A DNA stretch of 42,366 nucleotides from Clostridia bacterium (GTDB lineage: Bacteria > Bacillota > Clostridia > Christensenellales > Borkfalkiaceae): NCBI GenBank assembly GCA_017467345.1, contig JAFTSI010000003.1, forward strand, positions 1 to 42,366. The letters run 5' to 3'. Below, in pieces: positions 1 to 42,366 of the stretch. A model generated the notes under the pieces. That model searched no databases. It was not told the DNA's origin and saw only the letters and a program-made list of their open reading frames with translations. Made by a program: the position numbers and the translations under genes. The first letter of the stretch is position 1. Every line of letters begins with the position of its first letter.

Positions 1-70
1 AGTTGTGTGTGGGCTACCGTTAATTAATAATACTTTCATCAAAACACCTACTATTTTTATTTATATTTAC

Positions 71-92
71 AGTTTAACTTAAAAAGTTAACT
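71..92. repeat. Imperfect inverted repeat in the leading intergenic region
   Basis: AGTTTAACTT and AAGTTAACT can form a 9-bp stem with one bulged T around a 3-base loop. It may be the remains of a terminator for a gene upstream of the window. Apart from this and the tRNA promoter I see nothing in positions 1-217. Confidence 0.3.
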
Positions 93-141
93 ATTGCAAG
101 AAAAAATCTAAAAATATTTTATAATTTTGTCGCCTTTCTTA

Positions 142-170
142 TTGACAAACTTTTTTTTATTTTATATAAT
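142..170 (+). promoter_or_regulatory. Consensus sigma-A promoter of tRNA-Thr
   Basis: A perfect -35 box TTGACA (142-147) and a perfect -10 box TATAAT (165-170) are separated by exactly 17 bases. Transcription would begin near 177, about 40 bases before the tRNA. Confidence 0.85.
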
Positions 171-217
171 GATTAAGCGTTTTGAGATATGCTATTTCAA
201 TTCGCCTATATCACGGT

Positions 218-293
<76 letters not shown>

Positions 294-295
294 TT

Positions 296-322
296 AAAAA
301 GGCATCGGAAGATGTCTTTTTT
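296..322 (+). terminator. Rho-independent terminator of tRNA-Thr
   Basis: The stem GGCATC/GATGTC (one G-U pair) has a GGAA loop and is flanked by five A and six T. It starts just after the CCA end of the tRNA. Confidence 0.8.
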
Positions 323-396
323 ATAAAGAACATATTTGGTTTAACTTACGGACTTTATTATTAATACTACAACCATTTATAGTTCTTTTTTATTTT

Positions 397-426
397 AAAA
401 GGCGCTTTTTGTTAAAAGCGCCTTTT
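397..426. terminator. Bidirectional terminator between tRNA-Thr and the yolD-like gene
   Basis: A perfect 13-bp stem, AAAAGGCGCTTTT/AAAAGCGCCTTTT, surrounds a TGTT loop. It ends six bases from the stop codon of the minus-strand yolD-like gene, so it can stop transcription from both sides. Confidence 0.85.
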
Positions 427-431
427 CTCTT

Positions 432-740
432 TTATAATTTTTCAATTGAATAAATATCACTAAACGATATTACTTTTTTTACCAAAACAATCCTTTGACT
501 TATGGCATTTATTTCACTAACAAGCCCTTCATCAATTTCATAACAATCTTTATTATAATATTTTATTCTAATTAAATCACCTTTTTTAATATTATTAAGA
601 GTTTCGTTAATTTTAATTAAGTCTGTTTCTTCAAGGCTAATTTTATCGCATTTAATTTATGAAGTTTCTCTAACCATCACATCAAAGCCACGCAATGCCG
701 AAAAGGGCGCAAATTGTTTTGCACGGTCAATTCTATTCAT
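432..740 (-). pseudogene. YolD-like protein, interrupted by an in-frame stop
   Basis: The 102-codon frame begins MNRIDRAKQFAPFSALRGFD, the hallmark opening of YolD-like proteins, and ends with a typical beta-rich half (KKGDLIRIKYYNKDCYEID). YolD-like genes sit beside Y-family polymerases of the UvrX type in Firmicutes and their mobile elements, and that is the case here: the start overlaps the last 8 bases of the polymerase gene. Codon 28 is TAA (657-659), splitting the protein into 27 and 74 residues, while the frame on both sides remains coding-like. The precise role of YolD is not settled; it is thought to assist or regulate the polymerase. The single nonsense change suggests recent inactivation. 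Confidence 0.8.
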
Positions 741-2013
741 CTTCTCCACCGTTATGCCCTCCTACCATTTTATTGCGTTGCATAGCCGTTGCACCGTCTT
801 CATAACTTATTGCTTTTAAAATTGAGTTCTTTCCATACTTATTTTTAATATCTATTACAGTATTTAAGAGGTTTCTTTCTTTTTCTTCCTTTTTAGCATC
901 ACTAAACAAATCAAGTGTTAAATACTCTTCGCCAAGTAAGTTATTAAGCCCTATATTTATTTTGCGAACAGGCGCAACCCTATCAACCGTGCTTAAATAA
1001 TATTCTTCAAAAGCCTTTCTAAGCCTTATCGCAGAATTAGTATAAACAGGCAATTTTTTACTGCCACCCGTGGGCTTTATTGCTTCTTTTGAATAGTTAA
1101 TGTGTAGCGAAATTGAATTAGTAGCAAGTTTATTATCAACAAGTTCAAGCACTAATTTATCAACCATTTCTTTTAACACTATAAGCGCTTTATCATAAGT
1201 ATAATCTTTCATTAATATTTGTCCGTTAGATAAAGAACTACTTTTTGTTTTATAAGCGTGTATATCACTAATAGTGCAAGGCTCAATACCGTTGGCGTGG
1301 TCAATTAATATTTCAGCATTAACACCAAACTCTTTATAAATCTTCTTTTCGTTAGCGTGCGCAAGCCCACAAAGGTCTTTAATCCCCTACTTTTCAAGCC
1401 TATTAACAATTCCTTTGCCAAATCCCCACACATCAGTTAAAGGCTTATGGAACCAGATGGAACGCTTAAACTCTTTTTCATCTAAATCACCTATATAATC
1501 CCTTGCGTGTTTTGCCGTTATATCTAATGCAACTTTTGCTAAAAATAGGTTGTCGCCTATTCCAACAGTAGCACAAATCCCAGTTGAACGCATAACATCT
1601 TCAATCATCATCTTTGCAAGTTCTACTGCGCTTTTATCATATAATTTTATATAATCGGTAATATCTATAAAACAATCATCAACAGAATAAACATGTATAT
1701 CTTCTTATGAAACATATTTAAGGTAAATTGAATATATTTCGGCTGATTTTTGCATATAGAGTTTCATTCTTGGCTTAGCCATAATATATTCAATATTTTT
1801 TGGTATTTCAAATATTCTGCACCTATTTTTGATGCCAAGTTCTTTCATTTTTGGGGTTATTGCAAGGCAAACGGTGCCGTCACTTCTACTTGAATCGGCA
1901 ACCACTAAATTAGTCTTAAACGAGTCAAGCCCAAGTTCAACACATTCAACTGATGCATAAAAACTTTTTAAGTCAATACACATATAAGTTTTTTTATTTG
2001 CAACACTATCCAT
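733..2013 (-). pseudogene. Y-family DNA polymerase (UvrX/DinB-like), two in-frame stops
   Basis: One continuous frame of 426 codons, full length for UvrX-type translesion polymerases, carries TAA at 1705-1707 and TAG at 1387-1389. It contains the N-terminal catalytic motif DLKSFYASVE, the second catalytic motif as YSVDDCFIDIT (family usually S-x-D-E, so the Glu is Asp here), the palm/fingers helices, and a C-terminal little-finger region reaching LDLFSD. I translated the segments between the stops and found no frameshift and no other stop. Each stop could come from a single base change (for example TTG to TAG in RLEK-stop-GIKDL). It overlaps the yolD-like gene by 8 bases, a normal UvrX-YolD operon. 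Inactivation is the simplest reading; readthrough cannot be excluded. Confidence 0.85.
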
Positions 2014-2019
2014 ATTTTT

Positions 2020-2028
2020 ATTATAACA
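2020..2028 (-). promoter_or_regulatory. Extended -10 promoter abutting the polymerase start
   Basis: On the minus strand TGTTATAAT (TGn plus a perfect -10) ends only six bases before the ATG at 2013. No ribosome binding site precedes that ATG, so a transcript from here would be leaderless or nearly so. No good -35 box is visible. A GAAC half-site just upstream (2035-2038) is followed by a poor partner, so a LexA box is doubtful. Confidence 0.5.
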
Positions 2029-2056
2029 CTTTTGTTCTTAAAAATCCACAAAAACC

Positions 2057-2088
2057 AAAACGCGCTTACCCTTTTAAGCGCGTTTTTT
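2057..2088. terminator. Strong terminator, probably the original rlmCD terminator
   Basis: CGCGCTT (2061-2067) pairs with AAGCGCG (2076-2082), flanked by AAAA and TTTTTT, so it can act on both strands. On the minus strand it directly follows the displaced rlmCD-like tail, whose stop codon lies at the edge of the stem. Confidence 0.85.
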
Positions 2089-2148
2089 AATTATATTTAC
2101 ATCTTTTTTATTTACTAATTTTTCAAGGCAAACAACAGTTTCAACAAA
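2074..2148 (-). pseudogene. Displaced 3' end of an rlmCD-type gene
   Basis: The minus strand reads FVETVVCLEKLVNKKDVN and continues to a stop at 2074-2076. VETVVCL matches the conserved end of RlmCD/RumA-family methyltransferases, and the intact rlmCD upstream ends with IETVVCLTRK. At DNA level 14 of 16 bases agree between 2127-2142 and 2967-2982. No start codon or methyltransferase body precedes the fragment. It looks like the original end of rlmCD, cut off by insertion of the 2169-2855 region, which supplied the present end. The similarity and position are seen; the insertion history is inference. Confidence 0.55.
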
Positions 2149-2168
2149 AAAACTACAAAAAATATAAT

Positions 2169-2855
2169 TTAAGCAATTTCAATTTGCCAAAAAATATTTT
2201 TACACTTGATATAAGGCTCTCCCATTTCAGCATTATAATCACAACCATCAATCCAACCTGCAAACCCATCTAATACCTTAAACGAAAAACCATCTTCTGT
2301 TTTCTTAATTTCCGAATCCAAGATTAAACCAACTTTTTCATTGAAGTCTGCATCAATAATTCCATCAAAAGTTACAGTAATATAGCACCCCCATGTTGTA
2401 TCAAAGCGAATTACAACACTATCTCCCCTTTCTTCATATTCGCATATTAAAGAATCATGAAATCCAAATGCAACATTTTCAAGCGTAGCAATATCTTTCT
2501 CATTTTTTATCTCAATGAATTTAGGAACACATATATTCTTGCAATAGTCTTTGAATAAAGGAAATTTCTCAATACTTACGCCCTTATTTGACTTAAGCGC
2601 CTTAAACAAAGATTTATCGTTGATTACCCAATCATATCCAGAAAACCCTCTACCAATTATATCAAAATCGTTTTCAAGCACAAAAATATTTCTATTAATT
2701 TTACGAAAGCCCAAATCCCACATTTTAATTTTCTTTATTTTTTTAAATGTTTCATCAAAAACAATTGCCTCTGATTTCCAACCAACATATTTCAAGGCAA
2801 ATATCGGCGAAACATAGGTAGAACCGTCTTTCTTCTTTATAATACCATAAGTCAC
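2169..2855 (-). CDS. Orphan protein of unknown function, possible cargo at the rlmCD site
   Basis: This 228-residue soluble protein has no signal peptide or membrane segment and I do not recognise its family. The N-terminal half is basic (KKIKKIKMWDLGFRK). The C-terminal half carries GFHDSLI near residue 131 followed by alternating beta-like segments (VVIRFDTTWGCYITVTFD). Similar F-H-D-S layouts occur in immunity-like and other small accessory proteins, but that is only a resemblance. The start is GTG at 2855, supported by AAAGGAG ten bases upstream; TTGACT with a weak TATAGA-like -10 lies further up. It is alone between rlmCD and a displaced rlmCD tail, which suggests acquired cargo rather than a core gene. 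Confidence 0.75.
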   Translation of the reverse strand: MTYGIIKKKDGSTYVSPIFALKYVGWKSEAIVFDETFKKIKKIKMWDLGFRKINRNIFVLENDFDIIGRGFSGYDWVINDKSLFKALKSNKGVSIEKFPLFKDYCKNICVPKFIEIKNEKDIATLENVAFGFHDSLICEYEERGDSVVIRFDTTWGCYITVTFDGIIDADFNEKVGLILDSEIKKTEDGFSFKVLDGFAGWIDGCDYNAEMGEPYIKCKNIFWQIEIA

Positions 2856-2952
2856 TTTGTATCAACTCCTTTAAACATGTTATTTAAAAATCTATAAATT
2901 AATTTTTGAATTTTAGTCAAAAACATGTGATTGTGCCAATTTAAAAGTCATT

Positions 2953-4359
2953 TCATTTTCGTGTCAGACAAACGACAGTTTCTATGTGTTTGGTTTGTGG
3001 GAACATATCAAATGGTTTTACACAAGTTAATTCATATCTTGGCGTATAATCTTTAACCTTTCTAATTTGGCCATCTTCACACTTTAATGAGCCGACCAAA
3101 AGACCTATGTCGCGAGCAAGAGTTGAGGGCTTGCACGAAACATAAACAATTTTTTCTATGCCGCTTTTAATGATAGAATCAATAACGGTTAAATCGCAAC
3201 CCTTTCTTGGTGGGTCTAACACCAAACATAATTTGCTACCCTTTGCCCTTTCTTCTTTTATTAGATTAGGCAAAATATCTTCACATTTACCGCAATAGTT
3301 AACAATTTTATCACTTAAACCGTTAATCAAAGCAAGTTCGTTTGCGTTTTTAACGGCTTCTTCTATTATTTCAATACCGTAAGCATTTTTTGCTTTAACT
3401 GATAATAAAGCCGTCATAAGCCCTGCGCCACTATAAGCATCAACAACGGTAGTATGTAAATCAGCATCAACTAAATCTCTAACAGTAGAGTAAAGTTTTA
3501 AACAAACATCATTATTAACTTGCATAAAACTTCTAACGCCTATTTTATATTTAATTCCAAATGCTTCGGCAATATAGTGTGGCTTGCCATAAACCAGTTC
3601 AAAATCGTTGCCATATATCACATTAGATTTTTTAGAATTGTAATTTATGTATAAAGAAAACTCACCCTTAAGTTTTGAAGATAATATTTCAATTAAACTA
3701 TCAATACCCTTAGGTTTTTTATCTAAAACTACTAAAGTGATAATTAAATTGCCTTCAATTTCTTTAACAGTAATTTCCCTTAAATCGCCAGAGTGAGTAA
3801 TTTCATCATAGCCAACAATGTTAAAATCTAAAATATACTTTTTAAAGCAAGAAATAATTGTTTTAGTCCAGTCAGGGTTTATAGGGCAATCATCTATAGG
3901 GATTATTCTATGAGAGTTTTCTGCATAAAAGCCTATTTCGGTTTTGCCATTTACAATTCCAACAGGCAATTGAAGTTTATTTCTATACCCAAACTCTAAC
4001 CCACTTTTAACGGCGGGCTTAACTTCCACTTTTAAGTCGGCAATTTTAGAAAAGCATTTTTCAATATTTTCTTCTTTTAATTTAAGTTGATTTTGGTATC
4101 GTAAATGTTGAAGTTGACAACCACCACATTTTTCAAAAACTGCACACTTTGGCCTTATTCTATTTTCGGCAGGCGTTAAAACTTCTAATATTTTACCGTA
4201 AGCAAACTTTGAAGAAACTTTAAGTATTTTATACCTAACCTTTTCCCCAACAAGGCCAAATGGCAAAAAAACAACTAAATTGTCAAATTTTAACACCCCT
4301 TCGCCTTCGCTACCCATATCGGTGATAACACCTATGTATTCATCATTTTTTCTTATCAT
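2953..4359 (-). CDS. rlmCD: 23S rRNA (uracil-C5)-methyltransferase RlmCD
   Basis: It transfers a methyl group from SAM to C5 of uridines in 23S rRNA; Gram-positive RlmCD enzymes modify two sites. Residues 1-60 form the TRAM RNA-binding domain. Cysteines 72, 78 and 81 (CAVFEKCGGC) plus one in DDCPINP match the iron-sulfur cluster ligands. The C-terminal Rossmann domain has VVDAYSGAGLMTALL, the motif LVLDPPRKGC and the catalytic cysteine in YVSCKPSTLARD. The 468 residues are a normal length. It is the last gene of the trpS-led run, four bases after the membrane protein gene, with no visible ribosome binding site, so translation may be coupled. Its final codons (TVVCLTRK) appear to have been supplied by an insertion; a similar tail lies 840 bp downstream. 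Confidence 0.93.
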   Translation of the reverse strand: MIRKNDEYIGVITDMGSEGEGVLKFDNLVVFLPFGLVGEKVRYKILKVSSKFAYGKILEVLTPAENRIRPKCAVFEKCGGCQLQHLRYQNQLKLKEENIEKCFSKIADLKVEVKPAVKSGLEFGYRNKLQLPVGIVNGKTEIGFYAENSHRIIPIDDCPINPDWTKTIISCFKKYILDFNIVGYDEITHSGDLREITVKEIEGNLIITLVVLDKKPKGIDSLIEILSSKLKGEFSLYINYNSKKSNVIYGNDFELVYGKPHYIAEAFGIKYKIGVRSFMQVNNDVCLKLYSTVRDLVDADLHTTVVDAYSGAGLMTALLSVKAKNAYGIEIIEEAVKNANELALINGLSDKIVNYCGKCEDILPNLIKEERAKGSKLCLVLDPPRKGCDLTVIDSIIKSGIEKIVYVSCKPSTLARDIGLLVGSLKCEDGQIRKVKDYTPRYELTCVKPFDMFPQTKHIETVVCLTRK

Positions 4360-4363
4360 AGTT

Positions 4364-4897
4364 CTATTTTATAATTTTAGATAGATATCTGTCAATAGTA
4401 ATTTTTGCAATCCAAATAAATCTGTCGTAAACAAAGTATAATACAATTCCTATAACTGCAACTATAGGCAATATATATGGCGCTAAAACTTCAGGCAAAT
4501 CATTTATTTCAATACCCATAAATGCAGTATAGTAAAAATACAAACCAAAACAAGTTGCCACGCACCATATTAAACCTATAACAATAAACAAGTATTTATT
4601 AAGGTTTTTTTCAAGAAGTTTGTTTCTAACTATGGGATAAACACCAAAGAAAACAAAATATGCTGGGAATACTAAACTTAAAATATTAAAACCACTAATT
4701 AAAAAGGCTAAAAGTCCACCTGCCAAAAAAGCAAGCAGACTTCCTTTATACGATTTTAAGTAAAGTGGTAATAAAACAAAAATTGAAGCAATAACAACCG
4801 ATATTAAATCAACAAACTCAATATATGCGCCAAGTGTTAAAAACACCGCTATAAAACTTGCCGAAACGGCAGAAATTGCAAGTAATTTACTCTTCAT
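4364..4897 (-). CDS. Small integral membrane protein of unknown function
   Basis: The 177-residue protein is almost entirely hydrophobic, with five to six membrane segments: roughly residues 5-25, 29-47, 53-73, 75-92, 100-125 and 138-158. It ends in a short basic tail. The glycine-rich segment GSLLAFLAGGLLAFLISG recalls small transporter subunits, but no family motif identifies it. The ATG shares one base with the stop of the J-protein gene (TAATG), so it is probably translated by re-initiation. Its place between the DUF5685/J-protein pair and rlmCD suggests membership of the same operon, and perhaps the same envelope-linked process as the first two. I cannot give a function. Confidence 0.75.
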   Translation of the reverse strand: MKSKLLAISAVSASFIAVFLTLGAYIEFVDLISVVIASIFVLLPLYLKSYKGSLLAFLAGGLLAFLISGFNILSLVFPAYFVFFGVYPIVRNKLLEKNLNKYLFIVIGLIWCVATCFGLYFYYTAFMGIEINDLPEVLAPYILPIVAVIGIVLYFVYDRFIWIAKITIDRYLSKIIK

Positions 4898-5502
4898 TAT
4901 CTACAACAACCGTTACAAAGCATATTAATACAACACCAAGTGGTGCAACAATCAATAAAGTTAGCGCAACCATTACCACCCATTTGGGCTTGATTATTAT
5001 CTGCATGTGCGCCAGAATAATTAGCATTACCTGAACGGAATTGTTGTTCATTAAAAGCAAGCCTTTCGTTCAACTTATTTAATGCATCACGATATTTAGA
5101 ATTACTTTTATCTAAATCAACGGCAATTTCAAGTTGTTTTTTACATTCGTTATACCAGTTTTTCTTATAGAAAACTACTGATTGCAAATAATGCCACTCT
5201 GCATTTCTGTTAGCAATACTATCTAAAAGGTCTTGCGCTTTATTAACTTCGCCCTTTTTCAAGCATTCTTCCACTTGAGAAAAATCGGTATTATCATTAC
5301 TGTTTGAAGAAAACAATCTTGCAGATTTAATTTCGTTATATGCTTCTTCAATTTTGGTTAATTTTTTAGCGGCTTCATTACCTGCATCACCTTCTAAAAA
5401 TCTATCGCGACTATATTTATCTTTTAAAGTTTTATAGGCGTTATCAACCTCAACATCAGTTGCATTTTCGGTTAATCCTAATATTTTGTAGTATTCTTGC
5501 AT
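4897..5502 (-). CDS. J-domain-like protein without HPD, TPR-like middle, Cys-rich tail
   Basis: Residues 1-60 fit a J domain (YYKILGLTENATDVEVDNAY), but the HPD tripeptide needed to stimulate DnaK ATPase is replaced by SRD at 31-33, so it is unlikely to be a normal Hsp70 co-chaperone. Residues 75-150 form a helical repeat region similar to TPR (NAEWHYLQSVVFYKKNWYNE). The last 27 residues hold eight cysteines, four of the eight in CC pairs flanking other cysteines, suggesting metal or cluster binding. Proteins of this layout commonly neighbour DUF5685 genes in Clostridia. The two genes overlap by 25 bases here, and the start is supported by GGAGA eight bases upstream. Confidence 0.85.
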   Translation of the reverse strand: MQEYYKILGLTENATDVEVDNAYKTLKDKYSRDRFLEGDAGNEAAKKLTKIEEAYNEIKSARLFSSNSNDNTDFSQVEECLKKGEVNKAQDLLDSIANRNAEWHYLQSVVFYKKNWYNECKKQLEIAVDLDKSNSKYRDALNKLNERLAFNEQQFRSGNANYSGAHADNNQAQMGGNGCANFIDCCTTWCCINMLCNGCCR

Positions 5503-6344
5503 TTACAGTTCTCCATTATTTTTTTAGTTTGAGCATTAAGCCCCAAAAATAAAATATTATCAGTTAAATCATGATTAAAATTATACTTTATAGCCCTTGC
5601 GCATCCGTTTATGTCAGACAAAATATAGCCAAAAAGTCTTTCTAATTCCTTGCGATTTTGCGAAATAAACATTTCTTTTGATTTGGCATCTGCGTAGCAG
5701 TTAACAAATATGTTATAAGAGCCTTTTTTAATATCCTTATCAAAATCATCAAGCGCATCTATTAAGTAAATCCACTTGCCTAACCCATATGATAAGTTAA
5801 GCAATTCTTCATGACTACCATCACCCACTAAACAAGAAACAATATCGCGCATCATACTGCCAAATGGGTCGGCAACAATATCAATGCTTGCACAATTTTC
5901 CTTTTCAAGTTTAATTAATTTTTGATAATATTTAGAAACAATTTTATCAAGTTCTGGCTCTTTTTTTATCGCCTTTTTATATGGCTTTTTGAAAAAGGCT
6001 TTTTTAATTCCGCCCTTTTTTTCATCTAAAACATCATCGGCGCATTTATGATAAGCAAGTATAACATTAAGTGCACCTATTCTTTTAGATAGTTCATCAA
6101 CCTTTGCCATAGGCTTGCGCCTAAACCAATGAATAATACAGCGTTGTTTTTCAATAACCACATCATTATTCATATAGTTATGAAGCAGTACTGACAAAAA
6201 GGTTAAATCATAGTTTAAACAAAATCTTCCCCTATTTCCACACGACTTACCTATTGCCTTACATAGCCCACAATACATTGATTGATATAAAACCGTATCT
6301 TTAACTATTAAATTTTGATAATCGGTTTTAACATAGCCGAACAT
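5478..6344 (-). CDS. DUF5685 family protein
   Basis: The opening MFGYVKTDYQ followed by YQSMYCGLCKAIG is typical of DUF5685, a helical family of unknown function. Two Asp-rich sites stand out: DDVLDE at 103-108 and DALDDFDKD at 196-204, followed by KKGSYN. Their spacing and sequence resemble the two metal-binding motifs of class I isoprenoid synthases, which is inference from motif shape only. DPFGSMMRDIV (159-169) is another conserved-looking patch. The start codon lies one base after trpS, with AAGGGG in the trpS end as ribosome binding site, and the end overlaps the J-protein start by 25 bases, so the two are translationally coupled. Confidence 0.85.
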   Translation of the reverse strand: MFGYVKTDYQNLIVKDTVLYQSMYCGLCKAIGKSCGNRGRFCLNYDLTFLSVLLHNYMNNDVVIEKQRCIIHWFRRKPMAKVDELSKRIGALNVILAYHKCADDVLDEKKGGIKKAFFKKPYKKAIKKEPELDKIVSKYYQKLIKLEKENCASIDIVADPFGSMMRDIVSCLVGDGSHEELLNLSYGLGKWIYLIDALDDFDKDIKKGSYNIFVNCYADAKSKEMFISQNRKELERLFGYILSDINGCARAIKYNFNHDLTDNILFLGLNAQTKKIMENCKCKNTTKY

Positions 6345-6345
6345 C

Positions 6346-7350
6346 TTAACCCCTTATGCGTGGAACTAACCCCACTTTCTTATAAACTTTATTAAGAGTT
6401 TTATAAGCGACATATTGAGCGCGTTCTGCACCGCTTTTCAATACGCTATCTAAATAATCTTTACTTTGCAATAATTTATTCTTTTCTTGCCTAATAGGCT
6501 CAATAACATCTGCAACGGCTTCGCCAACTCTAACCTTAAACTCACCGTAGCCTTTTCCTTCAAACTCTTTTTCGGCTTCTTCAATAGTTTTATCAGTAAA
6601 TGCCGAATAAATAGTTAAAAGGTTTGTTATACCCTTTTTATTTTCATCACAAACAATTCTATTATCGCTATCAGTAACTGCCCTTTTGAACTTTCTAACG
6701 ATAGTTGCAGGGTCATCATTCATAGAGATAAATGCATTTTCGTTTGCATCTGACTTACTCATTTTGCGTTCAGGCTCACATAAACTCATTACTCTTGCGC
6801 CATTTTTTGCAAAATAACCTTCGGGAACTTTGAAAGTTTCGCCAAAACGATTATTAAACCTAATTGCTAAATCACGCGTAAGTTCTAAATGTTGCTTTTG
6901 GTCTGCCCCGATAGGAACAAGTTCTGTTTGATAAAGCAAAATATCAGATGCCATTAATACTGGATAATCCATTAATCCCATATTAATATTATCTTCATGT
7001 TTTAAACTTTTATCTTTAAATTGCGTCATTCTTGATAATTCGCCTGGGTAAGTTACAGTATTTAATATCCAAGTAAGTTCGGCATGGCATGGAACATGCG
7101 ATTGCGCGAACAATATAGATTCATCTGGATTAATACCACAAGCAATATAAAGCGCAGTAAGTTCATATGTGTTTTTTCTTAAAACTGCAGGGTCTTGCTT
7201 AACTGTTAAAGTATGAAGGTCTGCAACAGAGAAAATACTGTTATAATCGCTTTGTAATTTTTTAAAGTTTCTAAGCGCACCAAGGTAGTTGCCTATAGTT
7301 AGTATTCCACTTGGTTGAATTGCGCTAAATAATACCTTTTTATCTTCCAT
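6346..7350 (-). CDS. trpS: Tryptophan--tRNA ligase
   Basis: It charges tRNA-Trp with tryptophan using ATP in the cytoplasm. The class I signature motifs are both present: the HIGH-type sequence as PSGILTIGNYLGALRNF (13-29) and KMSKS at 196-200. GADQKQHLELTRD in the middle is also typical. The 334 residues are standard for the bacterial enzyme. The leader is short (34 bases to thrC) with only a weak AGGT, and there is no room for a T-box, so it is probably co-transcribed with thrC. The DUF5685 gene follows after one base. Confidence 0.96.
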   Translation of the reverse strand: MEDKKVLFSAIQPSGILTIGNYLGALRNFKKLQSDYNSIFSVADLHTLTVKQDPAVLRKNTYELTALYIACGINPDESILFAQSHVPCHAELTWILNTVTYPGELSRMTQFKDKSLKHEDNINMGLMDYPVLMASDILLYQTELVPIGADQKQHLELTRDLAIRFNNRFGETFKVPEGYFAKNGARVMSLCEPERKMSKSDANENAFISMNDDPATIVRKFKRAVTDSDNRIVCDENKKGITNLLTIYSAFTDKTIEEAEKEFEGKGYGEFKVRVGEAVADVIEPIRQEKNKLLQSKDYLDSVLKSGAERAQYVAYKTLNKVYKKVGLVPRIRG

Positions 7351-7384
7351 AATTATATAATACCTAAATTAAAAATATATTGAA

Positions 7385-8857
7385 TTACTTAATAAAGTCC
7401 ATAACTTCGTTTACTATATCGTTTTTATCAATAACTTTAGTAAATCTTGGCGCTTTGCCTTTAAGTTCAGTAATTTGAACTGGGATTGGGCAAGCCGTAA
7501 TTTCGTTTAACTTTTGGCAAGCCTTAAATGCATCTTTTTCGTGTTTTCCACTTATTGCTTTCAAAACATTTTGAGTAAACTTATACGGGCTTGCAGTTGA
7601 AAGCACTACAGTTGGAGTATTTAAACCCTTTTGCCCTATATATTTTTCGGCAACATTAACCGCAACCGAAGTGTGAGTATCAAGCAAATAACCAAACTCA
7701 TCAAAGAACTCTGATAAAGTTTCAAGGCATTCATCTTCTTCACAGTAATCGGCATAGAACTCTTTAGCGATTTCTTCTTTTTCTTGTTTGGTAATAGAAT
7801 ATTTGCCAACAGTTTTTAGTTCTTCCATACGCTTTGCAGTAATTTCTGCATTTCTACCACTCATTTCAAAAATAAGCCTTTCAAGGTTAGATGATATTAA
7901 AATATCCATTGATGGCGACATTGTTTTGAAGAATTCACGGTTTTTATCGTATGTTCCACTAACAAAAAACTCAGTTAAAACATTATTACTGTTTGATGCG
8001 CAAATAAGTTTATCAATAGGTAGCCCCATTTTTTTAGCATAGTAGCCTGCCAAAATGTTACCGAAATTACCAGTTGGAACAACAAAGTTAATTTTATCGC
8101 CCATATTAATTTCGTTTTGGTTAACAAGCATACAATAAGTAGCAAAATAATAGCCGATTTGTGGCGCAAGCCTACCAAAGTTTATAGAGTTTGCGCTTGA
8201 CAATATAACGCCTTTTTCTTTTAACTTATTAGCAATATCTTTGCTTGAAAAAATAGTTTTAACGGCACTTTGGCAATCATCAAAATTACCTTTTACTGCA
8301 ACAACATTAACATTATCGCCTTCTTGAGTGGTCATTTGTGCTTTTTGCATATCAGAAACGCCTTCGCTTGGATAGAAAACCATAATTTTAATGCCTTTTT
8401 GGTTTTTAAATCCTTCTAAAGCGGCTTTACCCGTATCACCACTTGTTGCAACTAAAATAAGTATTTCATCTTTAACGCCTATGTTGTCAGCGCCAGCCCT
8501 TAGAAGGTGTGGCAAAATAGTTAATGCAACATCTTTGAAAGCAAGCGTTGGGCCGTGGAATAATTCTAAAATATAGAAATTATCGTCAATTTTTACTACA
8601 GTTGACGGAGATTCTGGCTCAAACTTTGCATATGCGTTTTCGCAAGCAGTTAAAAGCGCAGTTTCGTTATATTCAGTTAGAAATTGTTTAAGCACATGGC
8701 AAGCAATTGACGCATAATCCATTTTAAGCATTTTGCTTATATCAACTTGTGGAAAGGTTTCGGGAACAAATAAGCCCCCGTCATTTGCTAAACCTTGAGA
8801 AATTGCTTGTGATGCGGATTCAACCGTTGACTTACCTCTGGTGCTAATAAACTTCAT
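7385..8857 (-). CDS. thrC: Threonine synthase
   Basis: This PLP enzyme converts O-phosphohomoserine to threonine. The N-terminus MKFISTRGKSTVESASQAIS and GLANDGGLFVPE are typical of the long, fungal/Gram-negative type of ThrC. The PLP lysine is K108 in LFHGPTLAFKDVAL, and the phosphate-binding region follows as LVATSGDTGKAALEGF. Length 490 fits this subclass. The start is ATG with GGAGG seven bases upstream. No other threonine genes are present here. A hairpin at 8878-8903 lies in or just before its leader. Transcription probably continues into trpS. Confidence 0.95.
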   Translation of the reverse strand: MKFISTRGKSTVESASQAISQGLANDGGLFVPETFPQVDISKMLKMDYASIACHVLKQFLTEYNETALLTACENAYAKFEPESPSTVVKIDDNFYILELFHGPTLAFKDVALTILPHLLRAGADNIGVKDEILILVATSGDTGKAALEGFKNQKGIKIMVFYPSEGVSDMQKAQMTTQEGDNVNVVAVKGNFDDCQSAVKTIFSSKDIANKLKEKGVILSSANSINFGRLAPQIGYYFATYCMLVNQNEINMGDKINFVVPTGNFGNILAGYYAKKMGLPIDKLICASNSNNVLTEFFVSGTYDKNREFFKTMSPSMDILISSNLERLIFEMSGRNAEITAKRMEELKTVGKYSITKQEKEEIAKEFYADYCEEDECLETLSEFFDEFGYLLDTHTSVAVNVAEKYIGQKGLNTPTVVLSTASPYKFTQNVLKAISGKHEKDAFKACQKLNEITACPIPVQITELKGKAPRFTKVIDKNDIVNEVMDFIK

Positions 8858-8877
8858 AGTAATCCTCCATAAACTAT

Positions 8878-8903
8878 AAAAGTCGGAATAATCTCCGACT
8901 TTT
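8878..8903 (-). terminator. Hairpin between the P-loop gene and thrC
   Basis: AGTCGGA/TCCGACT with a 6-base loop, flanked by AAA and TTT, lies 35 bases after the P-loop gene and 24 bases before thrC. It may end the upstream gene. A candidate promoter just upstream would instead place it at the very 5' end of thrC mRNA. Confidence 0.55.
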
Positions 8904-8933
8904 ATTTTACACTATTTTGCCATTAAAAATCAA
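8904..8933 (-). promoter_or_regulatory. Candidate promoter of thrC
   Basis: On the minus strand TTGATT (8928-8933) and TAAAAT (8904-8909) are 18 bases apart, overlapping the end of the P-loop gene. It is the only promoter-like pair before thrC, but neither box is perfect. Confidence 0.35.
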
Positions 8934-8937
8934 CTTA

Positions 8938-9342
8938 TTAAAGGTGTTTTACAATAAACTCAGGCAAATCTTCTTTTGCAGCAGAGCAAGTTAATACGAA
9001 ATTAACACCAAACTCTTTTTCAAGCATTTCCATAGCATCAAAAATGCTTTGCATTTCAGCAAGTGGTTTGCCAGTAATTCTTGCAATACCATCTAAGTAT
9101 ACATATTCATTGTCGCCATTTGCAGCAACAATACCTTTAATAAAACCACGCAATCCATCTTCATTTTTGATATCAAACTTAGAAACATCTAAAAGCCTGA
9201 TTTTATATTTAATATCGTGGTTATATCTGTTAGTGTCGGTAATAAACACAACATGCCCTTTAGCGGTTTCTGCCACTTCGTTGGCACTGTCAATAATAAT
9301 TTTGGTTTTGCCTGTTCCTTTGGGTCCGTAAATAATTTTCAT
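8938..9342 (-). CDS. Small P-loop NTPase-like protein
   Basis: The 134-residue protein begins MKIIYGPKGTGKTKII, a canonical Walker A motif (residues 6-13). NEYVYLDGIARI near residues 98-109 could be Walker B, with the Asp after three hydrophobic residues. The rest is a compact alpha/beta core ending EEFGVNFVLTCSA-like (actual residues EFGVNFVLTCSA), consistent with a strand before the C-terminal helix. There is no partner domain, which is small for an ATPase. Its cellular role is unknown. AGGAGG lies about 12 bases before the ATG, with a promoter-like pair further up, so it appears independently transcribed. Confidence 0.8.
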   Translation of the reverse strand: MKIIYGPKGTGKTKIIIDSANEVAETAKGHVVFITDTNRYNHDIKYKIRLLDVSKFDIKNEDGLRGFIKGIVAANGDNEYVYLDGIARITGKPLAEMQSIFDAMEMLEKEFGVNFVLTCSAAKEDLPEFIVKHL

Positions 9343-9376
9343 TTGAAAAGGTTTCCTCCTAATCTTTCTTTATTAT

Positions 9377-9405
9377 ATTTTATAATACTTTACCAAGAAA
9401 TACAA
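9377..9405 (-). promoter_or_regulatory. Candidate promoter of the P-loop gene
   Basis: TTGTAT (9400-9405) and TAAAAT (9377-9382) on the minus strand are 17 bases apart, about 34 bases before the ATG. A second -10-like TATAAT overlaps slightly downstream. Confidence 0.45.
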
Positions 9406-9415
9406 GGGGGTTTTT

Positions 9416-9446
9416 AAAAATTATTGAGCAAAAAGCAATAATTTTT
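9416..9446 (-). terminator. AT-rich hairpin at the end of the citrate-synthase-like gene
   Basis: An 11-bp stem AAAAATTATTG/CAATAATTTTT with a 9-base loop spans the last codons and stop of the gene. The T-tract is part of the stem and the stem has only one G-C pair, so termination would be weak. Confidence 0.35.
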
Positions 9447-10827
9447 TATGAAACTCTTTATCGCAGAGCATAAGCATATTATCTAATTCATCATCACCAA
9501 ATACTGTGCAACGACCGTTTGCATATTCTGCATCAATCATTTCTTTTATTTTAGCAATAACTGGGTGGCTTTTATCAACCTTATGGTCTTCAGGAAGTTC
9601 ATAATATTCGTTAATCCAGTAAGCAATACCTGCAAGACCTGAACCATTGTTAATAGATACATGCATAGGACGATTTAATAACTTTTTCGTGTTGAAAATG
9701 TTATAGATTTCTTCATCTTTAAGCATACCGTCTGCGTGAATACCTGCCCTTGTTGAGTTGAAACTTCTACCAACAAATGGAGTTCTTGATGGGATTACAT
9801 AACCGATTTCGCGTTCAAAGTAGTTAGCGATATCAGTAATTGCAGTATAGTCCATACCGTCTTCTGTGCCTTTGAATGAAGAATATTCAATAGCCATTGC
9901 TTCTAATGGGCAGTTACCAGTTCTTTCGCCTATACCTAAAAGCGAGCAGTTAACTGCAGAACAACCATAAAGCCAAGCGCTTGATGCGTTGGTAACAACT
10001 TTATAGAAGTCGTTATGACCGTGCCACTCTAAAAGTTCGCTTGGAACTTCTGCATAGTGGCGTAAGCCGTAAATTATACCTGGAACACTTCTTGGAAGTG
10101 ATGCGCCAACAAAGTTAACGCCAAAGCCCATAGTGTCGCAAGCACGGATTTTAATAGGAATACCACTCTCTTTCATAAGTTTCATAAGTTCAATTGCAAA
10201 TGGAACTACAAAACCATAGAAATCTGCCCTTGTAATATCTTCAAAGTGGCATCTGGGTTTAACACCTGCGGCAAGCGCATCTTTAACAGCGCCTAAATAT
10301 TTATCAAGTGCTTGTGCACGAGTTAAGTTCATTTTCTTAAAAATATGATAGTCAGAACAACTTACCAAAATACCAGTTTCTTTGATACCCATTTCTTTAA
10401 CAAGTTCAAAGTCTTTTTTATTTGCTCTAATCCAACTGGTAACTTCTGGGAACTTTAAGCCAAGTTCCATACATGCCCTTGCGGCTTGCCTATCTTTTTC
10501 GCTATAAAGGAAAAACTCTGATTGACGAATTATACCCTTTTTGCCGCCAAGCCTTGACATTAATTTAAATAATTCAACAATTTGTTCAACGGTAAATTGT
10601 GAAGTTGATTGTTGTCCGTCACGGAAAGTGGTGTCGGTAATCCAAATATTGTTTGGCATTTCCATAGGAACATGACGGTTATTGAAAGTGATTTTTGGAA
10701 CATGGTCATAGTCAAAAATATCACGATACAACTCAGGTTTTTTCACATCTTGTAATGTGTAATTATATTTATATTCTTCAAGCAAGTTGGTTTTCTTGCT
10801 CATTATAATTTTCTTTTTATGAGACAT
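9421..10827 (-). CDS. Isopropylmalate/homocitrate synthase family protein, possible Re-citrate synthase
   Basis: The DRE-TIM metallolyase barrel is clear: TDTTFRDGQQS (64-74) supplies the catalytic Arg-Asp, and WHGHNDFYK carries the metal-binding histidines. Members of this family condense acetyl-CoA with a 2-oxo acid. Length 468 lacks the LeuA allosteric domain. The family includes the Re-face citrate synthase of Clostridium kluyveri. With an aspartate-type aminotransferase directly upstream, a route oxaloacetate to citrate to glutamate is attractive, but citramalate or homocitrate synthesis is not excluded. The ribosome binding site AAGGAGGT lies inside the last codons of the aminotransferase gene, whose stop is directly followed by this ATG. 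A second ATG eight codons in lacks a good site. Confidence 0.85.
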   Translation of the reverse strand: MSHKKKIIMSKKTNLLEEYKYNYTLQDVKKPELYRDIFDYDHVPKITFNNRHVPMEMPNNIWITDTTFRDGQQSTSQFTVEQIVELFKLMSRLGGKKGIIRQSEFFLYSEKDRQAARACMELGLKFPEVTSWIRANKKDFELVKEMGIKETGILVSCSDYHIFKKMNLTRAQALDKYLGAVKDALAAGVKPRCHFEDITRADFYGFVVPFAIELMKLMKESGIPIKIRACDTMGFGVNFVGASLPRSVPGIIYGLRHYAEVPSELLEWHGHNDFYKVVTNASSAWLYGCSAVNCSLLGIGERTGNCPLEAMAIEYSSFKGTEDGMDYTAITDIANYFEREIGYVIPSRTPFVGRSFNSTRAGIHADGMLKDEEIYNIFNTKKLLNRPMHVSINNGSGLAGIAYWINEYYELPEDHKVDKSHPVIAKIKEMIDAEYANGRCTVFGDDELDNMLMLCDKEFHKKLLLFAQ

Positions 10828-12024
10828 TTATTTTACCTCCTTAATAAATTCAATTAGCCTATTTAAGCCTTCCTTAATATCTTCAATAGATATAGCATAA
10901 GAAAGCCTAATACAATTATCGTCGCCAAAAGCAACACCGGGGATTAAAGCTACACCCTTTTGCAAAGCAAGGTCTGCAAAAGTGAGCGAACCTTTAATTT
11001 CTTGGCCGTTATATGATTTTCCATAAAGTGATGAAACATCAACAAACACATAAAATGCGCCTTCTGGAACGGCGATTGAAACTTCTTTAATGCTATTTAA
11101 GGTTTCAATCATATATTTTCTTCTTTCATCAAAAACGCCTTGCATTTTAGCAATAAACTCTTCGCCCTGCTTATCTTCTAACGCAGCAACTGATGCGTAT
11201 TGAGCGATTGAGTTAGCGTTACTTGTGGTATGGCTTTGAATACTTGAAATTGCTTTAGCAAGTTTTACAGGCGCTGCAATATAACCGATACGCCAACCAG
11301 TCATTGAATAAGTTTTACTCATACCATTAACTATAATGGTATGTTCTTTCATATAATCGCTACATTTTGCAATAGAAAAATGTTCATTTCCATCATAAAT
11401 GAGTTTTTCATATATTTCATCAGAAATTACATAAATACCCTTTTCTTCGCAAACTTTTGCAAGCGCTCTAATTTCTTTTTCGCTATAAACTGCGCCCGTT
11501 GGATTACAGGGTGAGTTCAAAATTAAGCATTTTGTTTTATCAGTAATTGCATTTTCAAGTTCTTCGGCAGTAATTTTATAGCCGTTTTCCTTTTTGCATT
11601 GAACAAAAACACACTTTCCATCGGCAAGTTTAACAAGTTCAGGATATGTTAACCAGTATGGTGATGGAATTATAACTTCTTCACCACAGTCAACAAGTGC
11701 TTCCATAGTGTGATAAAGAGAACTTTTTGCACCTGAAGAAATAACTATTTGGTCAGGAGTATAAGATAAACCGTTATCCCTTAAAAACTTATTACAAATT
11801 GCCTTTTTAAGTTCAGGAGTGCCTGATGCTGGGGTATATTTAGTAAACCCGATATCTAACGCTTTTTTAGCCGATTCAATAATAAAATCGGGAGTATTAA
11901 AGTCAGGTTCGCCTGCGCCGAAACCTATAACAGAAATACCTTCCGCCTTCATTTTTTTGGCTTTTGCGGTGATTTCAAGTGTAATTGACGGTGAAATTAA
12001 CTGTGCTCTTTGCGAAATACTCAT
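10828..12024 (-). CDS. Class I PLP aminotransferase, aspartate aminotransferase type
   Basis: It transfers amino groups between aspartate (or a similar amino acid) and 2-oxoglutarate. Fold-type I features are present: GAGEPDFNTPDFI near the N-terminus, SPCNPTGAVYS in the middle, the PLP lysine in NGMSKTYSMTGWRIGY, and the carboxylate-binding arginine in CIRLSYA. At 398 residues it matches the AspB/AAT-1b subgroup. AAGGAG lies eight bases before the ATG, and the gene starts 11 bases after prfA, so it is probably in the same operon. Direct abutment with the citrate-synthase-like gene suggests a role around oxaloacetate and glutamate. Substrate cannot be fixed from sequence. Confidence 0.9.
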   Translation of the reverse strand: MSISQRAQLISPSITLEITAKAKKMKAEGISVIGFGAGEPDFNTPDFIIESAKKALDIGFTKYTPASGTPELKKAICNKFLRDNGLSYTPDQIVISSGAKSSLYHTMEALVDCGEEVIIPSPYWLTYPELVKLADGKCVFVQCKKENGYKITAEELENAITDKTKCLILNSPCNPTGAVYSEKEIRALAKVCEEKGIYVISDEIYEKLIYDGNEHFSIAKCSDYMKEHTIIVNGMSKTYSMTGWRIGYIAAPVKLAKAISSIQSHTTSNANSIAQYASVAALEDKQGEEFIAKMQGVFDERRKYMIETLNSIKEVSIAVPEGAFYVFVDVSSLYGKSYNGQEIKGSLTFADLALQKGVALIPGVAFGDDNCIRLSYAISIEDIKEGLNRLIEFIKEVK

Positions 12025-12035
12025 AAGTAACTCCT

Positions 12036-13111
12036 TTATTCTTCGTCTGCATTCATTGCAAGTTTTGCCTCTCTATCGGCAATAGCAAGTGCCTCTACCA
12101 TTTCTTCTATATCGCCCATCATAAAATTGACGATATTATGAAGTGTTAATCCTATTCTGTGGTCGGTTACCCTACCTTGTGGGAAGTTATAGGTTCTAAT
12201 ACGCTCTGACCTATCGCCCGTGCCGACCTGACTTCTACGGTTTGCCGAATACTCTTTTTCGTATTGCGATTGATAAAAGTCATATAACCTACTTTTCAAA
12301 ACACGCATTGCCTTTTCACGGTTTTTGGTTTGAGAACGCTCATCTTGACACAATACAACAATACCTGTTGGAATATGCGTCATTCTTATACACGATTCTG
12401 TTTTATTTACATGTTGACCGCCCGCACCACTACTTCTTAAAGTGTCAATACGAAGGTCTTTTTCATCAATATTTACTTCAACATCTTCAACTTCTGGCAA
12501 AACTGCTACAGTAACTGTTGAAGTGTGAACTCTGCCTTGCGATTCAGTTGCGGGAACTCGTTGAACCCTATGCACGCCACTTTCATATTTAAGTTTTGCA
12601 TAGCACGATTTTCCGAAATTGAAAATACAACTTCTTTTACACCACCAAGTTCGGTAGAGTTATTTTCAAGTTCTTCAGTTTTTAAGCGATTTTTTTCTGC
12701 ATATTTAACATACATTCTATAAAGTTCGTATGCAAATAAACTTGCTTCTTCGCCACCTGCCCCTGCACGAATTTCCATAATTACATTCTTATCGTCATTT
12801 GGGTCTTTAGGTAGCAACAATATACGCAATTCTTCGCTTATAGCATTTAATTTTTCTTTATTTGATAAAAGTTCTTCGTTGCATAAAGATTTCATTTCCG
12901 CATCAGTTTCAACGGAAATCATTTCAGTTAAATCTTCAATTTCCTTTTGAACTTTTTTGTATTCAAGATATTTTTCAACGGTTTCGCTCATATCGGCAAG
13001 TTCTTTGGAATACGCTTTCCACTCGTCAATTTTAGCAATAACTTCGGCGTCGCCTACCAATTCGTTTAATTTATTATATCTTTCAACAAGTTTGTCAAGT
13101 TTTTTGAACAT
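12036..13111 (-). CDS. prfA: Peptide chain release factor 1 (RF1), with a frameshift
   Basis: RF1 ends translation at UAA and UAG. The first part (13111 to about 12616) reads [15 protein letters not shown] through KEVVFSI, including [17 protein letters not shown]. From about 12614 the reading continues in the -1 frame as [20 protein letters not shown], with the codon-recognition PAT in VPATESQ and the catalytic GGQ in [11 protein letters not shown], to a stop at 12036. One base is missing near 12614-12617 (codon 166) compared with the expected sequence. RF1 should be essential here, because several neighbours end in TAG, so a sequencing or assembly error is likeliest. No convincing slippery heptamer is seen. 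The start shares one base with the prmC stop (TAATG). Confidence 0.88.
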
Positions 13112-14898
13112 TAAAGCACCGCCCTAACAATTCTATCAATATTTTCGTAATCTTTTATTATTTCAACAAGCCTAAAATCAGTAAGCATTTCTTTAATAAT
13201 TTCGGCTTGACCTATACCGCATTCCATTATTAAAACGCCTTTTTCTTCTAAGTAGTTTTTAGCATTTTTAGCGATAATTCTATAAAAATCTAAGCCATCT
13301 TCGCCACCATATAAAGCAAGGCTTGGTTCAAAATCTTTAACTTCTTTTTGAAGATTTTGCATATCTTCTTTATTAATATACGGTGGATTTGAAACTATAA
13401 GGTTAAACTTTCTATCTAAAAGTTCGCTAAACATATCACTTTTAACAAACTCAATATCAGCATCATTTAAAACTGCGTTTTCTTTGGCAAGTTCTAAAGC
13501 ATTTTCGCTAATATCAACAGCACATACATTTGCGCCACTTTCTTTTTTTATGGCAATAGCGATAGCGCCACTTCCTGTGCATAAATCAAGAACTTTGCTT
13601 TCGCTATTTATAGATTTTAAAGCATTTTGAACTAATATTTCCGTTTCTGGCCTTGGAATAAGCACTCTTTCATCAACTTTTATGGTATAACCATAAAAAT
13701 CCGTGTCGCCTATACAATACCAAAGTGGCCTACCAGATATTCTTTCTAAAACTATTTTGTTAATTTTATCTTGTAGTTTAGGCGAAACAAGGTTATCGGT
13801 TTCAAGTTCGCTTCTTTTAATACCCAAAGAAAGTGAAACAATCCACTCACCCTCTGCGCTTTCTTCTATGCCATTTGCAAGCAATTTTTCGTTAATTTCT
13901 TTTAAAACTTCTTTTCGTTTTTTAGGAACTACAAAACTAACTTCTTCAATGCTTTCATCTTCGTCCATTTTCGCCACCATATTAAAAGCCGTGATAGCAA
14001 CTTCAAGCATATCATCAGTTGGCTCTTTGGTGGTAATTCTTTGCAAAAGCATACCAGGAACTTTTAATGGTAAAAATATAGGATTTGAAGTTTTTGCAAG
14101 CAATTTTAATAGTTCATACGAAAGCCCTGCCACAACAGGCAAAAGCGCAATTTTACATAAAACCCTTAATGCGCCGTTAATACTACCACCAACAAGCGAC
14201 TCAAAACAAGCAAACACCAAAATACTAATAAGCATTACAAAAACCATAAAGGTAGTTCCACACCTATCGTGTATTCTTGTGCAAGTTTTGGCATTTTCAA
14301 CGGTAAGGTCTAACCCTTTTTCGTAGCAAGAAATGGTTTTATGCTCTGCACCGTGATACATAAAAGTTCGTTTAATATCTTTAAGTAACGAACAAAGCAC
14401 AACATAAAGGATAAAAATTACAAGTTTAAGCCCACCTTCAATAAAGTTTTTAGCCCAAACATTAAACGCAAAATCGTTACCTATTAAGCGTTCAATTAAG
14501 CCTCTAACAGTTTGAGGTAGCCACATAAACAAAAACACGGCAAGGCAAAGCCCTAAAATCAAAGAAAAGGTAGTTATAACGCTAAAAATATCAATTTTGA
14601 ACTTTTCAGCGCACCATTTTTCAAACTTTGAAGGCTCACCTTCCCCATAAACTTCGGCAGAACGCATTAAAACTTTCGTGCCACCAACAAGCGATTGCAC
14701 GAAAGATACGCACCCCCTAATTATAGGAAGTCGTAAAAAAATGTTCTTTTTGTCAAAAGGGGTTATGCGTTTGGTTTCAAGACGGATAATTCCATCTTCA
14801 TCACGAACGGCAGTAGCCATTGATGATTTGCCACGCATCATAACACCTTCTAAAACGGCTTGACCGCCGATAGAAGTTTTTTTTGAGTCTTTACCCAT
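13111..14898 (-). CDS. prmC: Fusion of DUF1385 membrane protein and PrmC release-factor methyltransferase
   Basis: Residues 1-310 are a DUF1385 protein: GGQAVLEGVMMRG at the start, several membrane segments (about 103-128, 155-172, 215-233, 240-262), and the conserved YHGAEHKTISCYE and CTRIHDRCGTTF. Residues 325-595 are a complete PrmC, which methylates the glutamine of the GGQ motif in RF1 and RF2: helical N-domain, RVLIPRPETEILV, SAM motif LDLCTGSGAIAIAI and catalytic NPPY (504-507). In many Firmicutes these are separate adjacent genes upstream of prfA; here they share one frame with no internal stop. The fusion would tether PrmC to the membrane. Its substrate gene prfA follows with a one-base overlap. 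Confidence 0.92.
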   Translation of the reverse strand: MGKDSKKTSIGGQAVLEGVMMRGKSSMATAVRDEDGIIRLETKRITPFDKKNIFLRLPIIRGCVSFVQSLVGGTKVLMRSAEVYGEGEPSKFEKWCAEKFKIDIFSVITTFSLILGLCLAVFLFMWLPQTVRGLIERLIGNDFAFNVWAKNFIEGGLKLVIFILYVVLCSLLKDIKRTFMYHGAEHKTISCYEKGLDLTVENAKTCTRIHDRCGTTFMVFVMLISILVFACFESLVGGSINGALRVLCKIALLPVVAGLSYELLKLLAKTSNPIFLPLKVPGMLLQRITTKEPTDDMLEVAITAFNMVAKMDEDESIEEVSFVVPKKRKEVLKEINEKLLANGIEESAEGEWIVSLSLGIKRSELETDNLVSPKLQDKINKIVLERISGRPLWYCIGDTDFYGYTIKVDERVLIPRPETEILVQNALKSINSESKVLDLCTGSGAIAIAIKKESGANVCAVDISENALELAKENAVLNDADIEFVKSDMFSELLDRKFNLIVSNPPYINKEDMQNLQKEVKDFEPSLALYGGEDGLDFYRIIAKNAKNYLEEKGVLIMECGIGQAEIIKEMLTDFRLVEIIKDYENIDRIVRAVL

Positions 14899-14917
14899 TT
14901 TTTAGCCCGTTTTTTTG

Positions 14918-14957
14918 TAAAAAAATACGGCTTTAAGGTAAATAGACCCCAAAGCCG
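14918..14957 (-). terminator. Terminator of rpmE
   Basis: On the minus strand CGGCTTT (14951-14957) pairs with AAAGCCG (14928-14934), followed by TATTTTTTT. It begins ten bases after the rpmE stop. A second T/A-tract hairpin (CCGT...ACGG) lies just beyond. Transcription of the prmC fusion presumably depends on readthrough or an unseen promoter. Confidence 0.75.
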
Positions 14958-14966
14958 CTAACAAAA

Positions 14967-15176
14967 CTATTTCGCTTTATTATATCTCTTGTTAAACTTA
15001 TCAACACGGCCACCGGTGTCTACTAATTTTTGCTTACCAGTAAAGAAAGGATGACATTTGCTGCAAATATCTACCTTTATAGTATCGCCTTTTTTAGTTG
15101 AGCCCGTTTTAAATGTTTCGCCACAAGCGCAAACAACGGTAACTTCGTGATAATCGGGATGTATATCCTGTCTCAT
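14967..15176 (-). CDS. rpmE: 50S ribosomal protein bL31, zinc-binding type
   Basis: This is a protein of the large ribosomal subunit at the bridge to the small subunit. The 69-residue sequence begins [19 protein letters not shown] and has the zinc ligands as CAC...CSKC (CACGETF and [14 protein letters not shown]), so it is the zinc-containing C+ paralogue. The ending VDKFNKRY is typical. It has its own consensus promoter and terminator, and sits directly upstream of the DUF1385-prmC-prfA block, as in many Firmicutes. Confidence 0.95.
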
Positions 15177-15206
15177 AACGCACCTCTTTTTCTATTTTGC
15201 GTTTGT

Positions 15207-15235
15207 ATTATATTATATTTTGTTTATTTAGTCAA
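15207..15235 (-). promoter_or_regulatory. Consensus promoter of rpmE
   Basis: On the minus strand TTGACT (15230-15235) and a perfect TATAAT (15207-15212) are separated by 17 bases, giving a leader of about 25 bases before the ATG at 15176. Confidence 0.8.
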
Positions 15236-15304
15236 CTAAAAACCCCATTGTTTTTCACATTTTTTTCACTTATTCTTTTCTTTTTTCTTATGGGCATATT
15301 TTAG

Positions 15305-15333
15305 TTGATTTTTTTTGGATTTTAGTATATAAT
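15305..15333 (+). promoter_or_regulatory. Consensus promoter of the dehydrogenase-like gene
   Basis: TTGATT (15305-15310) and a perfect TATAAT (15328-15333) are 17 bases apart. The leader would be about 52 bases, ending in CGGAG seven bases before the ATG. It diverges from the rpmE promoter. Confidence 0.75.
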
Positions 15334-15391
15334 TCAGTTAATTTCGAAACAAATCAAGCGTTTTTCTAACGAATTATTAAACGGAGATTTT

Positions 15392-16420
15392 ATGAAAGGT
15401 TGGAAATTAAAAGAAGAAAAATCCTTAGCATTAGAAGAACTTGCCGAAACTACAAGTGTAGATTCTACGGTTGATTTTTCTAAAGTTAAAATCACCAAAG
15501 CCTTAATCACTACGGCAGATGTATTGCGCTACATTGGCGACCTTGACACTCACGAAGATGTTGTTCTTGGCTCTTACGGTATAGGTATTATTAGCGAATC
15601 GGGTTCTAATCTTTTTGGTTTAGAAAAGGGCAAACATGTATATGTTGAACCTTACAAACCTTGCAACGAATGCTATAACTGTAAAAATGGCGAAGAAAAA
15701 AAGTGCTCTAACCTAATGATTGCAGGCGAAGATTATGATGGATTTTTAGCAGATTTTGCTCAAGTAGAATCAAGCAAACTTTTCCTTTTGCCAGATAGTG
15801 TTTCCGACTATGAAGCACTTTTCATAGGTCATATTTCCCTTGCCCTTTCAATTATTGATAAATTAGGCATACAAAAAGGCGATTATGTTGCCGTTATAGG
15901 CGCAAATAATTTAGGTATTATTTTATCGCAACTTTTAATTTATTATCAAGCAGTTCCTATTTTAATTAGCAATTATCAAGACAATATTGAAATTGCAAAA
16001 GCGTCAGGTATTTACTACACTTTAGGCGAAGGTGACAACTGGCAAAAAGAAGTTTCATCACTTACTGGTGGCAGAATGGCTAAGCATGTAGTTTACTTTT
16101 CGGAAAGCAATATTCACGCAAACAAAGCATTCTCTGTTGCCTCTTTTAACGCAGATGTTGCATTTACTGGCGATTCTTATAAAAACAACCCTATTTCCTT
16201 TTCACAAGCGATTAAAAAACAACTTGATATTCACTGTATAAATGCAAGTTCTGGAAACACTGCGGCAAGTATTAACCTTATAGCAAATAAAGCAATTGAT
16301 TTAAGCCATTTAAAACTTGACAATGCTAAATATGATGCCGTTCCCGAAACGCTTGAAAATATGGCAAATAAACTTGCCGAAGATGGATTAGTTGTTGAAA
16401 CAATTGTTGATTTAATTTAG
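15392..16420 (+). CDS. Medium-chain dehydrogenase-like protein lacking catalytic zinc ligands
   Basis: The 342-residue protein has the layout of zinc alcohol dehydrogenases. The structural zinc site is intact: Cys 91, 94, 97 and 105 in CNECYNCKNGEEKKC. The nucleotide-binding turn is VAVIGANNLGIILSQLL. The catalytic zinc ligands are gone: the usual GxCGTDxH stretch is ALITTADVLRYIGD and the usual GHE is GSYG. Normal zinc-dependent alcohol oxidation is therefore unlikely; a zinc-independent reductase or a non-enzymatic NAD(P)-binding role is possible. Residues before 30 are unusual and acidic. It is a single-gene unit with a strong promoter and terminator, so it appears to be expressed. The substrate cannot be deduced. 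Confidence 0.85.
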   Translation: MKGWKLKEEKSLALEELAETTSVDSTVDFSKVKITKALITTADVLRYIGDLDTHEDVVLGSYGIGIISESGSNLFGLEKGKHVYVEPYKPCNECYNCKNGEEKKCSNLMIAGEDYDGFLADFAQVESSKLFLLPDSVSDYEALFIGHISLALSIIDKLGIQKGDYVAVIGANNLGIILSQLLIYYQAVPILISNYQDNIEIAKASGIYYTLGEGDNWQKEVSSLTGGRMAKHVVYFSESNIHANKAFSVASFNADVAFTGDSYKNNPISFSQAIKKQLDIHCINASSGNTAASINLIANKAIDLSHLKLDNAKYDAVPETLENMANKLAEDGLVVETIVDLI

Positions 16421-16434
16421 TTTTGTTAAAACAC

Positions 16435-16464
16435 AAAAAACCTTTGCGATTGCAAAGGTTTTTT
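16435..16464. terminator. Terminator shared by the dehydrogenase-like gene and spoVM
   Basis: CCTTTGC (16441-16447) pairs with GCAAAGG (16452-16458) around GATT, flanked by six A and six T. It works on both strands and lies between two convergent genes, eight bases from the spoVM stop. Confidence 0.9.
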
Positions 16465-16472
16465 CTTTTTCT

Positions 16473-16562
16473 TTAACACTTGTTTTCTTTAATTTTATCC
16501 TTAAAAATAAGCCTTAAAATCTTTCTAATTAACTTTGGCGGTTTTATACATATTATTTTCAT
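16473..16562 (-). CDS. spoVM: Stage V sporulation protein M
   Basis: The 29-residue frame MKIICIKPPKLIRKILRLIF... resembles SpoVM, the tiny amphipathic helix that recognises the curved forespore membrane and anchors coat assembly. MK at the start, IK-x-PK with Pro9, Ile15 and Arg17 all fit the Bacillus subtilis pattern. GAGGTGA five bases before the ATG is a strong ribosome binding site, and a bidirectional terminator follows. The place downstream of rpe matches the Firmicutes order rsgA-rpe-...-spoVM. CATATTAT upstream is only weakly like a sigma-E -10. The gene is shorter than usual calling limits. It implies an endospore-forming ancestry. Confidence 0.82.
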   Translation of the reverse strand: MKIICIKPPKLIRKILRLIFKDKIKENKC

Positions 16563-16626
16563 ATATTCACCTCACGAATATATAATATGAAAAAATTACC
16601 AAAACTTGACAAAAAATTAAATATTT

Positions 16627-17283
16627 TTATAATTCCCTTAATTCTTTAATAATTTTTGCCCTATCTATTTCCTTAAAAACTGTATTTCCCGCAACAATAA
16701 CATTTGCGCCTGCTTTCTTTACTGCCGAAACATTTTCTTTAGTAATTCCACCATCAATTTCAAGGTCAATATCTTTACCAGTTTTATCAATAATTTCCTT
16801 GGTTTCTTTAATTTTTTCCAAAACTTCAGGAATAAACTTTTGTCCACCAAAACCAGGGTAAACACTCATCAATAAAACCATATCACAATCTTCAATCACG
16901 CCCCTAATTTTCTTAACAGGAGTGTTTGGATTTATTACCGCGCCACACTTAACACCAAGCGAAGAAATAGCCTTTAATGTATCTTTTAATCTTCTTCCAC
17001 ACGCTTCGTAGTGAACGGTTATAATATCTGCGCCACTTTTAGCGAAGTTTTCAATATATTTCCAAGGCTTTTCAATCATTAAATGCGCGTCAAAAACCTT
17101 ATTAGTATATCCCCTTAAATCTTTAACAAACTTTGGACCAAAAGTAATATTTTTAACAAAAACTCCGTCCATAACATCAAGGTGAATAACATCTGCCCCA
17201 CATTCATCAATCTTTTTAACTTCTTCCCCTATTTTAGAAAAATCTGCCGATAAAATTGACGGAGCAATTTTAATATTTTGCAT
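16627..17283 (-). CDS. rpe: Ribulose-phosphate 3-epimerase
   Basis: It interconverts ribulose 5-phosphate and xylulose 5-phosphate in the pentose phosphate pathway. The TIM barrel signatures are all there: IAPSILSADFSKIGEE, VIHLDVMDGVFVKNITFG, HLMIEKP, MSVYPGFGGQKFIPEVLEK, and DGGITKENV. Metal-binding His and Asp residues lie in these motifs. The 218 residues are the standard length. GGGGGAAAT precedes the ATG, which lies 14 bases inside the end of rsgA. Confidence 0.96.
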   Translation of the reverse strand: MQNIKIAPSILSADFSKIGEEVKKIDECGADVIHLDVMDGVFVKNITFGPKFVKDLRGYTNKVFDAHLMIEKPWKYIENFAKSGADIITVHYEACGRRLKDTLKAISSLGVKCGAVINPNTPVKKIRGVIEDCDMVLLMSVYPGFGGQKFIPEVLEKIKETKEIIDKTGKDIDLEIDGGITKENVSAVKKAGANVIVAGNTVFKEIDRAKIIKELREL

Positions 17284-18124
17284 ATAATTTCCCCCTTTCT
17301 AAAACTTCTTTGTATATTTCAAGATATCTTTTATATCTATTTTCATTGATTAATCCCTTTTCAACTGCTTGTTTAATAGCGCAATCAGGCTCACTAATAT
17401 GCACACAACCCCTAAACTTACACTTTCCTTCAAAATCACTAAAATCTGGATAGCAATATTTAAGGTCATCTTTTTCAGGTGTGGCGTCAATAACGGCAAA
17501 CCCAGGTGAATCAATAATTTTTAAATCGCCTTTGCTATGTATTGCAGAATATGTTGTAGTATGCTTACCCCTAACAATTTTCTCACTCAAATCGCCCGTT
17601 TTAAGCGAAAAACCAAAAATACTGTTTATAAGTGAAGTTTTTCCAACTGCGCTTTGCCCTGCAAAAACGGTAAACTTGCCACTCAAATAACTTTTAAGTT
17701 CATCTATACCTATATTTGAAAGAGCGCTAACCGAAAAAAACTTATCAAATGCCTTTGAATATTCATCTTTTAATGAATTAAAAAGTTCTTCGCCAGCATC
17801 TGCTTTATTAACAATCAATATTTTTTCAACGCCAGTAAGTTCAGCATTAATTAGCAACTTATCAATCAAATAATAGTCAGGCGCAGGCTCAAAGCCAACA
17901 ACAATTGCCATCACATCAACATTAGCAACACTTGGGCGAATAAAACTGTTTTTTCTTTGGTGTATTTTATTAATAACACCATTTTCAAAATCAACAAAAT
18001 CGCCAACTAAAATCTCAGTTTTTTTAAGTTTCAAAAGTCCCCTTGCAGAACATTTAATAGGGGTATCGCCATTTACCGAAACATAGTAGTTATTTGAATG
18101 AACTTTTACAATTTGTCCTTTCAA
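17270..18124 (-). CDS. rsgA: Ribosome small-subunit GTPase RsgA
   Basis: This circularly permuted GTPase helps 30S subunit maturation. It has an N-terminal OB domain, then G4 as VNKAD, G1 as GQSAVGKTSLIN, G3 as DSPGF, and a C-terminal zinc site CKFRGCVHISEPDC. I place the start at TTG 18124, giving LKGQIVKVHSNN as in the family, because AGGAG lies eight bases upstream and TTG overlaps the rlmN stop as TTGA. An ATG at 18166 would add 14 residues (MWSTSPKIHRGDGE) unlike the family. It lies directly between rlmN and rpe; the usual prpC-prkC genes are absent. Confidence 0.94.
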   Translation of the reverse strand: MKGQIVKVHSNNYYVSVNGDTPIKCSARGLLKLKKTEILVGDFVDFENGVINKIHQRKNSFIRPSVANVDVMAIVVGFEPAPDYYLIDKLLINAELTGVEKILIVNKADAGEELFNSLKDEYSKAFDKFFSVSALSNIGIDELKSYLSGKFTVFAGQSAVGKTSLINSIFGFSLKTGDLSEKIVRGKHTTTYSAIHSKGDLKIIDSPGFAVIDATPEKDDLKYCYPDFSDFEGKCKFRGCVHISEPDCAIKQAVEKGLINENRYKRYLEIYKEVLERGKLYAKY

Positions 18125-19170
18125 TTCTCCATCTCCTCTATGTATCTTTGGCGAAGTTGACCACACGCGCCATCAATATCTGCACCCATACGCCTTCTTA
18201 ATGTAGCCGATAAACCACCCTTTTCAAGTAGCCCTAAAAACACATATGCTTCTTTATCGCTAATTCCAGATAAATTGTTTTCTTTTACTTCGTTTAATCT
18301 TATAAGATTAACATGGCAAGGCTTTCCCTTTAATATTTTAATTAGTTCATTAGCACACTCTTTTGTTGCGCTTTGACCTTTAATTAAAACATATTCAAAA
18401 ATATATCGCCTTTTTGTTTTATTAAAATAGTTATCACAAGCCCCTAAAATCTCTTTTATAGAGTATTTTTTAGCAACTGGCATAATTTCAAGTCTTTTCT
18501 CATCAAAAGGAGAGTGCAAAGATACTGTTAAGTTTATAGGCAAATCTTCATTTGCCAAATCATACATTTTATTTACCAAGCCAGAAGTTGACAAACTAAC
18601 ATTTCTTGGCGAAATATTAATTCCATTTTCATCTGCCATAAGTTTTATAAACTTAACGGTATTATCATAGTTATCAAGTGGCTCTCCACTACCCATTAAA
18701 ACAACATTAATAACCTTTCGTTTATCTTTAAGCCCACCACTTAAATAACTATTAACAGCAACAACTTCGCCAAGCATTTCGCCTGCCGATAAGTTTCTAA
18801 TTAAACCGTTTAACCCAGAAGCGCAAAACTTACACCCCATACGGCAACCAACTTGCGTTGAAACACATAAAGTGTAGCCGTATTTATATTTCATCAACAC
18901 GCCTTCAACAACATTGCCATCATAAAGTGAAAACAAAAACTTTTCAGTTCCATCTCCGCTCTTTAGGGTTTTAATAATTTTAACGGGCAAATCAACAAAC
19001 TCATCAAGCAATTTTTCTCTTAGATTTTTAGGCAAAACAGTAATATCGTTTATTGATTTATTAAGGTGCAAATCACAAAAAATTTGCTTTGCACGAAAGG
19101 ACTTTTCACCTATCTCTAAAAGGTAATTTTTAAGTTGATTAAAATCGTAATCTAAAAGTATTTTTTTCAA
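18121..19170 (-). CDS. rlmN: 23S rRNA (adenine2503-C2)/tRNA methyltransferase RlmN
   Basis: A radical SAM enzyme that methylates C2 of A2503 in 23S rRNA and of A37 in some tRNAs. The cluster motif is CRMGCKFCASG, preceded by CVSTQVG; the two catalytic cysteines would be in GC of GACGQL near the C-terminus and in the region around MGSGEPLDNY. The 349 residues are normal length. The start is TTG at 19170, immediately after the rsmB stop, with a weak GAGTG site, so translation is probably coupled. Confidence 0.95.
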   Translation of the reverse strand: MKKILLDYDFNQLKNYLLEIGEKSFRAKQIFCDLHLNKSINDITVLPKNLREKLLDEFVDLPVKIIKTLKSGDGTEKFLFSLYDGNVVEGVLMKYKYGYTLCVSTQVGCRMGCKFCASGLNGLIRNLSAGEMLGEVVAVNSYLSGGLKDKRKVINVVLMGSGEPLDNYDNTVKFIKLMADENGINISPRNVSLSTSGLVNKMYDLANEDLPINLTVSLHSPFDEKRLEIMPVAKKYSIKEILGACDNYFNKTKRRYIFEYVLIKGQSATKECANELIKILKGKPCHVNLIRLNEVKENNLSGISDKEAYVFLGLLEKGGLSATLRRRMGADIDGACGQLRQRYIEEMEN

Positions 19171-20415
19171 TTATTTCACTCTCTTTAACTTAGCAACATA
19201 AAAGCCTGCGCCACAACTTTCGTCAGGCAAAAATTGCAAAGTTTTATCTACTTTAAAATGCGCTAATTCGCAGGTAATATCTATCAATTTATAGTTGGTT
19301 TTGTCACACATAAACAAGTCAATAATCGCCTTATTTTCTCTATTCAAAATTGAACAAGTAGAGTAATACAAGTATCCACCAACTTTTACATATTTTGAAA
19401 CTGTGTTTAGAATAGATATTTGCAATTTATTTAGTTCTAAAACACTATCTAATGTTCGGTTTAATTTTATATCTGGGTTATCCCCTACGACCCCTAAACC
19501 ACTACAAGGCGCATCACATAAAACGGCATCAAAATAGCCCTCATATTCGTGGTTAAATATAGATGCGTCATTAACACTTTCGCATATGTTTTTTATACCC
19601 ATTCTCTCTTTATAATCTTTAATTAGGTCCACCCTATGTGGATGAATATCCCAAGAGAAAACTTTATTAAATTTTTTAGAAAGCCTTATGCTTTTTCCAC
19701 CCGGTGCAGAACAACAATCAAGCAGTTTTTCGCCACCATCAACTACAGAACAAATGGCCACAGAACCTATTGATTGAAAGGTATATACACCCTTATCATA
19801 ATCTTCATTTCTTACAAAGTTTTTTACAAAGTAAACATTTTCAAATGGCGTTTTTACAAACTCAATGCCTTTATCTTTTAAGTATTCTTCCCCATTAACA
19901 TCATAAAAACTTAAACAAGACATTTCGTTTTTACTTGATAAAATTGAAATAGTTTTTTCCTTGCCATAAAAGTCAACTAATTCTTTAACGGCAAATTCAG
20001 GAAAACAATATTCAACCGACAATCTTTTAATTTCATTAGTAGGCAATTTAACCTTTTCATTAATAAACTTTCTCAAAAAAGCATTAACAAAGCCACTTGC
20101 CCCACCTTTTCCAAGTTTTTTAGTTAACTCAACGGCATTTTTAGTTATTGCATAACCTTGTTTTTCTAAATACTTAATTGCATACATAGCAATTTTAAGT
20201 ATTGTTCTAATGGCAAGTTTTGGGCTTTTAGGCGCAAAATATGAAATTGTATAAGATAATTCTTCTTCTTTATCTAAAACACCATAGCAAGTTTTAATGG
20301 TTAAAGCCTTATTTTTAGGCTCTAAAAAAGTAGAGTTAATGGCTTGCTTTAAAAATGCCTTTTCGCCATACACTTTACTTAAAACTTGGTAGCAATCGTA
20401 TAAATAGTTAACCAT
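19171..20415 (-). CDS. rsmB: 16S rRNA (cytosine967-C5)-methyltransferase RsmB
   Basis: It methylates C967 of 16S rRNA using SAM. Residues 1-130 are the NusB-like RNA-binding domain, followed by a Rossmann methyltransferase domain with LLDCCSAPGGKSIRLS, CDAPCSGLGVVGDNPDIK and YSTCSILNREN. The two cysteines in PCSG and STCS are the release and nucleophile residues of the family. The gene shares one base with the fmt stop (TAATG) and abuts rlmN. Confidence 0.94.
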   Translation of the reverse strand: MVNYLYDCYQVLSKVYGEKAFLKQAINSTFLEPKNKALTIKTCYGVLDKEEELSYTISYFAPKSPKLAIRTILKIAMYAIKYLEKQGYAITKNAVELTKKLGKGGASGFVNAFLRKFINEKVKLPTNEIKRLSVEYCFPEFAVKELVDFYGKEKTISILSSKNEMSCLSFYDVNGEEYLKDKGIEFVKTPFENVYFVKNFVRNEDYDKGVYTFQSIGSVAICSVVDGGEKLLDCCSAPGGKSIRLSKKFNKVFSWDIHPHRVDLIKDYKERMGIKNICESVNDASIFNHEYEGYFDAVLCDAPCSGLGVVGDNPDIKLNRTLDSVLELNKLQISILNTVSKYVKVGGYLYYSTCSILNRENKAIIDLFMCDKTNYKLIDITCELAHFKVDKTLQFLPDESCGAGFYVAKLKRVK

Positions 20416-21338
20416 TACTTAAGTAATTCACCTTTAATTAATTTAACGCCACGCAAAAAATCTTGCGCACTCATACGCTTTCCACCCGATTTTTGTAGCG
20501 ATTTAATTATAATTGAGCCTTTTCCACAAGCAATTTCAAGATTTTTATCGCAATCTAATATTTCGCCTGCCAAACCTATTCCATCACCTAAAACTGCTTC
20601 ATAAATCTTCAAGGGTTGACCTAAATAGTTACAATATGCTATCGGCGAAGGGCTAAAAGCCCTAATTTGATTATAGATATATTCGTTAGAGTTTTCAAAA
20701 TCAATAAAAGCATCAGTTTTTCTAATGATTTTAGTTAGAGTTGCTTCGTTATCGTTTTGCTTAAAAAAACAAACATTTCCTTTTTCTATATCTTTAATTA
20801 CATCTAAAATCATATTAGCGCCAACATTTGAAAGTTTTTCAAATAGTTCGCCACAAGTTTCTTTTTCGCCTATCTCAACTGGCTCACTTTTCTTAATGAT
20901 ATCGCCAGTATCAATACCTGCATCAGTTTTCATAATGGTAACACCAGTTTGCTTTTCGCCATTCAAAATAGCGTAATGTATAGGTGATGCACCGCGATAT
21001 TTAGGCAACAAACTTGCGTGAATATTAATAACACCAAACTTTGGAATATCAAGTATTTCTTGAGAAAGAATTTGCCCAAAAGCACAAGTAATTATAAGGT
21101 CTGGCGAAAGAGCAATTAAATCTTCAACACCTTCAAGCCTAATTTTATCGTATTGAAAAACTTTTAAGCCAACGCTTAAAGCATATTCTTTAACAGGACA
21201 AGCAGTTAAAACTTGTTTTCTGCCCACAGGCTTATCTTTATTTGTAATTACGCCAACTATTTCGTAAAGACCACTCTCATATATAGTTTTTAGTGGTTTA
21301 ACGGCAAAATCTGGCGTACCTAAGTAAACTATTTTCAA
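20415..21338 (-). CDS. fmt: Methionyl-tRNA formyltransferase
   Basis: It formylates Met-tRNAi with 10-formyltetrahydrofolate for translation start. The sequence begins MKIVYLGTPDFAVKPL, has the active-site INIHASLLPKYRGASPI and the neighbouring DAGIDTGDII, and a C-terminal OB domain, in 307 residues. The start is TTG at 21338, supported by AAGGAG in the last codons of def nine bases upstream. Def, which removes the formyl group, is directly upstream, a common pairing. Confidence 0.95.
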   Translation of the reverse strand: MKIVYLGTPDFAVKPLKTIYESGLYEIVGVITNKDKPVGRKQVLTACPVKEYALSVGLKVFQYDKIRLEGVEDLIALSPDLIITCAFGQILSQEILDIPKFGVINIHASLLPKYRGASPIHYAILNGEKQTGVTIMKTDAGIDTGDIIKKSEPVEIGEKETCGELFEKLSNVGANMILDVIKDIEKGNVCFFKQNDNEATLTKIIRKTDAFIDFENSNEYIYNQIRAFSPSPIAYCNYLGQPLKIYEAVLGDGIGLAGEILDCDKNLEIACGKGSIIIKSLQKSGGKRMSAQDFLRGVKLIKGELLK

Positions 21339-21340
21339 TA

Positions 21341-21793
21341 TTAGTTCTCCTTAACATATTCGGCTCTATCAACATATAAAATACCATCTAAATGGTCATA
21401 TTCATGGCAAAAAGCCCTTGCCAAAAAACCTGTAGCCGAAACAACAAATTCGTTGCCGTATCTATCTTGCGCCTTTAATTTAACCTTATATGGGCGTTTA
21501 ACACCGCCGTATTTACCTTTTACCGATAAACACGCTTCTTCGCCATTTTGTTCGCCAGATTTTTTTATAAACTCTGGATTTAAGCACTCAAGATATTGAC
21601 CTTGATATGAAATTATAAAAATCCTACGCAAAACACCAACTTGTGGCGCGGCAAGCCCAACCCCGTCGGCTTTTAAAAGAGTTTCTTTCATATCATCTAA
21701 AAGTTGATGTGTTTTTTCGCCAAAATCGGTTACTTCAAAACTTTTTTTGCGAAGAGTATCGTCGCCTATTTGAACTATATTTCTTATTGCCAT
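21341..21793 (-). CDS. def: Peptide deformylase
   Basis: This metalloprotease removes the N-formyl group from new proteins. All three family motifs are present: GVGLAAPQVG, EEACLSV (usual EGCLS with Ala for Gly) and HEYDHLDG, giving the metal ligands Cys and two His. At 150 residues it is a short, type 1-like form. AAAGGA overlaps the priA stop codon and serves as ribosome binding site, so it is co-transcribed with priA. Confidence 0.95.
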   Translation of the reverse strand: MAIRNIVQIGDDTLRKKSFEVTDFGEKTHQLLDDMKETLLKADGVGLAAPQVGVLRRIFIISYQGQYLECLNPEFIKKSGEQNGEEACLSVKGKYGGVKRPYKVKLKAQDRYGNEFVVSATGFLARAFCHEYDHLDGILYVDRAEYVKEN

Positions 21794-21802
21794 ATCAATC
21801 CT

Positions 21803-24001
21803 TTAAGTTAAGTTTATCGGGTTAATTTCAAGCCCTACACTTACATCTCTTAATTTATATTTTTCAGTTGCAAAGAATATTTTTTCTCTTAAAACTTCAT
21901 CTTTAGCATTAATTCTCATAAGTATTTGAAAACGGAACTTATTTTGCAATCTTTTAAGTGGCGCTTTCATACACCCAAAGAACCTAAACTTTTCTTTATC
22001 TTCAAGGTAAATTAAGTTTATATCTTCATATAATTTCTTGGTAATTTCCAAGGTTTTTTCTTCATTTTCACCCGATATTAACACCCTTATAATATCAGTA
22101 AATGGCGAAAAGCCCGTTGCTCTTCTTACCGAAACTTCGTGCTTAAAAAAGTTTTCATAATCATATTTTATTGACCAGTTAAGCACGGCATTATCGGGGT
22201 TATAAGTTTGCAAAACAACCCTACCCACATCTTCAGCCCTACCACTTCTACCACTAACTTGGGTTAAAAGTTGAAAGGTGCGCTCTGCGCTTCTAAAATC
22301 TGAAAAATATAGGCTTTGGTCGGCATCAAGTATTCCAACCAAGGTTACATTTGGAAAATCGTGGCCTTTTGCAATCATTTGAGTGCCAACTAAAATATCT
22401 GCTTCGTGATTAGAAAAAACCGATAAAATCTTAAAATGGCTTTCTTTGTTTTGGGTAGTATCCCTATCCATACGAAGTATTCTTGCTGATGGGAATAATT
22501 TTTGCAAATCTAAAACGATTCTTTCAGTTCCCGTGCCACCGTATCTTAAATAAGAACTACCACATTTAGGGCAAGCAGTAACCATTTTATATTTTGCGCC
22601 ACAGTAATGGCAAAGTAAACTATCCTCATCTTTATGAAATGTTAGTGAAACATCACAAGAATCACATTTAATAACATGCCCACATTCGCCACAAACCACC
22701 GATTTTGAATAACCCCTTTGATTTAAGAAGATTATTGCTTGATTGCCTTTTTTGAGTGTTTCTTCAAGTTCAGTTTTAAGTGCCGAAGAAAAAATTGTGT
22801 TATTGCCACGCCTTACTTCTTTGCGCATATCAACAATTTCAACTTCAGGAAGTGGCCTTTTATTAATACGCTCTGGCAATGTTACCAAATTATATTCGCC
22901 ATTATTTGCAAGCAAATAACTATCAATAGAAGGTGTTGCAGAGCCTAAAATGATTTTTGCGTTATTGTATTTAGCGCGGAAAGATGCAACTTCCAAAGTG
23001 TTGTATCTTGGCGAAGTTTCGCTTGAATAACTACCGTCGTGCTCTTCATCAATTATGATAACACCTAAATCTTTAATAGGCGCAAAAATCCCGCTACGCG
23101 CACCTATAACTATTTTTGCTTCGCCATTTCTAATTCGCCACCACTCATCAAACCTTTCGCCAGCAGAAAGACCGCTATGTAGTATTGCCGCAATTTCGCC
23201 AAACCTTGCGCGAAGTTGACGAAGCATTTGTGGTGTTAGAGATATTTCAGGCACAAGCATTATTGCAGTTTTGCCTAATTTTATGGTTTTTTCTATTAGA
23301 TTTAAATATATTTCGGTTTTACCACTACCTGTTACACCGTGTAAAAGTGTAATAGTTTTTTCGGTGCTTTCAATAGAAGTTATCGCATCATTTTGCGCTT
23401 TTGTTAGTTCAACAGTTTTGTTATTAAACTCAAGGTTTTTATATGGAGTTCGTTGAACTTGTTCTTTACAAGTAGATATAACCCCTTTGTTTATAAGTGT
23501 TTTTACTGCCGAATTACCAAAAGTTTTATTAAGGACGGAAAGTTTAGTTTTGCCTGTTTCAAGTAAAAATTGAATGCATTCTTTTTGCTTTTTTGCAGTA
23601 GATTTTAATGTTTCAAATACCTTTAATGCCTTTTCGCTATCCGTTAAAAAGGCGTATTCGGTTAAACTTTCTTTAACCTTTCCTTTACGCATTTCGCTTG
23701 GCAAAAAAAGACGAAGAGCCTGTGCCCTCGTCACAAAACAAGTGCTTTTAACGAAATCCATAAGTTCAATAGTTTCGGGAATTAAAGCAGGGGTGTTTTC
23801 AATCACCCTATAAATCGGTTTGATTTTTTCGGGCGAATAGTCACTTTTTTCCTTTACTTTAATAACTATTCCTTCTATGACTTTATTGCCAAAAGGAACA
23901 ATTACCCTACTACCAAGCAAAACATTGTTATCGTAAAAAGAATATTCAAATATTTTATCAACCGCTTCGTGCGTAATATCTACTATTACATCAGCAAACA
24001 T
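21803..24001 (-). CDS. priA: Primosomal protein N' (replication restart helicase PriA)
   Basis: PriA reloads the replisome at stalled forks. Starting at ATG 24001 the protein begins MFADVIVDITHEAVDKIFEY, exactly the family opening. GGAAG lies seven bases upstream. An upstream in-frame GTG at 24031 has no support. The helicase core has LHGVTGSGKTEIYL (Walker A) and IIDEEHDGSYS (Walker B). Paired cysteines CGECGHVIKCDSC and CHYCGAKYKMVTACPKCG bind zinc. About 732 residues is normal. The coaBC gene that usually precedes priA is absent; rpoZ is next upstream. Confidence 0.95.
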   Translation of the reverse strand: MFADVIVDITHEAVDKIFEYSFYDNNVLLGSRVIVPFGNKVIEGIVIKVKEKSDYSPEKIKPIYRVIENTPALIPETIELMDFVKSTCFVTRAQALRLFLPSEMRKGKVKESLTEYAFLTDSEKALKVFETLKSTAKKQKECIQFLLETGKTKLSVLNKTFGNSAVKTLINKGVISTCKEQVQRTPYKNLEFNNKTVELTKAQNDAITSIESTEKTITLLHGVTGSGKTEIYLNLIEKTIKLGKTAIMLVPEISLTPQMLRQLRARFGEIAAILHSGLSAGERFDEWWRIRNGEAKIVIGARSGIFAPIKDLGVIIIDEEHDGSYSSETSPRYNTLEVASFRAKYNNAKIILGSATPSIDSYLLANNGEYNLVTLPERINKRPLPEVEIVDMRKEVRRGNNTIFSSALKTELEETLKKGNQAIIFLNQRGYSKSVVCGECGHVIKCDSCDVSLTFHKDEDSLLCHYCGAKYKMVTACPKCGSSYLRYGGTGTERIVLDLQKLFPSARILRMDRDTTQNKESHFKILSVFSNHEADILVGTQMIAKGHDFPNVTLVGILDADQSLYFSDFRSAERTFQLLTQVSGRSGRAEDVGRVVLQTYNPDNAVLNWSIKYDYENFFKHEVSVRRATGFSPFTDIIRVLISGENEEKTLEITKKLYEDINLIYLEDKEKFRFFGCMKAPLKRLQNKFRFQILMRINAKDEVLREKIFFATEKYKLRDVSVGLEINPINLT

Positions 24002-24024
24002 AATTCTTCCGATATAACAAAATA

Positions 24025-24044
24025 TGTTCACGAAAAAGTGAACA
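24025..24044. repeat. Perfect inverted repeat between rpoZ and priA
   Basis: TGTTCAC and GTGAACA form a 7-bp stem around GAAAAA. It lies 14 bases after the rpoZ stop and 24 bases before the priA start. No T-tract follows on the minus strand, so it is not a standard terminator; it could be an RNA processing hairpin or a protein site. Confidence 0.6.
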
Positions 24045-24058
24045 CATTAAGTTAAAAA

Positions 24059-24262
24059 TTAATCGTTAGTAGAAACAAGTTTGCCATCGTATATTTCTTG
24101 TGCTGCCGACGACAAAGGTTTATTAATATCAAGATTTTCTGTAGTGCCTTGATTTTGCGCTTGTTCCATAATTTGCCTTGCGCGCTTGCTTGCAACTACA
24201 CAAAGTTCGTATTTAGAACCTATCTTTTCTGCTAATTCATCAATTGGCGGTTTATGTATCAT
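24059..24262 (-). CDS. rpoZ: DNA-directed RNA polymerase omega subunit
   Basis: This small subunit assists beta-prime folding and polymerase assembly. The 67-residue sequence MIHKPPIDELAEKIGSKYEL and VVASKRARQIM are typical, with the conserved KPLSSAAQEIYDGKL tail. AAGGAG precedes the ATG, ten bases after gmk, the usual order. Confidence 0.95.
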   Translation of the reverse strand: MIHKPPIDELAEKIGSKYELCVVASKRARQIMEQAQNQGTTENLDINKPLSSAAQEIYDGKLVSTND

Positions 24263-24272
24263 ATTTATCTCC

Positions 24273-24848
24273 TTATTGTTCGTTCAATTTTGAACGCTCT
24301 ATTTTTATAATTTTTATAATTTCATCAGCGCAAACATCTAAATTATCGTTCACAACCGAATAATCGTAAAGTTCTTTTTTACCAAGTTCGTATTCAATTC
24401 TTTCCATACGAAGGTTAATTTTCTCTTCAGTTTCGGTGCCTCTACCTATCAATCTTTTGCGAATTTCTTCAATTGATGGGGGTAAAATCATAATCAAAAG
24501 CGCCTTTTCAAAGTTCTTTTTAACTTCAAGCCCACCGTTAACATCAATTTCAAGCAAAACATTTTTACTTTTAAGTGTTTCTAAAACAAAATCTTTGGGA
24601 GTTCCATAGTAGTTTTCAAAATGTTCGCTATACTCTAAAAAGCCACCATTTTCAATTTTTTTCTTAAACTCTTCTTTAGAAATGAAAAAGTATTCTCTAC
24701 CATTAACTTCGCCCACCCTTGGATTGCGCGTAGCGCAAGAAATGCTTAAAGCAATATCTTTTTCTTTTTCAACTATAAGTTTTGCCAAAGTGCCTTTACC
24801 AACACCAGACGGACCAGACAAAACCACTAAAACATTTTGATTATTCAA
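24273..24848 (-). CDS. gmk: Guanylate kinase
   Basis: It phosphorylates GMP to GDP with ATP. The P-loop is LSGPSGVGKGTLAKL. GMP-binding residues occur in SCATRNPRVGEVNGREYFF and YYGTPKDFV, and the lid arginine segment is RLIGRGTETEE. Length 191 is standard. Its start overlaps the end of yicC by 8 bases. Confidence 0.96.
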   Translation of the reverse strand: MNNQNVLVVLSGPSGVGKGTLAKLIVEKEKDIALSISCATRNPRVGEVNGREYFFISKEEFKKKIENGGFLEYSEHFENYYGTPKDFVLETLKSKNVLLEIDVNGGLEVKKNFEKALLIMILPPSIEEIRKRLIGRGTETEEKINLRMERIEYELGKKELYDYSVVNDNLDVCADEIIKIIKIERSKLNEQ

Positions 24849-25710
24849 GGTTTTGCACCTGTTCCCTTACTTTTTCTATTTCGTTCTTTAATGCTAAAGC
24901 ATAAGAAGTTACTTCAACATCATTTGATTTTGAACAAATGGTGTTAGATTCACGGTTAAACTCTTGCATTAAAAAGTCAAGTTTTTTACCACAACCTTTT
25001 TGAGGCAAAATGCTTTTGAATTGCTCAATATGTGATGAAAGCCTTGTAAGTTCTTCATCAATATTAACTTTATCGGTGTAAAAAGCAACTTCGTTAAGAA
25101 GCCTTGTTTCATCATATTGAACGCCTGAAAGTGCTTCTTCAATACGATTTTTAAGTTTTTCTTTATATTCTAAAGCAACTTTTGGAGCGCGCTCTTTAAT
25201 TTTTTCTCTTAAAGATGAAATATTATCAATTCTTGCAAGCATATCGGCGCAAAGTTTTTCGCCTTCTACCTTTCTCATCAAGTTAAGGTTTTCACAAGCC
25301 TTTTTAACAAGTTCAAGTAAAACTTCTTCAAACTCTTTAACATCTGCAACAGTATTTTCCGTTAAAACTTCGGGCATACGAAGTAAAACACTTGCCGTTA
25401 AATCGTTTTCAACATTTAAGTTTTCGTTAAGAGATTTTGCTGCGGTTAAATATGCTTTTGCCTTTTCTAAATTAAGTTCAACACTACCTTCTTTTTCGCG
25501 TTTATCGGCAAAATTAACAAAAAGGTCAATTCTTCCACGCAAAACATATTCTGCAACTACCTTTCTAATAGCATTTTCAAACTCTAAAAAAGCGCGTGGC
25601 ATTTTAGCATTTAAGTCAAAATTACGGTTATTAACCGTTTTAATTTCAACAACAAGTTGAACGCCATTTTCGTTATATTCTGCTTTGCCGTAACCGGTCA
25701 TACTGAGCAT
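24841..25710 (-). CDS. yicC: YicC/YloC family endoribonuclease
   Basis: This family has been shown to have endoribonuclease activity on small RNAs and mRNA. The protein begins MLSMTGYGKAEYNENG, the family hallmark, and ends in the DUF1732 part with LLNEVAFYTDKVNIDEELTR, FLMQEFNRESNTICSKS and a coiled C-terminus. Length 289 is normal. It leads the gmk-rpoZ-priA... run; the remA gene often found between yloC and gmk is absent. GGGGC is the only purine-rich stretch before the ATG, so the ribosome binding site is weak. Confidence 0.93.
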   Translation of the reverse strand: MLSMTGYGKAEYNENGVQLVVEIKTVNNRNFDLNAKMPRAFLEFENAIRKVVAEYVLRGRIDLFVNFADKREKEGSVELNLEKAKAYLTAAKSLNENLNVENDLTASVLLRMPEVLTENTVADVKEFEEVLLELVKKACENLNLMRKVEGEKLCADMLARIDNISSLREKIKERAPKVALEYKEKLKNRIEEALSGVQYDETRLLNEVAFYTDKVNIDEELTRLSSHIEQFKSILPQKGCGKKLDFLMQEFNRESNTICSKSNDVEVTSYALALKNEIEKVREQVQNLE

Positions 25711-25741
25711 AAATAAAGCCCCTTTCTCTAAGTTTAGTAAA

Positions 25742-29956
<4,215 letters not shown>

Positions 29957-29982
29957 AAAACACCAAAATTATAGTTGTAATT

Positions 29983-30011
29983 ATTATAACATATTGCCAT
30001 ACTATTTTCAA
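29983..30011 (-). promoter_or_regulatory. Consensus promoter of pcrA-ligA
   Basis: On the minus strand TTGAAA (30006-30011) and a perfect TATAAT (29983-29988) are 17 bases apart, 26 bases before the pcrA ATG. A second TATAAT lies between them and the gene. Confidence 0.75.
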
Positions 30012-30051
30012 GTGTAATTGAGTTTCGCTTTATATTTTTTTGCTTATTCAA

Positions 30052-30080
30052 TTGCATTATATATCACATAGTGATATAAT
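30052..30080 (+). promoter_or_regulatory. Promoter of the SDR/pyridoxamine kinase operon
   Basis: TTGCAT (30052-30057) and a perfect TATAAT (30075-30080) are 17 bases apart. The leader is short, with GAAAGGAT seven bases before the ATG. Confidence 0.65.
30060..30078. promoter_or_regulatory. Palindromic operator overlapping the -10 box
   Basis: TATATCAC and GTGATATA are perfect 8-bp arms around ATA. The palindrome fills the spacer and covers four bases of the -10 box, the classic position for a repressor. The regulator is not encoded next to it, and I cannot assign it to a family. Confidence 0.65.
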
Positions 30081-30100
30081 TTTTTTGAAAGGATAATTTT

Positions 30101-30940
30101 ATGAGCAAAAAGAATTATTTATATCAAAAAACTGTTGTTATAACTGGCGCAAGTGGTGGAATAGGTTTTACTCTTGCAAAAATGCTTATTGAAAAATATG
30201 ATTGTAAAATTATAGGCATAGCAAGAAACGAACAAAAACTTCTTAAAAACCTTGAAACTTTGGGCGATAAAAAAGTTAATTTTACCTATAAACTTTTTGA
30301 TGTTTCGGTTAAGGAAAACTGGACTAACTTTTATAATTATTTAGTTAGCGAAAATATACAAATTGATGTTTTAATTAACAACGCAGGTTTTATGTTGCCA
30401 TTTAAGAAGTTTGGCGATTACACTCAAGAAGAAATTACCGAAATTGTTAATACCGACTTTTTGTCGGTTGTAAATGCCGTTCATTACCTATTGCCTTTAA
30501 TTAAAAAGTCAAAAACGCCTGCAATAGTTAATGTTGCAAGCGCCGCGGGAATGTGCGCCGTAGTTGGCGAAAGTATGTATTGCGCAACAAAGTTTGCAGT
30601 TAGGGGTTTTACCGAAACACTTTGCCAAGATTATAGAAAGCAAATATATGTTGGTGGCATATACCCTGGATTTATTAAAACAAACATTTTACACAAAATG
30701 AGTGTAAGCGATAAAAACAATAAACTAATTCAAAAACTTATGATGCCTGTTGATAAAGCCTGCAAGAAAATGGTTAAAGGCATTGCGAAAAAGAAAAAGC
30801 GAATTGTTATGGGTTTTGATGGAAGAAGTATGACACTTTTTGGTAGACTATTCCCTAAACTTACACCAACAATTATCACTAAGGTGCTTAAAGCATCTAA
30901 ATTAGAACTTTTTGATGAAGTTTTTAGCCAAGGAGAATAA
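30101..30940 (+). CDS. Short-chain dehydrogenase/reductase
   Basis: A 279-residue NAD(P)-dependent oxidoreductase of the classical SDR family. The cofactor motif is VVITGASGGIGFTLAK (TGxxxGxG), NNAG is in VLINNAGFM, and the catalytic Ser and YxxxK are in NVASAAGMCAV and MYCATKFAVRGFTE. A basic helix-rich C-terminus (AKKKKRIVMGFDGRSM) is typical of the group acting on lipid or acyl substrates, but the substrate is unknown. It is the first gene of a two-gene operon with a pyridoxamine kinase under a palindrome-controlled promoter. GGAG in its last codons serves the next gene. Confidence 0.9.
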   Translation: MSKKNYLYQKTVVITGASGGIGFTLAKMLIEKYDCKIIGIARNEQKLLKNLETLGDKKVNFTYKLFDVSVKENWTNFYNYLVSENIQIDVLINNAGFMLPFKKFGDYTQEEITEIVNTDFLSVVNAVHYLLPLIKKSKTPAIVNVASAAGMCAVVGESMYCATKFAVRGFTETLCQDYRKQIYVGGIYPGFIKTNILHKMSVSDKNNKLIQKLMMPVDKACKKMVKGIAKKKKRIVMGFDGRSMTLFGRLFPKLTPTIITKVLKASKLELFDEVFSQGE

Positions 30941-30941
30941 T

Positions 30942-31772
30942 ATGAAAAGAGCGTTAACAATTCAAGATATATCTTGCGTAGGCAAATGCTCACTTACAGT
31001 TGCCTTGCCTATCATTTCGGCATTTGGCGTTGAAACATCAGTTATTCCTACTGCCGTTTTATCAACGCACACAGCATTTAAAAACTTTACTTTTTGCGAT
31101 TTAACTGACGAAATTGAAAAAATTAGCAATGCTTGGCAAAAAGAAAATATTTCATTTGATGCTATTTATACTGGATATTTAGGCTCATCAAAACAAATTA
31201 GCATTATAAGTGAACTTTTTAAAACTTTCAAAACCAAAGATAATTTTATTTTAGTTGACCCTGTTATGGGCGACAATGGAAAACTTTATTCTGGTTTTGA
31301 CCAAACTTTTGCCGACGAAATGGCTTTGCTTTGCAAAAATGCTGATGTTATTGTGCCTAACCTTACCGAAGCATCATTTATGCTACACACCCCATATATC
31401 GCAAGTGGATATGATGAAGAATATATTAAAGATTTATTAAAAAAACTTTGCGCACTTGGTGTAAAAACTGCCGTTCTTACAGGGGTATCGCCAAAAGGGA
31501 AAGAAAATCTTTTAGGTGTTTACGCATTTAATAGTGAAACTGGCGAATATTTTTCATATTACCGTGAAAAATTACCTGAAAGTTTCCATGGCACAGGTGA
31601 TGTTTTTGCAAGTTCGCTCTGCGGAGCATTAACCACTTCAAACGATTTATATGGCGCATTAAAAACTGCCGTTGATTTTACTGTTTTATCAATTCAAAAA
31701 ACAGTTGAAAACAAAAACCATAACTGGTATGGTGTTGACTTTGAATCGGCTCTTCCCTATTTATTAAAATAA
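30942..31772 (+). CDS. Pyridoxamine/pyridoxal kinase
   Basis: It phosphorylates vitamin B6 vitamers to make PLP or PMP. The sequence begins MKRALTIQDISCVGKCSL, as in the PdxY/PdxK-like ribokinase superfamily, with VDPVMGDNGKLY in the middle and the anion hole and catalytic Asp in HGTGDVFASSLCGAL. I place the start at 30942, one base after the SDR stop, with GGAG in the SDR end; an in-frame ATG at 30912 inside the SDR has no site of its own. The 276 residues are standard. Pairing with an SDR is unexplained. Confidence 0.9.
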   Translation: MKRALTIQDISCVGKCSLTVALPIISAFGVETSVIPTAVLSTHTAFKNFTFCDLTDEIEKISNAWQKENISFDAIYTGYLGSSKQISIISELFKTFKTKDNFILVDPVMGDNGKLYSGFDQTFADEMALLCKNADVIVPNLTEASFMLHTPYIASGYDEEYIKDLLKKLCALGVKTAVLTGVSPKGKENLLGVYAFNSETGEYFSYYREKLPESFHGTGDVFASSLCGALTTSNDLYGALKTAVDFTVLSIQKTVENKNHNWYGVDFESALPYLLK

Positions 31773-31787
31773 ATTATATAAAAAATC

Positions 31788-31816
31788 AAAACGCTTTACA
31801 ATTAAAGCGTTTTTTT
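31788..31816 (+). terminator. Terminator after the pyridoxamine kinase
   Basis: AAAACGCTTT pairs with AAAGCGTTTT around ACAATT and runs into a total of seven T. It lies 15 bases after the stop codon. Confidence 0.85.
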
Positions 31817-31851
31817 GTTTATTGTTTTAAGAAAAAGGAACCGGTTTTTGA

Positions 31852-31880
31852 TTGACAGTTTTTGTTATTATGAATATAAT
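31852..31880 (+). promoter_or_regulatory. Perfect consensus promoter of the TetR-ABC operon
   Basis: TTGACA (31852-31857) and TATAAT (31875-31880) are separated by 17 bases. Such a strong promoter before a TetR gene implies that it is normally repressed. Confidence 0.85.
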
Positions 31881-31888
31881 AAAGTAAA

Positions 31889-31904
31889 TTGACTTTTTTG
31901 TCAA
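31889..31904. promoter_or_regulatory. Candidate operator for the TetR regulator
   Basis: TTGAC and GTCAA form 5-bp arms around TTTTTT, just downstream of the expected transcription start. A related stretch, ATTGACAGTTTTTGT, overlaps the -35 box, so two repressor sites are possible. Confidence 0.5.
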
Positions 31905-31918
31905 CATTAGGAGATTAT

Positions 31919-32539
31919 ATGACAAAATCTATTGAAAAAAACAACGATATGAAAAAAATTAGAAAACAAAACATTATTAATGCTTCGCTAAAAGTTTTTT
32001 GCGAAAAAGGCTATGAAAGCACAACAGTTGACGATATTGTTAAAAAAGTTGGTTGCAGTCACGGGCTTTTTTATCATTATTTCAAAAACAAAAAAGACCT
32101 TTTTGATGAAGTGTTAAAACACAATCAAGAAAACACAAATATTATAATCAAAGAAAAAATGGACGGCGTTTCTTCTTATATTGAAAAACTTCGCATAGTT
32201 ATTGATAGTTTATACTACGATATTAAAAATGATGAAAATTATGGGTATTATTTTTACCTATTTATTTCTCAAAGTTTTTCGCTTAAAGAACAAGGTCTTA
32301 CCCCACCTATGACAAAGAGTGGATTTTCGCCTTATGAAGCATTTGAAAAGTTTTTTGAAAATGGTCAAAAATGTGGTGAGTTTTCAACAAAATATACCGC
32401 TAAAGAGTTAACAAGATTATTTTTAGCAATAATTAAGGGGTCTACCTTAACATACATACTTGCACCAAAACAAATTCAAGGTAAAATACAGTTTCCTAAC
32501 ACTAATCTTATTATAGACATCTTTGCTAAAGGAGAATAA
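31919..32539 (+). CDS. TetR family transcriptional regulator
   Basis: The 206-residue protein has a TetR helix-turn-helix at residues 14-60: RKQNIINASLKVFCEKGYES, TTVDDIVKKVGCSHGLFYHY and FKNKKDLFDEVL. The C-terminal ligand domain is not assignable. I place the start at 31919, where AGGAG lies five bases upstream; an earlier in-frame ATG at 31889 lies in the candidate operator. It directly precedes the two exporter genes, whose ribosome binding site is in its last codons, so it very likely represses its own operon until a drug or metabolite binds. Confidence 0.9.
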   Translation: MTKSIEKNNDMKKIRKQNIINASLKVFCEKGYESTTVDDIVKKVGCSHGLFYHYFKNKKDLFDEVLKHNQENTNIIIKEKMDGVSSYIEKLRIVIDSLYYDIKNDENYGYYFYLFISQSFSLKEQGLTPPMTKSGFSPYEAFEKFFENGQKCGEFSTKYTAKELTRLFLAIIKGSTLTYILAPKQIQGKIQFPNTNLIIDIFAKGE

Positions 32540-32540
32540 A

Positions 32541-34337
32541 ATGACAAAAAACAATGAAGGCATAGGCACATTTAGTGCCTTTAAAACAGTTTTAAAATCT
32601 GTTAGAGAATACAAGAAACCCTCTTTTCTTGCACCACTATTTGTTATGATTGAGGTTATTTTTGAGTGTCTTATTCCACTTGTTATGACCTTACTTTTAG
32701 ATAGAATTGAGCATGTTGGTCAAGAAGATTTACTTAGAGAGATTATTAAGTATGGTTTAATTCTTTTATTACTTGCCCTTTGCTCACTTGCTTGTGGCGT
32801 GTTTGCAGGTAGGTTTACGGCGGTTGCGTCAAGTGGTTTCGCAAAGAACCTAAGAAAGGATTTGTATTATAGAATTCAAGACTTTTCTTTTGCAAATATT
32901 GATAAGTTTTCCACATCAAGCATGGTTACAAGGCTTACAACTGATGTAACTAATGTTGAAATGGCATATATGATGATTATTAGAACGGCAATCCGTTCGC
33001 CATTTATGTTCATATTCTCACTAACAATGTCTTTCTTACTTAACGCAAGAATGGCGCTAATTTTTATATGCATTATTCCCATTTTGGTAACTGGTTTAAC
33101 CATTATTATGGTTAAAGCAATCCCCTTTTTCCACCGTATTTTCCATAAATACGACGCGCTTAACGAATCTGTTGAAGAAAATGTTAGGGGTATGCGCGTT
33201 GTAAAATCGTATGTAAGAGAAGAACACGAAAAAGATAAATTTGACAAAGCATCAAAAGATGTTATGAAGAGTTTTACTAAAGCAGAAAAATTAGTTGCTC
33301 TTAACACCCCTATTATGAACTTTTGCGTTTATGCAGGTTTAATTTGCCTTTATGTTGTTGGCTCAATTTTAATAGTTAATACCAACCAACAGGCTTTAGA
33401 ACTTACACAATTACAAAGTTTTATGACATATTCATTTCAAATATTGATGAGCCTTATGATGCTTTCAATGGTTATGGTTATGATTGTTATGAGTGTTGCA
33501 TCTGCTAAGCGTATTGCCGAAGTTCTTAATGAACAAAGCACCCTTACTTCAAAAGAAAATGCTATCACTAATATTAAAGATGGTAGCGTTAAGTTTATAG
33601 ATGTTTCATTTAAATATTCTGCAAAAGCCGAAAGGAGTGCGCTTGAAGATATCAATTTAGAAATCAAGTCAGGCGAAACTGTTGGTATTATAGGTTCAAC
33701 AGGTAGCGGTAAGTCAAGCCTTGTTCAACTTATTCCACGCCTTTACGATGCAACCGAAGGCGAAATATTAGTTTCTAATATAAATGTTAAAGAATACGAT
33801 TTACAAGCCTTAAGAGATAGCGTTGCTATGGTTTTACAAAAAAATGTATTGTTTTCTGGAACTATTAAAGAAAACTTGCGTTGGGGCAACAAAAATGCTA
33901 CCGACGAAGAAATGATTGATGCTTGCAAACAAGCAGGCGCGCACGATTTTATTTCTTCTTTCCCAGATAAATACGATACCTTTATTGAACAAGGTGGCGT
34001 AAATGTTTCTGGTGGTCAAAAACAAAGGCTTTGTATTGCAAGAGCATTGCTTAAAAAGCCTAAAATACTCATTTTAGATGACTCTACAAGCGCAGTTGAC
34101 ACCAAAACCGATAGTTTAATTAGGGCGGCACTTAAAAAGTATATCCCCTCCACTACTAAAATTATTATCGCTCAAAGAATAGCGTCAATTGAAGAGGCCG
34201 ATAAAATTGTTATTATGGATTGTGGGCGCATTCAAGCAATAGGCACGCACGAACAACTTCTTGAAAACAACGATATATATAAAGATTTATATTATTCGCA
34301 AAACAAGTTGAAGAAAGACCAAAAGGAGGCGAAATAA
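32541..34337 (+). CDS. Multidrug ABC exporter half, degenerate-site subunit
   Basis: A 598-residue fusion of a six-helix type IV exporter membrane domain (about 30-320) and an ATPase domain. Walker A is IGSTGSGKSSLVQL (385-393), the signature is VSGGQKQRLCIARAL, and Walker B ends ILILDDSTSAVD with Asp in place of the catalytic Glu (514). The H-loop histidine is replaced by Gln in IIIAQRIASIEE. This is the pattern of the non-hydrolysing partner (TM287/BmrC/LmrC type). The start at 32541 has AAGGAG in the tetR end. Its partner follows after one base. Confidence 0.92.
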   Translation: MTKNNEGIGTFSAFKTVLKSVREYKKPSFLAPLFVMIEVIFECLIPLVMTLLLDRIEHVGQEDLLREIIKYGLILLLLALCSLACGVFAGRFTAVASSGFAKNLRKDLYYRIQDFSFANIDKFSTSSMVTRLTTDVTNVEMAYMMIIRTAIRSPFMFIFSLTMSFLLNARMALIFICIIPILVTGLTIIMVKAIPFFHRIFHKYDALNESVEENVRGMRVVKSYVREEHEKDKFDKASKDVMKSFTKAEKLVALNTPIMNFCVYAGLICLYVVGSILIVNTNQQALELTQLQSFMTYSFQILMSLMMLSMVMVMIVMSVASAKRIAEVLNEQSTLTSKENAITNIKDGSVKFIDVSFKYSAKAERSALEDINLEIKSGETVGIIGSTGSGKSSLVQLIPRLYDATEGEILVSNINVKEYDLQALRDSVAMVLQKNVLFSGTIKENLRWGNKNATDEEMIDACKQAGAHDFISSFPDKYDTFIEQGGVNVSGGQKQRLCIARALLKKPKILILDDSTSAVDTKTDSLIRAALKKYIPSTTKIIIAQRIASIEEADKIVIMDCGRIQAIGTHEQLLENNDIYKDLYYSQNKLKKDQKEAK

Positions 34338-34338
34338 T

Positions 34339-36252
34339 ATGAAAGGTATGCCACGAAAAACTACAAGCCTTAAAAATAGTCGCAAACCAACTGCCGTAAA
34401 AGGCACTTTAGGAAAATTATTAAAAAGCCTATTCGTTAATAACAAACTACTTATGATTACCGTTTTTACCTGTGTTACTATAACAGGTATTGTAAGTGTG
34501 TTTTCATCATTGTTTTTAAGTAGACTTTTAGCAACTATTACCGAAGGATTAAGATTACAAAGCCTTGAAGCCGTTTGGGGTGATTTGCTTAAGATTTTTA
34601 TTACTATGGGCGTTGTTTATATGACGGCGGTTGTATCATCATTTTTACAAACCCGTTTTATAGCAATACTTACTCAAAGGTTTTTACATCAAACAAGAAC
34701 TTCATTGTTTAACAAAATGCAATCATTACCCATTAAGTTCTTTGACACTCATAAAACTGGCGACATTATGAGCAACTACACCAACGATACTGATGCTTTA
34801 AGGCAATTAGTATCGCAAAGCCTACCCCACCTTTATCAAGCAATCATTAGTGTTATAACATTGCTTGTAATTATGTTTTCACATAGTATTTGGCTATCGC
34901 TTGTTATTTTCTTTGGCGTAGCAATAATGTTTTTGGTAACAAAACTTATAGGCGGAAACTCTGCTAAATATTTTGTTAAACAACAAATATCGCTTGGCGA
35001 AGAGGAAGGCTTTATTCAAGAAATGATGCAAGGTCAAAAGGTTGTTAAAGTTTTCTGCCACGAAGAACAAGCAAAAATTGATTTTGATGCAAAAAACGAA
35101 CAACTTGCAAGTGATGCAACTAAAGCGCACACCTTTGCCAATGTTTTAATGCCTATAATGAACAACCTTGGAAACATTTTATATGTTTTAGTTGCCTTTA
35201 TCGGTGGGCTTTTGGCAGTTATTAGTGTGCCTAACCTATCACTTTCTGGACTTAAAGATGTTACTATTACAGAGTTTTTAATTATAATTATTTCGTTTTT
35301 ACCTATTTGTAAGCAATTTACAAGTAATGTATCGCAATCATCACAACAAATTAACTCTATCGTTATGGGCTTAGCAGGTGCATCAAGAATTATGGCTCTT
35401 ATGAATGAAGCCCCCGAAGAAGATAATGGTTATGTTACCTTAGTTAATTGCAATATTGATGAAAATGGCGTAATTACGGAAACTACCGAAAGAACTGGAA
35501 AATGGGCTTGGAAACATCCACATAAAGCCGACGGGACTGTTACCTACACCCAACTTAAAGGTGATATTCAAATGTTTAATGTTGATTTTGGGTATGTTCC
35601 TGAAAAAATTGTTTTACATGATGTTTCGCTTTATGCAAAGCCCGGTCAAAAAATTGCCTTTGTTGGTTCTACTGGCGCAGGAAAAACGACCATAACCAAC
35701 CTTATTAACCGTTTTTACGACATTGCAGACGGCAAAATTAGATACGACGGTATAAACATTAATAAAATCAAAAAAGCCGATTTAAGGCGTTCGCTTGGCA
35801 TAGTATTACAAGACACCAACCTATTTACTGGAACAGTTATGGATAACATTAGGTATGGCAGGCTTGATGCAACTGATGAAGAGTGCATAAACGCAGCAAA
35901 ACTTGCTTACGCACACGATTTTATTACAAGGCTACCTGATGGCTATAACACTATGCTTACTGCTGATGGCGCAAACCTTTCACAAGGACAAAGGCAACTT
36001 TTATCTATCGCCCGTGCAGCCGTTAAAGATGCGCCTGTAATGATTTTAGATGAAGCAACATCATCAATTGATACAAGAACTGAATCGCTTGTTCAAAAAG
36101 GAACTGATAGGCTTATGGAAGGTAGAACAGTTTTTGTTATTGCACATAGGCTTTCAACCGTTCAAAATAGTGATGTTATTATGGTTTTAGAATACGGCAA
36201 TATTATTGAGCGCGGAACTCACGAAGAATTAGTTGCATTAAAAGGCAAATAG
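34339..36252 (+). CDS. Multidrug ABC exporter half, catalytic subunit
   Basis: A 637-residue partner with canonical catalytic residues: Walker A VGSTGAGKTTITNLI (442-450), signature LSQGQRQLLSIARAA, Walker B MILDEATSSIDTRTE with Glu 572, and H-loop VIAHRLSTVQNS. The LSQGQ signature is typical of TM288/BmrD/LmrD-type subunits. Residues 360-406, between the membrane and ATPase domains, form a linker insertion rich in charged and aromatic residues (TERTGKWAWKHPHKADG), which I have seen in clostridial relatives. AGGAGG in the end of the first subunit gene serves as ribosome binding site. The pair probably expels drugs or lipids. Confidence 0.92.
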   Translation: MKGMPRKTTSLKNSRKPTAVKGTLGKLLKSLFVNNKLLMITVFTCVTITGIVSVFSSLFLSRLLATITEGLRLQSLEAVWGDLLKIFITMGVVYMTAVVSSFLQTRFIAILTQRFLHQTRTSLFNKMQSLPIKFFDTHKTGDIMSNYTNDTDALRQLVSQSLPHLYQAIISVITLLVIMFSHSIWLSLVIFFGVAIMFLVTKLIGGNSAKYFVKQQISLGEEEGFIQEMMQGQKVVKVFCHEEQAKIDFDAKNEQLASDATKAHTFANVLMPIMNNLGNILYVLVAFIGGLLAVISVPNLSLSGLKDVTITEFLIIIISFLPICKQFTSNVSQSSQQINSIVMGLAGASRIMALMNEAPEEDNGYVTLVNCNIDENGVITETTERTGKWAWKHPHKADGTVTYTQLKGDIQMFNVDFGYVPEKIVLHDVSLYAKPGQKIAFVGSTGAGKTTITNLINRFYDIADGKIRYDGININKIKKADLRRSLGIVLQDTNLFTGTVMDNIRYGRLDATDEECINAAKLAYAHDFITRLPDGYNTMLTADGANLSQGQRQLLSIARAAVKDAPVMILDEATSSIDTRTESLVQKGTDRLMEGRTVFVIAHRLSTVQNSDVIMVLEYGNIIERGTHEELVALKGK

Positions 36253-36289
36253 TACCAACTTTATACTGGTGCGTTTGAGTTAGATTAAT

Positions 36290-37132
36290 ATGGAAAAATG
36301 TTCGCTATGCCCTAACGGTTGTGCTACAAATAGTTTTTGTGGAAGAACTGGTGGCATTAAAATTGCTAAATATTACCTTCACCCATACGAAGAGCCGTGC
36401 ATTTCGCATAAAAACGGCTCTGGAACAATTTTCTTTTGTGGGTGTTCGCTTAAATGTGTGTTTTGCCAAAACTATGAACTTTCACGAAACTTAAGGGGCA
36501 AAAATATAAGTGTTTTAGAGTTATCTAATATCTTTAAAGAACTTGAAGATATGGGTGCTGAAAACATTAATTTGGTTAACCCCACTCACTATTCAAAAGA
36601 AATTGTTGAAGCGCTTAAGTTATATAGACCTAATATTCCTATCGTTTACAACACTCACTCTTACGAAAATACCAAAGTGCTTAAAGAGATTAATGAGTAT
36701 ATTGATATTTACCTTGCCGATTTAAAATACTATTCCTCTACTATTTCTAAAAGATATAGTGGCAAAAGTAATTATTTTGATGTGGCAAGCAAGGCAATAT
36801 CATTTATGGCTAAAAAGCCCATAAAGTTTAACGAAAATGGAAAAATGCTATCAGGCACAATAGTAAGGCATTTAGTTTTACCACAAAACACTGCCGATAG
36901 CAAAAAAATTATTGATTTCTTTAACGATATTAAAGAAAATGCATACTTAAATATTATGAGTCAATACACCCCGTTTGGCGATATTGAAAAGTTTCCTGAA
37001 CTAAAACGAAAAATAACAAAACGCGAATATGAAAGTGTTTTAGATTATGCTATGAGCCTTGATATAAATAATTTATTTTATCAAAAGATAAAAAGCGCAG
37101 ATACTGAATATATTCCATCTTGGGATTTTTAA
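36290..37132 (+). CDS. Radical SAM protein, PflA-like
   Basis: A 280-residue radical SAM protein with the cluster motif CSLKCVFCQNY (Cys 52, 56, 59). The N-terminus has a cysteine cluster, CSLCPNGCATNSFCGR, probably a second metal site. LVNPTHYSKEIVEAL, VYNTHSYENTKVL and IYLADLKYYS fit the group annotated as putative pyruvate formate-lyase activating enzymes (AmmeMemoRadiSam-related), which is not true PflA. Its target is unknown, since no glycyl radical enzyme is in the window. The gene starts 37 bases after the exporter with only a weak GAG site and no clear promoter. Confidence 0.85.
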   Translation: MEKCSLCPNGCATNSFCGRTGGIKIAKYYLHPYEEPCISHKNGSGTIFFCGCSLKCVFCQNYELSRNLRGKNISVLELSNIFKELEDMGAENINLVNPTHYSKEIVEALKLYRPNIPIVYNTHSYENTKVLKEINEYIDIYLADLKYYSSTISKRYSGKSNYFDVASKAISFMAKKPIKFNENGKMLSGTIVRHLVLPQNTADSKKIIDFFNDIKENAYLNIMSQYTPFGDIEKFPELKRKITKREYESVLDYAMSLDINNLFYQKIKSADTEYIPSWDF

Positions 37133-37170
37133 AAAGAAAAAACCGTTGCACATGCAACGGTTTTTTCTTT
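37133..37170. terminator. Bidirectional terminator between convergent genes
   Basis: CCGTTGC (37143-37149) pairs with GCAACGG (37154-37160) around ACAT. Symmetric AAAGAAAAAA and TTTTTTCTTT flanks allow action on both strands, ending the radical SAM gene and potD. Confidence 0.92.
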
Positions 37171-38810
37171 TATAACATTTCTTTCTTTATTACCTTTAAG
37201 CCATTTTTTGTTTTAGGTTTATCGGCATCGGGTATTTTCTTAACGAACAATTTATCTTTATATTTATAAAGAATAAATGCCACAACCATTAAAACAATTA
37301 ACACACCTATAATTATCAAAACATATGTTGGTAGAGTTATAAGTTTTTCTCTATTCCACATTGCGTTTATTTTTTCTAAGGTGGCATCATCAAAGTTGTT
37401 CATAACGGCACATCTATTAATGGTTTCTTCATCTGCATATTGTGCAAATAATTGCCTACCCATTTCAGTTGTGTAAATTACATATTTACCAGTAGTATCA
37501 GTTTCGTCAAAGAAATATTTAAGGTCAACGGCAAACACTTCTTCGCTACCGATATTTCCCATAACTCCGCCGTCTAATGTAAAGGTTTTAAGATATACGC
37601 CTGCGCCATCATTAGTAAGTATTCCATAAATATTGTTTTCGTTTTCATCAACATCTATAGCACAGTAATACTCACCATCATATAAACCATATTCGGCTTG
37701 CTCTTCGGCATCTAATTCTGCGTATTCAGTAGCCGATATTACTTCGCTTTCGGCACTATACCAACTTACTGCATTATCAAATACTTCATCACCTGCAACA
37801 CAACTTGTGTAGCCGATATATTCCATATTTCTTACAGCGTTTTCAGGCTTACTAATAAAATCTAAGAACTTGCCTGCATTAGTTTCATTTGCGCCGTTTG
37901 GCATTACCCAACCATCAAACCATACATTACTGCCTTCTTCTGGAACGATATATCCTATGTTAAGGCCTGCTTCATCACCTAAGTCCATAGTATATACTGC
38001 ATCACCACTCCAAGCAAAGTTGATATCAATCTTACCAGTCAATAAATCACTTTTGCCACTATCTACTTCGTAGCCATATATATAGTCTTTAAGTTCAGCA
38101 AGTGCCGTGCCAACCTTTTCAATTGAAACATCATCTGTGCTATTAAAAATAGCCGTTAAAGCGTTGTTGTAGGCAGTTTTGTCCGTTTTGTCAAGCGCAA
38201 GTAGTTCTTGCTCATAAACATAGCCTAAAACCATTATATAAGTATCTCTTACACTATCTTTAATTGTGGTTTTGTTTTTATACTTTTCGTTCCAAATACC
38301 ATTCCAATGTTTTAGGTCTTCGGCATCTACATTATCCATATTATATAGGAAACCCATTGTTCCCCACATATACCCTATAGCATAGTCTGAAAGTTTTTCT
38401 GCACCGTTTTCGCCAACCTTAATTCCATCAAACACCTTTTTAATGTAAGATGAGCCATAATTTGCGTAAGAATCTGGCATAGTATATTTTTTTATTAAGC
38501 CTTCATCAACCATCTTCATAATCATATATTCAGATGGGCAAATTAGGTCAACTTTATCTGGCGCTTTCTTTAACTCATTATACATTTCTTCGTTTGTGGC
38601 GAATGTATAATAGTTAACTTTAATACCAAACTCATCTTCAAACTCTGTTAAAAGTTCTTCGTCAATATAGTCTTCCCAACTAAATACTGTTATTTCGTTT
38701 TCAACTGCTTTTGCTTTAACCAAGCCTTTGTTAAAAAACGAAAGCGTAAAAGTCAAAAGGAAAAAAGCAACTAAAACAAAAGTTAATTTTTGGAAAAGGG
38801 ATTTTTTCAT
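37170..38810 (-). CDS. potD: Polyamine ABC transporter substrate-binding protein PotD, enlarged
   Basis: It captures spermidine or putrescine outside the membrane. Residues 1-35 form a signal peptide (basic MKKSLFQK, hydrophobic core, AKA end) with no lipobox cysteine. Binding-fold motifs include VFSWEDYIDEELL near 43, CPSEYMIMKM near 91, MWGTMGFLYN, INFAWSGDAVYTM and WFDGWVMPNGA. Two additions are unusual: an insertion of about 100 residues (350-455) with acidic and aromatic stretches, and a C-terminal membrane helix (493-515) with a basic 30-residue tail, which probably anchors the protein instead of a lipid. At 546 residues it is far longer than the usual 350. It ends the potABCD operon, one base after potC. 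Confidence 0.9.
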   Translation of the reverse strand: MKKSLFQKLTFVLVAFFLLTFTLSFFNKGLVKAKAVENEITVFSWEDYIDEELLTEFEDEFGIKVNYYTFATNEEMYNELKKAPDKVDLICPSEYMIMKMVDEGLIKKYTMPDSYANYGSSYIKKVFDGIKVGENGAEKLSDYAIGYMWGTMGFLYNMDNVDAEDLKHWNGIWNEKYKNKTTIKDSVRDTYIMVLGYVYEQELLALDKTDKTAYNNALTAIFNSTDDVSIEKVGTALAELKDYIYGYEVDSGKSDLLTGKIDINFAWSGDAVYTMDLGDEAGLNIGYIVPEEGSNVWFDGWVMPNGANETNAGKFLDFISKPENAVRNMEYIGYTSCVAGDEVFDNAVSWYSAESEVISATEYAELDAEEQAEYGLYDGEYYCAIDVDENENNIYGILTNDGAGVYLKTFTLDGGVMGNIGSEEVFAVDLKYFFDETDTTGKYVIYTTEMGRQLFAQYADEETINRCAVMNNFDDATLEKINAMWNREKLITLPTYVLIIIGVLIVLMVVAFILYKYKDKLFVKKIPDADKPKTKNGLKVIKKEML

Positions 38811-38811
38811 A

Positions 38812-39612
38812 TTATTTTACCCCCTTTCTTTTTGCTATTTTTTGAGCCCTAACATTTGATATTACAACTACCGATAAAGTAATAATGAATATAACAGTAG
38901 TAAGCGCTCTATAAATAGGAACTTGTTCGCTTGCCTTTTCGGTAGTTAAAGCAATCGCCTTATAAACTGCCGTGCTTATGGTGTCGTAGCCTAATGGAGC
39001 AAGGGTTGCCGTAATAATATAATCATCAAGCGATAAGGTTACTGCAAGCATAAATCCAGTAAATACACCAGGGAGTATTTCTGGCAATACTACCTTAAAT
39101 AGCGCCTGAGTAGGAGTTGCTCCAAGGTCTAAAGCCGCTTCATATAAACTGCTATCCATTTGTTTTAGTTTTGGTATAACTGATAAAACTACAAAAGGAG
39201 CAGTTAAAACAATATGTCCAACATATAAGCCAAAAAGAGAACGATGCTCTGCACCTATAATCATAAATAACATTACAAGCGCGCAAGCAGTTACTACTTC
39301 AGAGTTTACAACTGGGATTTGTGATGCGCCATTAACTACCTTGCCAAACTTTCCTTTACTATAATATAAGCCTATTGCACCAAGCGTGCCAAGAATAGTG
39401 GCAATCGTTGCCGAAATTACTGCAAGCAATACCGTATTTAATACTACATCTTTAATTTCACCAAGTTTACCATACCACTTAAACGAAAACTGTTCCCACA
39501 CACCTATCGTTTTGCCGTTGTTAAAACTGTAAACGATAAGAATAAAAATAGGAATATAAATAAAGGCAAGAACTAAGAACACCCAACCACGGGCAAAGAA
39601 CTTTTTAATCAT
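38812..39612 (-). CDS. potC: Polyamine ABC transporter permease PotC
   Basis: A 266-residue inner permease subunit with six membrane helices, beginning KKFFARGWVFLVLAFIYIPI. The EAA coupling loop is [20 protein letters not shown], followed by EILPGVFTGFMLAVTLSLDD. It pairs with PotB to form the channel. The ATG overlaps the potB stop by 4 bases (ATGA), with AGGAAGGGGG upstream. Confidence 0.93.
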   Translation of the reverse strand: MIKKFFARGWVFLVLAFIYIPIFILIVYSFNNGKTIGVWEQFSFKWYGKLGEIKDVVLNTVLLAVISATIATILGTLGAIGLYYSKGKFGKVVNGASQIPVVNSEVVTACALVMLFMIIGAEHRSLFGLYVGHIVLTAPFVVLSVIPKLKQMDSSLYEAALDLGATPTQALFKVVLPEILPGVFTGFMLAVTLSLDDYIITATLAPLGYDTISTAVYKAIALTTEKASEQVPIYRALTTVIFIITLSVVVISNVRAQKIAKRKGVK

Positions 39613-40475
39613 AAGTTAGTCCCCCTTCCTGCGTTTTCGCTTTTAAAGCCACCAGTCATCCACATAGATACAAACATTATTATAAGCATAACAAGTGCTA
39701 TTACTGCGCCACCATTTACATTTACAAGTGTTCCGTTTTCGCCAACGAAGTTCCAAGCGATAAGTTTGCCTATAACTGAAAATCCGTTGTTACCCCTAAA
39801 CGCGTCGGTAATAACATAGCAACTCATAACAGGTAAAAATACCATCATTGCGCCACTTAAAATACCGGGCATTGAAAGTGGTAAGGTTACCGAAGTAAAT
39901 ACCTTTACTTTGTTTGCGCCAAGGTCTAAAGCCGCTTCTTCTAAACTCTTATCCATTTTTATTAAAGTTGAATAAAGTGGCATAATCATAAAGGTCAAAA
40001 AGTCATATACAAGCGCAACAATGCTTGCAAAACTGCCCATAGGTAAGTGAATTAGATAAAATAATTCTTTCATTGCCATAGCGCGCAAAACGAAGTTAAT
40101 CCACATAGGCGTTATAAAAAGCATTAGGCAAATAAACGCCGTGTGTTTACTCATTTTAGATAAAATCATTGCCGTTGGATATGCAATAATTAGGCAAATC
40201 AATGTTACGGCAAGCGCTACTAAAACGCTTATTAAAAGTGTGCTAAGTTTTGTAGGGTTACTAAAAAACTCTATAAAGTTGTAAACTGAAAATGAGCCGT
40301 TTGCATCGGTAAATGCGTAAAAAACCACTAAAAGTAATGGAAAAATTACAAACAATACCAAAAACAATGCGTAAGGAATACATAAGTGCTTTCTTGAAAA
40401 GCCAAAGTTAAATCTTTTTGACTTAAACTCTTTTTCAAATGCTTCCCTTTTTATTTCTTTTGCGGGATTTTTCAT
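39609..40475 (-). CDS. potB: Polyamine ABC transporter permease PotB
   Basis: A 288-residue permease subunit. A 30-residue cytoplasmic, basic N-terminus precedes six membrane helices. The EAA loop is [21 protein letters not shown], and PLPMGSF-like (observed [11 protein letters not shown]) and [15 protein letters not shown] motifs are typical of PotB. The ATG overlaps the potA stop by 4 bases (ATGA), with CAGGAG nine bases before it inside potA, so the subunits are translated together. Confidence 0.93.
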
Positions 40476-41986
40476 TTTTTAATCTCCTGCTTTAAGGTAA
40501 GTTTGATTTTTTCTTTTGGTATAATTATTGACACTCTATCGTTAACATTCCAAGTATATTCGGTGTCAAAAACATAATCTTCTTCGTTTTCATCAGTTCT
40601 AACGATAAGTTGATAGTGGTCGCCCTTATAAATAATTGAAATGATATTACCTATCGCGCCGCCTTTTTCTTGGTCATCACTAATTTCAATATCTTTTAAG
40701 CCCACTTCTACATTTACATCAACATCAGTTAGGTCAATCTTTTCGCCTTCGGCAGTAATTAAATAACCTTCATCATCTAAGAAAGAGTTTGGATAAAGTT
40801 GAGTTACATCACACTCAAACTCGCCATCGCCAAACACAACGGTATTCTTTTTGGTAATGTAGCCAAGGTATTTATTAGAAGTAAACTCTTTACTCATTAT
40901 GTGAATATCGTTAGGTTTAATTATAATAGATACTTCTTCGCCAACCTTTCTTTCAACGGTGTCTTGAATAACTACTTCGGTTTTGCCAACAAGCATAACC
41001 ATTTCGTAGTGAACACCCTTAAAGATTGAACTAATAATTTTTCCTTTTACTTGTCCTTTATCGGCATCCATAAGGAAAATATCTTCTGGACGAACAACTA
41101 CATCTACTTTTTCGTTCTTTTCAAATTCATCTACACAGTCAAAGTTATAGCCTATAAACCTAACCTTTTTATCACCTACCATCGTTCCACTAAATATATT
41201 GCTTTCGCCAATAAAGTCGGCAACAAAAGAGTTTTTAGGTTCGTTATAAATATCGGTTGGAGTGCCTATTTGTTGAATAACACCATCTTTCATAACAACG
41301 ATAGTGTCGCTCATAGTAAGCGCTTCTTCTTGGTCGTGAGTTACATAAATAAAAGTAATACCAAGTTTTCTATGCATCTCTTTAAGTTCAAGTTGCATAT
41401 CTTTTCTCATTTTAAGGTCTAATGCGCCAAGTGGTTCATCAAGCAACAATATTTTAGGTTCGTTAACGATTGCTCTTGCAATTGCTACCCTTTGTTGTTG
41501 ACCACCTGAAAGCGTTGCAACGCTACGCTTCTCAAAGCCTTCAAGGTCAACCATTTTAAGAGCCTTTTCTACCTTTTGAGCGATTTCACCCTTAGATAAC
41601 TTTTCAATCTTAACAATTTCATTGCCATTTTCATCTTGATAAGTTACCTTTTGTTTTTTAAGTTTTAAGCCAAATGCAATATTATCGTAAACATTAAGGT
41701 GTGGGAAAAGCGCGTATCTTTGGAATACAGTATTAATAGGGCGCATATTTGGTGGCAAATTACTAATATCTTCGCCATTAAGTAGTATTTTTCCTTCGGT
41801 TGGCTTATCAAAACCTGCTATCATTCTAAGTGTGGTGGTTTTACCACAACCAGAAGGCCCTAAAAAGGTTATAAACTCACCCTTTCTTACATATAAATCA
41901 ACATTGTCAACGGCAACTGTGCCATCTTCAAACTCTCTTTTAATACCGATAAGTTCAATTATCTTTTCTTTCTTTTCGTTTGCCAT
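40472..41986 (-). CDS. potA: Polyamine ABC transporter ATPase PotA, with extra C-terminal domain
   Basis: It drives import of spermidine or putrescine. Walker A is [12 protein letters not shown] (43-54), signature [14 protein letters not shown] (159-172), Walker [13 protein letters not shown] (179-190), H-loop His 217. A short insertion of about 15 residues lies at 111-130. After the usual TOBE domain (about 260-364, ending [15 protein letters not shown]... [11 protein letters not shown]) a second similar repeat occurs at 445-497 ([17 protein letters not shown]... [11 protein letters not shown]), making 504 residues instead of about 375. I place the start at ATG 41986, with GAGAGGA upstream; an earlier ATG at 42064 lies inside the regulator gene. 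Confidence 0.92.
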
Positions 41987-42002
41987 TTTAATCCTCTCTA
42001 AT

Positions 42003-42366
42003 TTAAAAACTTGGTGGGGATGAAACCCAAATAAACTCGGCAGGTATTTTTCCTTTGTTAACAATTAAATGCACTTTATCTGCCTTAAAATAAAAACTTT
42101 CGCCCTTTCTAACCTTTATTTTCCGTTTGCCTAACACTATAACAATTTCGCCTTTAAGCACAAACCCAAACTCTTCCCCTTCGTGTGGGAAATCTTCATC
42201 AGTTGTAGAGCCTTCTTTAAGAATAATATGAACGGGCTCCATTGCATTTTTTTGCGAATTTGGAACTAACCAGTTAAGCACATATTCTTCGGTTACCTTT
42301 TCAATAAACTCATTTTTTGAAAATACGATTTTTTCTTCTTCATCTTCTTTAGCAAAAAATTCGTGA
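42003..42366 (-). CDS. Cupin-domain transcriptional regulator, N-terminus cut by window end
   Basis: The visible 120 residues are the C-terminal part of an XRE-cupin regulator of the PuuR type. They comprise [17 protein letters not shown], then [18 protein letters not shown], and the cupin barrel [18 protein letters not shown] and [13 protein letters not shown], ending in WVSSPPSF. The frame stays open to the edge, so the helix-turn-helix part is outside. Regulators like this sit directly upstream of pot genes and respond to polyamines. It ends 16 bases before potA and is probably the first gene of the operon. A GTG at 42281 could be mistaken for a start. Confidence 0.85.

Follow-up and report, generated by a model that had tools for sequence, protein, structure and literature searches.

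A probable recombinase-less, CIME-like cassette at the 3' end of rlmCD in an uncultured member of the Clostridia

The locus examined here raises the question of why rlmCD, on the minus strand of the window (the whole stretch of 42,366 nucleotides that was analysed), is followed by what looks like a second copy of its own 3' end, with a single gene lying between the two copies. An insertion at rlmCD appears to be the very probable cause. The inserted unit would most plausibly be a recombinase-less cassette resembling the CIMEs (cis-mobilizable elements), placed there by a serine recombinase of the rumA/rlmCD type and probably old in the window. This reading is built on sequence comparison, namely two cores, a gene between them, core-bounded units elsewhere, the same cargo in distant species and a core in a recombinase gene.

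The repeated 3' end of rlmCD

The target gene, rlmCD (2953..4359, minus strand), which codes for a 23S rRNA uracil-5 methyltransferase, is an open reading frame with matches to the Pfam families tRNA_U5-meth_tr and TRAM. Its end holds the first core copy, a putative attL-like junction (2967..2985, minus strand) recognised by its match to the second copy and by a position that is as in the units of the family. The original prediction held that 14 of 16 bases agree between 2967-2982 and 2127-2142, and recomputation of this 16-bp, minus-strand repeat returned the same figure, which is rare in resampled sequence: when the 939 nt below rlmCD were resampled by a Markov model, this particular 16-mer reached 14/16 in 2 of 2000 sequences, any 16-mer from the last 38 nt of the gene did so in 3 of 400 resampled regions, and a forward-frame [VI]E[TS][VLI]VxL motif arose in 2 of 2000 resampled regions. 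The segment 2074..2145 (minus strand) comprises the second, attR-like core copy and what is presumably the former end of rlmCD, now displaced; it is assigned by the core match and the reading frame. Read from 2145 to 2074, this fragment translates in frame as VETVVCLEKLVNKKDVNIIKKRA and then a stop which, as had also been claimed, lies at the edge of a terminator: a 12-pair terminator-like stem at 2057..2086 (minus strand), presumably the original rlmCD terminator, overlaps the end of the displaced tail. The stem search gave this single stem over both strands, with 0.2 expected from shuffles. When the flanks are joined in silico without the insert, the result is DMFPQTKHIETVVCLEKLVNKKDVNIIKKRA and a stop. 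Further downstream lies dinB (DNA polymerase IV; 733..2013, minus strand), presumably the original neighbour, with Pfam matches on three ORFs (IMS, a weak IMS_HHH and IMS_C) and two in-frame stops at codons 103 and 209.

The cargo gene (2169..2855, minus strand), an intact ORF of 228 aa with a GTG start, is the sole ORF of at least 100 aa between the cores. Its assignment as DUF4085-like is marginal, since the PF13315 match scores 24.5 bits against a gathering cut-off of 24.1 and covers residues 123-195 only. Neither the ORFs nor the Pfam matches between the cores included a recombinase gene, and remnants of ICE or IME modules were not seen in the insert. A promoter scan of 2000-3100 gave no excess (5 sites against 6.3 expected), while Rfam matched one tRNA and one sub-cut-off candidate in the first 4.5 kb of the window.

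With regard to the ends of the insert, models were derived from related units, here called class A. The left end (2856..2952, minus strand), which runs from rlmCD to the cargo gene, is recognised by the class A left-end model that includes the core, and none of 1000 shuffles of this flank with the core fixed reached the observed score; the core-less version of the model gave no significant match at 2856-2952. Support for a class A left end in the window is thus moderate. The right end (2146..2168, minus strand) is unrecognisable by the class A right-end model: its best match of 13.8 bits was rejected, since 791 of 1000 versions in which the preceding 75 nt were shuffled and the core was kept scored as high, and the core-less right-end model gave nothing there.

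Relatives with and without an insert

A match to rlmCD was obtained in 29 genomes of the same genus, and in 21 of them 2.9 kb or more of sequence is available past the gene. In 17 of these 21, the motif scan found no second tail copy downstream of rlmCD (a SESIVAL match 6.6 kb downstream in G019 was left out of the count of second copies). Two genus mates bear out the empty site that had been anticipated in close relatives: in G004 and G024, dinB comes directly after rlmCD, with gaps of 78 and 54 nt respectively, and its frame is uninterrupted in the part that was matched, which is what an empty site would look like. The original prediction had suggested looking for larger elements carrying a recombinase between the repeats; in the genus mates that do have a second copy (G008, G030 and G017), no such element with a recognised recombinase was present among the matches listed.

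The last codons of rlmCD are informative as well. CLTR tails make up 8 of 79 distinct rlmCD tails (L005, L088, L089, L001, L180, L098, L026 and L008), and a second core copy follows in all eight loci; a tail of the TVVCLTRK type without an insertion, the case named beforehand as speaking against the idea, was not found among the 79. On the class A left-end model, the tail of the window rlmCD has the top score among these 79 outside the training set (29.3 bits). An insert that brings its own core copy would leave rlmCD with an end bearing new last codons (CLTRK), and the original end would be displaced by about 840 bp downstream. The repeat, the displaced tail, the empty sites and the pattern across the family all favour the earlier proposal that an insertion replaced the final codons of the gene. 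The last codons given for rlmCD in annotated genomes may derive from an insert.

The cargo gene has matches in 21 of the 251 family genomes drawn. That of the window is the only one in its genus, so its description as an orphan is fair at that level. In other genera, several homologues are cargo close to or directly at rlmCD, or follow a recombinase gene. Homologues lie between two core copies in G136, G270, G284 and G107, which is the recurrence at the same position that had been looked for; the homologue in G139 lies away from rlmCD. The window cargo shares 36-46% identity with its homologues, about as much as rlmCD does (42-45%, three pairs), and hence there is no sign of recent transfer for the window copy.

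Core-bounded units across the family

At least two same-strand matches to the HVETxVxL tail pattern occur in 39 of 398 family genomes, and in 27 of these 39 the copies stand on one contig within 7.6 kb; among the places listed there is no opposite-strand pair that close. Both counts were made by eye from scan tables, with the places in G402 left out, and the window is not one of the 27 because its second copy has no H codon. The genomes are drafts whose contig ends hide units, and the scans used fixed patterns that initially missed variants such as VETM and VESVF cores, so that the counts of units are undercounts. In 24 of the 27 genomes it is rlmCD that ends in the first copy, in two (G284 and G148) it is a recombinase gene, and in the other (G135) there is no rlmCD on the piece. 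The 38 units picked for having two visible copies have a median length of 857 bp; 35 of them span 0.06-2.8 kb and three exceed 3 kb (4.5, 5.6 and 7.5 kb).

Comparison of 11 unit pairs showed that homology stops no more than 32 nt past the second core in seven, and in three of those seven it also begins at the first core, with differing flanks. The G190 and G261 units share an 815-nt stretch of 94.4% identity that opens 3 nt ahead of the V codon of the first core and closes 14 nt past the start of the second core, and one copy is preceded by rlmCD and the other by the recombinase gene; G136/G284 and G270/G284 present core-bounded homology of the same kind. Homology is not bounded by cores in four pairs: it continues into rlmCD in G409/G175 and G210/G260, the rlmCD stretches also align in G136/G210, and only a partial alignment was obtained for G179/G107. 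Cargo and rlmCD can differ widely in identity. A FAD-oxidoreductase cargo is 86% identical between G084 and G420, whose rlmCD genes share 43%, in units of 1327 and 1300 bp without a recombinase. For the DUF4085 cargo, the corresponding figures are 71% against 46% in G136/G210 and 64% against 90% in G210/G260, while G136/G183 (59 vs 57%) and G136/G254 (61 vs 62%) show no discordance.

The class A right-end model, built from 11 units of four genera with differing cargo, finds matches in 40 of 398 genomes, which belong to 9 of 18 genera and include the 11 training genomes. Within these right ends a TATACCTTTTGG-like sequence occurs twice in direct orientation, the two starts lying 41 nt apart in L122. 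An Rfam scan of 12 loci returned one match only, a c-di-GMP riboswitch in L071, far from the ends.

The candidate recombinase

The enzyme responsible is quite probably a serine recombinase, the candidate being a large one whose own gene, in related genomes, carries this core within its 3' end. Its clade, defined by at least 57% identity to the L181 protein and with Resolvase, Recombinase and Zn-ribbon domains, is found in 8 of 398 genomes, that of L181 included. Seven of these eight members have the core within the 3' end of the gene, and none was found in G337. The gene stands directly before a unit in G261, G284 and G148. A clade recombinase was not found in the window's own genome, which is 78% complete. 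With regard to a phage route, viral contigs gave neither the exact right-end pattern nor close relatives of the recombinase or of the cargo.

Relation to known systems

The original prediction rightly described the 3' end of rlmCD/rumA as a known integration site, and the enzymes acting there are serine integrases, going by the available part of PMC4701971. Streptococcal ICEs and IMEs integrate in rumA by means of single serine integrases, with attR located within the integrase gene, an arrangement by which rumA and the integrase gene swap their final codons, as set out in the accessible text of PMC4701971 and PMC5357655. The units described here resemble these elements, as portrayed there, in the target gene family and in the large serine recombinase, which combines Resolvase and Recombinase domains with, in most cases, a Zn ribbon. 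Furthermore, a core/attR-like site lies inside the recombinase gene itself in G261 and G245, and the window insert in rlmCD is likewise flanked by direct repeats. The differences are that the window insert has no integrase, relaxase or transfer gene, that an attR inside an integrase gene is seen in seven of the eight recombinases of the related clade but not in the window, and that nearly all units (35 of 38) are of the small size given above.

CIMEs are decayed ICEs or IMEs that undergo tandem accretion, in the account given by the part of PMC5704250 at hand. As in CIMEs so described, two attachment sites are kept, integration and transfer genes are absent and tandem arrays occur; in the window, attL and attR would be preserved in the core copies at 2967-2982 and 2127-2142, and the DUF4085-like gene stands alone between them. 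Here, however, several genera contain compact units with common ends, a pattern that would fit travel of the small unit itself. SCC/ECC elements occupy the 3' end of rlmH and have large serine recombinases and variable cargo (PMC6222049, in the portion available). They are similar in the type of recombinase, in the use of the 3' end of an rRNA methylase gene and in the varied cargo, but the target here is rlmCD rather than rlmH, and the recombinases are different ones. SCC/ECC elements are also larger than the present units, and pseudo-SCC that lack ccr exist. Genomic islands at ssrA in Dehalococcoides lie in tandem between 3'-end repeats, with a serine recombinase module in 16 and none in 15 (PMC3146451, as far as its available text goes). 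The tandem arrangement between repeats of one gene's 3' end, with or without a serine recombinase, is shared with the rlmCD units, whereas the target is tmRNA and the hosts, on that text, belong to another phylum. The ssrA islands are larger than the units here. Integron cassettes are small, mostly hold one gene, form arrays and do not encode their recombinase, in all of which they resemble the rlmCD units; integrons depend on a tyrosine recombinase and on folded attC sites, whereas insertion here is at the coding end of rlmCD, with a serine recombinase as the candidate. Among the titles listed in literature searches, none concerned small cassettes at rlmCD or rumA.

Alternative origins of the insert

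That the tail of rlmCD was duplicated locally, or that the two copies resemble each other by chance, would fit a repeat of only 16 bp with two mismatches, a level which a few of the resampled regions attain, but this is extremely improbable given that the same arrangement recurs in 27 of 398 genomes under a strict pattern and that the cassette-type tail stands on the first copy and not on the second. Nor does the DUF4085-like gene seem to be an old vertical neighbour of rlmCD that was lost in the other members of the genus, the second tail being incidental. Homologues do lie directly after rlmCD in G210, G260 and G136, yet the occurrence of the gene in 21 of 251 family genomes, with no other genus member in that draw, the discordance between cargo and rlmCD identities in both directions in some pairs, and the homology that ends at the cores in G190/G261, G136/G284 and G270/G284 make this very unlikely. 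Site-specific insertion by another enzyme, either a tyrosine recombinase, as for integron cassettes and tRNA-end islands, or another serine clade such as the G168 pair, carries a small but appreciable probability: the two direct repeats of the class A right ends could be arm-type sites, and the clade recombinase is present in only 2 of the 27 two-copy genomes (G284 and G148). Against it, the recombinases seen abutting the core are serine recombinases, and among the best 25 of 56 families in 43 scanned unit proteins there was no resolvase or integrase family.

The more serious competitor, although still unlikely, is decay in place. Here an integrative or conjugative element that encoded a serine recombinase would have been reduced to a single cargo gene and its two junctions, and no small cassette would move. 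CIMEs arising by decay have been described (PMC5704250, in its available part). A 5.6-kb unit (L132) contains a fragment of a recombinase Zn ribbon, as a shrinking element would, and in G168 two serine recombinases directly precede a cargo that stands alone after rlmCD in G146, with no core seen between those recombinases and the cargo. Conversely, compact recombinase-less units with similar FAD cargo in distant species (G084/G420), together with one right end common to units of differing cargo in at least four genera, make independent decay to the same form unlikely. We therefore lean towards movement of the unit as a recombinase-less cassette over shrinkage in place. The earlier suggestion had left a shrunken element and a small novel integrating unit side by side; the relatives agree better with the latter, and the window copy taken alone fits both. 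On this view, units lacking the recombinase gene would still be substrates of the enzyme, either in trans or jointly with an adjacent unit that encodes it, and the window copy may have arrived in this way.

A broader and tentative possibility, which falls somewhat short of an even chance, is an integron-like system in which a large serine recombinase uses the 3' end of rlmCD as a docking site. Cassettes with conserved ends and no recombinase gene of their own would pass between genera of this family of uncultured Clostridia, enter either at rlmCD or downstream of the recombinase gene, build up short arrays and bring in phage-defence and other cargo. If small units do move as such, a serine recombinase in gut Clostridia would be handling a set of gene cassettes, a task for which integrons and their tyrosine recombinase are the best-known example. 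The stretch between rlmCD and a second HVETxV copy would in that case be a place to search for new defence and accessory genes; the cargo found at the site includes such phage-defence genes as Gabija, a retron reverse transcriptase, a methylase and candidate ATPases.

The insert in the window

The rlmCD gene of the window (4359 to 2953, minus strand) ends in HIETVVCLTRK, and 16 bases of its end (2967-2982) recur with two mismatches at 2127-2142, as the original prediction had claimed. The second copy lies in an in-frame fragment reading VETVVCLEKLVNKKDVNIIKKRA, whose stop at 2074 falls on the border of a terminator-like stem, likewise as described. Between these two cores, short repeats in the codons for the rlmCD 3' end, sits a single intact cargo gene of 228 amino acids (2169-2855, minus strand) with a marginal DUF4085 match. 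Beyond the insert lies dinB (DNA polymerase IV; 733-2013, minus strand), which carries in-frame stops at codons 103 and 209 with no frameshift between the pieces. The only tRNA gene found by ARAGORN in the window, tRNA-Thr(GGT), is located at 218-293 (plus strand). Taken alone, the repeat of 14 out of 16 bases is suggestive: 2 out of 2,000 Markov-resampled versions of the region held an equally good match to the rlmCD 16-mer, and 3 out of 400 did so when any 16-mer of the last 38 nt of rlmCD was allowed. It is the relatives that are decisive.

The window comes from a draft genome, where it forms one contig (G000:C35), and no genus mate searched has an rlmCD more than 65% identical to its own. 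An rlmCD match was obtained in 29 genomes of the genus, the window's own counted, eight of which (G001, G006, G013, G018, G023, G025, G027 and G031) were excluded because the 3' end, or the 2.9 kb past it, ran off the contig. A second tail copy lies downstream of rlmCD in four of the remaining 21, namely the window, G008, G030 and G017 (in the last at 7.5 kb); a SESIVAL motif match 6.6 kb below rlmCD in G019 was left out of this count. Two genus mates look like the empty site expected in relatives, with dinB starting 78 nt (G004) and 54 nt (G024) after rlmCD and open over the matched span. Joining the window flanks in silico gives an rlmCD ending DMFPQTKHIETVVCLEKLVNKKDVNIIKKRA.

To tell the foreign end from the native one, 79 distinct rlmCD tails were scored with a model built from the left ends (the side next to rlmCD) of seven cassettes, core included. 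Training members took the first four places, followed by the window at 29.3 bits and then by a tail at 20.6. All eight CLTR-type tails belong to loci with a second copy, and none was seen without an insertion. Since the window leads the non-training tails and the CLTR tails are confined to such loci, the codons that now close rlmCD resemble cassette sequence and the original end appears to be the fragment at 2074-2145, in agreement with the proposed replacement of the final codons. None of 1,000 shuffles of the left flank, with the core fixed, reached the observed score. In the same test 791 of 1,000 shuffles scored as high as the right end of the window copy, which is thus not recognisable, and its match to the modelled type was discounted. 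Models of the left and right ends devoid of the core gave no significant score in the window.

Paired cores in the family and the order

A degenerate 23-base pattern encoding HVET-x-V-x-L matched in 247 of 398 Borkfalkiaceae genomes; the reversed pattern, used as a control in the family genomes, gave single scattered matches only. By manual count, 48 genomes have at least two matches, 39 with two on one strand and 9 with one per strand only. Same-strand copies share a contig and lie no more than 7.6 kb from each other in 27 of the 39 (not so in 12), and no opposite-strand pair within this distance was found among the positions listed, which do not include G402. It is rlmCD that terminates in the first copy in 24 of the 27, and a recombinase gene in G284 and G148; in G135 the first copy lies on a piece without rlmCD. 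Among 297 genomes drawn across the order (23 of the family), 85 had the pattern, including clusters in other families, such as in G567 and G534. The core sequences of L065, a locus from another family of the order, match those of G534; four consecutive tail copies are found there (9288-11762), and the genes between them are a glycosyltransferase and an unknown one. In L051 (G037), also of another family, a second stretch matching rlmCD residues 381-467 is located about 3.4 kb downstream of rlmCD, a longer repeat than the short core found elsewhere.

Size, cargo and ends of the units

The median length of the 38 core-to-core units, among them that of the window, is 857 bp, and 35 measure at most 3 kb; the ten below 300 bp hold no ORF above 83 amino acids. 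The cargo includes a CN-hydrolase/GDPD fusion, FAD oxidoreductases, 23S-IVP proteins, a glycosyltransferase, a C5 methylase with a partner, Gabija GajA/GajB, an Ec107-like retron reverse transcriptase, two PDC-S01 proteins and an NB-ARC protein, and many other cargo proteins matched nothing. No resolvase or integrase family appeared among the best 25 of 56 families in a scan of 43 cargo proteins, a range in which a full-length serine recombinase, with E around 1e-30, would be expected; one cargo protein, in L132, is a Zn-ribbon fragment of a recombinase.

A common right end (the side before the second core) is found in eleven units of four genera with differing cargo, in some of them only in part; it consists of TATACCTTTTGG twice, 41 nt start to start, followed by TTGACCCACGTnGARAC. 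Six examined units have in common a left end that extends for up to about 200 nt and leads into the cargo gene, in L054 only in part. The right-end model matches 40 of 398 genomes, spread over 9 of 18 genera; these include the 11 training genomes. DUF4085 units and others carry a second type of right end.

Boundaries and possible movement

Eleven pairs were aligned to locate the unit boundaries. The unit that follows rlmCD in G190 and the one that follows a recombinase gene in G261 are 94.4% identical over a stretch that opens 3 nt before the valine codon of the first core and closes 14 nt into the second, with no alignment elsewhere. Similar limits hold for the DUF4085 units of G136 and G284, which lie behind rlmCD and behind a recombinase gene respectively, and for those of G270 and G284. 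In G084/G420, G146/G168, G136/G270 and G107/G284, homology begins inside the unit and ends at most 32 nt past the second core. The other four pairs show no core boundary: G409/G175 and G210/G260 align through rlmCD, G136/G210 in rlmCD parts and G179/G107 partially.

Cargo is more alike than rlmCD in G084/G420 (FAD cargo 86%, rlmCD 43%), G136/G210 (DUF4085 71%, rlmCD 46%) and G409/G175 (C5 methylase 95%, rlmCD 72%). The opposite holds for G210/G260 (DUF4085 64%, rlmCD 90%), and the identities are concordant in G136/G183 and G136/G254. Since the window cargo, 36-46% identical to its homologues, has diverged about as much as rlmCD, the window copy is, judging from these identities, old or divergent.

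Recombinases and the probable mode of insertion

L181 encodes a large serine recombinase of 607 amino acids (Resolvase, Recombinase and Zn-ribbon domains), whose gene has the core, in another frame, as its 3' end and precedes a cassette. Eight of 398 genomes, that of L181 counted, encode proteins at least 57% identical to it, two being fragments at contig ends; the core is present at the 3' end in seven of the eight and was not found there in G337. This clade was found in only 2 of the 27 paired-copy genomes and was not found in the window's genome, which is 78% complete. The nearest plasmid match, at 53% identity, is the recombinase of Anaerococcus prevotii pAPRE01, the 3' end of which also holds an rlmCD-like tail, HVETVALLSKL. 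This plasmid (L245), typed as conjugative, has two such stretches, at 5739 and 8320, one falling inside the 3' end of the recombinase gene. In L191 (G168), two different large serine recombinases stand in tandem (437-3527) immediately before a cassette cargo, the second sharing 35% identity with the L181 protein. In the streptococcal ICEs integrated in rumA, PMC4701971 reports an attR inside the serine integrase gene and an exchange of both gene ends.

Most likely, a circle with the cargo gene and one core recombined with the core at the rlmCD end, in which case the junctions would have given rlmCD new last codons and left the old end downstream. The enzyme would most likely be a rumA-type serine recombinase, presumably acting from another element. 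The main rival, which remains, is that a larger element decayed in place; at the family level, it is made less likely by the finding that compact units lacking a recombinase recur in distant species, an argument that does not extend to the window's single copy. CIMEs and accretion (PMC5704250) and SCC/ECC at rlmH (PMC6222049) are known and follow the same logic, as do the Dehalococcoides ssrA islands, 15 of them without an integration module (PMC3146451). What sets the units of this family apart from these is that they are tiny, have little content, share their ends and sit at rlmCD.

Units without cargo

A cargo-less unit of 202-216 bp lies right after rlmCD in L109, L111, L113, L117, L118, L119 and L123 (genera g26, g27 and g32). 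Its final part is an extended copy of the rlmCD end, CAAACCAARCACGT plus core, so that it seems to recreate the full target site downstream; in L119 and L111 another unit follows. In L128 (G120) and L129 (G295), two cores stand just 63 bp apart after rlmCD, as if both unit ends had been joined without cargo.
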